Origin: Paenibacillus woosongensis | Lineage (GTDB): Bacteria; Bacillota; Bacilli; Paenibacillales; Paenibacillaceae | Assembly: GCF_009725165.1 (NCBI RefSeq) | Contig: NZ_WNZW01000003.1 | Location: forward strand, 124,001 to 188,000 | Reading direction: 5' to 3' | DNA: 64,000 bases | Shown here: one piece after another, positions 1 through 64,000 of the stretch | How the letters are laid out: every line of letters starts with the position of its first letter | How positions within the stretch are numbered: position 1 is the first letter of the stretch | Position numbers and translations under genes: made by a program | The notes under the pieces: generated by a model | Database searches by the model: none | What the model was told of the DNA's origin: nothing | Seen by the model: the letters and a program-made list of their open reading frames with translations, nothing else

Positions 1-442
1 AATCCGCGAGAAGCGGGGACTCGCCTATTCCGTATATTCTTACCACAGCTCACATGCGGATAGCGGTCTTTTTACCGTATATGCGGGGACAGCGCCTAAG
101 CAAACCAAGGACGTTCTGGAGCTGACCAAGGAAATACTGCATGATGTCTCGCTCAAAGGGCTTACCGAGAGCGAACTAAGCAAAGGGAAAGAGCAGCTGA
201 AAGGGAGCCTTATCCTAAGCTTGGAGAGTACGAGCAGCCGGATGAACCGGCTTGGCAAGAACGAGCTGATGCTCGGACGCCATTACACGCTGGATGAAAT
301 TATATCTCGAATCGAAGCAGTAACGATGGAGGATATCGGTGATGTGCTGCAAGGGATGTTTAAACAGCCCTATGCGCTGGCTATGGTCGGTTCCTCTGAT
401 CGCGTCTTATCAGGAATAAGGAGAGATGAACTTGTCGTATGA
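1..442 (+). CDS. M16 family zinc protease, C-terminal part
   Basis: The window opens inside this gene. The frame is open from base 2, leaving about 146 C-terminal residues. They read as the substrate-binding second half of an M16 (insulinase/processing-peptidase) protein: [14 protein letters not shown] near the start is the conserved R-x-x-x-G-L-A-Y segment, followed by helices and a MVGSS strand near the end. The zinc motif would lie upstream, outside the window. Position before dpaA matches ymxG/mlpA in B. subtilis. Its stop overlaps the dut start, so the two are probably co-translated. Fairly sure of the family. The exact orthologue is inferred from synteny. Confidence 0.85.
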
Positions 443-881
443 AGTAGAAATTAAACGTTTAGCAGGAACTGAAGATCTTGAGCTGCCGCAGAAGATGTCT
501 TTGCAGGCTTCAGGATTCGATCTCTATGCCGCAATTACCGATGAAGTTGTGCTGCATCCAGGACAGCGCACCTTGATTCCGACCGGCTTTGCCCTCGCCA
601 TGCCGGCTGGCCTGGAAGCCCAAATCCGACCGCGCAGCGGACTAGCGTTCAAGCATGGCATTACCTGCCTCAATAGTCCTGGCACAATTGATGCCGACTA
701 CCGGGGAGAGGTACAAGTGCTGTTGATCAACCACGGGGACGAGCCCTTTACCTTCCGGAGGGGAGAGCGCATTGCGCAAATGGTATTCCAAATCGTTCCT
801 GAGGTCAACCTCGTCCAGGTTGAGGAATTGTCTGAAACTGTGCGCGGCGCCGGAGGATTCGGTCATACCGGAAGAAATTGA
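426..881 (+). CDS. dut: dUTP diphosphatase
   Basis: Hydrolyses dUTP to dUMP and pyrophosphate, keeping uracil out of DNA and supplying dTMP synthesis. At 151 residues it has the usual length of the trimeric family. All five dUTPase motifs are visible in order: SGFDLYA (about 29-35), [22 protein letters not shown] (substrate Asp and Tyr), [10 protein letters not shown], and the C-terminal P-loop-like GAGGFGHTG, where H replaces the more common S. The start at 426 has AAGGAGA just upstream and overlaps the end of the M16 protease gene. A terminator follows, so this probably ends the upstream operon. Confidence 0.95.
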
Positions 882-929
882 AATTACGCTAAACTAGCGT
901 ACCCACAATGCTAGAACATGAAGGCTGCT

Positions 930-967
930 GGCCTGTACTTATCGGTACAGGATCGGAGGCCTTTTTT
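930..967 (+). terminator. Intrinsic terminator after dut
   Basis: CCTGTAC and GTACAGG form a perfect 7-bp stem with a 6-base loop (932-951). GGCC at 930-933 can also pair with GGCC at 958-961, directly followed by a run of six T. It separates dut from the dipicolinate operon. Confidence 0.7.
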
Positions 968-997
968 GTTTGCGGCAAAAGCCTATGAACCGGGTAT

Positions 998-1026
998 CAC
1001 CACTTAATAGGCGTCGGCATAAGATG
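998..1026 (+). promoter_or_regulatory. Possible sigma-K promoter of dpaAB
   Basis: CAC at 998-1000 and CATA at 1018-1021 followed by AGATG are 17 bases apart, close to the mother-cell sigma-K pattern (AC, 16-17 bases, CATAnnnTA). dpaAB (spoVF) is sigma-K controlled in B. subtilis. A TATAAT-like hexamer at 1030 has no good partner. The match is partial. Confidence 0.35.
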
Positions 1027-1063
1027 TTCTATAATGTGCTAGCTTGGAAGGAGGACGTCCACG

Positions 1064-1963
1064 ATGCTTACCGGACTAACAATTGTATTTATTGGCGGAG
1101 ATGCTCGGCAGATTCAAATTATTAACAAGTGTACGGAGCTTGACGCTACAGTGAAGGTAGTCGGCTTCGAACAATGGGAGCCTCCTCTATCCGGAGTATC
1201 GCATGAGAAGCTGTCTCCCGGCTTGTTGATGAGGGCCGACGCTATCGTGTTTCCAGTGATCGGCTGCAATGACCAAGGCGTTGTCGACTCGCCGTTTGCG
1301 AACGACGAGGTGGTGCTGACTAAAGATATGTTCGAGGAAATCCGGGAAGAGACAGTGGTTTATACAGGCATGGCCAAAAGTTTATTGAAACGCATGGCCG
1401 CCGAATTCAGTTTCAAGTTAATCGAGCTGCTTGAGCGGGATGATGTGGCGATATTCAACTCGATACCAACGGCTGAAGGAGCCATCATGATGGCGATTCA
1501 GCATACCGACATTACGATTCACGGTTCGACCTGTATCGTGCTGGGCATAGGAAGGACCGGGTTTACCTTGGCGCAAACCTTGCAGGGCCTAGGAGCAACC
1601 GTGAAGGTAGGGGTTCGCCGGGAAGATCAGGCAGCCAGAGCTGTCCAAATGGGATGGAAGCCTTTCGTAGCAACGGATTTGAAGGCTTATACGGGGGAAA
1701 TCGACTTGATTTTTAACACGATTCCGACTATGATAGTCACAGCACAAATCATCTCGAAATTGCCCCGGAACGTCGTCATTATTGATCTTGCTTCGGCTCC
1801 AGGAGGAACTGATTTTCGCTTTGCGGAGAAGCGGGGAATCAAGGCGCTTCTGGCCCCTGGTTTGCCTGGAATTGTCGCTCCTAAGACAGCAGGGATCATA
1901 ATGGCGAATACGATCTGTCAGTCGATATCGGAAGAGTTCCATTTACGGGGGGATGAAATGTGA
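1064..1963 (+). CDS. dpaA: Dipicolinate synthase subunit A
   Basis: The dehydrogenase-like subunit of dipicolinate synthase makes dipicolinic acid from the dapA product dihydrodipicolinate in the sporulating mother cell. The protein has 299 residues, normal for the family. An N-terminal FIGGDARQ segment is followed near residues 160-185 by a Rossmann nucleotide site, GIGRTGFTLAQTL, and later by APGLPGIVAPKTAG, a conserved SpoVFA stretch. AAGGAGG lies 9 bases before the ATG. The stop overlaps the dpaB start, so the subunits are translationally coupled. Presence of dpaAB says the organism forms heat-resistant spores. Confidence 0.95.
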   Translation: MLTGLTIVFIGGDARQIQIINKCTELDATVKVVGFEQWEPPLSGVSHEKLSPGLLMRADAIVFPVIGCNDQGVVDSPFANDEVVLTKDMFEEIREETVVYTGMAKSLLKRMAAEFSFKLIELLERDDVAIFNSIPTAEGAIMMAIQHTDITIHGSTCIVLGIGRTGFTLAQTLQGLGATVKVGVRREDQAARAVQMGWKPFVATDLKAYTGEIDLIFNTIPTMIVTAQIISKLPRNVVIIDLASAPGGTDFRFAEKRGIKALLAPGLPGIVAPKTAGIIMANTICQSISEEFHLRGDEM

Positions 1964-2550
1964 ATTGGCAGGGTAAAACGGTAGGCTATGCGATAACAGG
2001 TTCGCATTGTACGTTTGCTGAAGTAATGCCGCAAATCAAGCGCTTTGTCGACGACGGAGCCAAGGTGGTTCCAATAGTATCTCATACGGTATTAACGACG
2101 GATACCCGGTTTGGCAAGTCGGAAGATTGGCGCAGTCAGATGAAGGAGATAACGGGGAATGATATAATTTCCTCCATTGTCGACGCTGAGCCGCTTGGGC
2201 CTACAAAGCTGTTGGACGTTCTAGTTATTGCGCCCTGCACCGGTACGACGACAAGCAAGCTTGCTAACGCGGTGACCGACAGTCCGGTATTGATGGCGGC
2301 GAAGGCCCAATTGCGTAATGGGCGCCCTGTCGTGCTGGCTGTATCAACGAATGACGGTCTTGGCTTCAACCTGGCTAATATCGCAAAATTAATCGTTGCT
2401 AAGAATATTTATTTCGTTCCTTTCGGACAGGATAATCCGACGGGCAAACCGAACTCCCTCGTGGCCAGAATGGAGCTCGTCCCCGAAGCAGCCTATGCCG
2501 CGCTGGAAGGTAAGCAATACCAGCCGCTAATTATTGAACGATTCAGATAA
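1960..2550 (+). CDS. dpaB: Dipicolinate synthase subunit B
   Basis: Flavoprotein-like subunit (Flavoprotein/PPC-decarboxylase fold) of dipicolinate synthase, acting with DpaA on dihydrodipicolinate. It has 196 residues. GYAITGSHCTF at residues 9-19 and IAPCTGTTTSKLANAVTDS near 90 are the FMN-fold segments typical of this family. The start is GTG, overlapping the dpaA stop in the sequence GTGA, with GGGGG-type ribosome site just inside dpaA. The gene downstream in the usual operon, asd, is represented here only by a remnant. Confidence 0.94.
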   Translation: MNWQGKTVGYAITGSHCTFAEVMPQIKRFVDDGAKVVPIVSHTVLTTDTRFGKSEDWRSQMKEITGNDIISSIVDAEPLGPTKLLDVLVIAPCTGTTTSKLANAVTDSPVLMAAKAQLRNGRPVVLAVSTNDGLGFNLANIAKLIVAKNIYFVPFGQDNPTGKPNSLVARMELVPEAAYAALEGKQYQPLIIERFR

Positions 2551-2596
2551 TGGATTCATGTAATTCACATATAGTTCTTCTGGGGAAAAGGAAGAC

Positions 2597-2704
2597 GTGC
2601 CGGATGGCCAAACGAAATTCAATGTCGTTGTGGCAGGAGCAATAGGGGAAGGCTCGTGCATGATCCGGCGAGAGGTAGGTATTCGCGGACCGCTTGCGCC
2701 GTAA
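2597..2704 (+). pseudogene. asd: Decayed remnant of aspartate-semialdehyde dehydrogenase (asd)
   Basis: This 341-base gap between dpaB and dapG holds no intact gene. A 35-codon frame from GTG at 2597, preceded by AAAAGGAAG like a ribosome site, contains KFNVVVAGAIGEGS, very like the Asd N-terminus (KFNVAVVGATGAVG, nucleotide loop). MIRREVGIRGPLAP follows, which can be laid on the next Asd segment (MIR..E.R.FPVRSL.PLAS) with gaps. It then meets a stop. In B. subtilis the order is dpaA-dpaB-asd-dapG-dapA, so asd is expected exactly here. The remaining 180 bases resemble nothing I know. Asd is needed for lysine and cell wall, so a working copy should lie elsewhere. Confidence 0.6.
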
Positions 2705-2891
2705 TCCGGGTAATCAACGCGGTTTGAACATGGATCGTATCCTACAGCCTGATTTAAGGGAGTGTATGGAGCGCTGTTTAAAACGCGGAACGGGGCAGCA
2801 CAAGCGTTACCGAGTTAAACAGCAGAGAGGCAATTTTAGAAAGACGGAATGAAGTACTGCTTTAATCCGCCATCATACTGGAGGAATATGC

Positions 2892-4115
2892 ATGCACATT
2901 ATGGTGCAGAAGTTCGGCGGCACATCCCTCTCCTCTGCAGAAGCGAGGGAGCATGTCATTTCACACATTCGCCGGGAACTGGATAACGGCTACCGGCTTG
3001 TTGTTGTAGTATCGGCTATGGGCCGGAAGGGAGATCCCTATGCAACGGATACGCTGCTTGATCTGATCGAGCAGGCGGGGGGATCTCTTTCCTCGCGAGA
3101 ACAGGATTTACTGCTGTGCTGCGGTGAAATCATATCCGCCAGCTTGCTCAGCAGCCTGCTGCAGCGTGAAGGTATTCTATCCACCGTGCTGACAGGAGCT
3201 CAGGCAGGATTCAGAACGGACAGCCAATTCGGCAATGCCCGCATTCTTGATGTCGTTCCCACCCGCGTGCTTGAGGAGTTGAAGAACCGGAACGTCGTAA
3301 TCGTGACGGGGTTCCAGGGACAGAACATGAACGGTGAATTTACGACGTTGGGACGGGGCGGCAGCGATACTTCGGCTACGGCGCTGGGTGCGGCGCTGCA
3401 TGCAGAAATGGTTGATATTTATACAGATGTCAACGGCATACTGACAGCCGACCCGCGCATCGTCGAGGATGCCAGGGCTCTGACGCATGTCAGTTATACC
3501 GAAATCTGCAATATGGCCCATCAGGGAGCTAAGGTCATTCATCCCCGTGCAGTTGAGATCGCGATGCAGTCCGGCATACCCATTCGAGTCCGCTCTACGT
3601 TTTCGCAAAGCGAGGGGACACTGGTTGCCAATCCTGAAGGCTTTAGAGATGTACAGACAGGGGTTGTCGACAGATATGTTACCGGAATAGCGTACGTCGG
3701 AAATGTAACCCAAATTACGGTGCAATCTTCTGGACAATCTGAGGCGAATTTGCAGCTGCAGGTGTTCAAAGCAATGGCTGCAAACGCGATCAGCGTCGAC
3801 TTTATTAATGTTACCCCTACGGGGGTCGTTTATACGGTGTTTGACAGCGATGCCGGGAAAGCGAAAGCGATCTTGGAATCGATGGGCTTCACTCCCCGCA
3901 TATTAAACGGATGCGCTAAGGTATCTGTCATTGGCGGCGGAATTAACGGGGTGCCGGGAATTATGGCTCAGATCGTTGAAGCATTAACCGAGCAGGGCAT
4001 TCAAATATTGCAGTCTGCGGACTCAAATACGACGATATGGGTGCTCGTGAACAAAGAGGACATGGTACAGGCACTAAGGGCGCTGCACACCAAGTTCGAG
4101 CTTGCCCATCAGTGA
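2892..4115 (+). CDS. dapG: Aspartokinase I (diaminopimelate-sensitive type)
   Basis: Phosphorylates aspartate, the first step toward diaminopimelate, lysine, methionine and threonine. There are 407 residues: the kinase domain starts with VQKFGGTSLSS at 4-14, contains VTGFQG and TTLGRGGSDTSATALGA, and two C-terminal ACT domains follow (VTQITVQSS and KVSVIGGGINGVPG). Unlike B. subtilis LysC there is no sign of an internal second start, and the position before dapA matches DapG. GGAGG stands 7 bases before the chosen ATG. It probably forms an operon with dapA 23 bases downstream. Confidence 0.94.
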   Translation: MHIMVQKFGGTSLSSAEAREHVISHIRRELDNGYRLVVVVSAMGRKGDPYATDTLLDLIEQAGGSLSSREQDLLLCCGEIISASLLSSLLQREGILSTVLTGAQAGFRTDSQFGNARILDVVPTRVLEELKNRNVVIVTGFQGQNMNGEFTTLGRGGSDTSATALGAALHAEMVDIYTDVNGILTADPRIVEDARALTHVSYTEICNMAHQGAKVIHPRAVEIAMQSGIPIRVRSTFSQSEGTLVANPEGFRDVQTGVVDRYVTGIAYVGNVTQITVQSSGQSEANLQLQVFKAMAANAISVDFINVTPTGVVYTVFDSDAGKAKAILESMGFTPRILNGCAKVSVIGGGINGVPGIMAQIVEALTEQGIQILQSADSNTTIWVLVNKEDMVQALRALHTKFELAHQ

Positions 4116-4138
4116 ATTATTTTAGAGGGGGATACAAC

Positions 4139-5014
4139 ATGGATTTCGGAAGATTGATTACAGCCATGGTAACTCCTTTCGATGACCAAGGGGTTATCGA
4201 CTGGGAGCAGACGGCTAGGCTAATTGACTATTTGATCGATGAGCAGAAATCAGATGCTCTGGTCATTTGCGGTACGACGGGGGAATCACCAACACTAAGC
4301 GAAGAAGAGAAACTTTCTCTTTTCGAATTTGCCTTAAAGCAAGCCAACGGACGCTGCAAAATCATTGCCGGCACCGGCAGCAACAATACAGCAGAGTCCA
4401 TTCAATTGACGGTTAAGGCAGAGAAGTGCGGTGTCGATGGAGTGCTGCTCGTCGCTCCATATTACAATAAGCCCAACCAAGAAGGCTTGTACCGCCATTT
4501 TGAAGCGATTGCCCGGTCGACGGAGCTTCCGGTCATGCTGTACAATGTACCAAGCCGTACGGTGATCGGCCTCACGGCTGAAACAACACTGCGCCTGGCC
4601 CAACTTCCAAATGTGGTTGCGACTAAAGAATGCGCATCTTTAGAGCAGGTGACCCAAATCGTAGCCAAAGCTCCTGAAGGCTTCAAAGTGTATTCCGGGG
4701 ACGATTCCGCTACCTTACCGGCCATGTCTGTCGGCGCCTATGGCATCGTCAGCGTAGCCAGCCATATTATTGGCCATCAAATGAAGGAAATGATCGGTGC
4801 ATTCTTGGACGGCCGAGTGATCGAATCCGCCAAATTGCATCAGCGGCTGCTTCCGGTATTCAAAGGGCTGTTCGAATGTCCGCATCCGGTTCCAAACCCG
4901 GTTGCTGTTAAATATGCGTTAAACCTAACTGGTTTTGCCGTAGGCTCTGTACGTTTGCCGCTTGTACCGCCTACAGAAGCAGAGGCCGAGTTTATCCGCA
5001 ATCTGCTCCCTTAA
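4139..5014 (+). CDS. dapA: 4-hydroxy-tetrahydrodipicolinate synthase
   Basis: Condenses pyruvate with aspartate semialdehyde to give the precursor used for both diaminopimelate and, through DpaAB, spore dipicolinate. There are 291 residues. Class I aldolase hallmarks are visible: GTTGESPTLSEEEK near 47, YNVPSRT (catalytic Tyr) near 135 and ATKECASLEQ (Schiff-base Lys) near 163. The frame is open upstream into dapG, but GAGGGGG at 4123-4130 and family alignment (MDFGRLITAMVTPF) fix the start at 4139. A terminator follows at 5047. Confidence 0.96.
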   Translation: MDFGRLITAMVTPFDDQGVIDWEQTARLIDYLIDEQKSDALVICGTTGESPTLSEEEKLSLFEFALKQANGRCKIIAGTGSNNTAESIQLTVKAEKCGVDGVLLVAPYYNKPNQEGLYRHFEAIARSTELPVMLYNVPSRTVIGLTAETTLRLAQLPNVVATKECASLEQVTQIVAKAPEGFKVYSGDDSATLPAMSVGAYGIVSVASHIIGHQMKEMIGAFLDGRVIESAKLHQRLLPVFKGLFECPHPVPNPVAVKYALNLTGFAVGSVRLPLVPPTEAEAEFIRNLLP

Positions 5015-5046
5015 GTGAAAAAGTTAAAAATGTACTCATCTTCCAG

Positions 5047-5080
5047 AAACCGATGACCGCTTTGGGGCATCGGTTTTTTT
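5047..5080 (+). terminator. Terminator after dapA
   Basis: AAACCGATG (5047-5055) pairs with CATCGGTTT (5068-5076) over a 12-base loop, running into seven T. It ends the dpa/dap transcription unit. Confidence 0.85.
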
Positions 5081-5124
5081 GGTATTGCATAAGGTAACGT
5101 TAACTAGCTGTAAAGTGTTTGACT

Positions 5125-5154
5125 TGTTTTTTGCCATTTTAATCATGTATAATG
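5125..5154 (+). promoter_or_regulatory. Possible sigma-A promoter of RNase J
   Basis: TTGTTT at 5125-5130 and a perfect TATAAT at 5149-5154 are 18 bases apart, about 90 bases before the RNase J start. The better -35 TTGACT at 5119 is 24 bases from the -10 and too far. Confidence 0.45.
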
Positions 5155-5241
5155 ATTTCAAGTGACTGGGTGCGGTGATTTAAAAAAATTTAATGTTATC
5201 AAAATATACAACGTCCAAATAACTAGGAGGGTTAGATTCAC

Positions 5242-6921
5242 TTGTCCAAAAAAATGAATAATGATAAATTGACGATCTTTGCATTGGGCGGCGTAGCGGA
5301 AATCGGAAAGAACATGTACGTCGTTCAGTATGCCAATGACATCGTTGTAATTGATGCTGGCCTTAAATTTCCAGAAGAGGACATGCTTGGCATTGACATC
5401 GTCATTCCCGATATCACTTACTTGACGGAGAACCGTGACAAAGTAAGAGGCATCGTGCTTACGCACGGGCATGAAGACCATATCGGCGGCTTGCCTTATG
5501 TACTCAAAAACTTGAATGTTCCCGTTTACGGAACCAAATTAACGTTAGGTCTGGTCGAGAACAAGCTGAAGGAAGCCGGCTTGCTGGGCGATACAAAGCG
5601 CGTGCTTATTCATGCCGACTCGGAAGTGCAGCTGGGGTCGACGCTTAAAGCGACATTCTTCAAAACAAATCACAGTATTCCTGATTCGGTTGGGGTGTGC
5701 ATTGAAACGCCGGAAGGCAACGTAGTTCACACGGGTGACTTCAAATTTGATCATACTCCAGTCAATGATCAATTTGCTGATTTGCACCGTATGGGGGAAA
5801 TCGGCAAGAAAGGGGTACTAGCGCTTTTATCGGATAGTACGAATGCGGAGAAACCAGGTTTCACACCGTCGGAGAAAAATGTCGGCATCGTCCTGGATGA
5901 TATCTTCCGCAAGGCTCAGCAGCGTGTCGTTGTTGCTACATTTGCTTCCAATGTCCACCGGATTCAACAGGTAATCGATGCGGCTTATTCGACGGACCGC
6001 AAGCTGACGATTATCGGACGCAGCATGGTCAACGTTGTGACGATTGCTTCCGAGCTCGGATATCTGAACGTTCCTGACGGCATTTTAATCGAGCCGGAAG
6101 AAGTAAACAAAATGGCTGCGGATCGCGTCGTCATTTTATGTACAGGCAGCCAAGGCGAGCCGATGTCGGCGTTAACACGCATGGCCCGTTCCACACATCG
6201 CAAGGTCGATATATTGCCTGGGGATACGGTGATTATCGCAGCGACTCCTGTACCGGGTAATGAAAAATACGTAGGACGGACGATCGATGAACTGTTCCGG
6301 TTAGGCGCCGAGGTGATATACAGCGGCTCGAATTCCGGTGTTCACGTATCCGGCCATGGCAGCCAAGAAGAATTGAAATTAATGCTGAATTTGATGCGAC
6401 CTAAATATTTCATTCCCGTCCACGGGGAATATCGCATGCTGCGGAAGCATGCACTGCTCGGCGAATCCGTCGGCGTTGACCCGGATAATATTTTTCTTCT
6501 CGATATTGGCGAAATGGTGGAAATCCAGAACGGCGTTGCTCGCAAGGCCGGTAAAGTTCCAGCAGGCAACGTTCTAATTGATGGCCTCGGAGTTGGCGAC
6601 GTAGGTAATATCGTGCTTCGCGATCGCAAGCTGCTGTCTCAGGACGGCATTCTGGTCGTCGTCGTTACGCTGAGCAAGCAGGATGGAACAATCGTATCCG
6701 GTCCAGATATCATTTCCAGAGGATTCGTATACGTAAGGGAGTCCGAAGGCTTGCTTGAAGAGGCGAACCGGATCGTTTCCAGCACCTTGGAGAAATTAAT
6801 GAGCGAGAACGTTAACGAATGGGCTTCGCTCAAGACCAATGTCAAGGATGCGCTTGGACGTTTCCTCTATGAGCAAACCCGCCGCAGACCGATGATATTG
6901 CCGATCATTATGGAAGTGTAA
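5242..6921 (+). CDS. rnj: Ribonuclease J, catalytic (J1-like)
   Basis: 5'-3' exonuclease and endonuclease of mRNA decay and rRNA maturation; works in the cytoplasm with other degradosome parts. At 559 residues it holds a metallo-beta-lactamase core with HGHEDHIGG near residue 75, HTGDFKFD near 160 and SDSTNAE, then the beta-CASP region with TFASNVHRIQ, CTGSQGEP and a late HGEYRM. The metal ligands are intact, and the sequence looks like RNase J1 although the position after dapA is that of rnjB in B. subtilis. The start is TTG with AGGAGGG 11 bases upstream. Very sure of function; the J1/J2 label is inference. Confidence 0.94.
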   Translation: MSKKMNNDKLTIFALGGVAEIGKNMYVVQYANDIVVIDAGLKFPEEDMLGIDIVIPDITYLTENRDKVRGIVLTHGHEDHIGGLPYVLKNLNVPVYGTKLTLGLVENKLKEAGLLGDTKRVLIHADSEVQLGSTLKATFFKTNHSIPDSVGVCIETPEGNVVHTGDFKFDHTPVNDQFADLHRMGEIGKKGVLALLSDSTNAEKPGFTPSEKNVGIVLDDIFRKAQQRVVVATFASNVHRIQQVIDAAYSTDRKLTIIGRSMVNVVTIASELGYLNVPDGILIEPEEVNKMAADRVVILCTGSQGEPMSALTRMARSTHRKVDILPGDTVIIAATPVPGNEKYVGRTIDELFRLGAEVIYSGSNSGVHVSGHGSQEELKLMLNLMRPKYFIPVHGEYRMLRKHALLGESVGVDPDNIFLLDIGEMVEIQNGVARKAGKVPAGNVLIDGLGVGDVGNIVLRDRKLLSQDGILVVVVTLSKQDGTIVSGPDIISRGFVYVRESEGLLEEANRIVSSTLEKLMSENVNEWASLKTNVKDALGRFLYEQTRRRPMILPIIMEV

Positions 6922-6982
6922 TGAACAACTGTAAAAATAAGAAAAATTCATATATCTGACCCTCCGGGTCGGGCACACAGTC

Positions 6983-7042
6983 GCCCCTTCTCCTGCCGGT
7001 AATATTGGACGGTTTCTTGTAGGAGAGGGGGCTTTCTTTTTT
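6983..7042 (+). terminator. Terminator after RNase J
   Basis: GCCCCTTCTCCT (6983-6994) and AGGAGAGGGGGC (7021-7032) form a 12-base arm pair around a 26-base loop, followed by TTTCTTTTTT. Strong intrinsic terminator. Confidence 0.8.
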
Positions 7043-7129
7043 GTTGCCCCTTGCATGAAGGCTGCTGGCCTAGGCATACTAACGACACGATGGATAATTA
7101 CTGGCCAGCGCCGAAAGGAAGTGTCGAGG

Positions 7130-7891
7130 ATGAATGAGCAACATCATAAGCCAAGCTATACGGCGAACGACGCAGCGGAGCCTGCACCTGAAGTTCCAGG
7201 AGGGGAAAAGGCGGTAGCCGCGGTCACCGAAACGATCCAGCAGCTAGGTCAGACCGCAGTGCCTGCACCCGGGGAATCCAACGTGTATTGCATGACGATC
7301 ATAGGACAAATCGAAGGGCATCTTGTGCTGCCTCCGCAGAATAAAACGACCAAATATGAGCATTTAATTCCTCAACTGGTAGCAGCCGAGCAGAACCCTC
7401 GCATTGAAGGGATATTAATTATTCTGAATACAGTAGGCGGTGATGTCGAAGCCGGGTTGGCGATCGCGGAAATGATATCTTCGCTATCCAAGCCGACAGT
7501 CACGGTGGTGATCGGCGGCGGACACAGCATCGGCGTGCCGATTGCCGTCGCTTCCGATTATTCGTTTATCGCCGAGAGTGCGACGATGACGATTCACCCC
7601 ATCCGCATGACAGGGCTAGTGATCGGTGTGCCGCAAACGTTCGAGTATATCGAGAAAATGCAAGAGCGCGTCGTGCGATTTGTGACGGCCCATTCGCAAA
7701 TTTCCGAGAATACGTTCAAGGAGCTCATGTTCAAGACCGGAGAGCTGAACCGTGATATCGGCACAGCTGTAGGAGGGAATGATGCGGTGAAGAACGGGCT
7801 GATTGATGGAATCGGCGGAATCGGCCAAGGACTAGCCAAGCTGAATGAACTGATCGAATCGCGGCGTGGGGGAGGAGGACTTACGCAATGA
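7130..7891 (+). CDS. tepA: ClpP-fold protease TepA
   Basis: Member of the ClpP/crotonase superfamily at the conserved tepA (ymfB) position before spoIIIE. In B. subtilis it has been linked to protein export and to degrading small acid-soluble proteins at germination. The product has 253 residues: a poorly conserved 50-residue N-terminus, then the fold with [43 protein letters not shown] (candidate Ser) and [12 protein letters not shown] (candidate His). The frame extends upstream to 7055, but that part overlaps the preceding region without a ribosome site. GGAAG before 7130 and family length support 7130. Overlaps ylzJ by four bases. Confidence 0.88.
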
Positions 7892-8121
7892 CTCATTATA
7901 CGATTTTGCCGCAAGATGTTTATTGGAACTGGGACGACCAGGAAACGAAAGACAGCTATACAGAAATTGAGCTCGGCGGCGTGTTGATGCAGGTCAGGAT
8001 GGAGCAGGACAATCGGGCAACGATTATCCGGCTGCTGCGCTGCTCTCTGGACGATTATCTAAATCCGGCCTATGCGCCTGGGCAGCAGGTTACGTTTATC
8101 CCAATTTTGCGCAAATCATAA
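7888..8121 (+). CDS. ylzJ: YlzJ-like small protein
   Basis: A 77-residue protein of unknown function between tepA and spoIIIE, exactly where ylzJ sits in Bacillus. It starts [15 protein letters not shown] and has a short basic end. It has no signal peptide or membrane segment. Start overlaps the tepA stop (ATGA), with GGAGGAGG just upstream, so it is translated together with tepA. Identification rests on position, size and the ILP start pattern. Confidence 0.75.
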
Positions 8122-8149
8122 AGAGTCTATAGGTTGCCCCCAGTGATTA

Positions 8150-8158
8150 TGGTATAAT
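8150..8158 (+). promoter_or_regulatory. Extended -10 promoter of spoIIIE
   Basis: TGG immediately followed by a perfect TATAAT (8153-8158), 25 bases before the spoIIIE start. No good -35 is seen at 17 bases (TAGGTT), as is usual for TGn extended -10 promoters. Confidence 0.5.
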
Positions 8159-8182
8159 ATTCATCTAGGGGGTGATCTTCGT

Positions 8183-10903
8183 TTGGCGCGAAAAAAGAAG
8201 AAAAAAAAGGCAGCACTGGGCAGTATGCTCAAGTATGAAATATATGGGATCATCCTGATTACGCTATCGATTATCGCCTTGTCCGGGGAGGCCGCAGTTG
8301 GCCGGACATTATCGAAGATGTCAGCACTTGTCCTCGGCAAGTTCTATTTCGTTATTCCATTGATCGGGATTTTCATTGGGCTCAGCGTGATGATAAGCCG
8401 CAAATGGCCGTCCCGCTGGAATACCCGCCGCAGCGGAGCGCTGCTCGCCGTGCTGTCGCTGGTTTTGATGAGCACGATTTTTTCCATGGAGAAGAAGCTT
8501 GCTCCTTCCGTGTCATTATCGGCGGGAAATATTATGTCGCAAATTCATCATGATCTTCAAACCGCATTGTTTGGTCCAACGTTTGAGGATACCGGTTTCA
8601 GCTTGCTTGGTCTCGATATCAGCGGGGGCTATGTCGGCGGGCTTGAATTTGCCCTGCTCTATTCTCTGTTCGGCATTGCAGGAGCGAAGCTGATCATGAT
8701 CGTGATGATGGCGATCAGTTTCATGCTGATCACCGGTCTGTCTTATGTCGATTTATTCCGCTTGATTCGTAAAAATGTAAGCGGAGTGGGAGCCGATTTC
8801 GGCCGTAAGCTGAGAATGCTGCGTCCTGTTCCTGTCAAAAGAGAGAAGCGGCCATCTGCATCTGCGTCTCCGGATCGGGAAACCCAGTATGAGGATGAAA
8901 CGGAGGAAGAGGAGGAGGAGCTTCCTGCGTCCCCTAAGCCGCAGAACAAGCCGGTATTTTTTCAGTTGTTTAACTTCAAGCCCCGTCCCAAGCAAACAGG
9001 CAGCCCCGGGGATTTCAGCGAGGAGTTGGAGGGGCAATTCACGGAGGACGAGCCGTTACATACTTCTGGAGTGAATTGGAATGAACTTGATTATGCAGGC
9101 GGCAATGCTTCCGTCCCCGAAGGAGCGAGATTCGATCCTTACACCGGGGAACCGATTCTGCAGCGGAACGACCAAGCAGATGTCGGTCCCATTATTCGCG
9201 ATTTCTTCGACAATATACAGCATGAAGGACGCTCCGGGGAAAGTGAATATGCAGCGGAGGAGCAGCAGTCTGGCGAACCGGAAGTATGGCCGGATGCCTT
9301 GGATTCCACTGAAGATTACGGCCCGCCGGAGCTAAACACAGTTGAGGCGGACGCCGTTGAAATGAACCCAATCTCCCAAGAGATTTCTGAAGGGGAAAGT
9401 GCTGAAAGTTCTGGAGAGAGTATTCAAGAAGAAGGGGACAAGCCCGAAGAACCGGCACCTCCGCCGAAGCCGGCTCCCAAGCCGTATAAATTGCCGCCGT
9501 TCCGTCTGCTGTCCAAGCCGGCGGGCAGCGGCAAGTCCGGTGATCAGGCGGATTACAAGCAAACCGCTCGAAAACTGGAGGCCACACTGGAGAGCTTCGG
9601 GGTAAGGGCGCGCGTGCTGGAGGTTGTTCGCGGACCTGCCGTTACCCGGTATGAAATCCAGCCGGACATCGGGGTCAAGGTGAGCCGGATCGTCAATTTG
9701 ACGGACGATATCGCCTTGGCGCTAGCAGCGAAGGATATCCGCATGGAGGCGCCGATTCCCGGCAAATCGGCGATCGGCATCGAGGTGCCGAACAACGAGG
9801 TATCTCTCGTAACGATGCGGGAAGTGATGGAAACCCCGGTTTTCCAAGATGCTGAATCCAAATTGTCCATCGCCTTTGGGCGGGATATCTCGGGACAGAC
9901 GATTGTAGGGAATTTGGCTAAAATGCCACACTTGCTCGTTGCTGGGGCAACAGGTTCTGGGAAATCGGTATGTATCAACGGTATCATTACCAGTATTCTA
10001 TATAAAGCAAAGCCGGATGAAGTAAAGTTCATGATGGTTGATCCCAAAATGGTTGAGCTAAATGTCTACAACGGGATTCCTCATTTGCTAGCTCCGGTCG
10101 TCACCGATCCGAAGCGGGCTTCACTGGCCCTGAAAAAGATCGTAGTGGAAATGGAAAAACGCTATGAGCTGTTCTCCAAATCGGGCGCCCGCAATGTAGA
10201 AGGCTACAATCTGATGATGAAGGACAATCCGGAGGCCATTCTCCCGTACATTGTCGTGATTGTCGATGAGCTTGCCGATTTGATGATGGTCGCGGCGAAC
10301 GATGTAGAGGATGCAATTGCCCGCCTGGCGCAAATGGCCCGGGCTGCCGGCATCCACCTTATTATCGCGACGCAGCGTCCGTCGGTGGATGTAATCACAG
10401 GCGTAATCAAGGCCAATATTCCATCTAGAATCGCATTTGGCGTATCCTCCCAGGTAGATTCCCGTACCATTCTGGATATGGCAGGGGCGGAGAAACTGCT
10501 CGGCAGAGGCGATATGCTGTTTATGCCGATGGGAGCCTCGAAGCCGATTCGCGTGCAGGGCGCCTTCATGAGCGATCAGGAGGTCGAAGCGATCGTAGGT
10601 TACGTCCGCGATCAAGGGCAGGCTGAATATGACGAGAGCCTCGTTCCTGAGGTGGATGAAGAAATGCAGGAAATGGAGGAGGTCGTGGACGAACTGTTCG
10701 ATCAGGCCGTACAGATCATCCTCGAAGCGAAGCAGGCCTCGGTTTCGCTGCTGCAAAGACGGATGCGCATCGGTTATACCCGTGCAGCGAGATTGATTGA
10801 CTCGATGGAAGCGCGCGGCATCGTCGGTCCGTATGAAGGAAGCAAACCTAGGGAAGTACTGATCTCCCTGGAGCAGTTCAAGCTCGGGAAAGTATCTTCG
10901 TAA
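8183..10903 (+). CDS. spoIIIE: DNA translocase SpoIIIE/FtsK
   Basis: Hexameric ATP-driven DNA pump at the division or sporulation septum that moves the chromosome into the forespore. There are 906 residues: a Lys-rich start, four or so membrane helices between about 15 and 190, a long acidic, Pro- and Glu-rich linker (about 210-440), then the RecA-like motor with Walker [10 protein letters not shown] (near 590), Walker [12 protein letters not shown], and [13 protein letters not shown]. The C-terminal winged-helix gamma domain ([19 protein letters not shown]) reads KOPS/SRS-type DNA signals. The linker makes it longer than the B. subtilis protein. TTG start with GGGGGTGAT upstream. Confidence 0.96.
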
Positions 10904-10929
10904 TAGCTCCTACAGCTGATATATAGCGG

Positions 10930-10962
10930 CAGACCCTTGAGAAACAAGGGTCTGTCGTTTTA
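10930..10962 (+). terminator. Terminator after spoIIIE
   Basis: CAGACCCTTG (10930-10939) and CAAGGGTCTG (10945-10954) form a perfect 10-bp stem with a 5-base loop, followed by a short T run. Confidence 0.8.
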
Positions 10963-10997
10963 ATTTTGCTCTGCGAGAAAGGATTCTTTTTTGGAGT

Positions 10998-11027
10998 GCA
11001 TAGGAAAGGGCGGCAGTAGTCATAATA
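10998..11027 (+). promoter_or_regulatory. Sigma-G-like promoter of the SleB-type gene
   Basis: GCATA (10998-11002), 18 bases, then CATAATA (11021-11027). This fits the forespore sigma-G pattern (GHATR, 17-18 bases, CATnnTA) at every fixed position. It lies about 50 bases before the cortex hydrolase start, and sleB is sigma-G controlled in Bacillus. Confidence 0.6.
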
Positions 11028-11075
11028 AGGTCATCCATCTATGTTAATCCACAAAAGAAAGGTAGAGCTAAACGT

Positions 11076-11909
11076 ATGAAAAAATCGAGAATATGGTTTG
11101 CTACCGGTTTAGTGCTGCTTTTGTGCGGGGCATTGTTCGGAGCTTATCGGCTTTGGCATAGTACGCCCGCTATGGCGGAAAGAAGCGAGGAGCCGAAATC
11201 TTCCCTTCCCGTATTCAGCGAACAGGTGATCCAGTATGGCGCCTTTGGAACAGATGTTTACGAGCTTCAAGGCCGGCTGGGTTTTCTAGGATTTTATCAT
11301 GGCAAGCTCGATAGTTATTTCGGTCCTAAGACACTGGAATCCCTCAAATGGTTCCAGTCGGAGTTTGGCATGCCGGTTGACGGTCTGGCCGGACCGAAAA
11401 CGAAACTGAAGCTTTATAATGCCACGAAGGAATGGAAGCCGGGCATGGAGTATGCAACTGGCGAGACCGAAACAAATAAAGGGGCGGAGAGTGCACCCGA
11501 GCAGGCCGAAGGCAACACATCGGCAGATTTATCTTCCGGAAACGCGATGGGACTATCGGCCAATGACCTGAAAATCATGGCTAATGCCGTATACGGCGAA
11601 GCCCGCGGTGAGCCTTTTGAAGGACAAGTCGCCGTGGCAGCGGTAATTCTTAACCGCGTGAAGTCGCCGAGCTTCCCCAATACGGTATCGGGCGTCATTT
11701 TCGAGCCTCTCGCCTTTACTGCGGTCGCTGACGGCCAAATCTGGCTTGAACCGAACGAGAGTGCAAGGAAAGCGGTACAGCAGGCATTGAACGGCTGGGA
11801 CCCGACCGGCGGCTGCCTGTATTACTTCAACCCGGAGACAGCAACGTCGAAATGGATCTGGACCCGTCCTCAGGTTAAAACGATTGGAAAGCATATTTTC
11901 TGTATGTAA
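11076..11909 (+). CDS. SleB-family spore cortex-lytic cell wall hydrolase
   Basis: Probable lytic transglycosylase that cuts spore cortex peptidoglycan during germination. There are 277 residues: a signal sequence or anchor (residues 7-25), a peptidoglycan-binding domain about 50-115 (VYELQGRLGFLGFYHG, FGPKTLESLKWFQ), a linker, and a C-terminal hydrolase_2 domain from about 160 with NAVYGEARGEPFEGQVAVA (catalytic Glu in GEARGE) and ending GKHIFC. The -35/-10 pair upstream suggests forespore expression. It is inserted between spoIIIE and the ymf genes, a place where B. subtilis has other genes. SleB versus CwlJ-like paralogue cannot be settled here; the binding domain favours SleB. Confidence 0.88.
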   Translation: MKKSRIWFATGLVLLLCGALFGAYRLWHSTPAMAERSEEPKSSLPVFSEQVIQYGAFGTDVYELQGRLGFLGFYHGKLDSYFGPKTLESLKWFQSEFGMPVDGLAGPKTKLKLYNATKEWKPGMEYATGETETNKGAESAPEQAEGNTSADLSSGNAMGLSANDLKIMANAVYGEARGEPFEGQVAVAAVILNRVKSPSFPNTVSGVIFEPLAFTAVADGQIWLEPNESARKAVQQALNGWDPTGGCLYYFNPETATSKWIWTRPQVKTIGKHIFCM

Positions 11910-11924
11910 ATAACGTTTTGGCAG

Positions 11925-11960
11925 GAAGCAGCCGTTCATGGGAGCGGGTTGCTTCTTTAC
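11925..11960 (+). terminator. Terminator after the SleB-type gene
   Basis: GAAGCAGCC (11925-11933) pairs with GGTTGCTTC (11947-11955) with one G-T pair, followed by TTTACTTT. Confidence 0.55.
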
Positions 11961-12038
11961 TTTGCCATAGTATAGAATGGAACTAAAATTATTGAGGTAA
12001 AATGTGACAAGACAGTCTCTTGTAAAGGAGTTTTCATT

Positions 12039-13319
12039 TTGAATAAAACTGTATTTGAGCGGGGTAAGGCCGGCAACATTAGAATTCATGTTCTGCCGAC
12101 GACCAGATTCAAAACATTCGCGGTATCGCTCTATGCGGGAATTCCGCTGCATGAGGATACAGTAACGACTACAGCGCTGACTCCGTTCGTGCTGCGGCGG
12201 GGCACGGCATCGTACCCGGAAACCATTCAATTTCGCGAGCAGCTTGAGCATTTGTATGGCGCCGGATTTGGCTTCGATGTATACAAGCGGGGGAATTATC
12301 AAATCGTTCAGTTCCGCATGGATACTATCAATGATGAATTTGTATCCAGCGACGACTCCTTGCTGCGCAAAACCTTCTCTTTCCTGGGGGAGGCTGTAAC
12401 GAAGCCTATTACGGAGAACGGCGCATTCCGGGAATCCTATGTGAGCTCGGAACGAGAGACGGTTCGCAAGAAGCTGGAGGCGATCATCAACGATAAAATA
12501 CGATATGCCGCTGAGCGCTGTATGGAGGAAATGTTCCAGAACGATCCTTATCGTCTGCATCCGCTCGGTCAGCGTAAAGATTTGGACCAAATCACAGCAA
12601 AGTCGCTGTACGCGGCATTTCAGCAGTGGCTGCAGCAGGCGAACCTTGATCTTTACATTGTTGGCGATACGACCCTTGCCGAAGTGCAGGAGCTTGTAGA
12701 GCAGCATTTCAACTGGGGGCGCTTGGCCATTCCGGAATACGTTCCTGCACAGAGCTATTTGACCGGCGACGATGTTCGCGTCGTGGAAGAAGTGCTTGAC
12801 GTGAATCAAGGCAAGCTCAATATGGGTCTGGGCATTCCTGTTACTTATGGCGACGACCGCTATGCGGCAGCTTTGGTGTATAACGGAATTTTAGGCAGCT
12901 ATCCGCATTCCAAGCTGTTCATTAATGTCCGCGAGAAGGAAAGCTTGGCTTATTATGCAGCATCAAGATTCGATGGGCATAAAGGGATCGTTTCGATTCA
13001 ATCTGGAATCGAAATCACGAATTACAATAAAGCGCTAGAAATTATTAAAGCACAGCTGGCAAGCCTGCGTGAAGGGCAGATCAGCGAGCTTGAAATGTCG
13101 CAGACGAAGGCGATGATTCGCAATAGCCTGCTGGAAATGCAGGATTCCGCATTTGATTTGATTGCATATGATTTTAACCGGGTGTTGTCCGGCAGGGAGC
13201 GACCGGCGGAGGAACTCCTCCGGCAGATCGAAGCGATTACGCCCGAGGATGTCGTTAGCGTAGCGAATTCGGTCAAGCTCGACACGATTTACTTTTTGAC
13301 AGGGAAGAAGGAGGTGTAG
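12039..13319 (+). CDS. ymfF: M16 family protein, inactive alpha-type subunit (YmfF)
   Basis: A 426-residue M16 fold protein. Where active members carry H-x-x-E-H, this one has PFVLRRGTASYP, so the zinc site is missing and it should be the non-catalytic partner of the next gene, as in YmfF/YmfH and mitochondrial-type heterodimers. Conserved REKESLAYYAASR (near 295) supports the substrate-cavity role. Start is TTG with AAAGGAG about 9 bases upstream. It is followed after three bases by ymfH, with AAGGAGGTG inside its own end, so the pair is surely co-expressed. Substrate unknown; YmfF/H have been linked to peptide processing. Confidence 0.88.
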   Translation: MNKTVFERGKAGNIRIHVLPTTRFKTFAVSLYAGIPLHEDTVTTTALTPFVLRRGTASYPETIQFREQLEHLYGAGFGFDVYKRGNYQIVQFRMDTINDEFVSSDDSLLRKTFSFLGEAVTKPITENGAFRESYVSSERETVRKKLEAIINDKIRYAAERCMEEMFQNDPYRLHPLGQRKDLDQITAKSLYAAFQQWLQQANLDLYIVGDTTLAEVQELVEQHFNWGRLAIPEYVPAQSYLTGDDVRVVEEVLDVNQGKLNMGLGIPVTYGDDRYAAALVYNGILGSYPHSKLFINVREKESLAYYAASRFDGHKGIVSIQSGIEITNYNKALEIIKAQLASLREGQISELEMSQTKAMIRNSLLEMQDSAFDLIAYDFNRVLSGRERPAEELLRQIEAITPEDVVSVANSVKLDTIYFLTGKKEV

Positions 13320-13322
13320 CGG

Positions 13323-14603
13323 ATGGAAGTCATCACGCATGAACGACTAAAAGAGACGGTGTACCGGGAGACGATGGACAATGGTTTGCAGGTGTATGTA
13401 CTTCCGAAGCCGGGATTTCAGAAAACGTATGCCACCTTCTCTACCAAGTATGGCTCGATTGATAATCATTTCCGGGTGGAAGGAGAAGACGAGACGAAGG
13501 TGCCCGACGGAATCGCCCATTTCCTGGAGCATAAGATGTTCGAGGAACCGGAAGGCGATATATTTGCCAAATTCGCTTCTTTAGGCGCCTCCGCGAACGC
13601 CTTTACCAGCTTTGAACAGACCGTATATTTATTCTCCGCGACCGAGAACGTCATGGAGAATATTGAGACGCTTGTCAATTTTGTGCAAAATCCTTATTTC
13701 ACGGATCAGAACGTGGAGAAGGAGAAGGGTATCATCGGCCAGGAAATCGGCATGTATCAGGACAATCCGGATTGGCGCGTGTATTTCGGCTTGATCGAGG
13801 CTATGTATGCCGTACATCCCGTGCATATCGATATCGCCGGGACGGTGGAATCCATCAGCACGATTACCAAAGAGACGCTTTATAAGTGCTATGACGCTTT
13901 TTATCATCCAAGCAATATGCTTCTGTTCGTGGTGGGCGGTGTCGATCCAGAGGAAGTGTTCTCGCTGGTACGGAGCAATCAGGCCAAGAAGAGCTATCCG
14001 CCGCAAGGAGAAATTCAGCGGTTGTTCGATACGGAACCGAACGAAGTTCACGAGAAGCGCAAGGTGATCAAACTTCCGGTTTCACTACCGAAATGTCTTT
14101 TTGGGTTTAAAGAGACGAATATTGGAATTTCGGGCGAGGCACTGCTTCGCCGGGATCTTGCGCTTAAGCTGGCCTTGGATCTGCTAATCGGCTCCAGCAC
14201 GAAGCTGTACCAAAAGCTGTATGACATGGATCTGATTTCGGATAGCTTTGGCCACGAATTCAACAGCAACCCGAATTATGCTTTCTCCGCAATCGGCGGA
14301 GACACCAAGGACCCGGACCGTCTGCTGGAGATCTTTACGGAGGAAGCGAAGTTGATACTCGCTTCGGGATTCCAGAGCGACGATTTTGAGCGCGCACGCA
14401 AGAAAAAAATCGGCGGCTATTTGCGGATGTTGAACTCCCCAGAAAATATCGCCCACGAGTTTACACGTTACCGCTTCCGGGGCGGAGATCTATTCTCCGT
14501 ATTGCCGATTTATGAATCCTTGACCTTGGAAGAGGTGAATAACCGGCTGCGCGAGCATATGGACTGGAACCAGCTGGCCGTATCGCTCGTCGTTAGCCCG
14601 TAA
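13323..14603 (+). CDS. ymfH: M16 zinc protease, active subunit (YmfH)
   Basis: 426 residues. The inverted zinc motif HFLEH is present near residue 64 with the downstream Glu region EKEKGIIGQEIGMY near 140, so this is the catalytic partner of the preceding inactive YmfF. The second half keeps the M16 fold (KLYQKLYDMDLISDSFG). Cytoplasmic, no signal peptide. Both subunits are equal in length (426), as expected of a duplicated pair. The SDR gene follows after three bases. Confidence 0.92.
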   Translation: MEVITHERLKETVYRETMDNGLQVYVLPKPGFQKTYATFSTKYGSIDNHFRVEGEDETKVPDGIAHFLEHKMFEEPEGDIFAKFASLGASANAFTSFEQTVYLFSATENVMENIETLVNFVQNPYFTDQNVEKEKGIIGQEIGMYQDNPDWRVYFGLIEAMYAVHPVHIDIAGTVESISTITKETLYKCYDAFYHPSNMLLFVVGGVDPEEVFSLVRSNQAKKSYPPQGEIQRLFDTEPNEVHEKRKVIKLPVSLPKCLFGFKETNIGISGEALLRRDLALKLALDLLIGSSTKLYQKLYDMDLISDSFGHEFNSNPNYAFSAIGGDTKDPDRLLEIFTEEAKLILASGFQSDDFERARKKKIGGYLRMLNSPENIAHEFTRYRFRGGDLFSVLPIYESLTLEEVNNRLREHMDWNQLAVSLVVSP

Positions 14604-14606
14604 GAC

Positions 14607-15374
14607 ATGAACAGCTATCATGGGACAGATAAAAGCATTGGGGAAATGACGGTGCTGATAACGGGGGCGAGCCGTGGCATTGGTGCCCAGATCGCCCTTC
14701 GTTTTGCCGCGGTCGGAATGAATATCGTCATTCATTATAGGAAATCACATGAAGCCGCTAATGAAGTGGCCAGAAAATGCCTGGAAGCCGGTGCAAATGT
14801 ATGTACGGTTTATGCGGATCTTGGAAGCCGCGAAGAGATTTACCGGATGAAGGAGAAGCTGGAGAGCCGGGGCATTAAGCCGGATATTCTGGTGAACAAT
14901 GCAGGGATTTCTCACTATGCTCTGCTGTCCGATGTATCGGAAGAGCAGTGGGATGAAGTGATGAACATCAATTTGAAAAGCGTGTTCCTATGCAGTCAGG
15001 CATTTATGCCCTACATGATTAACCAACGGTTTGGGCGCATTATTAACGTTTCCTCTGTCTGGGGAATTTCCGGGGGAGCTTGCGAAGCCGTATATTCGGC
15101 GGCTAAGGGAGGCGTAAACGCCTTTACGAAGGCTCTTGCTAAAGAGCTGGCGCCTTCCGGCGTTACGGTCAATGCAGTAGCCCCAGGAGCCGTTAAAACG
15201 GACATGATGGAACGGTTTACTGCTGAGGAGATCCGTATGCTGGAAGAGGAGATTCCTGCAGGAAGACTGGCTTCGCCGGAGGAAATTGCTTCGCTGGTGT
15301 ATTTTCTTGCGCTGCCTGAATCCGGCTATATTACGGGACAGATCATTAGCCCCAATGGCGGCTGGCTGACCTGA
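14607..15374 (+). CDS. ymfI: Short-chain dehydrogenase/reductase (YmfI)
   Basis: NAD(P)H-dependent oxidoreductase of the classical SDR family, similar in type to FabG. Visible: TGASRGIGAQIA cofactor loop (about 20-31), NNAGISHYA, the catalytic Ser in NVSSVWG, YSAAKGG (Tyr and Lys), and a C-terminal GYITGQIISPNGG. Substrate unknown. Start 14607 lies three bases after ymfH and lacks a clear ribosome site. An inner ATG at 14646 (MTVLITGASRGIG) fits family length better but has GGGGAA too close. Either is possible. The 255-residue version is listed. Confidence 0.87.
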   Translation: MNSYHGTDKSIGEMTVLITGASRGIGAQIALRFAAVGMNIVIHYRKSHEAANEVARKCLEAGANVCTVYADLGSREEIYRMKEKLESRGIKPDILVNNAGISHYALLSDVSEEQWDEVMNINLKSVFLCSQAFMPYMINQRFGRIINVSSVWGISGGACEAVYSAAKGGVNAFTKALAKELAPSGVTVNAVAPGAVKTDMMERFTAEEIRMLEEEIPAGRLASPEEIASLVYFLALPESGYITGQIISPNGGWLT

Positions 15375-15518
15375 TGCCGGGCTTCAAGCTAAATTCAACT
15401 ATTAAGGCAAGGAATGGCGCAGCTGTTTCGCCTGATTACACGTATAAATAAGCCGAATAAATCGCATATTACGACTGTTGATTTTAAATCTCACGTTCAA
15501 CCGAAGGAGGATTTAAAC

Positions 15519-15773
15519 ATGTCAACAGTACTCAAAAATTTCGATACCTGGAAACAATTTTTGGGTGAACGCGTCAAACATGCGGAAAGATCGGGCCTCA
15601 GCGAGGAAACGATCTCTCACCTTGCCTACGAGATCGGCAGCTTCCTGGATGAAAAGGTCGATCCGCAAAACGCTTCTAACCGGGCCCTGAAAGAGCTGTG
15701 GGATGTCGGAAATGAAGAAGAGCGCAAGACCATTGCCCGGCTGATGGTGAAATTGGCTAAGGAAAACGCATAG
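15519..15773 (+). CDS. ymfJ: DUF3243 family protein (YmfJ)
   Basis: 84-residue acidic/basic helical protein of unknown function, recognisable as DUF3243/YmfJ by WKQFLGERVKHAERSG and LAYEIGSFLDEKVDPQN, and by its place after ymfI. GAAGGAGG sits 8 bases before ATG 15519. The frame is open further upstream but without a ribosome site. A terminator follows at once. Confidence 0.88.
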   Translation: MSTVLKNFDTWKQFLGERVKHAERSGLSEETISHLAYEIGSFLDEKVDPQNASNRALKELWDVGNEEERKTIARLMVKLAKENA

Positions 15774-15785
15774 TTTGCGAAAGGC

Positions 15786-15812
15786 AAAGCTCCCTGTTAT
15801 GGGGAGCTTTTC
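15786..15812 (+). terminator. Terminator after ymfJ
   Basis: AAAGCTCCC (15786-15794) pairs with GGGAGCTTT (15802-15810), 7-base loop, then T residues. Confidence 0.75.
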
Positions 15813-16200
15813 TACCATTTTATACAGGCGCTTGCCTTTCGAAAATATTTTATATATCATAAAACACGTATTGTTCTTGTTCGCTTTCATTCTGCAAACT
15901 TTTCACTTCTCTGTCAATGAACGCAGGAATAATGGCCTATATTGTCGAATTAGTGTTCAGTGAAGTGATTTTGACAATGAAGTACATATATTTGTAGGTC
16001 TTTTTGAGTACGACGATAAAAGATGGCGTTACTGGTCGTCTTTTTTTGGTGAAATAGTACTCATGAATAATGACCGGCCGTGAAGCGTAACAATTGTACC
16101 GGAAAATACGTTATTTAATCGGAAGGCTACTTTCATTTCAAATTGTATTTTTAAATTTAAAATATAATTCTATTTCAATTATTTGCAGGAGGTGATGGAC
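15813..16200. other. Gene-free stretch with a nested hairpin
   Basis: About 390 bases without a convincing gene. At 16010-16014 ACGAC and 16035-16039 GTCGT flank a 20-base loop and run into seven T, which looks like a terminator. An outer pair GAGTAC (16006-16011) and GTACTC (16057-16062) encloses it. A TTGACA at 15971 lacks a matching -10. The end (16095-16185) is AT-rich and may carry the rodZ promoter, which I could not place. Possibly a small RNA, not demonstrated. Confidence 0.3.
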
Positions 16201-17214
16201 GTGTCGAATTTGGGCCAGCAATTGAAGGAAGCCCGCCTTGCCAGAGGCTTGTCACTGGATGATGTGCAGGATATGACAAAAATTCGCAAAAGATACTTAG
16301 AAGCCATCGAGGCGGGAGATTATAAGGTGTTGCCGGGTAGTTTTTATGTGCGGGCCTTTATAAAGACATACGCTGAAACGGTTGGAGTAAATGCGGATGA
16401 ACTTCTGAACGAGCATCGTCAGGACGTGCCTGCTCCTCAGGTTGAGCAGACGATGGAACCCGTGCTGCAGAAGCGCCGCAGCAGACAAACGTCCGAGCGC
16501 AATTCGAAATGGATGTCTACGGCGCTGATGTGGTCTTTTGCTATTCTGATTTTGATCGTCATTTATATGTATTTTGCAGTCTGGGGCAAGAATCCGGCTG
16601 CGGACAGGAACAATGAGACCGATCCGACAAAATTGACCCAATCGGAGAATCCCTCGAAGCAAGGCGACAAAGGCCAGAACGGAGCTTCTAACGGGGATTC
16701 GCAGGGAGCTAATGATGCTAACCAGCCGGATACGGATGGCGGCAATGCCCCTGCGGGTACGGATGGAAACCAGACGGATACTGGCTCGCCGGACGGTGCG
16801 GAGAACGGTAGCGGTTTGAATAGCGGCGCGGGTACAGATTCGAGTGGAGACATCGTGGTTCAGCCGGACGGCAAAAGCGGAAGCACGACGAATTTCAAAG
16901 TCATTAACCCTGGCGGGCAGCCGGTGCAGGTCGTGATCAATGCAACCGGCAAGAGCTGGGTCGAGGTGTACAAAGGCGGCAGAGATGGCGAGAAGCTGTA
17001 TTTTGACAATACATCTGATGGGGATGTGCTCACTTATGAGTTAGGCCCTGAGGGAATGTATATCAAATCGGGAGCTTCCTCGTACACGGAAATAACCGTT
17101 GCAGGCCAGGTTGTGGAGGACGGCAAAAATACTTCCAAGATCCAGCTGAGCATGGACACGACCGGTAACGGAGCGGGGGCCGGCCTAGACAGTACCGATA
17201 CAGACACGGAATAA
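16201..17214 (+). CDS. rodZ: RodZ-like helix-turn-helix membrane protein
   Basis: Links the MreB cytoskeleton to the envelope in rod-shaped cells. 337 residues: HTH_25 domain at the N-terminus (LGQQLKEARLARGLSLDDV, then YVRAFIKTYAE), a single membrane helix near 105-128, a long low-complexity Asn/Gly/Asp/Gln linker (about 140-225) and a C-terminal DUF4115-type beta domain (VVINATGKSWVEV). GTG start at 16201, with AGGAGGTGA about 6 bases upstream; longer starts would lie inside that ribosome site. Position matches ymfM of B. subtilis. Confidence 0.9.
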   Translation: MSNLGQQLKEARLARGLSLDDVQDMTKIRKRYLEAIEAGDYKVLPGSFYVRAFIKTYAETVGVNADELLNEHRQDVPAPQVEQTMEPVLQKRRSRQTSERNSKWMSTALMWSFAILILIVIYMYFAVWGKNPAADRNNETDPTKLTQSENPSKQGDKGQNGASNGDSQGANDANQPDTDGGNAPAGTDGNQTDTGSPDGAENGSGLNSGAGTDSSGDIVVQPDGKSGSTTNFKVINPGGQPVQVVINATGKSWVEVYKGGRDGEKLYFDNTSDGDVLTYELGPEGMYIKSGASSYTEITVAGQVVEDGKNTSKIQLSMDTTGNGAGAGLDSTDTDTE

Positions 17215-17301
17215 CCGCGTTATGCATCGGGCAGAATAGTCTTGCTGTGCCTGCTTTACCAGCGGGCACTTGCAAGCTATTTTCATGTGAGGTGCATTGG
17301 C

Positions 17302-17469
17302 ATGGCTGGCTGGATCGTGCTGGGATTAGGCATTATCGTTTCGCTTATTGGCTATTATCTAATGCCGAGCGCATGGGGTTACGGTTTATTTGGCTTTGGA
17401 ACCGCCCATATGCTGCTCGGCATTTTGGATATGTTCAGGGATCCTCATCGCCGATTGAAAACGAAGTGA
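17302..17469 (+). CDS. Small two-helix membrane protein, unknown
   Basis: 55 residues starting MAGWIVLGLGIIVSLIGYYL. Two hydrophobic segments (about 3-20 and 25-43) separated by a Pro-Ser-Ala turn, ending in a basic DPHRRLKTK tail, so both ends are probably cytoplasmic. GAGGTG lies 8 bases before the ATG. I do not recognise a named family. Codon use and ribosome site suggest a real gene. It may be in one unit with rodZ, 87 bases upstream. Confidence 0.6.
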   Translation: MAGWIVLGLGIIVSLIGYYLMPSAWGYGLFGFGTAHMLLGILDMFRDPHRRLKTK

Positions 17470-17655
17470 ATCGAGAGGACAAATATATTCACAAGCGTTC
17501 TTCGGGCTTTGATGTTCGAGGGGCGTTTTGGTGCGAAAACACATAAGTAAATGTGAGCAGCCAGCAGCTGGTGCAGCTATTCGCAAGGTTGGACTTTGCC
17601 CATGGGATTACATATAATTAATAGATATAAGCAAATTAGGAAAGGACGGAGAGTT

Positions 17656-18147
17656 ATGGCTTCTGAAAGTTCATTTGATATCGTCTCCAAAATGGACATG
17701 CAGGAACTTACGAATGCGATCGATCAGACGGAGCGGGAAATTGCAAACCGTTTCGACTTCAAAGGGAGCAAGAGCGATCTTAAAGTCGAGAAGGATGAGC
17801 TGGTGATCGTGTCAGACGACGAGTACAAGCTTGGAGCTGTCATCGATATTTTGCAGTCAAAAATGATCAAGAGAGGATTGCCGATCAAGAACCTTGATTA
17901 CGGCAAGGTGGAGCCGGCTTCGCTTGGAACCGTTCGTCAGCGCATAAAGCTGAAGCAGGGTATCGATTCGGAGAATGCGAAGAAAATCAATGTCATGATC
18001 CGCGACTCCAAACTGAAGGTGAAAAGCCAAATTCAAGGCGACCAAATCCGTGTTACCGGCAAAAGCAAAGATGATTTGCAGCAGGTGATGCAAATGCTTC
18101 GCAAGGGCGATCTTTCGGTGGATTTGCAATTTACCAACTTCAAATAG
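17656..18147 (+). CDS. yajQ: YajQ family nucleotide-binding protein
   Basis: 163-residue cytoplasmic protein of the YajQ (DUF520) family with two ferredoxin-like halves, reported elsewhere to bind RNA/nucleotides and, in some bacteria, cyclic-di-GMP. The signature [10 protein letters not shown] is at about 31-40, and the C-terminal [15 protein letters not shown] and DLQFTNFK ending is typical. AAAGGACGGAGAG precedes ATG 17656. The longer upstream frame has no ribosome site. Role in this organism unknown. Confidence 0.93.
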
Positions 18148-18286
18148 TAACGAAAAAGTCGGTCTTTTGCTGCGCGGGCTCGCGTGGTGAGAGACCTTTA
18201 CACGTTTTTGACATGGTATGTTCGTAAAGCTTATACTTGTAGGGAAAAATGGGTATATCGGTTAATTTCAATGGGGGATACTGCAT

Positions 18287-19615
18287 ATGACTGAAAAAGT
18301 GAAAATCGTAACGCTCGGTTGTGAGAAAAATTTGGTTGATTCGGAAATTATGTCAGGCCTGATCGATCAACGGGGCTACCGACTCGTAGAGGACCGGGAA
18401 GAGGCCACGGTCATTATCGTAAATACCTGCGGGTTCATTGACGCTGCCAAGGAGGAATCCGTGAATACGATTCTCGATTTGGCGGATTTGAAGGAGACGG
18501 GGAAGCTGAAGGCGCTTATCGTGTCCGGGTGCTTGACGCAGCGCTATAAGCAGGCCTTAATGGAGGAAATGCCGGAGATCGATGGTATCGTCGGAACCGG
18601 GGATTTTTATAATATCAATCAGATTGTTGATGAAGCGCTCAAGGGCAAAAAACCGGTTCAAGTCGGGAATCCGGTGTTTAATTATGAAGAGGTACTTCCT
18701 CGCAAGGTATCGACGGCCAAGTATACTACATACGTAAAAATTGCCGAGGGCTGCGATAACAATTGCACGTTCTGCAGCATTCCAATCATGCGGGGGAACT
18801 TCCGCAGCCGTTCGATCGAATCGATCATCGCCGAGGTTGAGCTAATGGCTTCGCAAGGGGTGAAGGAGATCAGCTTGATCGCCCAGGATTCCACCAATTA
18901 CGGAACCGACCTCTATGGGGAATATAAGCTGGCCGAGCTGATGAATAGGGTTACGGAGGTTGAAGGCATTGAGTGGGTACGGCTTCATTATGCATATCCA
19001 GGCTTCTTTACCGATGAGCTGATCGAAATGATTGCGACGAATCCTAAAATTTGCAAGTACATCGATATGCCGCTGCAGCATAGCGAGGATGCGGTGCTCA
19101 AGCGGATGCGCCGTCCGGGACGCAATCGCGACATTCGCGAGCTGGTCGCAAAAATTCGTTCCCGAATTCCGAATGTTTCGCTGCGCACTTCCCTGATCGT
19201 TGGGTTTCCGGGCGAAACGGAGGAGGATTTTGAAAGATTATGCGATTTTGTACGGGAAATCAAATTTGACCGGCTGGGCGTATTTACTTATTCCAAAGAG
19301 GAGGATACTCCTGCCTCAAGGCTCCCGGATCAGGTGGAGGAAGAGGTTAAAGAGTGGCGAGCCAACACGCTGATGGAGATTCAGCGCGAGGTTTCTAACC
19401 AAAATGCCGGCAAATTCGTTGGACAGGTTCTGGATGTGCTGGTTGAACGGTATGACGGCCGCAGTGACGTCTTTATCGGGCGTTCACAGTATGATGCGCC
19501 GGAAATCGACGGTGAAGTATACGTTACGAATTGTCCTGTTGGCATTGGAGAAATCGCCAAGGTACGAATTACGCATGCTTATGAATACGACATGTCCGGG
19601 GAGGGTGTCCTTTGA
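18287..19615 (+). CDS. rimO: Ribosomal protein uS12 methylthiotransferase
   Basis: Radical-SAM enzyme that adds a methylthio group to Asp of ribosomal protein uS12. 442 residues: UPF0004 domain with TLGCEKNLVDSE (about 6-17), NTCGFIDAAKEES and VSGCLTQRY giving the three auxiliary-cluster cysteines; radical-SAM motif CDNNCTFCSIP (C-x3-C-x2-C) near 155; C-terminal TRAM domain. NLVDSE and the Asp-type uS12 pattern separate it from MiaB, whose gene is also in this window at 35.2 kb. Overlaps pgsA. Confidence 0.94.
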   Translation: MTEKVKIVTLGCEKNLVDSEIMSGLIDQRGYRLVEDREEATVIIVNTCGFIDAAKEESVNTILDLADLKETGKLKALIVSGCLTQRYKQALMEEMPEIDGIVGTGDFYNINQIVDEALKGKKPVQVGNPVFNYEEVLPRKVSTAKYTTYVKIAEGCDNNCTFCSIPIMRGNFRSRSIESIIAEVELMASQGVKEISLIAQDSTNYGTDLYGEYKLAELMNRVTEVEGIEWVRLHYAYPGFFTDELIEMIATNPKICKYIDMPLQHSEDAVLKRMRRPGRNRDIRELVAKIRSRIPNVSLRTSLIVGFPGETEEDFERLCDFVREIKFDRLGVFTYSKEEDTPASRLPDQVEEEVKEWRANTLMEIQREVSNQNAGKFVGQVLDVLVERYDGRSDVFIGRSQYDAPEIDGEVYVTNCPVGIGEIAKVRITHAYEYDMSGEGVL

Positions 19616-20199
19616 ACTTACCCAATCGCATAACCATTGCCCGAATTTTTATGATCCCGGTCATGCTGGTCTTCTTGCTGGTTGACTTCGAGTGGTGGTC
19701 TTATGAACTGTCGCTTGGCGGTTATACGCTGCCGGTAAACCAGTTGATTGGGGCGATATTGTTTATCGTCGCTGCCAGTACGGACGGAATTGATGGATAT
19801 ATTGCCCGCAAGCATAATTTGGTGACTAACCTCGGCAAGCTGCTTGATCCACTGGCAGATAAGCTGCTGGTGGCCGCAGTGCTGGTAGCGCTGGTTGCGA
19901 TGGGTGAAATCCAAGCCATCATTGCAATCGTCATTATCAGCCGCGAGTTTGCCGTAACAGGACTGCGGGAAATCGCATTGCTGGAAGGTTCGGTTATCGC
20001 CGCCAGCAAGTGGGGGAAAGCGAAGACCATCGCTCAGGTAATTGCGATATCTGTTCTTCTCCTGAATAATTTTCCGTTTGAGTGGATCCGCTTTCCCTTT
20101 GATGAAATTGCGATTTGGGTTGCTACGCTGATTACGATTTATTCGGGCATCGACTATTTTGTGAAGAACAAAAGTTTGCTTTCATTCTCTAAAAGCTGA
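19612..20199 (+). CDS. pgsA: CDP-diacylglycerol-glycerol-3-phosphate phosphatidyltransferase
   Basis: Integral membrane enzyme making phosphatidylglycerol phosphate from CDP-diacylglycerol and glycerol-3-phosphate. 195 residues with several membrane helices and the CDP-alcohol phosphotransferase signature D-G-x2-A-R-x8-G-x3-D-x3-D, seen as TDGIDGYIARKH ... GKLLDPLADK. Start is TTG, sharing TTGA with the rimO stop, with GGGGAGGGTG upstream. Synteny with rodZ, cinA and recA is the common Bacillales order. Confidence 0.95.
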   Translation: MNLPNRITIARIFMIPVMLVFLLVDFEWWSYELSLGGYTLPVNQLIGAILFIVAASTDGIDGYIARKHNLVTNLGKLLDPLADKLLVAAVLVALVAMGEIQAIIAIVIISREFAVTGLREIALLEGSVIAASKWGKAKTIAQVIAISVLLLNNFPFEWIRFPFDEIAIWVATLITIYSGIDYFVKNKSLLSFSKS

Positions 20200-20319
20200 T
20201 TAATGGACGGATTGTATAAATGAAACAACATTCAGCTATTCAGCGATAACTATTATTATTGAAATGAAAGAGACTGGGAATGCCTTTATTTTGCTGGTGG
20301 GAGGAGACGTGGGAGAGAT

Positions 20320-21582
20320 ATGAGAGCAGAAATCATCGCTGTAGGTACCGAGCTTTTGCTTGGACAAATCGTGAACACAAATGCGCAATTTTTATCTCAG
20401 GAATTAGCGTCTCTTGGTATCGACGTGTATTTCCAAACGGTTGTCGGCGACAACATGGACCGTCTGCGTCAAGCGATTCAAACCGCCGAATCGAGGGCGG
20501 ATGTGCTTATATTCTCAGGGGGCATCGGCCCTACACAGGACGATTTGACCAAGGAAGCATTAGCTTCTGTGCTAGGCAGAGGTCTGCATTACGATAGATT
20601 GGCGATGGATAATATCGACCGGTTCTTTCAGGGGCGCAATATTCCGATGACCGAGAATAATCGGCGCCAGGCGCATGCGATTGACGGCTCCACGCCGCTG
20701 CCCAATGAGACAGGACTGGCCGTAGGGAACGCCATTGCGCATAACGGGAAGTTTTATATCGTATTACCTGGTCCTCCGAAAGAATTAATGCCGATGTTCC
20801 GAAATCAGGCGGCCACGTGGATTTTACAGCATGTGCTGACCCATGAGCAGCCGATTTATTCAAAGATGCTGAAATTTGCCGGGATCGGCGAGTCGGCATT
20901 GGAGACCCGCGTTCTCGATCTAATCGAAGAGCAAAGCGATCCGACTGTAGCGCCTTACGCGAAGGAGAGCGAGGTTACGCTGCGTATTACTACAAAGGCG
21001 AATTCAGAAAGCGAAGCGATGGCCAAGCTGGAAGTGATGGAGAAGGAAATCAGCTCGCGGCTTGGCGACCATCTATATGCAACTGAAGATGTGCCGATTG
21101 AGAAGACGATCGTGGATATGCTTACAGAGCTGAATCTGACCGTGAGCTGCGCTGAGAGCTGCACTGGCGGATTGCTCATGGAGACCATCACCTCTATTCC
21201 AGGCAGCGCTGCTGTCTTCCACGGCGGCATCGTATGCTATTCTAATGAGATGAAGGAGAAGCTGCTCAACGTTCCGCATGATTTGCTGGAGGGAGAAAAT
21301 GCTCCTGGCGCCGTGAGCGCCGAAACTGCAAAAGTGCTTGCCGAGCAGGTGCGCATGATTGTTGACACGGATTTCGGTCTGTCGATTACCGGTGTGGCCG
21401 GTCCGGGCTATTCGGAGCGCAAGCCGGTGGGACTCGTGTATATTGCCATCTCCCGCCGCGGACAAGATACTGCCGTTCTTGAGCTGAATCTTAAGGGGAA
21501 TCGGGAGACGATCCGGATTCGCTCTGCCAAGACGGTACTCTATCATCTGTGGAAACAGCTTAAGGAAATTGCCGACCGCTGA
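20320..21582 (+). CDS. cinA: CinA competence/damage-inducible protein
   Basis: 420 residues, two domains: N-terminal molybdopterin-binding (MoCF) fold with VGTELLLGQIVNTNAQ and FSGGIGPTQDD, associated with ADP-ribose/NMN pyrophosphatase activity in related CinA; and C-terminal PncC-type domain with SCAESCTGGLL, TSIPGSA and GVAGPGYSERKPVGLVY, which deamidates nicotinamide mononucleotide. Likely acts in pyridine-nucleotide repair. In B. subtilis it is in the recA transcription unit; here a terminator and an 813-base gap with repeats separate it from recA. Confidence 0.93.
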   Translation: MRAEIIAVGTELLLGQIVNTNAQFLSQELASLGIDVYFQTVVGDNMDRLRQAIQTAESRADVLIFSGGIGPTQDDLTKEALASVLGRGLHYDRLAMDNIDRFFQGRNIPMTENNRRQAHAIDGSTPLPNETGLAVGNAIAHNGKFYIVLPGPPKELMPMFRNQAATWILQHVLTHEQPIYSKMLKFAGIGESALETRVLDLIEEQSDPTVAPYAKESEVTLRITTKANSESEAMAKLEVMEKEISSRLGDHLYATEDVPIEKTIVDMLTELNLTVSCAESCTGGLLMETITSIPGSAAVFHGGIVCYSNEMKEKLLNVPHDLLEGENAPGAVSAETAKVLAEQVRMIVDTDFGLSITGVAGPGYSERKPVGLVYIAISRRGQDTAVLELNLKGNRETIRIRSAKTVLYHLWKQLKEIADR

Positions 21583-21649
21583 TCGTGCAAAGCTGTTCGC
21601 AATTACATTTGCAAAAGGAATAAGCTTCGGGGTATAATGGAATTACGGA

Positions 21650-21694
21650 AGAACCGTAGCCTAACTGATTTGTTTGCGCTGCGGTTCTTTTTTT
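21650..21694 (+). terminator. Terminator after cinA
   Basis: AGAACCG (21650-21656) pairs with CGGTTCT (21682-21688), followed by seven T. Confidence 0.75.
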
Positions 21695-21770
21695 CGTTAA
21701 TTGCTATGGCTGTTTGATGTTTATACCAAGCTTCTTATATTTAATCATTGTTGTCTTTGCTGTCATCATG

Positions 21771-22177
21771 AGCGAATCCCGAAGGGAAAGCGGCTGCATG
21801 CAGAGGAGGAGAAGGTACCAGCGCAATCGAACCTCTCTATTTGGTTTGCACTCCTCTCAGGGGCACCCGCAAGAGAATGTTAAGCACCGCGCCAAGAGTA
21901 AGCGAATCCCGAAGGGAGAGCGCCTGCATGCAGGAAGTAGAAGGAAAACACACCACATCAACTCCTAGCACCATTAGCAGGAGCGCCAAGCCAGAAGCGG
22001 ACCGAAGGGGAGCAAGCGGCTCATTCCAGCCAAAGCTACCCGGGTGCTCAACCGTACCTCCTTGAGCAGGGTGTTTCCAGGTAACTCAGGTGAACCAAAA
22101 GTAAGACGTACCCGAAGGGGGAAAAGCGATCCACGCGCCAAAAGTAGAGCGTATCCCCGAAGGGGACAGCGGGCAGG
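21771..22177. repeat. Cluster of five CCGAAGGG-centred repeats before recA
   Basis: Five related units at about 21771-21803, 21888-21933, 21981-22020, 22092-22132 and 22135-22177. The common part is GCGCCAAnAGTA followed by AGCGNATCCCGAAGGGGAnAGCG, with an imperfect palindromic core CCC-GAA-GGG. The first two units also share CTGCATGCAG. Spacing is irregular, so it is not CRISPR. A sixth element (22210-22275) holds GCGGGAGTCCCGAGGGC and CCCTCCCTTACGGTAAGGGAGGG, able to form strong hairpins. No believable coding sequence occurs. The function is unknown; the pattern resembles REP-type intergenic repeats. Confidence 0.65.
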
Positions 22178-22293
22178 AGCTCCTCTGCAACTCCTACGTT
22201 ACTCCAATTTGCGGGAGTCCCGAGGGCTGCAAGCCCTGCGGGGGCCCTCCCTTACGGTAAGGGAGGGTTTGGGAGGGTTGAGACTCGAATACC

Positions 22294-22307
22294 CGAATAT
22301 ATGTTCG
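22294..22307. promoter_or_regulatory. LexA (SOS) box of recA
   Basis: CGAATATATGTTCG differs from the Gram-positive LexA/DinR consensus CGAACnnnnGTTCG at one position. It ends 10 bases before the -35 of the recA promoter, so recA should be induced by DNA damage. Confidence 0.75.
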
Positions 22308-22316
22308 AAAAAATGC

Positions 22317-22345
22317 TTGGCAAACGTTCCAAAACAAGGTACAAT
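22317..22345 (+). promoter_or_regulatory. Sigma-A promoter of recA
   Basis: TTGGCA (22317-22322) and TACAAT (22340-22345) with a 17-base spacer, 50 bases upstream of the recA start and just after the LexA box. Confidence 0.75.
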
Positions 22346-22395
22346 TATTAATGTAAAGTCCTACATTTAATCAATTTGATAAGGATGTGAGCTGA

Positions 22396-23454
22396 TTGTC
22401 AGATCGTCGTGCAGCGCTGGATATGGCGCTTCGTCAAATAGAAAAGCAATTCGGTAAAGGTTCGATTATGAAGCTGGGAGAATCCACTCATATGCAGGTG
22501 GAAATTGTTCCCAGTGGTTCTATTGCATTAGATATAGCTCTTGGCACAGGCGGGCTGCCGCGTGGCCGGATTATCGAAGTATACGGTCCTGAGTCCTCAG
22601 GTAAGACGACAGTGGCGCTTCATGCCATTGCCGAAGTTCAAAAAATCGGTGGACAAGCCGCGTTCATCGATGCGGAGCATGCGCTGGATCCATCTTATGC
22701 CAGCAAGCTTGGCGTAAATATCGATGAGCTCCTTCTTTCCCAGCCGGATACCGGAGAGCAGGCGCTTGAAATTGCAGAGGCGCTCGTAAGAAGCGGCGCT
22801 GTCGATATTATCGTTATCGACTCCGTTGCGGCGCTTGTCCCGAAAGCGGAAATTGAAGGCGAAATGGGAGATTCTCATGTGGGCTTGCAGGCTCGATTGA
22901 TGTCTCAAGCGCTCCGCAAGCTGTCAGGAGCGATCAGCAAGTCGAAGACGATTGCGATCTTTATCAACCAATTGCGCGAGAAGGTCGGCGTGATGTTCGG
23001 AAATCCGGAGACAACCCCTGGTGGACGGGCTCTCAAGTTCTACTCCACCATTCGTCTTGACGTGCGCCGCATAGAGACGATCAAGATGGGAAATGACATG
23101 GTTGGTAACCGTACCCGGGTCAAGGTCGTCAAGAACAAGGTGGCGCCTCCGTTTAAGCAGGCGGAGATCGACATTATGTATGGAGAGGGCATTTCAAGAG
23201 AGGGCAGCATTATCGACATCGGCGTAGAGCTTGATATTGTCGATAAGAGCGGAGCCTGGTATTCATATTCGGGCGAGCGCTTAGGCCAAGGCCGCGAAAA
23301 CGCGAAGCAATTTTTGAAGGAGAATACCCAGATTGCTAATGCCATTGAATTGAAAATTCGCGAAGCCAGCCAGTTGTCGACGGTCGTGCCTTCGGCTTCC
23401 GCAAGCGAGCTCGAAGAAGAAGCGAAAGAAGAGCAGGCGCTTTTCGAAGAATAA
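22396..23454 (+). CDS. recA: Recombinase RecA
   Basis: Forms ATP-dependent filaments on single-stranded DNA, catalyses strand exchange and triggers LexA self-cleavage. 352 residues, full length with no intein. Walker [10 protein letters not shown] near 63, DAEHALDP, the L1/L2 loop regions ([19 protein letters not shown] and [19 protein letters not shown]) and an acidic C-terminus are all present. The start is TTG with AGGATGTGAG upstream. The gene is alone between its own promoter and terminator, with recX downstream. Confidence 0.98.
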
Positions 23455-23472
23455 TAACTTAGCAATATTTAG

Positions 23473-23515
23473 GCGCTCTGTATTCTGGCGAAGCCAGAAC
23501 AGAGCGCTTTTATTT
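23473..23515 (+). terminator. Terminator after recA
   Basis: GCGCTCTG (23473-23480) pairs with CAGAGCGC (23500-23507); an inner TTCTGGC/GCCAGAA arm extends the hairpin. T-rich tail TTTTATTTT follows. Confidence 0.85.
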
Positions 23516-23582
23516 TGGAAGTGACGACCGTGATATAATATGCAAGCAAGTATTAGCAGAATGCGGCAAGGGGGGCGGCTCG

Positions 23583-24410
23583 ATGAATGGAAAATACGGT
23601 AATCGCGGGATACAGCCACCTTCAGGAAAGGGCGGAAGGCGGTTACAGGAACCGCAGGGAATAGTTGATATTTCTGAAGAGCGTTTTTGGGGGAATACTA
23701 CAGAGGAATCCCTCGCCGTGGAGTCAAGCTTTGATGATTTCCCGGATGAGGGTGAACTGGAAATTACTATGGTGGAAGCCCTAAAGCGGCCGAAGTTCCG
23801 TTACCGGATCCATTTTGGCTCCTATTCGGTCGAAATTCATGAAGATGTGATGATTAAATATCGGATGATCAAAGGCGCGGCTTTTGCCAAGTCGGATTTG
23901 GAAGAGATTATCGCGGCGGACGAACGGCAGCGAAGTTACGGGGACGCGCTTGTATATTTGAGCCGCAAGCCGCGTACTGCCTACGAAATAGCGCTCCGCC
24001 TCGAAGAAAAGGGATGGAGCGAAGAGACGGTAAGCGACGTTCTTTACCGTCTTAAGCAGGAGCGGCTTATTGATGATGCCGCATACGCCCAGGAATGGGC
24101 CAAGCAGCGTGTTGGAAGCAGGGGCAAGGGAAAACTATGGGTTCGCCACGAACTTCGTCAGAAGGGCATTGCCAAGCCTTTGATTGAGGAGGCGCTTGGT
24201 GAAGTCAGCGAAGAGGATGAATATAATAGCGCTCTACAGCTGGGGGCGAAGAAATGGAGATCCACCACAGGCGAATTCATGGACAGAAAGCGAAAGACGG
24301 GCGCTTTTCTTATGCGCAGAGGCTATTCAGGAGGGCTTGTTTCCAAAGTTATCCGCGAGTTGGCCCAGCAGGAGGGCCAAGAAAATACGGAGGAATGGGA
24401 AGAGGAATAG
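23583..24410 (+). CDS. recX: Regulatory protein RecX
   Basis: Modulates RecA by binding its filament. 275 residues. After an N-terminal extension of about 60 residues without known motifs, the three-helix repeats begin: DALVYLSRKPRTAYEIALRL, SDVLYRLKQERLIDDAAYAQEW and LWVRHELRQKGIAKPLIEEAL, then FLMRRGYS near the C-terminus. Location directly after recA supports the call; in B. subtilis recX is elsewhere. The GGGGGGCGG ribosome site precedes ATG 23583. Confidence 0.88.
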   Translation: MNGKYGNRGIQPPSGKGGRRLQEPQGIVDISEERFWGNTTEESLAVESSFDDFPDEGELEITMVEALKRPKFRYRIHFGSYSVEIHEDVMIKYRMIKGAAFAKSDLEEIIAADERQRSYGDALVYLSRKPRTAYEIALRLEEKGWSEETVSDVLYRLKQERLIDDAAYAQEWAKQRVGSRGKGKLWVRHELRQKGIAKPLIEEALGEVSEEDEYNSALQLGAKKWRSTTGEFMDRKRKTGAFLMRRGYSGGLVSKVIRELAQQEGQENTEEWEEE

Positions 24411-24438
24411 GCCTGCGGCAGGAGCGGCTGTCATTTGC

Positions 24439-24468
24439 TTGACAATATCTTTCGTCAAATAATAAAAT
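24439..24468 (+). promoter_or_regulatory. Sigma-A promoter upstream of rny
   Basis: Consensus TTGACA (24439-24444), an 18-base spacer, then TAAAAT (24463-24468). It lies in the 280-base gap between recX and rny and gives a 5' leader of about 215 bases in which I see no further structure. Confidence 0.6.
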
Positions 24469-24690
24469 GTCTATATGCACAGAGTCCTTTTTTCCTTCCA
24501 AAATTATGACTCTGTACACATTCTATTCGCCAATCATGAAGGGTTACATTTTAGCTCATGAATTAAAGTGAGCAGCCTACCTGAATCGGCCTGTATTCGA
24601 TTCTTAGAAATGATGATGAATTGAGGAAGTTAACTACAACTGCAAGTATCCCAAGGAATGCCTTGGAGGAATCAACGGGGAGGTGAACAG

Positions 24691-26232
24691 ATGCACGATG
24701 GAGTCTGGGTCGCTCTCGTTGCAGCCGCTTTATTCTTTGGGTTCGTGATCGGATATTTTATTCGGAAATCTCTTGCAGAAGCTAAAATTTCCAGTGCGGA
24801 ACACGCTGCAAGCCAAATCTTGGAAAATGCAAAGAAAGATGCAGAAGCACTGAAGAAAGAAACAGTCCTGGAAGCTAAGGACGAAGTCCATAAAATCCGG
24901 ACTGAAGCTGATAAAGACATTCGTGAACGTCGGAACGAAATTCAACGGCAGGAAAGACGATTGTTGCAAAAAGAAGAGTCGCTGGATAAAAAATTAGAAT
25001 CGCTTGAACGAAAAGAAGAGCAGGTGGCAGGCAAAGAGAAGCGAATTGAAGAAACTCAGCAGCAGATTGATCAGATTTATAAAACTCAGGTTCAGGAATT
25101 GGAACGTATCTCCAACTTGACGATGGAGGACGCCAGAATCATTATCCTAAACAATGTAGAGCAGGAAGTTCGCCATGAAACAGCGCAGCTGATCAAGGAC
25201 ATTGAACAGCAGGCGAAAGAGGAAGCCGATAAGAAATCGCGTGAAATCATTACGCTGGCTATTCAACGCTGCGCAGCCGATCATGTTGCGGAGACGACCG
25301 TATCTGTTGTAGCATTGCCGAACGAGGAGATGAAGGGACGGATCATTGGCCGCGAAGGACGCAACATCCGCGCGCTTGAGACGTTGACCGGGATCGATCT
25401 CATTATTGACGATACGCCGGAAGCCGTCATCTTGTCTGGCTTTGATCCGATTCGTCGGGAGATCGCTCGTACCGCATTAGAGAAACTTGTGGCGGACGGA
25501 CGGATTCACCCGGCGCGAATCGAAGAAATGGTCGAGAAATCGCGTCGTGAAGTGGATGAACGGATTCGTGAATACGGTGAGCAAGCAACCTTCGAAGTGG
25601 GAGTTCATGCGCTTCATCCTGATCTGATCAAAATTTTGGGACGTCTTAAATTCCGGACAAGCTACGGCCAGAACGTGCTGAAGCACTCGATGGAGGTTGC
25701 TTACTTGGCCGGCCTGATGGCAGGCGAATTAGGCGAAGACATCGTTTTGGCCAAGCGGGCTGGACTGCTGCATGATATCGGTAAAGCGCTTGATCATGAA
25801 GTGGAAGGATCGCATGTCGAGATCGGCGTGGAATTGGCTAAGAAATACAAGGAGCACCCGGTGGTTATCAATAGTATCGCATCCCACCACGGTGACTGTG
25901 AGGCCACATCGGTGATCGCCATGCTGGTCGGTGCAGCTGATGCCTTGTCGGCAGCAAGGCCTGGCGCTCGCCGCGAAACGCTGGAAACATACATCCGGCG
26001 CCTCGAGAAGCTTGAAGAAATTTCGGAATCTTTCGAAGGCGTGGAGAAATCCTATGCCATCCAAGCTGGCCGTGAGGTTCGCGTTATGGTACAGCCCGAC
26101 AAAATCGACGATGCAGAAGCATTCCGCCTGGCTAGGGACATCACGAAGACGATTGAGAATGAACTGGATTATCCAGGGCATATCAAGGTTACCGTCATAC
26201 GCGAGACACGGGCGGTTGAATACGCAAAGTAA
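24691..26232 (+). CDS. rny: Ribonuclease Y
   Basis: Membrane-anchored endoribonuclease that starts mRNA decay. 513 residues: an N-terminal membrane helix (about 5-23), a long charged coiled coil (about 30-190), a KH RNA-binding domain with [15 protein letters not shown], and an HD phosphohydrolase domain with [12 protein letters not shown] and SHHGD. Start 24691 has GGGGAGGTGA upstream; the frame continues to 24658 but that part contains the ribosome site. The partner RNase J is also encoded in this window. Confidence 0.97.
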
Positions 26233-26242
26233 AGCCAATGCT

Positions 26243-26275
26243 GAGAAAGTGGCCCTTATGGGGCCGCTTTTTCTC
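26243..26275 (+). terminator. Terminator after rny
   Basis: GAGAAAGTGGCCC (26243-26255) pairs with GGGCCGCTTTTTCTC (ending 26275) over a TTATG-type loop, one G-T pair and a small bulge. It lies in front of ymdB and excludes the longer upstream frame as coding. Confidence 0.7.
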
Positions 26276-26318
26276 ATTGCTTATGAGAATACAACCATTG
26301 TTTGAGGAGGAACCTGCC

Positions 26319-27113
26319 ATTAAGGTTTTATTTATCGGAGATATTGTTGGAAGCACGGGCCGGAAAGCGTTGAAGGAGACGCTCCCGCATTTGAAATCCA
26401 AATATAGCCCGCATGTCATTATTGCGAACGGAGAAAACGCAGCCGGAGGAAGAGGTATTACGGCGGCGATAGCCAAAGAGTTTTTCGAGCTAGGCATACA
26501 CGGCCTTACGATGGGCAACCATACATGGGATAATAAAGAAATCTTTGAGTTTATCGACGATGAGCCGCGAATGATCCGTCCGGCCAACTTTCCCCCAGGA
26601 ACGCCGGGACGGGGTTATACCGTCATTAAAGCTAATGGCAAAGAGCTCGCGATTGTCAATTTAATGGGCCGCACTTTTCTACCAGCTATTGATGATCCGT
26701 TTAGGGCAGCCGACGAAATTATCGGGAAACTGGCCAAAAAGCATAAATGCATTCTCGTCGATTTCCATGCCGAGGCCACTTCAGAGAAAATCGCGATGGG
26801 CTGGCATCTCGATGGGAGAGCCTCCCTTGTCGTAGGCACGCATACACACGTGCAAAGCAATGATGACATAATACTGCCTCAGGGAACAGCTTATTTGACG
26901 GATGCGGGCATGGTAGGCTCGCGGGAAGGCGTGTTAGGCATGGAGAGGGAAGCAGTGCTGCGTAAGTTTACAACACAGCTGCCGGTGCGCTTTCAAGTGT
27001 GCGAAGGGAAATGGCATTTTCATGCCTTAGTAGTGGACGTCGATGACTCTACGGGACGTGCGAAGAAAATTCAAAAAATTCGCTTGCTTGAAGACGAGTG
27101 GATTATGGAGTAA
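26319..27113 (+). CDS. ymdB: YmdB metallophosphoesterase, ATT start
   Basis: Dimetal phosphodiesterase; B. subtilis YmdB hydrolyses 2',3'-cyclic nucleotides or cyclic-AMP-like substrates and influences biofilm formation. Visible: LFIGDIVGS at 3-11 (metal Asp), NGENAAGG, GNHTWDN, DFHAEATSEK and GTHTHVQSND. No ATG, GTG or well-placed TTG fits: GAGGAGG at 26304-26310 is 8 bases before ATT 26319, which gives MKVLFIGDIVG (ATT read as Met) and 264 residues, the expected length. An in-frame TTG at 26298 has no ribosome site. The function call is sure; the ATT start is a good inference. Confidence 0.88.
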   Translation: MKVLFIGDIVGSTGRKALKETLPHLKSKYSPHVIIANGENAAGGRGITAAIAKEFFELGIHGLTMGNHTWDNKEIFEFIDDEPRMIRPANFPPGTPGRGYTVIKANGKELAIVNLMGRTFLPAIDDPFRAADEIIGKLAKKHKCILVDFHAEATSEKIAMGWHLDGRASLVVGTHTHVQSNDDIILPQGTAYLTDAGMVGSREGVLGMEREAVLRKFTTQLPVRFQVCEGKWHFHALVVDVDDSTGRAKKIQKIRLLEDEWIME

Positions 27114-27164
27114 GAAAATGCAAAATTAGTGTAATGCCGGCTGCGGAATAGGGTATGGTAAAAA

Positions 27165-27193
27165 GCAGGAATTTTTTCACTTCTAACGAATAT
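27165..27193 (+). promoter_or_regulatory. Sigma-H promoter of spoVS
   Basis: GCAGGAATT (27165-27173), 11 bases, AACGAATAT (27185-27193). Both halves match the sigma-H consensus RnAGGAwww and RnnGAATww at all fixed positions. spoVS is sigma-H dependent in B. subtilis. Confidence 0.75.
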
Positions 27194-27239
27194 CTTCTAA
27201 GTAGTGGAATCAACCATTATTCCCAGGGAGGTACTTACC

Positions 27240-27500
27240 ATGGAAGTATTAAAAGTTTCAGCAAAATCCAATCCCAACTCCGTTGCCGGTGCGCTTGCTG
27301 GAGTTCTTAGAGAACGTGGCGCTGCTGAACTTCAGGCTATAGGGGCCGGTGCTCTGAACCAAGCCATTAAAGCGGTAGCGATTGCCCGGGGATTCGTCGC
27401 ACCTAGCGGTGTAGACTTGATTTGTATTCCGGCGTTTACGGACATTGTCATTGACGGCGAGGATCGCACAGCCATTAAACTGATCGTGGAGCCTAGATAA
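27240..27500 (+). CDS. spoVS: Stage V sporulation protein S
   Basis: Small DNA/RNA-binding-fold (Alba-like) regulator required for normal coat and core maturation. 86 residues, the standard length, starting MEVLKVSAKSNPNSVAGALA and ending in KLIVEPR. GGGAGGT precedes ATG 27240. The longer frame from 27204 overlaps the promoter. The gene stands alone between a sigma-H promoter and a terminator. Confidence 0.97.
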   Translation: MEVLKVSAKSNPNSVAGALAGVLRERGAAELQAIGAGALNQAIKAVAIARGFVAPSGVDLICIPAFTDIVIDGEDRTAIKLIVEPR

Positions 27501-27524
27501 AATAATAGATAGCAACAATTAGAT

Positions 27525-27557
27525 ACCTGTTTACGAGCATGCGTAGACAGGTTTTTT
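27525..27557 (+). terminator. Terminator after spoVS
   Basis: ACCTGTTTACG and CGTAGACAGGT (with one G-T pair) form an 11-bp stem, followed by TTTTTT. Confidence 0.8.
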
Positions 27558-27647
27558 GCATTTGAGGCAAACTATGACAAAGATCCAAAGTTTCATCTCT
27601 AGGCATAAACGTGTAATCAGCTAATGAAGGGCGGGGGGAGTTTGAAA

Positions 27648-28595
27648 ATGAAAGTCGCCGATTTCCATTGCGATGCCTTAAGCAAAATGCGGCTTCATCC
27701 TGAAATGGACTTCACTGCAGACGACCGACTCGACGTATCCGCAAAGCGAATGGTCCAAGGCAACGTTAAACTGCAGTGCTTTGCCATATTCTTATCCAAG
27801 CAGCTGGGGACCCCGAATATGGGACATATTTTGGATCAGATTGATGTTTACAATACCCGTGTCATTCCAAACGGAATATTTCCCATTCGCTATGCCGAAG
27901 AGCTGGAGCAATGGGAGCAGGAGGGGAAGCAGGGAGGATTGCTGGCACTGGAAGGAGCTGACGGCCTGGAGGGAAACTTGCATTATCTGCAAGTTTGCTT
28001 TGATTTGGGGGTGCGCTTGCTGGGAATTACTTGGAATCATGCGAATTGGGCAGCTGATGGCATATTGGAACAACGTAACGGAGGGTTTACGTTTAAAGGC
28101 GTCCAGCTCGTCGATTTAAGCCATCAGTTAGAAATGATACTAGATGTATCCCATTTATCCCAGAAGGGCTTCTGGGAGCTTGTAGAGCTCTCTGAGGCAG
28201 CGCAGCGGCCATTCATAGCTTCCCATTCGAATGCCTACGCGGTCTGTGATCATGTCAGAAATTTGCATGATGAGCAAATTCAAGCTATCATACGAATGAA
28301 CGGCAGAATCGGTGTGACATTTGTCCCTTGGTTCGTTCATAAAGGCGGCGTTCCGTCGAGCAAGCATTTGCTTCCTCACATTGAGCATATTTGCGCTTTG
28401 GGCGGTGAGGACCATATTATGTTTGGCTCTGACTTCGACGGAATCGAAGAGCATCTTAGTGATTTTGATCATTGCGGACGCTATTTGGATTGGGCAGAAA
28501 TGCTGCTAAAGCATTATCCTGAACGGCTTGTACGGGGATGGTTGTACGATAATGCAGTCAGGTTTTTACGCATGTGGCTGCCAAAAAACAAGTAA
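27648..28595 (+). CDS. Membrane dipeptidase (M19, renal dipeptidase family)
   Basis: Zinc-dependent amidohydrolase-fold dipeptidase, 315 residues. DFHCDAL at 4-10 supplies the H-x-D metal pair, LEGADGLEG the bridging Glu, DVSHLSQKGFWEL and ASHSNAYAVCDHVRN the later His ligands, and MFGSDFDGIE the final Asp. No signal peptide is seen, so it is cytoplasmic here. ATG 27648 lies 7 bases after GGGGGGAG; a TTG two codons upstream is possible. Similar genes sit near spoVS in other Paenibacillaceae as far as I recall. Natural substrate unknown. Confidence 0.9.
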   Translation: MKVADFHCDALSKMRLHPEMDFTADDRLDVSAKRMVQGNVKLQCFAIFLSKQLGTPNMGHILDQIDVYNTRVIPNGIFPIRYAEELEQWEQEGKQGGLLALEGADGLEGNLHYLQVCFDLGVRLLGITWNHANWAADGILEQRNGGFTFKGVQLVDLSHQLEMILDVSHLSQKGFWELVELSEAAQRPFIASHSNAYAVCDHVRNLHDEQIQAIIRMNGRIGVTFVPWFVHKGGVPSSKHLLPHIEHICALGGEDHIMFGSDFDGIEEHLSDFDHCGRYLDWAEMLLKHYPERLVRGWLYDNAVRFLRMWLPKNK

Positions 28596-28764
28596 GCGCT
28601 TTAATTAATCCAATCGTGAGATCGATATGATCGAAAACTACTATATGATAAAAGGCTCGAAAACGCTTGCTTTTTATTTGTTTGCGACATAAAATTGACA
28701 TGACTCTGAAACAGAATGTTCACATTTATGGAAACGGTGAATACTGTTTCCAAGTCAACATTCT
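28591..28764. promoter_or_regulatory. Control region of korAB: cre-like sites and a long dyad
   Basis: Three sequences resemble the CcpA operator TGwAAnCGnTnwCA: 28591-28604 (AGTAAGCGCTTTAA), 28658-28671 (CGAAAACGCTTGCT) and 28729-28742 (TGGAAACGGTGAAT), each with two or three mismatches. Separately, a nested dyad has outer arms AGAATGTT (28713-28720) and AACATTCT (28757-28764) and inner arms TGGAAAC (28729-28735) and GTTTCCA (28746-28752), all perfect. A promoter could not be fixed: TATAAA at 28773 lacks a -35. Confidence 0.4.
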
Positions 28765-28823
28765 AGCTGCACTATAAATATACTGATAGTGCTATAGCGA
28801 TACGATTAAAGGGGTGGGCGATC

Positions 28824-30584
28824 TTGATTAGTCAATTGTCTTGGAAGATCGGTGGACAGCAAGGTGAAGGCGTTGAAAGTACAGATCGAATTTTTTCGAC
28901 GGCCTTGAACAGACTGGGATATTACTTGTACGGGTATCGGCATTTCTCCTCCCGTATTAAAGGCGGCCATACGAATAACAAAATTCGGATCAGTACAATG
29001 CCGATTCGTGCGATTTCCGACGATTTGGACATTTTAGTCGCTTTTGACCAAGAAAGTATCGATTTGAATGCACATGAGCTTCGCAGCGGGGGCGTCATCG
29101 TAGCCGATGCTAAATTCGATCCTACCGTTCCTGAAGGTGTTGACGCGACTCTCTTTGCGGTTCCGATTACGGCGATTGCGGAGGAGCTGGGTACTTCACT
29201 GATGAAGAATATGGTAGCGTCCGGAGCATCTTGGGCGTTGCTTGGTCTGCCGTTGGAAGTATTTAATAAAGCCGTAGAAGAAGAATTTGGACGTAAGGGT
29301 CCAGCGATTGTTGAGAAGAATATCGAAGCGGTGAAACGCGGTGCGGATTTCGTGCTTGAGCTTGCCGGAGGGCCGATTGACAGCTTCAAGCTGGGTCCTG
29401 CTGACGGTAAGCAGAAGCTGTTCATGATCGGCAACGATGCGATTGGCCTTGGCGCGGTTGCTGCCGGATGTCGGATCATGAGTGCCTATCCAATTACGCC
29501 GGCTTCTGAAATCATGGAATATTTAATCAAGAAATTGCCGAAATTCGGCGGAACGGTAATTCAAACCGAAGACGAAATCGCCGCTATTACGATGGCGATC
29601 GGCTCGAACTATGCCGGCGTCCGGACGATGACCGCATCGGCGGGTCCTGGCTTGGCCCTGATGATGGAAGCGATTGGCCTGGCAGGGATGACCGAGACTC
29701 CTGTCGTTATTGTGGATACACAGCGTGGTGGCCCAAGTACAGGGCTGCCGACGAAGCAGGAGCAAAGTGATATTAACGCGCTGATCTACGGTACTCATGG
29801 TGAAATTCCGAAAATCGTAATTGCGCCTAGTTCGATCGAAGAATGCTTCTACGATACAATTGAAGCCTTCAACCTTGCCGAGAAATATCAAGTTCCAGTC
29901 ATTTTGGCGACGGATCTTCAGCTTTCGCTGGGCAAGCAGTCCTGTGAAATGCTGGATTATAACAAAATTGTCATCGACCGCGGATATGTGGTGAAGGATA
30001 TTCCTGACCGTGAAGACGGCAGCATGTTCAATCGTTATGCATTCACCGAGAATGGCATCTCCCCACGGGTTCTGCCAGGCGAGAAGAACGGCATCCACCA
30101 TGTTACCGGCGTAGAGCATGATGAGGCAGGACGTCCATCGGAAAGCCCGGTTAACCGGAAGAAAATGATGGATAAACGTCTGCGCAAGCTGAACAAACTG
30201 CAGATGACGAACCCGATCCATCTTCAGGCTCCGCATGCTGAGCCGGATATCCTTGTTATCGGCATGGGATCCACGGGCGGTACAATCGATCAGGCTCGCA
30301 CGCGTCTGGACGGGGAAGGCATCAAAACGAATCACATGACCGTTCGTTTGCTGCATCCGTTCCCGGTCGAAGAAGTGCTTCCGGAAATTAAAAAAGCCAA
30401 GAAGGTACTTGTTCTCGAAAATAATGCGACAGGCCAGCTGGCCAACCTGATTAAGCAAAACATCGGTTATCACGACAAAATTGTCAATGTGTTGAAGTAT
30501 GACGGCAATCCGTTCCTTCCTTCGGAAGTTTACAACGAATGCAAAAATGTAGCCGGAAATAAACCGCAGGAGGAGTTGGTCTAA
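28824..30584 (+). CDS. korA: 2-oxoacid:ferredoxin oxidoreductase, gamma-alpha fusion (KorA type)
   Basis: With KorB, oxidatively decarboxylates a 2-oxoacid (probably 2-oxoglutarate) to the acyl-CoA, reducing ferredoxin. 586 residues: the N-terminal gamma domain (about 1-180) has KIGGQQGEGVES; the alpha domain has SAYPITPASEIMEYL near 220, TEDEIAAITMAIGSNYAGVR and TQRGGPSTGLPTKQEQSD. TTG start with GGGGTGGG upstream. The stop is directly followed by the korB ATG. The 2-oxoglutarate preference is inferred from the KorAB architecture. Confidence 0.92.
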   Translation: MISQLSWKIGGQQGEGVESTDRIFSTALNRLGYYLYGYRHFSSRIKGGHTNNKIRISTMPIRAISDDLDILVAFDQESIDLNAHELRSGGVIVADAKFDPTVPEGVDATLFAVPITAIAEELGTSLMKNMVASGASWALLGLPLEVFNKAVEEEFGRKGPAIVEKNIEAVKRGADFVLELAGGPIDSFKLGPADGKQKLFMIGNDAIGLGAVAAGCRIMSAYPITPASEIMEYLIKKLPKFGGTVIQTEDEIAAITMAIGSNYAGVRTMTASAGPGLALMMEAIGLAGMTETPVVIVDTQRGGPSTGLPTKQEQSDINALIYGTHGEIPKIVIAPSSIEECFYDTIEAFNLAEKYQVPVILATDLQLSLGKQSCEMLDYNKIVIDRGYVVKDIPDREDGSMFNRYAFTENGISPRVLPGEKNGIHHVTGVEHDEAGRPSESPVNRKKMMDKRLRKLNKLQMTNPIHLQAPHAEPDILVIGMGSTGGTIDQARTRLDGEGIKTNHMTVRLLHPFPVEEVLPEIKKAKKVLVLENNATGQLANLIKQNIGYHDKIVNVLKYDGNPFLPSEVYNECKNVAGNKPQEELV

Positions 30585-31451
30585 ATGGCAACTTTCAAAG
30601 AGTTTCGTAATAAAATCAAACCAAACTGGTGTCCAGGATGCGGAGATTTTTCCGTACAAGCTGCCATTCAACGCGCTGCGGCCAATGTAGGGCTGGAGCC
30701 AGAGGGGTTGGCAGTCATCTCCGGAATCGGTTGTTCCGGACGGATTTCAGGATATATTAACGCTTACGGTCTTCATGGAATTCATGGCCGTGCGCTGCCG
30801 ATCGCTCAGGGCGTAAAGCTGGCAAACCGCGATTTGACCGTTATCGCTTCCGGCGGGGACGGCGACGGGTTTGCAATCGGTATGGGCCACACGGTTCATG
30901 CGATTCGTCGTAACATCAATATCACTTATATCGTTATGGATAACCAGATTTATGGATTGACGAAAGGCCAGACTTCTCCGCGGAGCGGCGAAGGCTTCAA
31001 AACGAAGAGTACGCCTGAAGGATCCATCGAATCTACGTTGTCGCCGCTAGAGGTAGCTCTTGCAGCAGGTGCTACTTTCGTAGCCCAATCCTTCTCCAGT
31101 GATTTGAAGCAGCTGACTTCGTTGATCGAACAAGGCATCCAGCACGAAGGCTTCTCGTTAATTAACGTATTCAGCCCGTGCGTAACATTCAACAAAGTGA
31201 ATACGTACGACTGGTTTAAAGATAATATCATCAACTTGGATACAGTAGAAGGCTATGATCCTACGAACCGCCTTGCTGCAATGACGAAGCTGATGGAAAC
31301 GGGCAGCATGATCACAGGTTTGATCTATCAAAACAAAGAGAAGAAAAGCTACGAGAACCTTGTTCACGGTTTCTCCCAGGAGCCGCTGGCGCATCAATCG
31401 CTGGCATTATCCCAGGCCGACTTTGACAATCTTGTTGCAGAATTCAGATAA
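30585..31451 (+). CDS. korB: 2-oxoacid:ferredoxin oxidoreductase, beta subunit (KorB type)
   Basis: Thiamine-diphosphate and [4Fe-4S] subunit, 288 residues. KPNWCPGCGDFSVQ (12-25) and ISGIGCSGRI give cluster cysteines, and GGDGDGFAIGMGH ... VMDNQIYGLTKGQ is the thiamine-diphosphate binding stretch (GDG and N). It begins on the base after the korA stop, with GGAGGAG in the end of korA. A terminator follows. No ferredoxin-like delta subunit is present, so it needs a separate ferredoxin. Confidence 0.94.
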   Translation: MATFKEFRNKIKPNWCPGCGDFSVQAAIQRAAANVGLEPEGLAVISGIGCSGRISGYINAYGLHGIHGRALPIAQGVKLANRDLTVIASGGDGDGFAIGMGHTVHAIRRNINITYIVMDNQIYGLTKGQTSPRSGEGFKTKSTPEGSIESTLSPLEVALAAGATFVAQSFSSDLKQLTSLIEQGIQHEGFSLINVFSPCVTFNKVNTYDWFKDNIINLDTVEGYDPTNRLAAMTKLMETGSMITGLIYQNKEKKSYENLVHGFSQEPLAHQSLALSQADFDNLVAEFR

Positions 31452-31458
31452 TACAGTG

Positions 31459-31490
31459 AAAGATGTCCTTTTTGAGAGGACATCTTTTTC
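31459..31490 (+). terminator. Terminator after korB
   Basis: AAAGATGTCCT (31459-31469) pairs with AGGACATCTTT (31477-31487), followed by TTTTTC. Confidence 0.85.
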
Positions 31491-31570
31491 TTTTTGTTTG
31501 AAATAGGTGTATAATGGGTAACGATGTAAAACGTCATCGACATAGAGAAAAAACTGAGGAGTGTTTGCAA

Positions 31571-32143
31571 ATGAGCAAAACAGTGCCAGTCGGCGTATCA
31601 GCGCGTCATATCCATTTGACCCAGGAACATATCGAAGCTTTGTTTGGACAAGGCTACCAGCTTACGGAATTCAAGCCGTTGTCTCAGCCAGGACAATTTG
31701 CGGCTAACGAGACGGTAGCGGTCATCGGTCCGAAGGGTCAATTCGACAAAGTGCGTATACTAGGACCTGCACGTCCTGCTTCACAGCTTGAAATTTCCCG
31801 TACCGATTCGTTTGCGATCGGCGTAAAAGCGCCGGTAAGAGAATCTGGAAATATTGAAGGCACGCCGGGTATTACGATTAAAGGACCTGCTGGCGAGGTG
31901 GTGCTGCAAGAAGGAGTAATCGTAGCAGCCCGCCACATTCATTTTCATACTTCCGATGCCGAGAAATGGGGCATTAAAGATAAGCAAATGCTGAAGGTTC
32001 GTTTGGGCGGAGAGCGCGGTTTAGTGCTGGAGAACGTCATTGCTCGCGTTTCCGATTCCTTTGCACTGGATATGCATATCGACACGGATGAGGCAAATGC
32101 AGCAGGAGCGAGTAACGGCGATACCGCCGAAATTATTGACTAA
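31571..32143 (+). CDS. PduL-like phosphate acyltransferase
   Basis: 190-residue member of the PduL family, which interconverts acyl-CoA and acyl phosphate, unrelated to Pta. Conserved segments: VPVGVSARHIHLTQEHIE (8-25, two zinc His), LGPARPASQLEISRTD and ARHIHFHT (zinc His cluster). No microcompartment-targeting peptide or shell genes are seen, so it is a housekeeping-type PduL. GAGGAG lies 10 bases before ATG 31571. Its place after korAB suggests it could handle the acyl-CoA made there, but the terminator between them argues for separate transcription. Confidence 0.88.
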   Translation: MSKTVPVGVSARHIHLTQEHIEALFGQGYQLTEFKPLSQPGQFAANETVAVIGPKGQFDKVRILGPARPASQLEISRTDSFAIGVKAPVRESGNIEGTPGITIKGPAGEVVLQEGVIVAARHIHFHTSDAEKWGIKDKQMLKVRLGGERGLVLENVIARVSDSFALDMHIDTDEANAAGASNGDTAEIID

Positions 32144-32163
32144 TTGGCAATGCAGATGAATAA

Positions 32164-32206
32164 CGGGCTATCCTAGGGAGAAATGTCCCCTGGGATAGCC
32201 CGTTTA
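32164..32206. terminator. Bidirectional terminator between pduL-like gene and spoVAD
   Basis: CGGGCTATCC (32164-32173) and GGATAGCCCG (32193-32202) form a 10-bp stem, with AGGG/CCCT extending it inside. It serves the two convergent genes. Confidence 0.75.
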
Positions 32207-32229
32207 CTCGTTATGCGAAGCTGGCGGTT

Positions 32230-33246
32230 TTACGTTGCTTGCGTATTTTCGATCGACACCGCATGGGCAATGCAAGGAATTGTCTCTCCCTGCTGAAAGG
32301 ACAGAGGCGAAAGCAATGCGCCCGTAGCAACCACAAGAATCCGGTTTAGCTCGCCGCGCTCGAGCTGATTCAGCAGATGTCCATAGGTGACGACGGCCGA
32401 GCAGGCGCAGCCGCTGGCTCCCGCTTGAACCTGCTGTTTGCTGTAATCGTAAATCATCATGCCGCAATCTTTATAGATGGTTCCCTCCATCGGGATACGA
32501 TGCTCTTTTAGTAAGGTCTTGGCGATATCATAGCCTACTCTCGATAAATCTCCGGTGACGATCAGATCGTAATACGAAGGGTCTATTCTCATATCTCTGA
32601 AATGGGCCTGAATCGTATCAACCGCGGCGGGAGCCATGGCTGCTCCCATGTTAAACGGGTCGCTAATCCCCATATCGATTACTCTGCCGATCGTCGCTGA
32701 AGTGACAGCAGGGCCTTCCCCTTCGAGTGATACGACGGCAGCGCCTGACCCGGTTACGGTGAATTGCGCTGTTGGCGGCTTCTGTGAGCCGTATTCCGTT
32801 GGATAGCGGAATTGCTTCTCCGCACTCGCATTATGGCTGCAGGTGCCAGCAAGAGCATACTTGGCACCGCCATGGTTAACGGTCAATGAAGCGAGCGCTA
32901 GACTCTCCATTGAAGTGGAGCATGCCCCGAAGAGACCGAGGAAGGGGATGTTTAGCGATCTGGCGGCAAAGCTGCTGCTGATGATCTGGTTCATCAAGTC
33001 CCCGCCGAAATAAAACTGGATTTGCTCTTTGGTCAGGCCTGCTTTTTTAACGGCTAGGTTGGCTGATTCTTCGATAAGCGTCTTCTCCGCCTTCTCCCAG
33101 CTCTCTTGTCCGAGATACAGGTCTGAATGTATGATATCAAAGTCTTTGGCCAGCGGCCCATCGCCTTCGAAGGGGCCCACGATCGTCGCCCTGCCGACGA
33201 TCTTCGGTTTGTTCTCAAATATCCAGCTTTGGTGGCCTTTAAGCAT
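32230..33246 (-). CDS. spoVAD: Stage V sporulation protein AD
   Basis: Part of the SpoVA channel that moves Ca-dipicolinate into and out of the spore; SpoVAD has a thiolase-like fold and binds dipicolinate. 338 residues from ATG 33246, which has GAGGAGG upstream; the longer frame to 33333 runs into spoVAC. Thiolase-family segments are visible: GLFGACSTSMESLALAS, AGTCSHNASAEKQFRYP and IYDYSKQQVQAGASGCACSA. It begins one base after the spoVAC stop. Works with DpaAB (same window), which makes the transported molecule. Confidence 0.95.
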   Translation of the reverse strand: MLKGHQSWIFENKPKIVGRATIVGPFEGDGPLAKDFDIIHSDLYLGQESWEKAEKTLIEESANLAVKKAGLTKEQIQFYFGGDLMNQIISSSFAARSLNIPFLGLFGACSTSMESLALASLTVNHGGAKYALAGTCSHNASAEKQFRYPTEYGSQKPPTAQFTVTGSGAAVVSLEGEGPAVTSATIGRVIDMGISDPFNMGAAMAPAAVDTIQAHFRDMRIDPSYYDLIVTGDLSRVGYDIAKTLLKEHRIPMEGTIYKDCGMMIYDYSKQQVQAGASGCACSAVVTYGHLLNQLERGELNRILVVATGALLSPLSFQQGETIPCIAHAVSIENTQAT

Positions 33247-33247
33247 G

Positions 33248-33736
33248 TCACGAACCTCCTCCTCCTGCATATCCAGGTACAAAAATGGCGTAAATAATCC
33301 CGATAATGAACGCGGCAACTGTTCCGAATACAACCACGGATCCAGCTAATTTAAACATTCCCGCTCCCACTCCCAATACTAATCCTTCGCTGCGATGCTC
33401 GATGGCGGAAGAGGCCATGGAATTCGCGAAGCCGGTGACGGGTACAGCGCTGCCTGCACCTGCCCACTGGGCGATTTTATCGTATACGCCTAGCGATGTA
33501 AGTATGACGGACAATAATATCAGCACGGCAACGGTTGGGTTGCCCGCTTCCTTATCCGTAAATCCGCCATATTTCATAAATGCCTGCCGAATAGCTTCCC
33601 CGATGAGGCATATGGTTCCTCCGATCAGAAAAGCACGAATGCAATTGCTCCATACGGGGCGTTTCGGTTCCTTGGACTGCGCTAGTTTTTGATATTTCTG
33701 TTGGACCGGCGTCATTTTTTTATTATTGTTTCCCAT
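33248..33736 (-). CDS. spoVAC: Stage V sporulation protein AC
   Basis: Membrane subunit of the SpoVA channel, mechanosensitive in B. subtilis. 162 residues with about four to five hydrophobic helices after a basic N-terminus (KKMTPVQQKYQKLAQ). The conserved FANSMASSAIEHRSEGLVLG loop, also found in SpoVAE, is near 105-125. GGAGGT lies 7 bases before ATG 33736, inside the end of the preceding DUF421 gene. I find no SpoVAE gene after spoVAD, where it usually lies. Confidence 0.94.
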   Translation of the reverse strand: MGNNNKKMTPVQQKYQKLAQSKEPKRPVWSNCIRAFLIGGTICLIGEAIRQAFMKYGGFTDKEAGNPTVAVLILLSVILTSLGVYDKIAQWAGAGSAVPVTGFANSMASSAIEHRSEGLVLGVGAGMFKLAGSVVVFGTVAAFIIGIIYAIFVPGYAGGGGS

Positions 33737-33747
33737 CAAATTACCTC

Positions 33748-34608
33748 CTATCTAGCCAAGAGCGGCTTGACGTCCTTAATGATTTGCTGCAGTTGCTCGG
33801 AGCAGTCAGTGTACATTTGTTTAGGCTCTGCTTCTTCTGTCGATAATGCATACATCTCCAGATCGGCCTCACATTTTTTCAAATTCGCCAGCAATGCTGC
33901 TCTTTCTTGAGGTTCGGGAACACTTATTTTATCGTCGTAGAGGTCGACATAAAGCTGACCGAAGCCGTCAACCTGTCCGACAAATACATTTTCGACGGTT
34001 ACGCCGAGCTTCTCCAGTTCGGTGTGAAGCCAGGCCCTGTTCAAACCAATCGTAGAAAGCGGCTCGTCCATGATTTTCCCGTCGAGAATGACCGCCTGTG
34101 TCTCCGGTTGAGGAGAAACCTTAATGCCTAAATGAGCTGGTGTTATAGGCTGATATTCTCTTTTTAACAGCACATTGATCTCTCCGCTCGGCTCAATCAA
34201 TGCAAATTCGACTTCGGCCGCCTTGAATATGTTTTTTTTCCTCAGCTGTTCCAGCAGCTCTTCGCTCGTGAGCTTTTCCTTTTTTAAATTGTCCTCAAGG
34301 ATTTTGCCGTCCTTGATTAGGATTGTAGAGCTGTTGTCGGTAAAGTTTCTGGCTTTTTTGCTTTTGATTTGCAGGAGTTCTATTCCAAAAGAGACGAGAA
34401 CCCAGGTGACTAATGCGGTAAAGCCGATATACCACCGCTCCTGATGATTCACCGAAATGTATGCAGCCAAATCCCCAATCGTGATCCCTGTAATGTACTC
34501 AAATAAGGAAAGCTGTGAGATTTGCCTTTTTCCAAGCAATTTGGTCAGAAGAAAGAGTACTGCAATTGAAACCAGGGTTCTTACGAAAACCTCTAACCAG
34601 ATTTGCAT
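33748..34608 (-). CDS. DUF421 (YetF-like) membrane protein with C-terminal DUF1657
   Basis: 286 residues: two or three N-terminal membrane helices (about 5-75, with GKRQISQLSLFEYITGITIGD), a cytoplasmic DUF421 beta domain (LIKDGKI, GLNRAWLHTELEKLGV), and a C-terminal 50 residues (ANLKKCEADLEMYALST ... QLQQIIKDV) clearly similar to the separate DUF1657 protein at 34783. Genes of this kind are part of the spoVA-2mob operon of Bacillus. First gene of the unit with spoVAC and spoVAD. AAAGGAG is 13 bases before ATG 34608, rather far, so the start is less certain. Confidence 0.85.
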   Translation of the reverse strand: MQIWLEVFVRTLVSIAVLFLLTKLLGKRQISQLSLFEYITGITIGDLAAYISVNHQERWYIGFTALVTWVLVSFGIELLQIKSKKARNFTDNSSTILIKDGKILEDNLKKEKLTSEELLEQLRKKNIFKAAEVEFALIEPSGEINVLLKREYQPITPAHLGIKVSPQPETQAVILDGKIMDEPLSTIGLNRAWLHTELEKLGVTVENVFVGQVDGFGQLYVDLYDDKISVPEPQERAALLANLKKCEADLEMYALSTEEAEPKQMYTDCSEQLQQIIKDVKPLLAR

Positions 34609-34710
34609 TTTGACACTGACACTCCTTTCATTACGCCTAAAACACGGGTAACCCAATTATGCGCAGGAGCATTTTTTTTATTAACACAATATTTGGAAGA
34701 GCGAAGTCCA

Positions 34711-34739
34711 GTATGATTTGTGTAAAATGGGCCAAATTA
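34711..34739 (+). promoter_or_regulatory. Possible sigma-G promoter of the DUF1657 gene
   Basis: GTATG (34711-34715), 17 bases, CAAATTA (34733-34739): matches GHATR and four of five fixed positions of CATnnTA. Fits forespore expression expected for spoVA-linked genes. Confidence 0.4.
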
Positions 34740-34782
34740 TGATGGCGCAAAGCACAGTTACAAGATTAAGGTGGTGAATCAG

Positions 34783-34989
34783 ATGACAGTATCAGCACAA
34801 GTAAAAACAACGCTGGCGTCCTTAAAAAGCGCTCAAGCGAACCTGGAGCAATTCGCTTTGAATACGCAAAACAAGGATGCAAAAAACTTGTTTACTACTG
34901 CGGCTCAACAAACGCAGCAAATCGTTGACCAAGTGGAAACAAGAGTTTCGCAGCTGGAAAATGAAGAGCCGCAGTACAAAGGATTCTAG
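34783..34989 (+). CDS. DUF1657 small protein
   Basis: 68 residues, all helical, Gln/Ala-rich, starting MTVSAQVKTTLASLKSAQAN. AAGGTGG is 8 bases before the ATG. Similar to the C-terminal 50 residues of the divergent DUF421 protein. DUF1657 proteins accompany DUF421, SpoVAC and SpoVAD in spoVA-2mob operons tied to spore heat resistance; what they do is unknown. Divergent from the spoVA genes across a 174-base shared region, so a spore protein is likely. Confidence 0.82.
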   Translation: MTVSAQVKTTLASLKSAQANLEQFALNTQNKDAKNLFTTAAQQTQQIVDQVETRVSQLENEEPQYKGF

Positions 34990-35029
34990 GACATTCCTTA
35001 ATCGCAAAAAAAATAAAAGCAATAGCCGA

Positions 35030-35055
35030 GCCCGTTCAATTGGAACGGGCTTTTG
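35030..35055 (+). terminator. Terminator after the DUF1657 gene
   Basis: GCCCGTTC (35030-35037) and GAACGGGC (35043-35050), 5-base loop, followed by TTTTG. Confidence 0.7.
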
Positions 35056-35214
35056 TGCGTGCTGAAGAAGTCTTGTAGAATAATTGCCGCTGACCTCATC
35101 GCGTCTGGATATCAATTTAGAAGCATGTTATAATTTGGTGTAATGCATTTTTCAATAACTTAAGATGACGTGATAGTTTTAGCGATAGATTGACTAAAGG
35201 AGTGGGCCGACACC

Positions 35215-36765
35215 ATGGCTAAGGAAACGAAGGATTACTCCAAGTATTTTGATTTCTCGGACGCCAAAGTCATTTCCGAGGACGAGAACGGCAAGAAAAT
35301 CAGAATCCGCGGACGGGATATTCAAATTCTTTCGGAACCGAATCACCGCAAAGAGAAGCAGCGCGGGAAAGAGGATGTTCAAGTGCTGTACAACACTGCC
35401 GTGCCTGAAGAGCTAAAAGGCATCGGCAACGGCAAGAAATATATTATTTATACGTACGGCTGCCAGATGAACGAGCATGATACGGAGACAATGAAGGGTC
35501 TGCTTGAGGAAATGGGCTATACCCCTACGGAAGAGCGTAAGGATGCGAACATTATTCTGCTGAACACCTGTGCAATCCGTGAGAATGCCGAAGATAAAGT
35601 GTTCGGCGAGCTTGGGCACCTGAAGGGGCTTAAGACGGAAAATCCGAATCTTCTGCTTGGCGTATGCGGCTGCATGTCGCAGGAAGAAGGCGTTGTGAAC
35701 CGGATTATGCAGAAGCATGGCTTCGTCGATATGATTTTTGGCACACATAATATTCACCGGCTGCCTCATTTGATCCGTGAAGCGTTGTTCAGCAAAGAAA
35801 TGGTCGTCGAAGTATGGTCCAAAGAAGGGGACATCATCGAGAACCTGCCGAAGAAACGTGAAGGGATGCGAGCTTGGGTCAACATTATGTACGGCTGTGA
35901 TAAATTTTGCACCTATTGTATCGTTCCATTTACGCGGGGCAAGGAGCGAAGCCGCCGTCCTGAGGATGTCATCGCCGAGGTGCGCGATTTGGCGCGTCAA
36001 GGCTTCAAGGAAATTACCTTGCTTGGACAGAATGTAAATGCTTATGGCAAGGATTTTACCGACATCGATTATACGTTTGCCAATTTGATGGACGACATCC
36101 GTCTAATTGATATTCCGCGCGTTCGCTTTACGACATCGCATCCCCGTGATTTTGATGACGATTTGATTGAAGTGCTGGCAAAGGGCGGCAATCTGGTTGA
36201 GCATATCCATCTGCCAGTTCAATCGGGCAATACCGAAGTGTTGAAGCGCATGAGCCGCAAATATTCGCGGGAGCATTATTTGGAGCTTGTCCGCAAAATC
36301 AAGAAAGCCATTCCAGACGTGGTGCTGACAACTGATATAATCGTTGGCTTCCCTGGGGAAACCGACGAGCAGTTCGAAGACACGCTATCCTTGGTTCGCG
36401 AGGTAGGATATGACTTTGCGTTTACGTTCATTTATTCCCCGCGTGAAGGAACGCCGGCCGCCGTTATGGAGGACAACGTTCCAATGGAAGTGAAGAAAGA
36501 GCGCCTGCAGCGGCTTAACGACGTGGTTAACGAGCATTGCCGCATTAGCAACGACCTGATGAAAGGTAAAATTGTCGAGGTGCTTGTCGAAGGGGAGAGC
36601 AAGAACAATGCCGAAGTGCTGTCCGGCCGGACACGCAGCAATAAGCTGGTCCATTTTGAGGGCGGCAAGGATTTGATCGGCAAGTTCGTACAAGTGGAAA
36701 TTACCGATCCAATGACATGGTATATTAAAGGGAACATCGTATCAGAAGCGGTTACCTCCGCATAA
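35215..36765 (+). CDS. miaB: tRNA-2-methylthio-N6-dimethylallyladenosine synthase
   Basis: Radical-SAM methylthiotransferase modifying A37 of tRNAs that read UNN codons. 516 residues, longer than the E. coli enzyme by an N-terminal extension of about 65 residues that is usual in Bacillales. [13 protein letters not shown] near 80, [12 protein letters not shown] and CGCMSQEEG hold the UPF0004 cysteines; [15 protein letters not shown] near 225 is the radical-SAM motif; a C-terminal TRAM domain follows. AAGGAGTG precedes the ATG. ricA follows, the pair being conserved with B. subtilis ymcB-ymcA. Confidence 0.96.
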
Positions 36766-36813
36766 TTAATAGAATGAAATACATGGCATGAATTTTGTTG
36801 GGAGGAAAGAACA

Positions 36814-37269
36814 TTGGGACAAGAGCATAACCACACGACTGATTGTGGGATTCCGAAATTCGATTCCCGCGATCTCGTCATTCGCGAAGATATTATGGCA
36901 AAAGCTAAAGAGCTCGCAGAGCTGATCGGGACAAGCGAGGAGGTTCAGCATTTCCAGAAGGCTGAGGAGCTGATCCGGAAGCATGAAAGAGTGCAAACGC
37001 TAATCAGTGCCATCAAGAAGAAGCAGAAGGAAATCGTTGCCTTCCAAAGCTTCCAGAATCAAGCGATGGTTGACAAAATAGAGCGGGAGATCGACGAGCT
37101 TCAGGACGAGCTGGATGAAATTCCACTCGTGACCGAATTCCAGCAAAGCCAGAGCGATATTAATTATTTGCTGCAGCTCGTCATTTCGGTAATCCGGGAT
37201 ACGGTATCCGAGAAGGTCAATGTTGAATCCGGAAGTGAATCTGCTCCGGCTTCAGGATATGGCGAGTAA
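36814..37269 (+). CDS. ricA: RicA (YmcA), YlbF/YmcA family
   Basis: 151-residue helical protein of the YlbF/YmcA family. In B. subtilis RicA acts with RicF and RicT as an Fe-S complex needed for RNase Y-dependent mRNA maturation, competence, sporulation and biofilm formation; rny is also in this window. VIREDIMAKAKELAELIGTS, an Ile/Lys-rich central helix and DINYLLQLVISVI are typical. The N-terminus carries a single Cys in HNHTTDCG. TTG start with GGAGGAAAG upstream, 48 bases after miaB. Confidence 0.85.
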   Translation: MGQEHNHTTDCGIPKFDSRDLVIREDIMAKAKELAELIGTSEEVQHFQKAEELIRKHERVQTLISAIKKKQKEIVAFQSFQNQAMVDKIEREIDELQDELDEIPLVTEFQQSQSDINYLLQLVISVIRDTVSEKVNVESGSESAPASGYGE

Positions 37270-37284
37270 GTCATCATGAAACCT

Positions 37285-37314
37285 GTGCGGAGGCTTACCC
37301 TTCGCACTTTTTTT
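37285..37314 (+). terminator. Terminator after ricA
   Basis: GTGCG (37285-37289) and CGCAC (37303-37307) enclose GAGGCTTACCCTT, which can extend the stem; seven T follow. Confidence 0.65.
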
Positions 37315-37445
37315 GACGATACACCATCTATATTTTATTAATATCATGAAATGTCTGCGTAATGATTGTTTGAATAGAGGCATCTTAGGAATAATACATC
37401 AAGATAGGGTTGACCGCGTCAATCCATACAGAAGGAGGAACGATA

Positions 37446-37868
37446 ATGGATTGGACGGATATCATGTCCCGCAGCGAGAAGTCGTTTTGGGGACTGCTTG
37501 GCCTCCGGCTGTTATCGGCAGACAGTCAGCGTGTGGAGATCGGCCTTACCGCTACCGAGTCGCATTTAAATTCCATGGGCATCGTCCATGGAGGCGTCCT
37601 GTCCGCGATGATGGACCAGGCGATGGGTACGCTTGTAACGGCTACAAAGGAAGGCCGGGAAGGTGTAACGACGCACTTGAACGTAAATTTTCTGAGTCCG
37701 ATGCAAATGGGCGAATTGATCGTGACGGCTTATCCGCTGCATGAGACGTTCCGTACGATGACTTTGCGTGCTGAAGTCCGCAACAGTGAGGGCTTATTGG
37801 GAAGCATCGCAACAGCGACGTTCCGGCTGCCGAAGGATAAAGGGAACTCCGGCAAGGATCAAGGCTGA
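37446..37868 (+). CDS. PaaI-type hotdog thioesterase
   Basis: 140-residue single hotdog domain acyl-CoA thioesterase. The family pattern is clear: LNSMGIVHGGVLSAMMDQAMG near 42-62 (HGG with catalytic Asp region), TTHLNVNFLSPMQMGELIV, and a TATFRLPK end. AGAAGGAGG precedes ATG 37446; the upstream part of the frame has no ribosome site. Substrate unknown. It starts a run of genes separate from miaB-ricA because of the terminator. Confidence 0.87.
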   Translation: MDWTDIMSRSEKSFWGLLGLRLLSADSQRVEIGLTATESHLNSMGIVHGGVLSAMMDQAMGTLVTATKEGREGVTTHLNVNFLSPMQMGELIVTAYPLHETFRTMTLRAEVRNSEGLLGSIATATFRLPKDKGNSGKDQG

Positions 37869-37947
37869 TTCATAGTAATGCAAATTCAACGGAATGTTGC
37901 CCGGTGATTCGCTAGGTAACGTTATCATATGAGTAATGTGGTGATTC

Positions 37948-38736
37948 ATGATGAGTATGGAACAAGAACAGGATCAGGGACAGCATCGCTACGATGCCAA
38001 GAAATACCGAACACCGGATGGAATTCCTGCGGACATAGTCATGTTTACACTAGCCAAGCAGGAGCGAAAGGCCGCTACCAAGTCGCTTCCTAGGTTCGAT
38101 TTGAAGGTGATGCTGATCCGCCGCAGAAGCTGGCCGTTTGCTGGGGCCTGGGCGCTGCCGGGGGGATTTTCTCAAGAGGATGAGTCTTTGTATGAGACCG
38201 CGCGCAGAGAGTTGAAGGAGGAGACAGGGGTAGACGGTCACCACCTGGAGTATCTCGGGGTGTACAGCAAGCCCGGGCGCGACCCGCGCGGCTGGATTAT
38301 TTCTCACGCTTTCTTCGCGCTAGTCGAGGAGTGGGTGCTGGAGAAGCGCCAATCCGCGGACGATGCCCAGGAAGTCGGATTGTTTACGGTAAAAGAGGCG
38401 CTGGAGGATTTACAGCTCGCGTTCGATCATCGTGAGATTTTAGAGGACGCTTATAAGAGAATTCAGCAGCAGATGCTTCATACGACGATCGCGAAGCAGT
38501 TTTTGCCGCCTCATTTTACGCTTGGCGAGCTTTATCAGGTTATTCAGACGGTTGTACCGGATTTCGCGGAGCTGAATTTCATTCGCAAAATCACGTCTAC
38601 CCGCAGCAGACAAGGGATCTTGGAGGAAGTGCGCGATGAGAACGGGAATCCGATGCTGTCCAATCAATATTCGCAGCGCCCGGCGCAGTTATATCGTTTT
38701 ACCGATTATACGCCAAGATTATCCATTTATACTTAA
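37948..38736 (+). CDS. Nudix hydrolase with C-terminal NrtR-like winged helix
   Basis: 262 residues. The N-terminal Nudix domain (about 20-165) has an intact Nudix box, GGFSQEDESLYETAR followed by RELKEETGV near 75-97, so it may hydrolyse ADP-ribose or related molecules. The C-terminal 90 residues (FTLGELYQVIQTVVPDF, FIRKITS, RPAQLYRF) match the winged-helix part of NrtR-type NAD regulators. Genes for a nicotinamidase-like hydrolase and PncB follow, so it may be the NAD-salvage repressor. ATG 37951 or 37957 are possible alternative starts. Catalytic versus regulatory role is undecided. Confidence 0.8.
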   Translation: MMSMEQEQDQGQHRYDAKKYRTPDGIPADIVMFTLAKQERKAATKSLPRFDLKVMLIRRRSWPFAGAWALPGGFSQEDESLYETARRELKEETGVDGHHLEYLGVYSKPGRDPRGWIISHAFFALVEEWVLEKRQSADDAQEVGLFTVKEALEDLQLAFDHREILEDAYKRIQQQMLHTTIAKQFLPPHFTLGELYQVIQTVVPDFAELNFIRKITSTRSRQGILEEVRDENGNPMLSNQYSQRPAQLYRFTDYTPRLSIYT

Positions 38737-38767
38737 ATGATAGCGATATCTTGATTATTTGCTCATG

Positions 38768-38777
38768 TAGTTAACTA
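38768..38777. promoter_or_regulatory. Perfect 10-bp palindrome before the nicotinamidase-like gene
   Basis: TAGTTAACTA lies 70 bases before the hydrolase start. A second palindrome, TAACGTTA (37917-37924), lies 24 bases before the Nudix gene. Both are short and could be operators of the Nudix/NrtR-like protein, or chance. Confidence 0.25.
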
Positions 38778-38847
38778 TTTGTCAGCTGCCGTTTCTTGTT
38801 CATTCCATGTTCATAATTTATTAAGAAGAAGGGCTGGGTGAAGCTGG

Positions 38848-39390
38848 ATGAAAGCACTGCTTGTTGTTGATTATACGAAGGATTTCGTCGATGGAAAACT
38901 GCCCGTAGGCGAGCCGGCGATTTTGCTCGAATCGGCGATTTGCCAAATTACGGAGCAATATGTGCAGCAGGGCGATTTTGTCGTCATGGCGGTGGATCTG
39001 CACGAAGAGGGGGATACGCTCCATCCGGAATCCAAGCTATTCCCGCCGCATAATATCCGAGATACGGAAGGACGGGAGCTGTACGGCAAGTTAGCGGACG
39101 TGTACAAGCGGCACCAGGATCGGATCTACTGGATGGACAAAACGCGATACAGCGCTTTTTGCGGCACCGATCTCGAGCAGAAATTGCGGGAACGGGGAAT
39201 TAACGAAGTGGCGATCATCGGCGTTTGCACGGATATTTGCGTATTGCATACCGCTGTAGATGCATATAATAAAGGTTATGGAATTACGATCTACGAGGAT
39301 GGTGTAGCCAGCTTCAATCCGGAAGGCCATACATGGGCACTCGGGCATTTTCGTGCTACTTTGGGTGCAAATGTGACAAGCAGCAGATAA
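38848..39390 (+). CDS. Cysteine hydrolase, nicotinamidase-like (isochorismatase family)
   Basis: 180 residues. The isochorismatase-fold triad is visible: Asp in LLVVDYTKDF (residue 8), Lys in DKTRYSAF (near 98), and nucleophile Cys in GVCTDICVLHTA (near 130). DLHEEGDTLHPES resembles the metal site of nicotinamidases. Followed 58 bases later by pncB, the enzyme that uses the nicotinate product, so nicotinamide is the likely substrate. GGGCTGGGTG precedes the ATG. Gene symbol withheld because other family members share the motifs. Confidence 0.83.
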   Translation: MKALLVVDYTKDFVDGKLPVGEPAILLESAICQITEQYVQQGDFVVMAVDLHEEGDTLHPESKLFPPHNIRDTEGRELYGKLADVYKRHQDRIYWMDKTRYSAFCGTDLEQKLRERGINEVAIIGVCTDICVLHTAVDAYNKGYGITIYEDGVASFNPEGHTWALGHFRATLGANVTSSR

Positions 39391-39448
39391 ACTTACAGTA
39401 ATAGCTGCGCATTTGTGCAGTTGCGACACCAGAGAGGATGAAAGACAG

Positions 39449-40903
39449 ATGCAAAGCGCAAGTTTGGCGCTACATACGGATAAATATCAGATTAATATGA
39501 TTTATGCCCACTGGGTAAACGGTACGCATGAACGCAAAGCGGTGTTCGAGGCGTATTTTCGCAAGCTGCCCTTCGGTAACGGATATGCCGTGTTTGCAGG
39601 TTTAGAGCGAATTGTGCAGTACATATCTCACCTGCAGTTTTCGGATAGCGATATCGAGTTTCTGGGCAGACAGGAAGAGAATTACGACCCTGCTTTTCTG
39701 GAGCTGCTCCGTAATTTCCGATTTAAGGGCAATCTTTACGCTGTTCCTGAAGGAGCTTTGGTATTTCCGAGCGAGCCGCTGATTCGCGTAGAGGGAACAA
39801 TTATGGAGGCCCAGCTGATCGAAACCGCACTGCTTAATTTCATGAACTTTCAGACCTTGATTGCCACCAAAGCATCTCGGGTGAAGCGGGTGGCCGAAAA
39901 TGATGTGCTGCTCGAATTCGGTTCAAGGCGGGCGCAGGAGGCCGACGCTGCCATTTGGGGAGCGCGAGCTGCCTATTTGTCGGGCTTCGACGCGACCTCG
40001 AATTTGCTTGCCGGAGAGATCTTTGGCATTCCAACCAAAGGAACGCATGCACACTCCTGGGTGCAGAGCTTCGACTCGGAGCTGGAGGCATTTGAACGAT
40101 TTGCTGAGGCGCTTCCTGATCAGGTCTCGCTGCTCGTGGATACATTTGACACATTAAGCAGCGGCGTGCCGAACGCGATCAAGACTGCAAAGCTGCTGGA
40201 GAGCAAGGGTAAACGGTTAAGCAGCATTCGCCTGGATAGCGGAGATCTCGCTTACCTGTCGATGAAAGCCCGTAAAATGCTTGACGAAGCCGGTCTTCCA
40301 TACGTTCAGATCGTTGCATCAAATGACCTGGACGAGAATACGATCTTTAACCTCAAGGCACAAGGGGCGAAAATCGATATATGGGGTGTTGGCACCCAGC
40401 TGATTACAGCTGCGGACCAGCCGGCTTTGGGCGGGGTGTATAAACTTGTTGAACGTGAACGGAACGGAGTAATGGAGCCGACGATCAAAATATCCGCCAA
40501 TCCGGAAAAAGTAACGACCCCGGGCAGAAAGGATATTTTGCGTATTGTCGATGGGGAGAGCGGCAAGGCGATCGCCGATTACATCTGCTTCCCTCATGAG
40601 CAGCAGGCCAGATCCGGAGGTAAGCTTCGTTTGTTTGATCCGGTTCATCCCTATTTAAAAAAATCCGTTAAAAATTACAAGGCTATTTCGATGCAGCAGC
40701 AAATTTTCGTAGACGGGGAGCTTGTCTATGAACTGCCTACGCTTGATGCGATCCGAGCTTATCATAAAGAGCAGCTGCAAATGTTCTGGCCAGAATATTT
40801 GCGGAAGCTCAATCCAGAGAAGTATCGCGTCAACTTGAGCCAGGAGGCGTGGGAGCTTAAGCAGAAGCTGATCGAGGAATATATGGGCCAGCATGAAGAT
40901 TGA
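39449..40903 (+). CDS. pncB: Nicotinate phosphoribosyltransferase
   Basis: Converts nicotinate, PRPP and ATP to nicotinate mononucleotide in NAD salvage. 484 residues. LHTDKYQINMIYAHW at the N-terminus, FEAYFRKLPFGNGYAVFAG, GSRRAQEADAAIWGARAA, GTHAHSWV (the phosphorylated His region), VDTFDTLSSG and SNDLDEN are typical of the long Gram-positive PncB. AGAGGATGAAAG precedes ATG 39449. Last gene of the presumed NAD-salvage group; terminator follows. Confidence 0.95.
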   Translation: MQSASLALHTDKYQINMIYAHWVNGTHERKAVFEAYFRKLPFGNGYAVFAGLERIVQYISHLQFSDSDIEFLGRQEENYDPAFLELLRNFRFKGNLYAVPEGALVFPSEPLIRVEGTIMEAQLIETALLNFMNFQTLIATKASRVKRVAENDVLLEFGSRRAQEADAAIWGARAAYLSGFDATSNLLAGEIFGIPTKGTHAHSWVQSFDSELEAFERFAEALPDQVSLLVDTFDTLSSGVPNAIKTAKLLESKGKRLSSIRLDSGDLAYLSMKARKMLDEAGLPYVQIVASNDLDENTIFNLKAQGAKIDIWGVGTQLITAADQPALGGVYKLVERERNGVMEPTIKISANPEKVTTPGRKDILRIVDGESGKAIADYICFPHEQQARSGGKLRLFDPVHPYLKKSVKNYKAISMQQQIFVDGELVYELPTLDAIRAYHKEQLQMFWPEYLRKLNPEKYRVNLSQEAWELKQKLIEEYMGQHED

Positions 40904-40921
40904 AGCAATCCAAAATAGTTC

Positions 40922-40962
40922 AAGGCTGTTTTCTAAGCATATGCTTAGGAAGCAGCCTTTTT
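40922..40962 (+). terminator. Terminator after pncB
   Basis: AAGGCTG (40922-40928) and CAGCCTT (40953-40959) with an inner CTAAGCATATGCTTAG palindrome, followed by TTT. Long hairpin. Confidence 0.8.
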
Positions 40963-41223
40963 CATTTATTATTATTTCTCGGGAAAGCGCAAAAACCGCT
41001 ATTTTCAGCGTCGTTGCTTGCTTCATTCGACACCCGCTTCAAAATTGTCTATATGACATTTGTTACATCCGTCACACTCCATATATGGTAAATTGAAAAA
41101 TTAATCGAGGTATTTTAGACTCGAAGCATTTGCGAGGCTATTGAAGGGGCATTTTGTATAGTTTGGTTCTGTAATGATTTCCGTGTAGATGAATTCGCAT
41201 AAGCGAGAAGGGAGTCCAGACGC
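40963..41223. other. Gene-free stretch before the second 2-oxoacid oxidoreductase
   Basis: About 260 bases with no credible gene. TTGTTA (41060) followed by TATATG-like bases gives at best a weak promoter. Frames on either strand here lack ribosome sites. Otherwise I see nothing in it. Confidence 0.3.
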
Positions 41224-42231
41224 ATGATGCAATTACCAAAATTGAATGAGTTAGGTTTTTTTGAAATTCGGCTGGAATCGATAGGGGGCCTTGGCGCGAA
41301 CCTAGCCGGCAAAATGCTGGCTGAAGCCGGGGTCGAGGGAGCCGGGCTGAATGGTGTCAGCTTCTCTTCGTACGGATCGGAGAAGAAAGGGTCGCCGGTT
41401 AAAGCACATATCCGTTTCTGCAATCTAGACACGCCGATCCGGGATACATCGCCCGTAGAGCGGCCGCATATCGTAGGTATTTTCCAGGAAGCGCTTGCGA
41501 AGACCGTCAATGTGATCAGCGGCATTTATGAGGACAGCACCGTTCTCGTGAACTCCCGGAAAACTCCGGCAGAGCTGAAAGAAGAATTGAAGCTGCTAGG
41601 AGGAACGATTGCCGTCGTTGATGCTACGGGCATCGCCTTGGAGGAGAAGAACCGGGTTAATATGGCCATGCTCGGCGCGATGTTTCGGTTATGTCCATTT
41701 TTGGACCCGCAAACGATGAAGGAGGTCATTCGAAAATCCCTGGAGAGCAAATATCCTCAAATGGTTGCTCCTGCCATAGCAACCTTTGAACGTGGATATC
41801 AGGAGGTGACGATTGAGACCTTCGCGCTGCCGGAGGGAATGAGCATGCCTGCCTTTACCCGGGCGGATACACCGGTCTTGGGATACGAAACCCAGCCGAT
41901 TGGCGGGCTAGTAATCAATCCAGGCAACAGCATTTTGAAGGATCTCAGCATTTCGCGTTCGGGAATGATGCCGCATTTCAAGCTCGATGCCTGCATTCAC
42001 TGCGCCCAGTGTGATAACGTCTGTCCAGATAATTGCTTTGTCTGGGAGGAGCTGCCGGATAAGAAGGGGCGTTTGCAGATGTTCCTGCAAGGCATTGATT
42101 ATCAATACTGCAAAGGCTGCCTGAAATGCGTGCACGCCTGCCCGACGGATGCGTTATCCGGTGAACGGGAGGAAGACGGTGTCGCGGCGGCCAATCGCGT
42201 CCCGCACAGATTTGATTTTGCGATGCAGTAA
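41224..42231 (+). CDS. 2-oxoacid:acceptor oxidoreductase, gamma-delta fusion
   Basis: 335 residues. The N-terminal 190 are a gamma (PorC/VorC-like) domain: FEIRLESIGGLGANLAGKML and NGVSFSSYGSEKKGSPVKAH. The C-terminal part is a two-cluster ferredoxin (delta) domain with CIHCAQCDNVCP and CKGCLKCVHACP, both C-x2-C-x2-C-x3-C. Paired with the alpha-beta fusion 66 bases downstream, it completes a PFOR-type enzyme that oxidises a 2-oxoacid to acyl-CoA and passes electrons to ferredoxin. The substrate (pyruvate, branched-chain oxoacid or other) cannot be read from sequence. GAAGGGAG precedes the ATG. Confidence 0.88.
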   Translation: MMQLPKLNELGFFEIRLESIGGLGANLAGKMLAEAGVEGAGLNGVSFSSYGSEKKGSPVKAHIRFCNLDTPIRDTSPVERPHIVGIFQEALAKTVNVISGIYEDSTVLVNSRKTPAELKEELKLLGGTIAVVDATGIALEEKNRVNMAMLGAMFRLCPFLDPQTMKEVIRKSLESKYPQMVAPAIATFERGYQEVTIETFALPEGMSMPAFTRADTPVLGYETQPIGGLVINPGNSILKDLSISRSGMMPHFKLDACIHCAQCDNVCPDNCFVWEELPDKKGRLQMFLQGIDYQYCKGCLKCVHACPTDALSGEREEDGVAAANRVPHRFDFAMQ

Positions 42232-42297
42232 GAGGGAAATGTCGGCTTACCAAGCTATCGTTGAAGTCCAATAAATAACAAGAAAGGCGGAAACGTC

Positions 42298-44601
42298 ATG
42301 GCGATGGATATTGCAAAAGAGAAAGGCACAGCCAAGGTGGAGCAGCGGGTCGTTTATGAATCAGGTAATGAAATGGCGGCATACGCTGCCCATCAAATCA
42401 ATTATCATATCATGGGATATTTTCCGATATCTCCATCCACGGAGATTGCCCAATTTCTCGATTTGATGAAGGCGAACGGACAGCATGACATCAAACTGAT
42501 TCCTTCTGACGGGGAGCATAGCTCAGCGGGAATTTGCTATGGGGCTTCCACGGCGGGAGGCCGGGTCTTCAATGCCACGAGCGCGAACGGGTACATGTAC
42601 ATGCTGGAGCAGATGCCGGTTCAGTCCGGAACCCGCTTCCCGATGGTCATGAATCTGGTATGCCGGTCGGTGTCCGGACCGCTGGACATTCACGGCGACC
42701 ATTCCGACTTGTATTTTGCGCTAAATACGGGTTGGCCGATCTTAATGTGCCGTGATCCACAGGCCGTATATGACATGAATATTATGGCGATCAAGCTGGC
42801 AGAGGATCCGGCAGTGAGGCTGCCTGTGCTTGTAGCTTCGGACGGATATTTTACCTCGCACCAGAAACGCCGGGTGCATACGTTCGCTAACAGTGAGGAC
42901 GTGCAGCGGTTTATCGGCGAGCAGCCTGCCGGTTTCCCGCATACACTGGACCGCAACAACCCGATTACCGTCGGCCCATACATGAACGAGCCTGATTATA
43001 TCAACAACTGTTATCAGCAGTCTCAGGCGATGTACCGTGCTGAAGAAGTGTTTGAACGTATTGCGGGAGAATATGAGCTGCTGACAGGCAGAAAATATGA
43101 GCTGCTTGATCTGTATCGGATGGAGGATGCCGAGGTAGCGGTATTTCTCATGAATTCGGCTTCGGAAATTATCAAGGACGTAGTTGACAGCTTGCGGAGC
43201 CAAGGCATCAAGGCGGGTTCGATTGCACCCAACATGATTCGACCGTTCCCGCAGCGGCAAATCGCTGAGGCGCTCAAAAACGTAAAGGCGGTTACGGTAG
43301 GCGACCGTGCTGATTCTTATGGAGCGCATGGCGGCAATATGACTAATGAAATCAAAGCGGCGCTATATACGTATGGCAATACGACAACCCAGGTGGTCAG
43401 CCGCGTATATGGTTTAGGAGGGAAGGAATTTTACGCGGAGGACGGCCATCATTTGTTCTCTTTGGCGATCGAGGCGGCGAAGAAGCAAAAGGTCGACATC
43501 CCGTTCGATTATTACGGACATACGCCGGGGGATCCTGATAAGGCGCCTAAACGGGTGTTGAACCCGCTTCGCTTCGAGGATTTGAAGACCGGCCTGATTC
43601 AGGTAACCAAAAATGAGGAGACCGGGAAGCTGGGCGTTCGCATACCGCCGCTGCGTGCTTTGACGAAGAAGCCGAAGCGCATTGCGCCAGGGCATGGGGC
43701 GTGTCCGGGCTGTGGCATTTTTTCCGGACTGGAGCTGTTTTTTAAAGGGATCGAGGGCGACATCGTCGCACTGTTCCATACCGGCTGTGCTATGGTTGTT
43801 ACAACCGGGTATCCGTACTCCTCTCATAAGGCAACCTATATCCACAACCTGTTCCAAAACGGGGCCGCAACCTTATCCGGCGTAGTTGAGATGTTCTGGG
43901 AGCGCAAGCGCCGGGGAGAGCTAGATCATCTCGGCCTTCAGGATGACTTCACTTTCGTCATGGTAACCGGTGACGGCGGAATGGATATTGGCATGGGACC
44001 GGCCATCGGCGCTGCGCTTCGCAATCATCGGATGATTATTATCGAATACGATAATGAAGGATATATGAACACAGGGGCACAGCTGTCTTATTCAACGCCG
44101 CTAGGTCATCGGACTTCAACTTCGAATATCGGCTCAGTGCAAAAAGGGAAAGTGTTCCATCACAAAGATACGGCGCAGATTATGGCGGCAACGAACATCC
44201 CTTACGTATTCACCGGAAGCGAAGCCTACCCGCAGGATTTGGTCAAGAAAGCGGCCAAAGCTCAGTGGTATGCTCAGAACGAAGGGCTCGTATATGGTAA
44301 AATATTGATAGCGTGCCCGCTAAACTGGATCAGCCCTGATGATGAGGGCACGAACATCGTGGACGCCGCGGTGAATTCCTGCTTTTTCCCGCTCTATGAA
44401 GTGGAGCATGGAAGTACGACGATCACTTACAATCCGGAGGAAAAGGGCAAACGCGTTCCACTGGTGGATTGGCTCAAGACGATGGGCAAGACCCGCCATC
44501 TCACGAAGCCGGAGAACAGCGGAGCATTAGCCGAGTTCGAGCGTGAAGTGAACCGGAGATGGCAAGTTTTATTGGCTAAGCATGAGCATCCGTATTTGTA
44601 G
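42298..44601 (+). CDS. 2-oxoacid:acceptor oxidoreductase, alpha-beta fusion
   Basis: 767 residues. Alpha domain: AYAAHQINYHIMGYFPISPS near 28-47, SDGEHSSAGICYGASTAGG, NATSANGYMYMLEQMPVQSG. Beta domain from about 460: GHGACPGCGIFSG, FHTGCAMVVTTGYPYSS, and the thiamine-diphosphate stretch VTGDGGMDIGMG ... EYDNEGYMNTGAQ. Together with the gamma-delta protein it makes a complete enzyme from two chains, an arrangement less common than four separate subunits or a single chain. AAAGGCGG precedes ATG 42298. Distinct from the korAB pair at 28.8 kb in both domain order and sequence. Confidence 0.9.
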   Translation: MAMDIAKEKGTAKVEQRVVYESGNEMAAYAAHQINYHIMGYFPISPSTEIAQFLDLMKANGQHDIKLIPSDGEHSSAGICYGASTAGGRVFNATSANGYMYMLEQMPVQSGTRFPMVMNLVCRSVSGPLDIHGDHSDLYFALNTGWPILMCRDPQAVYDMNIMAIKLAEDPAVRLPVLVASDGYFTSHQKRRVHTFANSEDVQRFIGEQPAGFPHTLDRNNPITVGPYMNEPDYINNCYQQSQAMYRAEEVFERIAGEYELLTGRKYELLDLYRMEDAEVAVFLMNSASEIIKDVVDSLRSQGIKAGSIAPNMIRPFPQRQIAEALKNVKAVTVGDRADSYGAHGGNMTNEIKAALYTYGNTTTQVVSRVYGLGGKEFYAEDGHHLFSLAIEAAKKQKVDIPFDYYGHTPGDPDKAPKRVLNPLRFEDLKTGLIQVTKNEETGKLGVRIPPLRALTKKPKRIAPGHGACPGCGIFSGLELFFKGIEGDIVALFHTGCAMVVTTGYPYSSHKATYIHNLFQNGAATLSGVVEMFWERKRRGELDHLGLQDDFTFVMVTGDGGMDIGMGPAIGAALRNHRMIIIEYDNEGYMNTGAQLSYSTPLGHRTSTSNIGSVQKGKVFHHKDTAQIMAATNIPYVFTGSEAYPQDLVKKAAKAQWYAQNEGLVYGKILIACPLNWISPDDEGTNIVDAAVNSCFFPLYEVEHGSTTITYNPEEKGKRVPLVDWLKTMGKTRHLTKPENSGALAEFEREVNRRWQVLLAKHEHPYL

Positions 44602-44674
44602 TCGCAAAGAACAAGTATGAAGTATGATAGATGAAGCAAGAGTTATGAACCAGCGTAAAGAAAGGAGGCATCCC

Positions 44675-45682
44675 GTGGAAAAGAAAACTTCATTTCGCGC
44701 GTATCGGGTAAATCAGAATGAAGACGGCTTCTCCGCAGGCGTTGAGATGGTCCAGCTCTCCAATTTGCCAGAGAGCGACGTTGAGATTGAGGTGCACTAC
44801 TCCAGCGTCAATTACAAGGATGGCCTGGCCAGCAGCCCAAAGGGCAAGGTGGTCAGCAGCTATCCGCGAATTCTTGGCATCGATTTGGCCGGCAAGGTGA
44901 CCGCTTCGTCCAGCCCGGATTTTCAGCCGGGAGATGAGGTGTTGAGCACAGGCTACGGCCTAGGTGTATCTCATGACGGAGGATATGCCGAAATTGCCCG
45001 CGTTCCGGCGGATTGGCTCGTCAAGCTGCCCAAGGGACTAACCCTTAGGGAAAGCATGGCGCTGGGAACCGCAGGTTTTACCGCTGCCTTATCCGTGGAC
45101 CGATTGCTCCATAACGGGCTTCAGCCAAACAGCGGGCCTGTTCTTGTTCGCGGGGCAACAGGCGGAGTTGGGAGTATTGCGGTGAACATTCTGGGTAAGC
45201 TCGGCTTTGAAGTCGTTGCGGCGACCGGAAAGCCTGAGACGGAAGCCTCCTTGCTTAACTGGGGTGCCTCGTCCGTTATTTCACGGGAGGCGGCTGCAGC
45301 GGAGGTTAAGGGCGCGCTCGGCAAGACCCGCTGGGCGGCTGTCGTTGATCCCGTTGGGGGAGAGGGCCTAGGCGAGATTATGAAAACTGTCAAATATGGC
45401 GGTTCGGTGGCGCTGTCTGGTTTGACGGGCGGTGGAACCTATGAAGCCTCGGTTTTTCCTTATATTCTGCGGGGCGTTAACTTGCTGGGCATCGATTCCG
45501 TGTACTGTCCGCAGGCGAAACGGCTGGAGTTATGGCAGAAGCTGGCGAGTGAATGGAAGCCAGAGCAACTGCTTCGGGAAGGTGTGACAACCTATAAACT
45601 GAACCAGGTGGAGGAAGCATTAGCAACCGTACTGAACGGCAGGGCGATAGGCCGTCAAATCGTAGCTTTGAAATCCGTCTAG
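44675..45682 (+). CDS. Medium-chain oxidoreductase, AcuI/YhdH family
   Basis: 335-residue NADPH-dependent, zinc-free medium-chain reductase. YhdH/AcuI features: YSSVNYKDGLASSPKGKV near 45, PRILGIDLAGKV, GTAGFTAALSVDRL, and the cofactor loop VRGATGGVGSIAVNILGKLG near 168. Related enzymes reduce acrylyl-CoA to propionyl-CoA; substrate here is unproven. GTG start at 44675 with AAAGGAGG 7 bases upstream. It follows the alpha-beta oxidoreductase by 73 bases and may be in the same unit. A strong terminator follows. Confidence 0.88.
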   Translation: MEKKTSFRAYRVNQNEDGFSAGVEMVQLSNLPESDVEIEVHYSSVNYKDGLASSPKGKVVSSYPRILGIDLAGKVTASSSPDFQPGDEVLSTGYGLGVSHDGGYAEIARVPADWLVKLPKGLTLRESMALGTAGFTAALSVDRLLHNGLQPNSGPVLVRGATGGVGSIAVNILGKLGFEVVAATGKPETEASLLNWGASSVISREAAAAEVKGALGKTRWAAVVDPVGGEGLGEIMKTVKYGGSVALSGLTGGGTYEASVFPYILRGVNLLGIDSVYCPQAKRLELWQKLASEWKPEQLLREGVTTYKLNQVEEALATVLNGRAIGRQIVALKSV

Positions 45683-45727
45683 CAATCGTGATTAGATTGA
45701 TTCTCCGCGCGGAGAGTCAGGACGCAA

Positions 45728-45765
45728 GGGCAGCTGCTCAATTGAAGAGCAGCTGCCCTTTTTTT
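45728..45765 (+). terminator. Terminator after the AcuI-like gene
   Basis: GGGCAGCTGCTC (45728-45739) and GAGCAGCTGCCC (45747-45758): perfect 12-bp stem, 7-base loop, then seven T. Confidence 0.92.
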
Positions 45766-45868
45766 GATACAGCTGATTCAATGTGATGGTTCGTATGAAA
45801 CCGTCTAGGATGAGACAACCTAATCGTAATTCTGAAGCTGTTAAAGCGTATGGAAAGAAGGGGTTACG

Positions 45869-46402
45869 ATGAAAAGGCGGAAGACCGGCCTATATGTCGT
45901 TATGCTCATTCTGGGGACGGCGGTTGTATTGGCAGGATGCCGAAGCGGCTCGAACCGCATTGCCAAAGAAGAACTCGACCGCGTGCAGATGAGAACGTAC
46001 CAGAAGGGGAACCAGAGGCAAGCCACACAGGGAAAAACGTTAAACAAAGCGCTGCTTCATCATTTAATCAGTGAGAGCGCCAAACACGGAATTAGGTTGA
46101 CCAGAGAAACCTACGCCGAAACGCTGGACGGTACGATCACTTACAATTACTTAATTGATAGTGATCCTCGACATTTCGTGATTGTTTATGTTTATCCGTC
46201 CGAGGAGAAGCGAATCCGGGAAATGGCTGAAATCTATGGCACCGGAGAGATCCGAGCAAAAGCGGCCAATCAGCCCGCAGTCATTGCCACACGCGGCAAA
46301 ACCGCATTCGTATACGCATCAAACGGGATGCCTGATCACAAATATACCGAAAATATGCGGGCCGTGTTCGACGACTTGCTGAACCGGATAGCCAATCCTT
46401 AA
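45869..46402 (+). CDS. Lipoprotein of unknown function
   Basis: 177 residues. Basic N-terminus, hydrophobic segment and lipobox VLAGC (Cys near 24) mark it as an exported, membrane-anchored lipoprotein. The mature part is basic and contains FVIVYVYPSEEKRIREM and AVIATRGKTAFVYASNG. The last strand recalls the YhcN/YlaJ spore lipoprotein group (a beta strand with TAFVY), but the match is too weak to assign. AAAGAAGGGG precedes the ATG. Convergent with moaB, 8 bases away. Confidence 0.75.
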   Translation: MKRRKTGLYVVMLILGTAVVLAGCRSGSNRIAKEELDRVQMRTYQKGNQRQATQGKTLNKALLHHLISESAKHGIRLTRETYAETLDGTITYNYLIDSDPRHFVIVYVYPSEEKRIREMAEIYGTGEIRAKAANQPAVIATRGKTAFVYASNGMPDHKYTENMRAVFDDLLNRIANP

Positions 46403-46410
46403 TGCGGGTT

Positions 46411-46923
46411 TTACTTTTTATTGATTTCGCGCATGACATGTCCAAGCTCGGGCATAATGATTCGCTCCATGGCAAGCTTGACGGCAGCCTGTGAGCCGGG
46501 CATGGAAAAGACGGCCATATTGCTGATCGTGCCGGCAATCGCGCGGCTTAGTATAGCTGCCGAGCCGATATCCTCTGTAAAGCTTAAGTAACGGAAAATT
46601 TCACCGAACCCGGGCATTTCTTTATTTAGCAGGCTGCGTACCGCTTCATATGTGGTATCCCTGGGCGATATTCCCGTGCCTCCGCTAAGCAGGACCGCTT
46701 CGATGCTGCGGTCGGAAGCCGCTTCACGGAGAAGCTGGCGAATCTGGTCGTATTCGTCTTTGATAATGACGTACTTCACGACCTTGCAGCCGCCGGCTTC
46801 CAATAGCTGCCGTATCAAATTCCCGCTGGTGTCATTTTCAGGAGTCCGGGTATCGGACACGGTCACAATCATGCAGGAAACTTGCTGGGGCGCTTCCTGA
46901 CGGTGTTGATCTACGGATTTCAT
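46411..46923 (-). CDS. moaB: Molybdenum cofactor biosynthesis protein B
   Basis: 170 residues, MogA/MoaB (MoCF) fold: SDTRTPENDTSGNLI near 28, LLSGGTGISPRDTTYEA near 80 and a late FSMPGSQAAVKLAMERI. Involved in adenylating molybdopterin. GAAAGGAAAC precedes the ATG on the minus strand. It is isolated from other molybdenum-cofactor genes and divergent from the CobW GTPase gene. Confidence 0.92.
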   Translation of the reverse strand: MKSVDQHRQEAPQQVSCMIVTVSDTRTPENDTSGNLIRQLLEAGGCKVVKYVIIKDEYDQIRQLLREAASDRSIEAVLLSGGTGISPRDTTYEAVRSLLNKEMPGFGEIFRYLSFTEDIGSAAILSRAIAGTISNMAVFSMPGSQAAVKLAMERIIMPELGHVMREINKK

Positions 46924-47084
46924 GTTTATCGTTTCCTTTCGGGTCTTAAATGGTTGAAGGTTGATTCAATAACCTATTTTAACATATTTACCCGGAACTA
47001 TTCGGTGAATCACAGGTTGCATCCGCAGATGGCTTGGTGTAAACTCGCTCTCATGGAATGTGAAATGCATATGGGGGTAAGGAG

Positions 47085-48140
47085 ATGTCACAAACGAATT
47101 TGAATCAAGCCACGCCGGTTTACATATTGTCCGGGTTTCTCGGAAGCGGGAAAACGACGCTGCTGCAGCGGATGCTGTCATATTGGAAGGGGCAAGGCTT
47201 AAAACCGGCGATTATCATGAACGAAATTGGCGATATCAATTTGGACGGTTTGATTGTCGGAGATGAGGTGCCGATGGCGGAAATGCTTGGCGGATGCATC
47301 TGCTGTACCGTTCGGGGAGACCTCAGCGTGCAAATGTTCGAGCTCATTCGGGATGAGCAGCCGGATGTCATCGTGATCGAGGCTACAGGTGCAGCTAATC
47401 CGCTCGAAATATTGGATGCCGTAACGGAAGTTTCCTTAACTGCCAAAATTGATATCAAGCCGATGATTACAGTCGTGGATTCGGTTCATTTCCTGGAGCT
47501 GCATGCGGCGCAGAAAGGAAAGACCTACCGGCTGATGATGGAGCAGATTCGCTGCGGTTCTGTTCTGATCGTTAACAAAATCGACAGATTGCAGAGCGGG
47601 CAATTGCAGGAAATCGAGGATTTGCTGCGGCGGTTGAATCCATATGCGGAGCTTCTGCCCGCCGTTAAATGCGGCGTGAATATCGAACACCTTATGACAT
47701 TGTATGATGATCTGCAAGGAATTCATGATCGCGAACATAAAGAGCATGCGTCATCCTGCAGTCACGGCGGCGATTGTCAGTGCGGAGAGCATGCTGACAG
47801 CAGCATTCATGGACACGGGGAAGCTTACGGGGGTGGGCATCTGCATCATACTCATGAACATGTCACCGTGTACAGCCATTATTTTCAAGGGCCTGTTAAC
47901 AGCGAGCAATTCGAAAGCTTCATCGCCGAGCTTCCCCGGGAGGTCTACCGGGCCAAAGGCGTGTTGAGCTTCTCCGACACGTCCAGCCGTTTTTTGTTCC
48001 AATATGCTTACCGTGAACCGGATTATTTAAAAATATCGCCTCAAGGCAATGTGCCGGATGTCGTCGTATTCATTGGCGAGCATTTCGATAAAAACAAGCT
48101 GGCAGAGCGGCTTCGCGAGCTGGAGGCCTTGCCTCGATAA
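47085..48140 (+). CDS. CobW/COG0523 family metal-insertion GTPase
   Basis: 351 residues. G3E-family GTPase: Walker A SGFLGSGKTTLL near 15, metal motif GGCICCTVRGDL (C-x-C-C) near 70, IEATGAANP and VNKIDRL. A His/Cys-rich insert near 220-265 (SCSHGGDCQCGEH, GHLHHTHEH) should bind metal, and the CobW C-terminal domain follows. Such proteins deliver zinc or cobalt to client proteins under scarcity. I see no convincing Zur operator. AAGGAG directly abuts ATG 47085; GGGGG slightly upstream may be the real ribosome site. Confidence 0.88.
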   Translation: MSQTNLNQATPVYILSGFLGSGKTTLLQRMLSYWKGQGLKPAIIMNEIGDINLDGLIVGDEVPMAEMLGGCICCTVRGDLSVQMFELIRDEQPDVIVIEATGAANPLEILDAVTEVSLTAKIDIKPMITVVDSVHFLELHAAQKGKTYRLMMEQIRCGSVLIVNKIDRLQSGQLQEIEDLLRRLNPYAELLPAVKCGVNIEHLMTLYDDLQGIHDREHKEHASSCSHGGDCQCGEHADSSIHGHGEAYGGGHLHHTHEHVTVYSHYFQGPVNSEQFESFIAELPREVYRAKGVLSFSDTSSRFLFQYAYREPDYLKISPQGNVPDVVVFIGEHFDKNKLAERLRELEALPR

Positions 48141-48259
48141 GTCCAGCCAATACTTAGCAGATCGTCCTTCTTCGTTTCATTTCACCGTCTTCCTGGTTAG
48201 TGTAATAAAGAGTTTGTTCGCGGATACTACATCTTACATCTTCAGGAGGGAATAGGACT

Positions 48260-48595
48260 ATGATTCAGGAAAAATACAGGGAATGCATCGAAGCTTGCCT
48301 AGAGTGCATGAATGCATGCAATTACTGCTATGTCTCCAGCTTGAAGGAATACGATTTGGCGATGCTGCGGGAATGTATACGGCTTGACCGGGAATGCGCG
48401 GAGATCTGTTCTTTTGTTGCAGAAGCGCTATCGCGCAGCACACCTTTCGCAAAAGAGCTTTGTGAACTGTGCGCGAAAGCCTGCGACGCTTGCGCAGAGG
48501 AATGCGGGAAGCACGAACATCATCACTGCAAGCAATGCGAGCAGTCATGCCGAAGATGTGCGGAAATTTGCCGCAGTATGATTACGGCAGCCTAA
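48260..48595 (+). CDS. Cys-rich four-helix copper-storage-like protein
   Basis: 111 residues with 18 cysteines, most in C-x2-C or C-x3-C spacing along predicted helices (ECIEACLECMNACNYC; CELCAKACDACAEEC; CKQCEQSCRRCAEIC), plus HEHHHC. This is the DUF326 four-helix bundle family, whose members Csp1/Csp3 store many Cu(I) ions. There is no signal peptide, so it is cytoplasmic, like Csp3. CAGGAGGG precedes ATG 48260. It lies 119 bases after the CobW gene, suggesting a metal-handling pair. Confidence 0.88.
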   Translation: MIQEKYRECIEACLECMNACNYCYVSSLKEYDLAMLRECIRLDRECAEICSFVAEALSRSTPFAKELCELCAKACDACAEECGKHEHHHCKQCEQSCRRCAEICRSMITAA

Positions 48596-48702
48596 AACTG
48601 GGGGATAAGGCGGGAATCCGTTCGGTTTATCGGTGAATTTTTCCTATAACGTTGAAACCTTCCGGATCCCCTTTGCGTCAGAGAGGGCAGAGGTGATGAA
48701 TA

Positions 48703-49605
48703 ATGATGAATCCAAAATTGAAGCTGGCAGCTGCGCTCCTGTTGTCCAGCTCGCTGCTCCTGGCTTCCTCGGCAGCTGCCTTCCAGGACGTGGAGGGAAG
48801 GGATGCGGCAATTACGAAGTCTCTGCATGAAAGGGGCATTATCCATGGCATGACCAAGGAGAAATTCGCGCCGAAAAGCCAGCTTACCGGGGCACAGGGC
48901 GTACGAATGATCGTACAGGCATTGGATTTGAAGGGCAAAAGCCAAGCCAGCCCTGGCGTAAAAGGCGGTGCGGCGTTCTGGTATTCCGAGTCGCTGCAGA
49001 TTGCTAAAGACAACGGCATCCAATTGCCTGCGAATTTCAAGCCGAACGAGAAGCTGAGCCGCGAAGCTTTTGCCAATATGTTGATGCAGGGCGTAGCTGC
49101 GACCGGCGATTATCCGGTAATTATGATGTATGTGAATATCGCCGATTCGGATCAGGTAAACCCGGATTACATGAGCAACATCCAAACGCTGCTGCTGACG
49201 AAAATTGCGTCGCTGGATGATGACGGAAAGTTCCACCCCAAAACGCCGATTAGCCGAATTGAAGCAGCCCGCCTTGTATACCAAGCCGCTGAGTTTGTTC
49301 GGCAGCATAAGGACAACGTTATTCCGGGCAAAGACGACGACCAGCAGCTGAACCAGGTTTCTTACCAAACCGAGAAGGTGAATGACCAGGTGAATAAAGT
49401 CGTCCTAATCCGGGCGAATCAGCCTCATCCGGGTTATGGCATTGCCGTAGCCAAAATTGAGTTCAAGGCTAAGACCGCGGTTGTATATTACGAGCTGTTG
49501 TCGCCGGACCCTGGCAAGTTCTACCCGCAGGTCATTACGGATTCCAAGACGGAAACGTATGTATCCAGCCAATATGAAGTGGTGATCAAACCGCTGAAAA
49601 AATAA
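48703..49605 (+). CDS. Exported S-layer-homology domain protein
   Basis: 300 residues. N-terminal signal peptide (LAAALLLSSSLLLASSAAA) followed by FQDVEGRDAAITKSLHERGI and HGMTKEKFAPKSQLTGAQGV, the pattern of SLH domains (F-D-V ... G-x-x-P-x-x-x-x-T-R). A second, weaker SLH-like copy follows near 95-135 and a third near 150-205 with FHPKTPISRIEAARLV. The last 90 residues are a beta-rich domain of unknown type. ATG 48703 or 48706 both possible after AGAGGTGATG. Probably cell-wall attached. Confidence 0.82.
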   Translation: MMNPKLKLAAALLLSSSLLLASSAAAFQDVEGRDAAITKSLHERGIIHGMTKEKFAPKSQLTGAQGVRMIVQALDLKGKSQASPGVKGGAAFWYSESLQIAKDNGIQLPANFKPNEKLSREAFANMLMQGVAATGDYPVIMMYVNIADSDQVNPDYMSNIQTLLLTKIASLDDDGKFHPKTPISRIEAARLVYQAAEFVRQHKDNVIPGKDDDQQLNQVSYQTEKVNDQVNKVVLIRANQPHPGYGIAVAKIEFKAKTAVVYYELLSPDPGKFYPQVITDSKTETYVSSQYEVVIKPLKK

Positions 49606-49609
49606 AAAA

Positions 49610-49656
49610 GGGGCAGCCCTAAGCCATTTCGATGGCTCGGGGCTGCCCTTATTTTT
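49610..49656 (+). terminator. Terminator after the SLH gene
   Basis: AGGGGCAGCCC (49609-49619) pairs with GGGCTGCCCTT (49640-49650), with inner AGCCAT/ATGGCT extending it, then TATTTTT. Confidence 0.85.
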
Positions 49657-49722
49657 AGATTATTGATTTGGAGATAGCGCAACGTGTATAGATGTAACAG
49701 GGATGTAACATGGATCAAAACC

Positions 49723-49882
49723 TAGCGAACCTGAGGAAGCCTCGATTAACGTATCATCGGTGGCGTTAACGAATCTGAGAGGCGCTAACTGGCTTGAATC
49801 ATAGAATCTGAAATTGTAACGAACCCTGGCAGCCCTATAGGCCTCATAACTACACAAAGTTAACGCATTTGAGCCAATAGCG
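49723..49882. repeat. Cluster of four degenerate AACGAAnCTGAG repeats
   Basis: In the 280-base gap between the SLH gene terminator and the exporter genes, four related pieces occur: 49723-49745 (AGCGAACCTGAGGAAGCC), 49765-49790 (GTTAACGAATCTGAGAGGCG), 49816-49842 (GTAACGAACCCTGGCAGCCC) and 49859-49882 (GTTAACGCATTTGAGCC). The common part is about GTTAACGAACCTGAGnnGC. No gene is credible. Looks like interspersed repeat debris common between Paenibacillus genes, from memory; not checked. Confidence 0.5.
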
Positions 49883-49935
49883 GTATATAAATTCGTTACA
49901 ACTGGTACTATGCCGAAAATGAGGGATTAGCGTGC

Positions 49936-52011
49936 TCAAGATTCGTTAGGCGAAGCCGCCGCACCTGCATGCTGTGGAAGCGGCTCTGATGCCGCTTCTT
50001 CCGCTGCGCCAAGCTGCAGGCGATACATTTGATAGTATCTGCCGCCTAGGGCGAGCAGTTCTTCATGGGTACCCCGTTCCACGATTTCGCCTCGATGCAG
50101 CACGAGAATTTGGTCGGCGCTGCGGATCGTCGAGAGGCGGTGGGCGATGATGAATGTCGTACGGCCGCGCTTAAGCACTTCTAACGCGGACTGAATCAGC
50201 GCCTCCGTCTCGGTATCGATATTGGCCGTCGCTTCATCCAGAATCAGGATTGCCGGATCGAAGGCCAGCGCTCTGGCAAAGGAAATCAGCTGCCGTTCTC
50301 CGGCGGATAGTGTGCTGCCTTTCTCCACCACGGGCTCATCGATGCCTTTAGGCAGATGCTGCAGAATATGCGCAGCGCCTACATCGGCCAAAGCCTTTTC
50401 AACGCTAGCCCGGCTGATCCGCTCGTCACCGAGGCTTACATTCGAAGCGATCGTACCCGTAAATAAGTACGGGTCCTGCAGGACGATTCCCATATGCTGG
50501 CGAATCCACTGCTTCGGCAGTTCGGTGACATTCTGGCCATCAATCGTAATCGTTCCCTTTTGAGGATCATAGAAGCGGAATAGCAGATTGATGATCGAGC
50601 TTTTGCCTGAGCCGGTATGCCCTACCAAGGCCACGGTCTGTCCTTGCTTTACCTCAAAGTTAATATTTTTGAGCACATAATCCTTCTTGTAGGCGAAGGA
50701 GACGTTTTTGAATTTGACGTCCCCCTTATAGCGCGGCATTCCGCCGTCAGTGACAGGCTCGCCGGGCTCATCCATCAGCTTGAATACGCGGCCGGCGGAC
50801 ACCATGGATGAGTCCAGCGCCGCAAGCTGATTGACCATGCCGGTAATCGGCTGAAACAATCGGCCGAGCACATCCACAAAGGCGTACAGCACGCCGAGGG
50901 AGATAATTCCTGCTCCAGTCAGCTGAGCCGAGCCGAAATACCATAGGACGATCGCAAATGACAAGCTGCGGATGACGTTGACGAGATTATGCGAGGTCAG
51001 GGCGTTCAGGTTGAGCATCTTGTTTTGGTGTTTCATGTAATCGTTGTTCAGGTCTTCGAATTCCTCTTTGGTTTGTTCTTCGCGCCGGAATATCCGAATG
51101 ATCGACATGCCTTGAATCGATTCGTTGATTATTGCGTTGATCTCGCTCAGCCGGGAACGGATGATGGTATTGTATTTGGTCGCAAATTTTCGGTAGAGCA
51201 CAACCCAAATCCAAATAACCGGCACGACGAAAAGGCAGATGAGTCCCAGCCTGACATCGAGCAGGAATAGGGCTACGTACACCCCCAGCATGTTTATCAC
51301 GCCCGAGAAGAAATTGGAGAGAACGGCGATAAACAAATCTTTGACCGCCTCGGTATCGTTCGTTACCCGGGAAACGACCTTGCCAGCCGGGAGGTTATCA
51401 AAGTAGTGGACCGGCAGGCGCTGAATATGACTATACACATCAACGCGCAGCCTCTGAATGACCTTGTTTGCGGAAGATTGCAGCCAGTAGGTTTTGCCGA
51501 ACTCCATGACGATGCCGACCGCCAGAAAGGCAAAATACCAGCCGACCAATGTGAGAATGCCGGGAATTTCCGGTTGATAGAACGCGAATAATTCCGTTTT
51601 TGTCAGCTTGACTGCCGGATACTCGGATTTGCTCCCGTTATAATCAATTGTCAGCATGCCATCCTGAAAACTGCGGTCCCCGCTTGGATTTGCCACCGGC
51701 TCGTCAATGAAGACGAAGATCTTGCCCGTCTGCAAAATGCGAACCTCCTGGCCTTTGGCTTCGTCAGCCGCAAAGCGGTCTCCGCGCTTGAAGTAACGTT
51801 CATCATAGGAAACAGTCTCCTTGCCGGGACCGGAAGTTTCGTAAAAAGGCCGCTCGATCGCCAGCATGTGATCATCTATCATGGAGCGGGCGATGAAGGG
51901 GCCGGCCAGATCGGCGGCAACGCCGATCGCCAGCATGACCAGGGCAAGGATAAATGTATTTTTTGCCGTCAAGGCGTATTTAAACAATGCTTTACCTGTA
52001 TGCGTATGCAT
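49936..52011 (-). CDS. Heterodimeric ABC exporter, BmrD (YheH)-like half
   Basis: 691 residues: an exporter membrane domain with six helices and an insertion of about 100 residues after the first helix, as in YheH/BmrD, then an ATPase domain with Walker A GHTGSGKSS, signature TLSAGERQL, Walker B ILILDEATANID with the catalytic Glu intact, and a switch His in IAHRLS. Pairs with the upstream BmrC-like half to export drugs. Starts 5 bases after the bmrC-like stop, with GGAGGTG 11 bases before the ATG. No terminator is seen before the window's repeat cluster. Confidence 0.88.
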   Translation of the reverse strand: MHTHTGKALFKYALTAKNTFILALVMLAIGVAADLAGPFIARSMIDDHMLAIERPFYETSGPGKETVSYDERYFKRGDRFAADEAKGQEVRILQTGKIFVFIDEPVANPSGDRSFQDGMLTIDYNGSKSEYPAVKLTKTELFAFYQPEIPGILTLVGWYFAFLAVGIVMEFGKTYWLQSSANKVIQRLRVDVYSHIQRLPVHYFDNLPAGKVVSRVTNDTEAVKDLFIAVLSNFFSGVINMLGVYVALFLLDVRLGLICLFVVPVIWIWVVLYRKFATKYNTIIRSRLSEINAIINESIQGMSIIRIFRREEQTKEEFEDLNNDYMKHQNKMLNLNALTSHNLVNVIRSLSFAIVLWYFGSAQLTGAGIISLGVLYAFVDVLGRLFQPITGMVNQLAALDSSMVSAGRVFKLMDEPGEPVTDGGMPRYKGDVKFKNVSFAYKKDYVLKNINFEVKQGQTVALVGHTGSGKSSIINLLFRFYDPQKGTITIDGQNVTELPKQWIRQHMGIVLQDPYLFTGTIASNVSLGDERISRASVEKALADVGAAHILQHLPKGIDEPVVEKGSTLSAGERQLISFARALAFDPAILILDEATANIDTETEALIQSALEVLKRGRTTFIIAHRLSTIRSADQILVLHRGEIVERGTHEELLALGGRYYQMYRLQLGAAEEAASEPLPQHAGAAASPNES

Positions 52012-52016
52012 GAGGA

Positions 52017-53771
52017 TTAGGACACCTCCCCGTCAAGGTTGGATTCAACCTGTTGACGCTCATATTGTTCGCGGTACCAGCCATTCGCCTGAAGCAGCTC
52101 CTGGTGCGTACCCTGCTCGATAATGCGTCCCTTCTCCAGCACGACGATCCAATCGGCATGCTCCACCGCGGATAGCCGGTGAGTGGAGATGAGCGTGGTT
52201 TTTCCGGAACGCTTGCTTCGGATATTGTCGACGATTCGGGCTTCCGTACGGGCGTCAACGGCCGAAAGCGCATCATCGAGAATTAGGATTTCCGGATTGG
52301 CGATAAATGCTCTTGCCAGGGATACCCGCTGCTTCTGTCCTCCAGAGAGGGCCACGCCTTTCTCGCCAACCAGCGTATCCAGCCCGTCGGACAAGGTTCC
52401 CAGATCCTGATCGAACGCAGCGGTACGTATTGCCTCCATAATTTTGTCATCCGAAGCGTCCTTGAGGCCAAATTGAATGTTCTGCCTAACGCTCCTTGAG
52501 AACAGAATCTGTTCCTGCGGCACGTAACCGACCCAGCCATGGAGCTGGGAAAGTGCGATATTTTGAAGCGGAATGCCGGAAATCGTCAGTTCGCCGGTTC
52601 CTAGCGGATATTCGTGCAGCAGCTGCTTCAGCAGTGTAGATTTGCCGCTGCCGGTACGCCCGACGACGCCAAGCGTCTCGCCGCGGCGAATCTTCAGATG
52701 AATGCTGTCGAGGTTAATCTGTGCCGAAGTCGGGTATTGGAAAGTAACATTTTTGAACTCAATGCTGTCGGGATGATCAACATGGACCGGATCGGCCGCG
52801 TCCTCGACGTCGGGCTTGACGTTCAGCGTCTCGTTCACCCGGTCGAGGGAAGCGCCGCCGCGCTGCATGATATTGATCAATTCGCCGATGGCGAACATTG
52901 GCCAGATCATCATCCCGAGATACATATTAAATGACACGAGGTCGCCTAAGGTCAGCTCGTTATGAAACACGAGGTATATGCCGTAGGTCAGTCCAATGGC
53001 GTAACTGAGCCCGACGCAGAGCCGTATCGTCGGCTCGAAATAGGCATCGACCCGTGCAACGGCCAGATTTTTACGGTACACGTCGTCGGTAACGTCCTGG
53101 AACCGCTTCTCGTCAAGCCGCTCCTGAACATAGGCGCGTATGACGCGCACGCCGGCGACCGATTCCAGCACCTGATCGTTCATATCGCCAAACGCATCCT
53201 GAGCCAGCGTATAGCGCTGATGGATGATGCGGCCGTAAATCATCATAGCCAGGGCAATGAAAGGGAGCGGAATAACCGCAGCCAGCGTCAGCTTCCAGCT
53301 GATGAGCGTGCCCATGGCGATAAAGATGACGGACAAATAAGCTGTAGAGTCGGTTAAGGTCAGCATGCCGAAGCCGGCCGTCTGGGCAACGGATCTCAAA
53401 TCGTTCGTTGCCCTTGCCATGAGGTCCCCGGTACGGCTCCGTTCAAAGAACGGCGGCGTCATCCTCAGCAAATGGTTCATAAACCGCGTGCGGAGCAGCC
53501 TCTCAATCAGGTTGGATCCGCCAAACAGCTTATGCATCCATATGTAGGTCATGTAATATATGACGATGAGTACTCCGGCAATCATCAGAATATATTGCGC
53601 TAGCAAATTCCAGCTAATAGATCCATTAACGATGTCGTCGATCGCTGCGCCCAGCAGTCTCGGCGGAAGGAGTTCCATAATCCCGGTTATAATCAACAGG
53701 ATCAATCCGATCGTGTATCGCCTTTTTTCCCGCCGGAAGAACCAGCCTAGCTTTTGAAGAACGGAAAACAT
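52017..53771 (-). CDS. Heterodimeric ABC exporter, BmrC (YheI)-like half
   Basis: 584 residues. Starts MFSVLQKLGWFFRREKRRYT like YheI; membrane domain with QLFGG-type segment HKLFGGSNLIERLLRTRFM; ATPase with Walker A GRTGSGKST, signature ALSGGQKQR and Walker B ILILDDALSAVD. The catalytic Glu after Walker B is Asp, the degenerate-site mark of BmrC. The functional ATP site is therefore formed with the partner's Walker B. AGGAGG lies before the ATG. An apparent attenuator precedes it (promoter 54172, leader ORF 54087, terminator 53889). Confidence 0.9.
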   Translation of the reverse strand: MFSVLQKLGWFFRREKRRYTIGLILLIITGIMELLPPRLLGAAIDDIVNGSISWNLLAQYILMIAGVLIVIYYMTYIWMHKLFGGSNLIERLLRTRFMNHLLRMTPPFFERSRTGDLMARATNDLRSVAQTAGFGMLTLTDSTAYLSVIFIAMGTLISWKLTLAAVIPLPFIALAMMIYGRIIHQRYTLAQDAFGDMNDQVLESVAGVRVIRAYVQERLDEKRFQDVTDDVYRKNLAVARVDAYFEPTIRLCVGLSYAIGLTYGIYLVFHNELTLGDLVSFNMYLGMMIWPMFAIGELINIMQRGGASLDRVNETLNVKPDVEDAADPVHVDHPDSIEFKNVTFQYPTSAQINLDSIHLKIRRGETLGVVGRTGSGKSTLLKQLLHEYPLGTGELTISGIPLQNIALSQLHGWVGYVPQEQILFSRSVRQNIQFGLKDASDDKIMEAIRTAAFDQDLGTLSDGLDTLVGEKGVALSGGQKQRVSLARAFIANPEILILDDALSAVDARTEARIVDNIRSKRSGKTTLISTHRLSAVEHADWIVVLEKGRIIEQGTHQELLQANGWYREQYERQQVESNLDGEVS

Positions 53772-53854
53772 GAAGATTTCCTCCTATCCCTTTTACAATG
53801 CAATATTTAAATTAATTCTTGAGGCAGCCCTACAGGCGACTCTATTGGAAACCG

Positions 53855-53889
53855 CAAAAAAGGCATATCGTCCGTAAACGATATGCCTT
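53855..53889 (-). terminator. Terminator in the leader of the BmrCD-like operon
   Basis: On the minus strand AAGGCATATCG pairs perfectly with CGATATGCCTT (11 bp) over an 8-base loop and continues into TTTTT. It lies 84 bases before the exporter start and 79 bases after the leader ORF stop, so it would block the exporter unless antitermination occurs. Upstream hairpins GTATAG/CTATAC (about 53963-53946) could take part in switching. Confidence 0.85.
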
Positions 53890-53967
53890 GAAGACCAATA
53901 ACATATAACGCGTACGCTGCTATCACAAAGTGAAGCAACCGCAGCTGTATAGCATTGCCTATACCCG

Positions 53968-54087
53968 CTAGAAGACGACGGGGACAATTCGCGAATATAA
54001 TCCAGTCCAGCCTGCAGGGATTGCTCCGGTATTCAGTTGTACCATGTGTCCGTTATGAAGTGCAGGAAAATGATTAACAATTAACAC
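53968..54087 (-). CDS. Leader peptide of the BmrCD-like exporter operon
   Basis: 39 codons from GTG 54087 (AAAGGG 8 bases upstream); an in-frame GTG at 54096 is also possible. The peptide contains NHFPALHNGHMVQLN and IPAGWTGLYSRIVPVVF and then stops. It lies between a sigma-A promoter and an intrinsic terminator in front of bmrC, the arrangement of B. subtilis bmrB-bmrC-bmrD, where translation of the leader controls antibiotic-induced read-through. The hydrophobic Ile-Val-Pro-Val-Val end resembles drug-stalling leader peptides in style. Real translation is inferred, not shown. Confidence 0.65.
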   Translation of the reverse strand: MLIVNHFPALHNGHMVQLNTGAIPAGWTGLYSRIVPVVF

Positions 54088-54142
54088 CGTGCTCACCCTT
54101 TCATAGTTTGGTAATTAATGCAAATGAGATCTCGTATGCTTG

Positions 54143-54172
54143 AGTTTAACACCGCTTTCTTGCCGCTGTCAA
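54143..54172 (-). promoter_or_regulatory. Sigma-A promoter of the BmrCD-like operon leader
   Basis: Minus strand TTGACA (54172-54167), 18 bases, TAAACT (54148-54143). It is about 55 bases before the leader ORF start. Confidence 0.6.
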
Positions 54173-54180
54173 TTTTTATT

Positions 54181-54210
54181 TTGGCAATTCCATCAGGATT
54201 GGTCTAAAAT
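54181..54210 (+). promoter_or_regulatory. Sigma-A promoter of yneR
   Basis: TTGGCA (54181-54186), 18 bases, TAAAAT (54205-54210), 27 bases before the yneR start. Its -35 is only 8 bases from the -35 of the divergent exporter promoter. Confidence 0.6.
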
Positions 54211-54236
54211 AAGGAGAAGATAGGAGGGGGATCGAT

Positions 54237-54533
54237 ATGATCAACGTTACAAAAGAAGCGGCCGGCTGGTTCAAAAACGAACTTGGCGTACAAGAGGGTC
54301 AGGCGATCCGCTTTTTTGCGAGATATAGTGCCGGAGGAACCATTCACCCGGGATTTGCGCTGGGCATCGGCATTGAAACCCCGGTCTCGCCGGGTGCTGT
54401 CTCTGAGGTGGAAGGGATTACGTTCTACATGGAAGACAAGGATTTGTGGTATTTGAAGGGATACAATTTGAACGTAACATATGACCAGAAGCATCATGAT
54501 ATCGAGTATGAGTACGAAACGGCCGAGGCATAA
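54237..54533 (+). CDS. yneR: HesB-like protein YneR
   Basis: 98 residues of the HesB/IscA fold: MINVTKEAAGWFKNELGVQ and FFARYSAGGTIHPGFALG. There is no cysteine, so it cannot be an IscA-type Fe-S carrier; this is the YneR branch of unknown function. Acidic C-terminus. TAGGAGGGGG is 6 bases before the ATG. Monocistronic as far as can be seen. Confidence 0.87.
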   Translation: MINVTKEAAGWFKNELGVQEGQAIRFFARYSAGGTIHPGFALGIGIETPVSPGAVSEVEGITFYMEDKDLWYLKGYNLNVTYDQKHHDIEYEYETAEA

Positions 54534-54664
54534 GATTAGCGGATTAGGATAGGCACGCAAATTGCCTTGGCGAGGAATCTAAAAGGATAAGAATAAGCCC
54601 TGAAGCGTGAGATAACGGCTTTTAGGGCACGAGCTGAAAGAGAATCAGCTGCTGGTTCCGACAA

Positions 54665-54688
54665 GAAAAGGCCCGTCTAACGGGCCTT
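54665..54688 (-). terminator. Terminator of the following minus-strand gene
   Basis: Minus strand AAGGCCCGT and ACGGGCCTT with a 3-base loop, then TTTCTTGT. It ends the 172-residue gene. Confidence 0.75.
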
Positions 54689-54697
54689 CGCTTTGTA

Positions 54698-55216
54698 TTA
54701 CGGCTTATTATTCGTGAAAATGCTGTCTTCCATGGCGAATTCGAAATCCTGGATATCGAATACCTGAACGGGAACTTCCGCTTCGATGATGCGGCGAATC
54801 AGCTCCAGCTGATCCGTCAGGACTGGAGCGCCTTCACGCTGTGCAGTCAGCACGATTTCGGTCTCGATCGGATCGAGAAATTCCCCGTATTGCTCGTTAT
54901 CGAGCGCGTTGACCACTGTCCATGAGACGTTCTCGCCAAGCAGGATGGAAGGGCTCTTGGCCCAGGGAATACTCAAGGCACGTTCAAGCTTTTTGCGGTT
55001 GAGCGGTTCTTCCAAATAAGCTATTAACTCATTGATTTTATTCTTAACATGCAAGTCATCGGCTGGATCATGCATGAGAGGTTCGGGACTACTCTGAAAT
55101 TCGTACAGCTCCATGACGGTGGTGTAAGGTACAATATATTCTACTGGCGAGCCGGGCGCGAGTAACTCCCCATAAATGGCCACCATCACGGCTTCAATGA
55201 CAAATCGACGTGACAT
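54698..55216 (-). CDS. Conserved protein of unknown function
   Basis: 172 residues from ATG 55216 (AGGAGG 7 bases upstream). Begins MSRRFVIEAVMVAIYGELL and contains EYIVPYTTVMELYEF and FLDPIETEIVLTAQREGAP. No signal peptide, membrane segment or catalytic motif I can name. I recall similar Paenibacillus proteins carrying the label ADP-heptose synthase, which the sequence does not support. Divergent from the kinase-like gene. The family appears limited to Paenibacillaceae, but I could not check. Confidence 0.75.
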   Translation of the reverse strand: MSRRFVIEAVMVAIYGELLAPGSPVEYIVPYTTVMELYEFQSSPEPLMHDPADDLHVKNKINELIAYLEEPLNRKKLERALSIPWAKSPSILLGENVSWTVVNALDNEQYGEFLDPIETEIVLTAQREGAPVLTDQLELIRRIIEAEVPVQVFDIQDFEFAMEDSIFTNNKP

Positions 55217-55362
55217 GGTTATCCTCCTACAAACGGTTGCTGCTCTTGTCGACTGCCGCAAGCGATCGCCCATGGCAGGGACATATTACTAGGGAGTATA
55301 TCACAACATGGATACAATTACAGCTTGATCGGCAAAAAATGAATGACGAATGGAGGAAGGTT

Positions 55363-56346
55363 ATGCCTGAATCAGAGGAACTGCAGCGGAATGAAGGCTT
55401 ATCTGAAAGCGCCCTTGCCTGGATTAGGGGGCAATGCGGAGGAAGCTGGAACATTCGTGCTATTCGCCCCCTGCTAGGGGGGATCTCGTCTGCCGTCTAC
55501 GAGCTGGAATTGGAGAAGGACGGAGAGAGCGCTAAATGGGTGCTGCGCCAATATACGAACCGGGCCTGGCTTGAAGAAGAACCGGATCTCGTCGCGCATG
55601 AGTCGGCGGCGCTTCAAGCCGCATCAGAGTACGGGATTGCAGCGCCAAATGGGCTCGCCTCCGATTCTGATGGAAGGGGCTGCGGCATGCCTTCCGTCCT
55701 CATGTCGCACTTGCCGGGCGAGGTCGTACTTATGCCGGCAGACAGGGCAGGCTGGCTGCGCGGACTCGCCCAGGCGCTGGCCCATTTGCATCTTCAGGGA
55801 ACGAGGACGTTTCCCTGGACTTATTTTTCATATATCGATCCGGCCCGCTTCAGCATTCCCGAATGGACGAGCAAACCTGACGTTTGGCGGGAAATCGCCC
55901 GAATCATTCAAGGACCGGAGCCAGCGTATACGCAACGGTTCATTCATCGCGATTATCATCCCGGCAACGTGCTGTGGGAGCATGGGCGGGTAACCGGCAT
56001 CGTCGATTGGGTCAACGCCTGCTTGGGTCCGTCAGGAATCGACGTGGGGCATTGCCGGGTAAATTTGGCGCAGCTTCACGGGCCTGAGGCGGCAGACCAG
56101 TTCCTTGCAGCCTACCTAGAATACATGCGGGACGGGCAGGCAGCGGGATACGATCCATACTGGGATATGGTGACCTTGGCGTGTTACGTTTCAGATGGCC
56201 TGGAGGTTTACCGCGGTTGGATTGATCTTGGCATCACGCACCTGGACGAGGATTTGCTGGCCGAACGACTGGACGAATACGCGGAAGGTCTGCTGCAGAG
56301 ACATTCGGCCAGCTTCACGGCTCGTGAATTAAGTAATATGGAATGA
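55363..56346 (+). CDS. Aminoglycoside/homoserine phosphotransferase-family kinase
   Basis: 327 residues with a small-molecule kinase fold. IRPLLGGISSAVYELEL (about 30-46) is the nucleotide loop; HRDYHPGNVLWEHGRV (catalytic Asp and Asn) and IVDWVNACLGPSGIDVGH (metal Asp) lie near 205-240. Substrate could be an antibiotic, choline, homoserine or other alcohol; the motifs do not decide. ATG 55363 has GGAGG 7 bases upstream; the longer upstream frame overlaps the divergent gene's control region. Followed 51 bases later by an ABC exporter. Confidence 0.85.
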   Translation: MPESEELQRNEGLSESALAWIRGQCGGSWNIRAIRPLLGGISSAVYELELEKDGESAKWVLRQYTNRAWLEEEPDLVAHESAALQAASEYGIAAPNGLASDSDGRGCGMPSVLMSHLPGEVVLMPADRAGWLRGLAQALAHLHLQGTRTFPWTYFSYIDPARFSIPEWTSKPDVWREIARIIQGPEPAYTQRFIHRDYHPGNVLWEHGRVTGIVDWVNACLGPSGIDVGHCRVNLAQLHGPEAADQFLAAYLEYMRDGQAAGYDPYWDMVTLACYVSDGLEVYRGWIDLGITHLDEDLLAERLDEYAEGLLQRHSASFTARELSNME

Positions 56347-56397
56347 CGGATCTCAAAATTCGTTTAGCATAACAGCAAAGAGGGATGTGCGCATCAG

Positions 56398-58146
56398 TTG
56401 AAACATTGGAAAGCTTATTTTACTTTTGTTAAACCGTATACGAAATGGATTCTGCTCACATTATTCATCGGCGTGCTGAAGTTCGGCATTCCGTCGATGC
56501 TGCCGCTGGTGCAGAAGTATGTCGTTGACGATATTTTGCTCAATAAATCGATGGAGCTTCAGGAGCAGGTCTCCCAGTTGATGGTCGTACTTGGAGCAAC
56601 GCTGTTCCTCTTTGTCATCGTGCGCGGTCCGGTGGAGTATGCCCGGCAGTATTTCGCGCAAATGATCACGGCAAAAATTCTCTTCGATCTCCGCAATAGG
56701 CTGTACAGCCATTTGCAAAAACTCTCGCTCCGTTATTATCAGAACACGAAGGTGGGCGAGATCATCTCCCGGTTCATCAACGACGCGGAGCAAACCAAAA
56801 ATATTGTTGAAGTCGGCATGATGAATGTGTGGCTGGACGCCTTCACGCTCGTCTTCGTCCTAGGGTTCATGTTCTATTTGGATCCGGTGCTGACCCTTGT
56901 ATCTATCGCGATTTTTCCACTGTACGCGATCGCGGTCAAGGTGCTGTACAAGCAGCTGAAAAAATTGACCAAAGACCGCTCTGCAGCTCTCGCCGGCATC
57001 CAGGCGTATTTGCATGAGCGGATCCAAGGGATATCGGTCATTCGCAGTTTTGCTCTGGAACGGCATGATCAGGCCAAGCTGGAAGGCGTCAACGGGAATT
57101 ATTTGAAAAAAGCGCTGGCCCACAGCCGCTGGAATGCCTGGACCTTCGCGATCATCAACACGATGACGGACATTGCTCCGCTGCTGGTCATCGGTTATGG
57201 AGGCTATCTGGTCATTCAGCAAAATTTGACGCTAGGTACATTTATCGCATTTTTCGGTTATCTTGATCGTCTTTATTCGCCATTGAAACGGCTGATTAAC
57301 TCCTCGACTGTGCTGACCCAGGCTTCCGCATCCTGGGAACGGGTGCTGGAATTGCTCGAGGAGCCGTATGATATGGTTGATCAGCCGGATGCTCGTCCTC
57401 TCAAGGGAGGGAATCATGGCATAGCGTTCCGCAACGTCTGGTTCAAATATCATGAAAAGGACCCTTGGGTGCTTAGGGATATATCCCTCCGGATTCATCC
57501 GGGAGAGACGGTGGCGTTCGTTGGGATGAGCGGGGGAGGAAAATCGTCTCTTGTCGGTTTGATTCCAAGATTTTACGACATCCAAAAGGGAAGTTTGCTG
57601 GTAGGCGGCCGGGATGTGAAGGAGTGGACGATGGAGAGCCTGCGCAGCTCGATCGGCATGGTGCTGCAGGATAATTTTCTGTTTAGCGGCACCGTTCGCG
57701 AGAACATATTGTTTGGTAAGCCGGGCAGCAGTGAAGAGGAGGTTTACGAGGCGGCCAGGGCGGCGAATGCGCATGAATTTATTTTGGATTTGCCGAATGG
57801 CTACGACACGGAAGTCGGTGAGCGTGGCGTGAAGCTGTCCGGCGGGCAGAAGCAGCGTATTGCTATCGCGCGGGTGTTCTTGAAGGATCCGCCGATCTTA
57901 ATTCTGGATGAAGCCACCTCGGCCCTGGATTTGGAATCAGAGCATCTCATCCAGCAGTCGCTTCAACAGCTCTCCAGAAGCCGGACGACCTTAATCGTTG
58001 CCCATCGCCTGTCCACGATCACTCATGCGGATCAAATTATCGTCATGAAGAACGGCAGTATCGCCGAACGGGGAACGCACGAAGAGCTGATGGACAAGGA
58101 TGGGGTTTATACCCAGCTCTACAGTATTCAGAATTTGAATCCCTAG
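56398..58146 (+). CDS. ABC exporter, homodimer type (multidrug/lipid)
   Basis: 582 residues: six-helix membrane domain (about 15-310), with ERIQGISVIRSFALE coupling region, and an ATPase domain with Walker A GMSGGGKSS, signature KLSGGQKQRIAIARVFL, Walker B ILILDEATSALD (Glu intact) and switch His VAHRLS. Because all sites are canonical it can work as a homodimer, unlike the BmrCD-like pair nearby. TTG start with GAGGGATG about 12 bases upstream, somewhat far. Substrate unknown. Ends in a bidirectional terminator. Confidence 0.9.
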   Translation: MKHWKAYFTFVKPYTKWILLTLFIGVLKFGIPSMLPLVQKYVVDDILLNKSMELQEQVSQLMVVLGATLFLFVIVRGPVEYARQYFAQMITAKILFDLRNRLYSHLQKLSLRYYQNTKVGEIISRFINDAEQTKNIVEVGMMNVWLDAFTLVFVLGFMFYLDPVLTLVSIAIFPLYAIAVKVLYKQLKKLTKDRSAALAGIQAYLHERIQGISVIRSFALERHDQAKLEGVNGNYLKKALAHSRWNAWTFAIINTMTDIAPLLVIGYGGYLVIQQNLTLGTFIAFFGYLDRLYSPLKRLINSSTVLTQASASWERVLELLEEPYDMVDQPDARPLKGGNHGIAFRNVWFKYHEKDPWVLRDISLRIHPGETVAFVGMSGGGKSSLVGLIPRFYDIQKGSLLVGGRDVKEWTMESLRSSIGMVLQDNFLFSGTVRENILFGKPGSSEEEVYEAARAANAHEFILDLPNGYDTEVGERGVKLSGGQKQRIAIARVFLKDPPILILDEATSALDLESEHLIQQSLQQLSRSRTTLIVAHRLSTITHADQIIVMKNGSIAERGTHEELMDKDGVYTQLYSIQNLNP

Positions 58147-58221
58147 CGTGACTGGATAGGACTTATTCATTTTATTTATTTTGACTACAGAGTATTCGCA
58201 GTCAGTGTAAACATGCCAAAA

Positions 58222-58262
58222 GGCGTCCGTGAAGCAGAAGTAATGCTTCACGGGCGCCTTTT
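58222..58262. terminator. Bidirectional terminator between ABC exporter and DUF441 gene
   Basis: GGCGTCCGTGAAGCA (58222-58236) pairs with TGCTTCACGGGCGCC (58244-58258), one G-T/mismatch, with T on both outer sides (TTTTG and, on the minus strand, TTTTGG). Shared by the converging genes. Confidence 0.85.
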
Positions 58263-58284
58263 GCTACATGGGTTGGCTGAGCTG

Positions 58285-58737
58285 CTACAGCTTGCCGATA
58301 AAGAGCGATAAAATGCCAGCCGCGATCAGCGGGCCGACTGGAACCCCGCGAAAGAAGGCTACACCAAGCACCGTGCCGATGAGCAAGCCTGCAACGACTG
58401 TCGGCTGGCTGCCCATTAGCGCGGCTCCCCGTCCGCCTAGCCATGCGACAAGCATGCCTACGGCAATGGCCAGCAGGGACTTCCAATGGAAAAAGGAAGA
58501 CCATATGACGGACAAGGGGATTTTGCCGCTCGCGACGGGGGTCATGACGCCGATTGTCAGAATGATGATGCCCACCGTCAAGCCGTATTTCTCCAGCCAG
58601 GGGAAGGTGGAATGCAGCTGCAGTACCCGGATCAGCAGCAGGAAAATCATCGCAACTGTAATCGGCAAGTTGCTGCTGAAAATACCTAGCGCGGCTAGAA
58701 ATAGCAGAATAAGCGAGGTGACATCGACTTGGCTCAT
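58285..58737 (-). CDS. DUF441 membrane protein (YtwI family)
   Basis: 150 residues, about four hydrophobic segments. [30 protein letters not shown] and [20 protein letters not shown] are characteristic of DUF441. Integral membrane protein, function unknown. ATG 58737 has GGAGAGG 9 bases upstream, inside the end of the bdr-like gene, and a TTG two codons before is less likely. Cotranscribed with the reductase. Confidence 0.87.
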
Positions 58738-58739
58738 GG

Positions 58740-59726
58740 TCAAGCCTCTCCTGATCTGCCGGCTACGATGTGCTCGGCGATCAGCACGCCATGTTTGCGG
58801 CCGGTTTCGATGAATACCTCATTGGCGTTGCTTCCAGAGGCGATAACACCGGCAACATACAGTCCGGGCACGTTGCTCTCCATCGTTTCCGGGTCGAAGA
58901 CCGGCTTATCCGCTTCGCCTGACATCTTAACGCCCGCCTGGAACAGCAGCTTTCGGTCCGGGTGAAAGCCGGTAAGGGCCAGCACGAAATCGTTCAAAAT
59001 TTTCTCCCGGCCGAGCTCGGATTCGATAATGACATGATCTTGGGCAATATCGATAACCCGGGAAGATAGTCTTAGATCGATCTTTCCGCGGTTGACCATG
59101 CTTTCAAAAATCGGTCTTACCCATGGCTTGATCTGCTCTGAGATGCTATCCCGACGGTATACGATCGTTACCTGTGCTCCGACGCGAATCAATTCCAGCG
59201 CTGCATCGACTGCGGAATTGCTGCCACCGATGATCGCGACTTTCGTGCCCGTGTACGGATGCGCCTCCCGGAAATAGTGGGATACCTTATCCATTTCTTC
59301 GCCCGGGATGCCGAGCATGTTCGGATGATCAAAATAACCTGTGGATATAATGACGTTACGGGCTTGGTATTCCCACTTCTCGCCGCTCCGCGTGACTGAA
59401 TGGACGGTAAAGCTGCCGTCCTCGTGACGGTGGATCGCCGTGGCTTCCTCGTAGGAAGCGATATGCAGATTATAGTGGCGGCTTACTCCGCGGTAATAGG
59501 CCAAAGCTTCATGGCGGAAGGGCTTATCGTTAGGCGTGCTGAAGGGAATATCCCCGATTTCCAGCAGTTCCGGCGTACTAAAAAATTGCATATGCGTCGG
59601 ATAAGAATAAATGGAATGAACAAGAGAATGCTTCTCCAGTACGAGGACGTGAAGTCCCCGCCGCTGGCATTCTATGGCCGCCGAGAGTCCGCAAGGACCA
59701 GCACCGATGATAATTACGTCTTGCAT
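58740..59726 (-). CDS. bdr: YpdA-type putative bacillithiol disulfide reductase
   Basis: 328-residue FAD- and NADPH-dependent pyridine nucleotide-disulfide oxidoreductase of the YpdA branch. FAD loop [15 protein letters not shown] at 5-19, [18 protein letters not shown] loop [19 protein letters not shown] near 165, and a final FAD Asp/Gly region [20 protein letters not shown]. The thioredoxin-reductase CxxC pair is missing, as expected for YpdA. Reduces oxidised bacillithiol in Firmicutes that make it. Followed directly by the DUF441 gene. Confidence 0.88.
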
Positions 59727-59818
59727 GTGAGTCCTCCTAGTTCGTGAATGAAGTTTGCGTTGGCGCTAGCCGAAACAATACTATCCTACAGGAAATGCTC
59801 CTTAATATCCACCTGGAG

Positions 59819-60610
59819 TCAAGCCCTGTTTAGCGGCAGCCAGGCTAGAACATCCTGAATGCGCGCATCCCAGTAGGCCCAATCATGGTTTCCTGGACCT
59901 TCCTCGTAAGTTAAATCAAAGCCGGCATTCCTGCAAGCATCCCTGAAGCGAATGTTTTGCTCGTACAGGAAATCCTCGGTGCCACAGCATTGGTACAGCC
60001 GCGGGGCGGAAGCTGGGTCAACCGTTTTGAGCAGATATAATAAATCATTTTCTGTGCCTTTTGGGCCGGCAGGACCGAATACTTGCTCATAAAGCGACTG
60101 ATTGTTATTCTCGATCGGGCGTCTCACTTCATCGATCCGGTTGACCGATACGTCCAAGGCGCCAGACAGGCTGGCGGCGGCTGAGAATGTGTCCGGCTTC
60201 CTCAAGGCTAGCTTGAAAGCGCCATAGCCGCCCATTGACAGACCGGCGACAAAGGTATCCTCGCGGCGCTGCGACAGGGGAAAAAAGGAACGGCATATAT
60301 ATGGAAGCTCTTCGCTGATGAAAGTCCAGTATCGTTTGCCGGCAGCCATATCTGTATAGAAGCTGACATCGACTTGAGGCATGATGACTGCAAGACCAAG
60401 CTCGGCAACATAACGTTCTATCGATGTCCGGCGCAGCCAGATCGAATCGTCATCCGATAGTCCATGCAGCAAATACAAAGCGGGAAAAGGACCGGATACT
60501 TCGCTGCCGCCCAATCCGATTTGCGCTTTGGCAGGCTGGGGTAAAATGACCGTCATGGAAGTGGAGAGGCCCAGTACCTCGGAGAAAAAACGGCATTGAA
60601 TTAAAGCCAT
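59819..60610 (-). CDS. Alpha/beta-hydrolase esterase (tributyrin esterase/FrmB type)
   Basis: 263 residues. [20 protein letters not shown] near 48-67 is the oxyanion part, [15 protein letters not shown] near 143 the nucleophile elbow (catalytic Ser), and [11 protein letters not shown] near 243 the catalytic His. Asp is likely in [12 protein letters not shown]. This is the esterase D/S-formylglutathione hydrolase-like group; natural substrate unknown. No signal peptide. Stands alone, divergent from the MFS gene. Confidence 0.87.
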
Positions 60611-60766
60611 GGCATTAGCTCCTTTTACAATTGTTATCAGAGAAATTATAACATTACCCGGCAGAATTCAGGCAATCGAAATATGGGTAAAGTGGTACAA
60701 TGGAGTTATTATGTTTACTGTACCAGGGAATTAGATATTTCAAGATGCAGAAGCAGAGGTGGTTAC

Positions 60767-61987
60767 ATGGAAGTCCCCTGGAGAAGAAATTTGGTTGTGC
60801 TTTGGCTCGGTGTGTTTTTTTGCAGTATGGCTTATTCCATGGTTATCCCCTTCATGTCCTTATTTATTGCCCATGATTTAGGCATTACCGATCACTTGAC
60901 GATTTGGTCGGGCTTTACGTTTGGCATTACATTTCTGGCAAGCGCGTTAATCGCTCCCTTCTGGGGATCGCTATCTGACAAATATGGCCGGAAGCCGATG
61001 CTGCTGCGGGCGGGTTTTGCCCTCTGTCTAGTCTATGTACTGAATGCCTTCGTCAGAAATCCGTTCGAACTGGTCATCGTTCGTATTCTTACCGGTTTGC
61101 TCTCAGGTTATGTTCCGTCGGCGATCGCGCTGATTGCGACCAATACTCCGGAGAAGAAGGTAGGTTTTTGTCTTGGCATTATGTCAACAGCCGGCGCGGC
61201 GGGAGGGATTATCGGCCCGCTCGCGGGCGGAGCTCTAAGCAAATTCGTTGGCTATCGGGAATCCTTCCTTGCGGCTGGAGCCATCGTGCTTATTCCTACC
61301 TTGATCGCCTGGCTATTTGTCCGGGAATACAATTTTGACAAGAACAAAGCCCGCTCCCGTGTTATTGACGATTTGCGCTCTGCTGCCGAGAATCGTCCAT
61401 TAATGCGGCATTTGACCGTCGTGCTCATCGTTACCGCCTCTGTAATGGTTCTTGAGCCGCTGCTATCGCTCTATGTGCTGCATTTGGGCTCTAGCGCTGC
61501 GGATGCTTCTTTCAGCTCGGGTATTATTTTCTCGGCGGTAGGGATCTCTACCGTAATCGCCGCTCCGGTATGGGCCAAAATCGGTGAACGGATCGGCTAT
61601 CGGAATACGCTGATCATCGGCTTGGTTGGCGGAGGTCTCGGTAATGTTTTACAAGTGTTCTTTCACGATATTTTCGGGTTTGGAACGCTGCGTTTCATCT
61701 ATGGATTGTTTTTCGCCGCCGTATTTCCCGCCCTCAATGCGCTGATCGTCCAAACGACGGAACCCGAATTCCGGGGCAGGGCGTTCAGTCTCAATCAATC
61801 CGCAGGGCAGCTCGGCAATATGATGGGGCCGATTGCTGGCGGAACGTTGGCGGGTTGGATAGCGATTCCCGCTGTGTTCGTGATGAATGGGATGCTGCTT
61901 GTCGCGACAGCAGTAGCGCTGAAGTTGAATATAGGGTCGAAGACTGGCCGCCCTGCAGGTACAAATTCATCCGTGGGCCATTATTAA
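60767..61987 (+). CDS. MFS multidrug exporter (MdtG-like)
   Basis: 406 residues, about 12 membrane helices. The MFS loop 2-3 motif appears as GSLSDKYGRKPMLLR near 73, and the drug-exporter motif C region (GPLAGGALSKFVGYRESF) near 150. AGAGGTGG is 5 bases before ATG 60767; the longer upstream frame is unlikely. Proton-driven efflux is expected; substrate unknown. Confidence 0.88.
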   Translation: MEVPWRRNLVVLWLGVFFCSMAYSMVIPFMSLFIAHDLGITDHLTIWSGFTFGITFLASALIAPFWGSLSDKYGRKPMLLRAGFALCLVYVLNAFVRNPFELVIVRILTGLLSGYVPSAIALIATNTPEKKVGFCLGIMSTAGAAGGIIGPLAGGALSKFVGYRESFLAAGAIVLIPTLIAWLFVREYNFDKNKARSRVIDDLRSAAENRPLMRHLTVVLIVTASVMVLEPLLSLYVLHLGSSAADASFSSGIIFSAVGISTVIAAPVWAKIGERIGYRNTLIIGLVGGGLGNVLQVFFHDIFGFGTLRFIYGLFFAAVFPALNALIVQTTEPEFRGRAFSLNQSAGQLGNMMGPIAGGTLAGWIAIPAVFVMNGMLLVATAVALKLNIGSKTGRPAGTNSSVGHY

Positions 61988-62082
61988 TTTGAGTTTAATC
62001 AGTTCTGATTGGGTTAAATAACCATTAAGGGCGGGTAAATATTTCCAAGATGCCGTATTGCCTGAATAAAGGGGAGGAGGAT

Positions 62083-62220
62083 ATGGCGATCGACCGGTTT
62101 ATTCTGAAGAAACTGCAAAGCTGTACCTATCAGCCGATGAGGCAAAATTTGATTCGTTTGTTCCTGATACGCATAGAGAAAGCTTGGCATGAAGAAGAGG
62201 CCCAGAAGCCGGCGTGGTAA
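62083..62220 (+). CDS. Small basic protein, unknown
   Basis: 45 residues starting MAIDRFILKKLQSCTYQPMR, one Cys, amphipathic helix, ending QKPAW. GGGGAGGAGG stands directly upstream and is strong. The stop lies inside a terminator hairpin. Reminiscent in size of the sporulation peptide CmpA, but the sequence does not match well enough to say so. Too short for confident coding assessment apart from the ribosome site. Confidence 0.5.
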   Translation: MAIDRFILKKLQSCTYQPMRQNLIRLFLIRIEKAWHEEEAQKPAW

Positions 62221-62245
62221 CCGCCGCTGCTTCGGGCCTCTATTC
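62197..62245 (+). terminator. Terminator overlapping the end of the small gene
   Basis: GAGGCCC (62197-62203) pairs with GGGCCTC (62234-62240); inner GAAGC..GCTTC and GGCG..CGCC extend the stem. T-rich tail follows. Confidence 0.75.
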
Positions 62246-62286
62246 TTCTATTCAACAAGAATCATAATTGGCTGTTGACGAAAATA

Positions 62287-62526
62287 TTAATAGAGAGACA
62301 GCGCCAAGGAGTCATATTCGCTCTTGCTGTGCAATATGGCTTCCGAGCCTTCGATTTCAATACTGATCAGGGAATTCAGGCATTTCTTCAGCGCCCGTTT
62401 ACCATGATTGAATTTGTTCTCCAGCGCGCTGGTCAGCAGCTTGAGAGTCCGCTGAATCGGCTGTTTGCTATCAACGTTGAAATATACTGGGATCTGATTA
62501 TTCTGAAAGCTAATAAGTATTTTCAT
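62287..62526 (-). CDS. Small hypothetical protein
   Basis: 79 residues from ATG 62526 with AAGAGGTGA 7 bases upstream on the minus strand. Begins MKILISFQNNQIPVYFNV; includes LLTSALENKFNHGKRALKK, basic, with an even spread of Ile and Leu. No family recognised. The region to its right is AT-rich and gene-free. No terminator of its own other than the hairpin at 62197-62245, which could serve both strands. Confidence 0.5.
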   Translation of the reverse strand: MKILISFQNNQIPVYFNVDSKQPIQRTLKLLTSALENKFNHGKRALKKCLNSLISIEIEGSEAILHSKSEYDSLALSLY

Positions 62527-62994
62527 GTGAATCACCTCTTAATACAGTGGTTTCATAGTACATATTGTAAAGCAGAAAACTTAAAAACAGATTAAGAAAA
62601 CATTATAATTCAATTAATCTTTGATGAGAAATATAGAAAAATGGAATGGCTGTTTTCTTTTTTTTCTATTTTAACTACGAAAAAGTGGCCGATAAAGTTT
62701 CAAAATAACGAAAAAGTTAAGCTGATTTTCCTATTTTTATGGGTATATTGCAATAGATTTCCAAATTATTCCGAGCATAAATGGTATAAATAGTGTTATG
62801 ATAGGAATGAAGTTATTACAAAACTGTAAGGAGTGTTTCAAATTTTGGAAAAAAGGGTTAAATATATTGGCTAAAATTTTAGGTATGATCAAACCCTGAA
62901 AACATTCCTAGGTTAGTAGTACTGATTTCAATCGAGTTAGATAGAGAAAATAGGATTAACGAGTCATACCTGATATTGTTGAGGAGGTGGGCAG
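62527..62994. other. AT-rich gene-free stretch
   Basis: 468 bases, much richer in A and T than the rest of the window. TATAAA (near 62791) and TTATGAT (62796) offer possible -10 elements without clear -35 partners. AAGGAG (62828) followed by TTG 62845 opens a 9-codon frame ending at 62874; it may be a leader or chance. No hairpin with a convincing T run was found. Confidence 0.35.
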
Positions 62995-63831
62995 ATGTTA
63001 ATTGCGGATGCGTCCCAGAGTGAAATCGTAACACTGGAATCCAAAGAACTGATCTATTTAACCGATCTGCTCGGAGCAGACCGTCTGCTGGGGAAGGAAG
63101 GTCCATTTCGCGGCTTCTTGCTCAAGGAGATGGATGAGAATTGGGAGCATGTCCGGGAATCCTTAATTCAGAAAGGTTATCTAACGCCTCGGGGGAGCAA
63201 GGATATGCTGACCGTCCCGATGCATGTTATGTCAAGGCTGGTGGCGGCGTCCCTGGCTGATAAAGCTTGTTGGGTGAAATATCGCGCAGGAACCGAGACG
63301 TATGAACAATTTCTACATATTGCGGACGAATGCGTAGTCAAGGTGGAAAGATCAAAGGACAATCCGGCGCTGCATCAGCTGGATGAAATTAGCGAGGTCA
63401 GAAACGTATGCGGGAGCTTGGCCGGCAAAATGATGTGGAATGCGCATTGCCCGGGAGAGCTGCCTGCGCTTATGCTGTCCAGGCGGCAGTTTGCAGAAGT
63501 TATCCGGCAGCTCGATGATTTGGATATGGAGGATGTCATGGTAGAGCTGCTGAAGATCACAGATGATCAGGAGGGGGTCATTTCACTGGCCAATTGCCTG
63601 AAGACTCATGTGGCGCAAGGGGACATTCGTTTCTTTGCTTGGAATGGCGATCAGTGGGAATCGCAGCATGCGCAGTTTATCAACAATCATTCGATCAATT
63701 GGCTTTTCCGTTCCAGCACAAAGGCGGACGAAGACTGGCTTATTGCTACCCCGACGCAGAAGGACCAATTCCAGGAGATGCTGCTTCACTGGTTTAGGGA
63801 GCCCTGTGAGCAGGTTCAAGGAAGACAGTAG
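62995..63831 (+). CDS. Hypothetical protein
   Basis: 278 residues, cytoplasmic, acidic, begins MLIADASQSEIVTLESKELI. The first 80 residues look helical with a winged-helix-like run (ENWEHVRESLIQKGYLTPRG), then WVKYRAGTETYEQFLHI and a C-terminal FFAWNGDQWESQHAQF. The layout loosely resembles EspG-type chaperones of type VII secretion, a guess only. GAGGAGGTGG is 5 bases before the ATG. Followed 21 bases later by the next gene, so probably an operon that continues beyond the window. Confidence 0.7.
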   Translation: MLIADASQSEIVTLESKELIYLTDLLGADRLLGKEGPFRGFLLKEMDENWEHVRESLIQKGYLTPRGSKDMLTVPMHVMSRLVAASLADKACWVKYRAGTETYEQFLHIADECVVKVERSKDNPALHQLDEISEVRNVCGSLAGKMMWNAHCPGELPALMLSRRQFAEVIRQLDDLDMEDVMVELLKITDDQEGVISLANCLKTHVAQGDIRFFAWNGDQWESQHAQFINNHSINWLFRSSTKADEDWLIATPTQKDQFQEMLLHWFREPCEQVQGRQ

Positions 63832-63852
63832 CCGACGTGAGGGAGGGAATTT

Positions 63853-64000
63853 GTGAGCAGGATCGATGATGAAATCATGGAACTCAGGGAGAGGGTCGCT
63901 CGTCTGGAGGAGCAGGTCAGGCAATATGAAGAAGCGCCTGCTCGAGGCAGTTATGTTCGGTGGTTTGTTACCGGCTTTCTCGTAGTGGTCGGACTGATGG
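63853..64000 (+). CDS. Membrane-anchored coiled-coil protein, 5' part
   Basis: 49 codons visible; the gene runs off the window. GTG start after GAGGGAGGG. MSRIDDEIMELRERVARLEE forms a coiled-coil segment and RWFVTGFLVVVGLM starts a membrane helix. It lies 21 bases after the preceding hypothetical gene. Function unknown. Confidence 0.6.
   Translation, partial: MSRIDDEIMELRERVARLEEQVRQYEEAPARGSYVRWFVTGFLVVVGLM

Follow-up and report, generated by a model that had tools for sequence, protein, structure and literature searches.

How the expression of a drug exporter operon is adjusted to the presence of a drug is the question raised by the DNA ahead of the bmrC- and bmrD-like genes of Paenibacillus woosongensis, and in particular whether the short leader open reading frame (ORF) found there acts through the peptide it encodes or through the position of the ribosome that translates it. 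In the window (the whole stretch of DNA analysed, 64,000 nucleotides) both exporter genes are located on the minus strand: a bmrC orthologue of 584 aa (52017..53771) and a bmrD orthologue of 691 aa (49936..52011). Their earlier designation as bmrC- and bmrD-like was borne out by comparison with solved structures, in which B. subtilis YheI/BmrC (809 bits, next best 441) and YheH/BmrD (859 bits, next best 511) were the best matches. In the B. subtilis study, blocking the translation of the bmrB leader lowers expression and abolishes the lincomycin induction of bmrCD (PMC4191407). For Paenibacillus, the comparisons reported here suggest that the bmrCD leader is probably a ribosome-mediated transcription attenuator, the signal being the position of the ribosome on the ORF and not the identity of the peptide, because the promoter, the frame between start codon and ORF core and the terminator are conserved, bmrC and bmrD orthologues lie downstream and a chain of four RNA pairings covaries. 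Divergent from the leader lies an ORF of 98 aa (54237-54533, plus strand), which by eye is found beside the leader in close relatives too and shows a sub-threshold match to Fe-S_biosyn (E 0.089); further along the plus strand (55210-58146) come a phosphotransferase-family protein (PF01636) and, after it, another MsbA-like ABC exporter.

All the parts of the leader listed in the preliminary description (promoter, AAAGGG, 39-codon ORF, 79-nt spacer, hairpin and terminator) were found again in place, on the minus strand. The promoter, TTGACA-18-TAAACT (54172-54143), is visible in the letters and ranked within the top two of a simple promoter scan (score 10/12), a scan that returned promoter-like sites at about the chance rate (11 compared to 8.7 in shuffled sequence, sd 3.4). 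The leader ribosome binding site (RBS), AAAGGG (54101-54096), is located 8 nt 5' of a GTG and is conserved in an alignment of 11 loci. From this GTG (54087) an ORF of 39 codons is predicted (53968..54087), ending in a TAG stop at 53970-53968; another GTG lies in frame at 54096 but is the less probable start, because by eye it is out of frame or absent in some relatives. The ORF end is separated by the 79-nt spacer from an intrinsic terminator, AAGGCATATCGTTTACGGACGATATGCCTTTTTTG (53855..53889), with a stem and T run and a folding energy of -17.7 to -17.8 kcal/mol. This terminator was absent from the list of a simple terminator scan of the window, because its stem extends into the T run. The GTATAG/CTATAC hairpin in the spacer (53947..53964) is present as described, but its conservation is confined to close relatives: the pattern occurs in 3/39 loci, and the hairpin was ruled out as a functional part.

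Orthologues of bmrC (threshold E<=1e-200) were identified in 383/394 genomes of the family and in 39/40 genomes of the same genus. The upstream DNA of 99 of the 383 loci was used (39 from the same genus and 60 others), and a second paralogue (L138) was excluded from all counts. The layout of the leader ahead of bmrC recurs in 39 of the 40 same-genus genomes, whose loci have in common the promoter, the RBS and start, a core within the ORF (AATACCGGAGCAACCC and variants) and the terminator. In the alignment of 11 sequences TTGACA is invariant (11/11), while the RBS/start stretch and the 5' arm of the terminator are near-invariant. RNA folding supported the terminator in 38/39 same-genus loci, the 39th (L068) carrying an equivalent hairpin with a broken T run, as judged by eye. 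An in-frame leader ORF led by a Shine-Dalgarno (SD) sequence is also present in 38/39 loci, and the same number keep a start-to-core distance of 51-66 nt that is a multiple of three; the choice of start favoured the frame of the core (and was made by hand for L051), although the chosen starts nevertheless align by sequence. In the one exception, L047, 70 nt separate the two, and the ORF runs through the core in a different frame. The terminator is thus conserved in the genus; relatives of the leader peptide were detected at E<=0.05 in 11 of the 40 same-genus genomes, and a comparison of the leader with predicted proteins (217 candidates) gave none at E<=0.1. A scan of named genomes with a leader pattern matched 20 stretches, of which six were confirmed, all in Paenibacillus (P. 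ihumii, P. bouchesdurhonensis, P. mellifer, P. rubinfantis and two P. timonensis records).

Five segments of the leader RNA can be arranged in a chain of alternative pairings that leads from the start of the ORF to the terminator. Segment 0 (54083..54099) comprises the RBS and start-codon strand, and would pair with segment 1, the core AATACCGGAGCAATCCCT inside the ORF (54016..54033), through AGGGTGAGCACGGTGTT (helix 0:1, -18.2 kcal/mol in the window). Segment 1 has an alternative partner, via 54027-54014, in segment 2 of the spacer (GCGGTTGCTTCAC, 53930..53942), the strands being GGAGCAATCCCTGC and GCTGCGGTTGCTTC (helix 1:2, -15.6 kcal/mol). Segment 2 with its flanks may in turn pair with GTGATAGCAGC and beyond (helix 2:3, -17.8 kcal/mol) in segment 3 (GTGATAGCAGCGTACGC, 53900..53926), which overlaps the antiterminator strand CGTACGCGTTATATGTT (53916-53900), the partner of GGCATATCGTTTACG in the 5' arm and loop of the terminator (segment 4; helix 3:4, -12.0 kcal/mol). 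Adjacent helices compete, because neighbouring pairings share letters.

The chain was examined for covariation by comparing cognate segments with segments swapped between loci (1000 permutations). Among the 39 loci, the cognate pairing was reached by 0/1000 permutations for each of 0:1, 1:2 and 2:3 (the windows of 2:3 sharing an overlap of 2 nt) and by 1/1000 for 3:4; in a set of 24 non-redundant loci the corresponding counts were 0, 0, 0 and 13 of 1000, which makes 3:4 statistically the weakest link. The unlinked control pairs 0x2, 1x3, 0x4 and 0x3 were reached by 201, 127, 582 and 780 of 1000 permutations in the 39 loci, and 0x2, 1x3 and 0x4 by 172, 187 and 390 in the non-redundant set; a further control, 1x4, was reached by 9/1000 in the 39 loci and by 137/1000 in the non-redundant set. 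Compared with shuffled spacers, helix 1:2 had a mean z of -2.0 per locus, with values below -1.5 in 22/39 loci and -1.2 in the window. With helix 0:1 held in a fixed register, 94.5% of the pairs were canonical, compared to at most 54.9% in slid registers and 92.6% with permuted partners, the last value being high because most letters are invariant; cells in which both letters had changed numbered 5 versus 0.4 after permutation, and 5 was reached by 0/1000 permutations. The covarying helices 0:1, 1:2, 2:3 and 3:4 predict mutually exclusive antiterminator and anti-antiterminator structures. Helix 0:1 by itself would sequester the RBS and start of the leader, and could therefore also be read as autoregulation that merely tunes the translation of the ORF, with a plain terminator that allows constitutive low read-through into bmrCD and is blind to drugs. 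We consider this quite improbable, since covariation is also seen for 1:2, 2:3 and 3:4, up to the arm of the terminator, which is more than autoregulation would need, and since bmrCD of B. subtilis is drug-induced (PMC4191407); the poor separation of states in the equilibrium folding described below is a point on its side.

If the leader is an attenuator of the kind proposed, ribosomes would, in the absence of drug, initiate and traverse the core, so that segment 1 would be covered or refolded on segment 0; segment 2 would then pair with segment 3, the terminator would form and bmrCD would be off. A drug that holds ribosomes at the first codons would leave segment 0 covered and segment 1, which in the in-frame relatives lies 51-66 nt further on, free. 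The free segment 1 would pair with segment 2, the released segment 3 would take the 5' arm of the terminator, and RNA polymerase would continue into bmrCD. The predicted hierarchy is therefore one in which 0:1 removes segment 1, 1:2 frees segment 3, 2:3 blocks 3:4, and 3:4 blocks the terminator, the off state. Equilibrium folding of the 39 loci with a ribosome mask backed this model weakly. The antiterminator value fell from about 0.40 with the ribosome at codons 0-14 to 0.30 at codons 18-24, and was 0.39 with the ribosome absent, which is indistinct from an early ribosome. In the window, the values began at 0.79-0.85 (codons 0-3) and dropped to 0.38-0.49 (codons 16-20); contrary to the prediction of the model, they were high again further on, with 0.74-0.81 (codons 25-27) and 0.81 (stop). 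In one locus (L042) the value was 0.00 throughout. Folding with and without a ribosome on the leader, which had been suggested as a check, thus agreed in direction, while the states were poorly separated and the late codons of the window ran against the model. The kinetics of folding may matter for the switch.

The preliminary description had gone further and proposed that selection has shaped the peptide, and its YSRIVPVVF end in particular, for drug arrest. In such a mechanism the nascent NTGAxPAG core, or the YSRIVPVVF end, would, with the drug bound in the tunnel, stall the ribosome and so set the fold of the RNA. There are observations in its favour: TV, P, QLNTG and PAG are invariant across the 11 aligned leaders, and ermC and cat-86, cited in PMC4191407, are precedents for other resistance genes. 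Rates of substitution in the window clade (6 loci, pooled pairwise, the pairs being non-independent) point the other way. Non-synonymous differences per site were 0.335 in the N part of the leader and 0.159 in the C part, compared to 0.040 in bmrC, with dN/dS of 1.32, 1.19 and 0.05, respectively. Within the core of 11 codons (33 nt), 144 pooled sites yielded no synonymous difference, and the non-synonymous differences numbered 13; a core without synonymous change is what a constraint on the RNA predicts. Synonymous differences per site were 0.515 in bmrC versus 0.271 (N part) and 0.135 (C part) in the leader, and RNA constraint may therefore inflate the dN/dS of the leader. In a second clade (4 loci) the leader dN/dS was 0.52, 0.36 and 0.43, based on few changes, for which reason weak selection on the peptide may operate there. 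The core of wider relatives reads NTEAALQV, NTVVTPAG, NTGSNPAM or NIEAIPHA, and in L047 it is read in a different frame altogether. A YSRIVPVVF-like end is present in just 6/39 loci and is conserved in close relatives only, so it was ruled out as a functional part, and the length from core to stop varies from 10 to 52 codons among the 38 ORFs listed. The reading as a drug-arrest peptide is therefore not supported by the sequences of the window clade, and we regard it as unlikely for the leader as a whole. What stood of the earlier proposal on comparison is a leader ORF with a choice between antiterminator and terminator ahead of bmrC and bmrD; the selected arrest peptide did not.

The pairing between RBS and core was also sought beyond the genus. 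In Bacillus (34 of 35 loci, L217 being left out) the RBS:core duplex had a mean of -21.9 kcal/mol compared to -16.6 for permuted partners (0/1000); among these clusters the permutation test covered 0:1. Taken singly, RBS:core pairings reached p<=0.05 in 16/34, 17/26 and 11/15 loci of three other groups, counts that are somewhat inflated, as each locus entered the comparison with shuffles with whichever of several candidate starts paired best. A pattern search for an SD-led ORF found none in 4/26 loci of other genera and in 3/15 loci of other families. Several loci of other genera, among them L118 and L131, have tandem terminator-like hairpins before bmrC; in these, by eye and by hairpin prediction, the arm of the first terminator complements the leader core directly and a second terminator is next. 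At another locus of the family (L115, from another genus), an ORF (2-1492, plus strand) lies directly 5' of bmrC; its product resembles a two-domain ABC-F ribosome-associated ATPase. A leader ORF was looked for between this gene and bmrC of L115 and none was found; L116 resembles this arrangement by eye.

These pairings in other genera also bear on the idea that a small molecule or an RNA-binding protein switches the leader RNA directly, the ORF being incidental. The 5' UTR (about 54137-54102, minus strand) contains ATACGAGATC and TAATTACCA, which are highly conserved in 11 loci and unexplained by the proposed pairings; this is a point in favour of such switching. Rfam covariance models, however, gave no match at gathering over the whole window, nor at E<=5 over 53770-54240; the start-to-core frame is kept in nearly all of the same-genus loci, and RBS:core pairing recurs in other genera with other letters. 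Direct switching is, on this evidence, very improbable.

For B. subtilis the comparison suggests a different leader frame. One genome encodes a protein with 100% identity over 204 residues of B. subtilis BmrC, and in this B. subtilis-like genome the 53-codon bmrB frame stops 119 bp short of bmrC, just as published. At this locus AAGGAGGGTTTGCTATGCCA pairs at -25.8 kcal/mol with TTGGCGCGGCAAACCTT, which lies 38 nt past an ATG. An ATG ORF of 23-32 codons behind GGAGGGTTTGCT, in another frame than the annotated one, is present in 11/11 B. subtilis-like loci (L186, L169, L187-L192, L194-L196), whereas the GTG of the annotated 53-codon frame is kept in 7/11 and the frame is open into the terminator in 6/11. 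By eye, the annotated bmrB GTG, which in B. subtilis lies 16 nt 3' of the ATG, is preceded by a weaker AAGGA. For the same 11 loci core:spacer (1:2) and spacer:terminator (3:4) duplexes were listed, without a permutation test. The sequences make the 23-codon ATG ORF a candidate for the corrected B. subtilis leader peptide, and the annotated bmrB frame looks doubtful. In PMC4191407, a fusion to the annotated bmrB frame fluoresced when carried on a plasmid but stayed dark when on the chromosome, and in the bmrB start mutant alternative starts and RBSs were lost as well; fusion and start mutant are therefore compatible with either frame. Among the papers listed by searches of an open literature collection, which included those on bmrB and vmlR as well as reviews, none described a Paenibacillus bmrCD leader or an alternative B. 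subtilis bmrB frame.

Compared with systems described before, the Paenibacillus leader fits the bmrB/vmlR kind, with the logic of vmlR and bmrB in outline. It shares with B. subtilis bmrB (PMC4191407) the bmrCD operon, a short leader ORF, a terminator before bmrC and a predicted antiterminator and anti-antiterminator, although the letters differ throughout. The published bmrB ORF is 53 codons long and encloses the terminator, whereas the Paenibacillus ORF ends well before it, and the role of the anti-antiterminator, left open for bmrB in that study, is here proposed to involve the RBS and start codon of the leader as partner. In vmlR, ribosome arrest at initiation frees the antiterminator, and the RBS and start of its uORF lie within the anti-antiterminator, as predicted here for helix 0:1 (PMC9226507). 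The vmlR uORF has about 3 codons, compared to 29-71 codons among the relatives listed here; vmlR has a NusG TTNTTT pause motif, found here in the last 60 nt ahead of the terminator in 4/39 loci and not in the window; and the controlled gene encodes an ABC-F factor instead of an exporter. In the arrest-peptide leaders of ermC and cat-86, too, a leader ORF precedes the resistance gene and senses ribosome-targeting drugs; these leaders control translation of the gene, and the window clade lacks the signature of selection on peptide sequence.

Taken further, the bmrCD leaders across Bacilli could be one ancient, nearly letter-free attenuator, in which a stretch about 35-70 nt past the ORF start complements its own RBS, the drug is sensed as occupancy of the start codon with no arrest peptide, and the pairings have been rewritten in concert between genera; we see the case for and against this as evenly balanced. 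If it is true, the genus of the window would have several switches between its sensing helix, at the upstream end, and the terminator (0:1, 1:2, 2:3, 3:4, 4:4'), in some other genera the core would pair straight with the arm of the first terminator, and the B. subtilis leader peptide would have 23 residues in a frame differing from that of the annotated BmrB. For the Paenibacillus leader, the attenuation model gives a testable trigger, ribosomes held on the start codon, and assigns the anti-antiterminator a possible role, which the B. subtilis study had left open, besides suggesting an alternative leader frame in that species. It also advises caution, as conserved leader peptides need not be arrest peptides where RNA pairing accounts for them. 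Because bmrC is present in nearly all genomes of the family, the way it is controlled is of importance for intrinsic drug tolerance.
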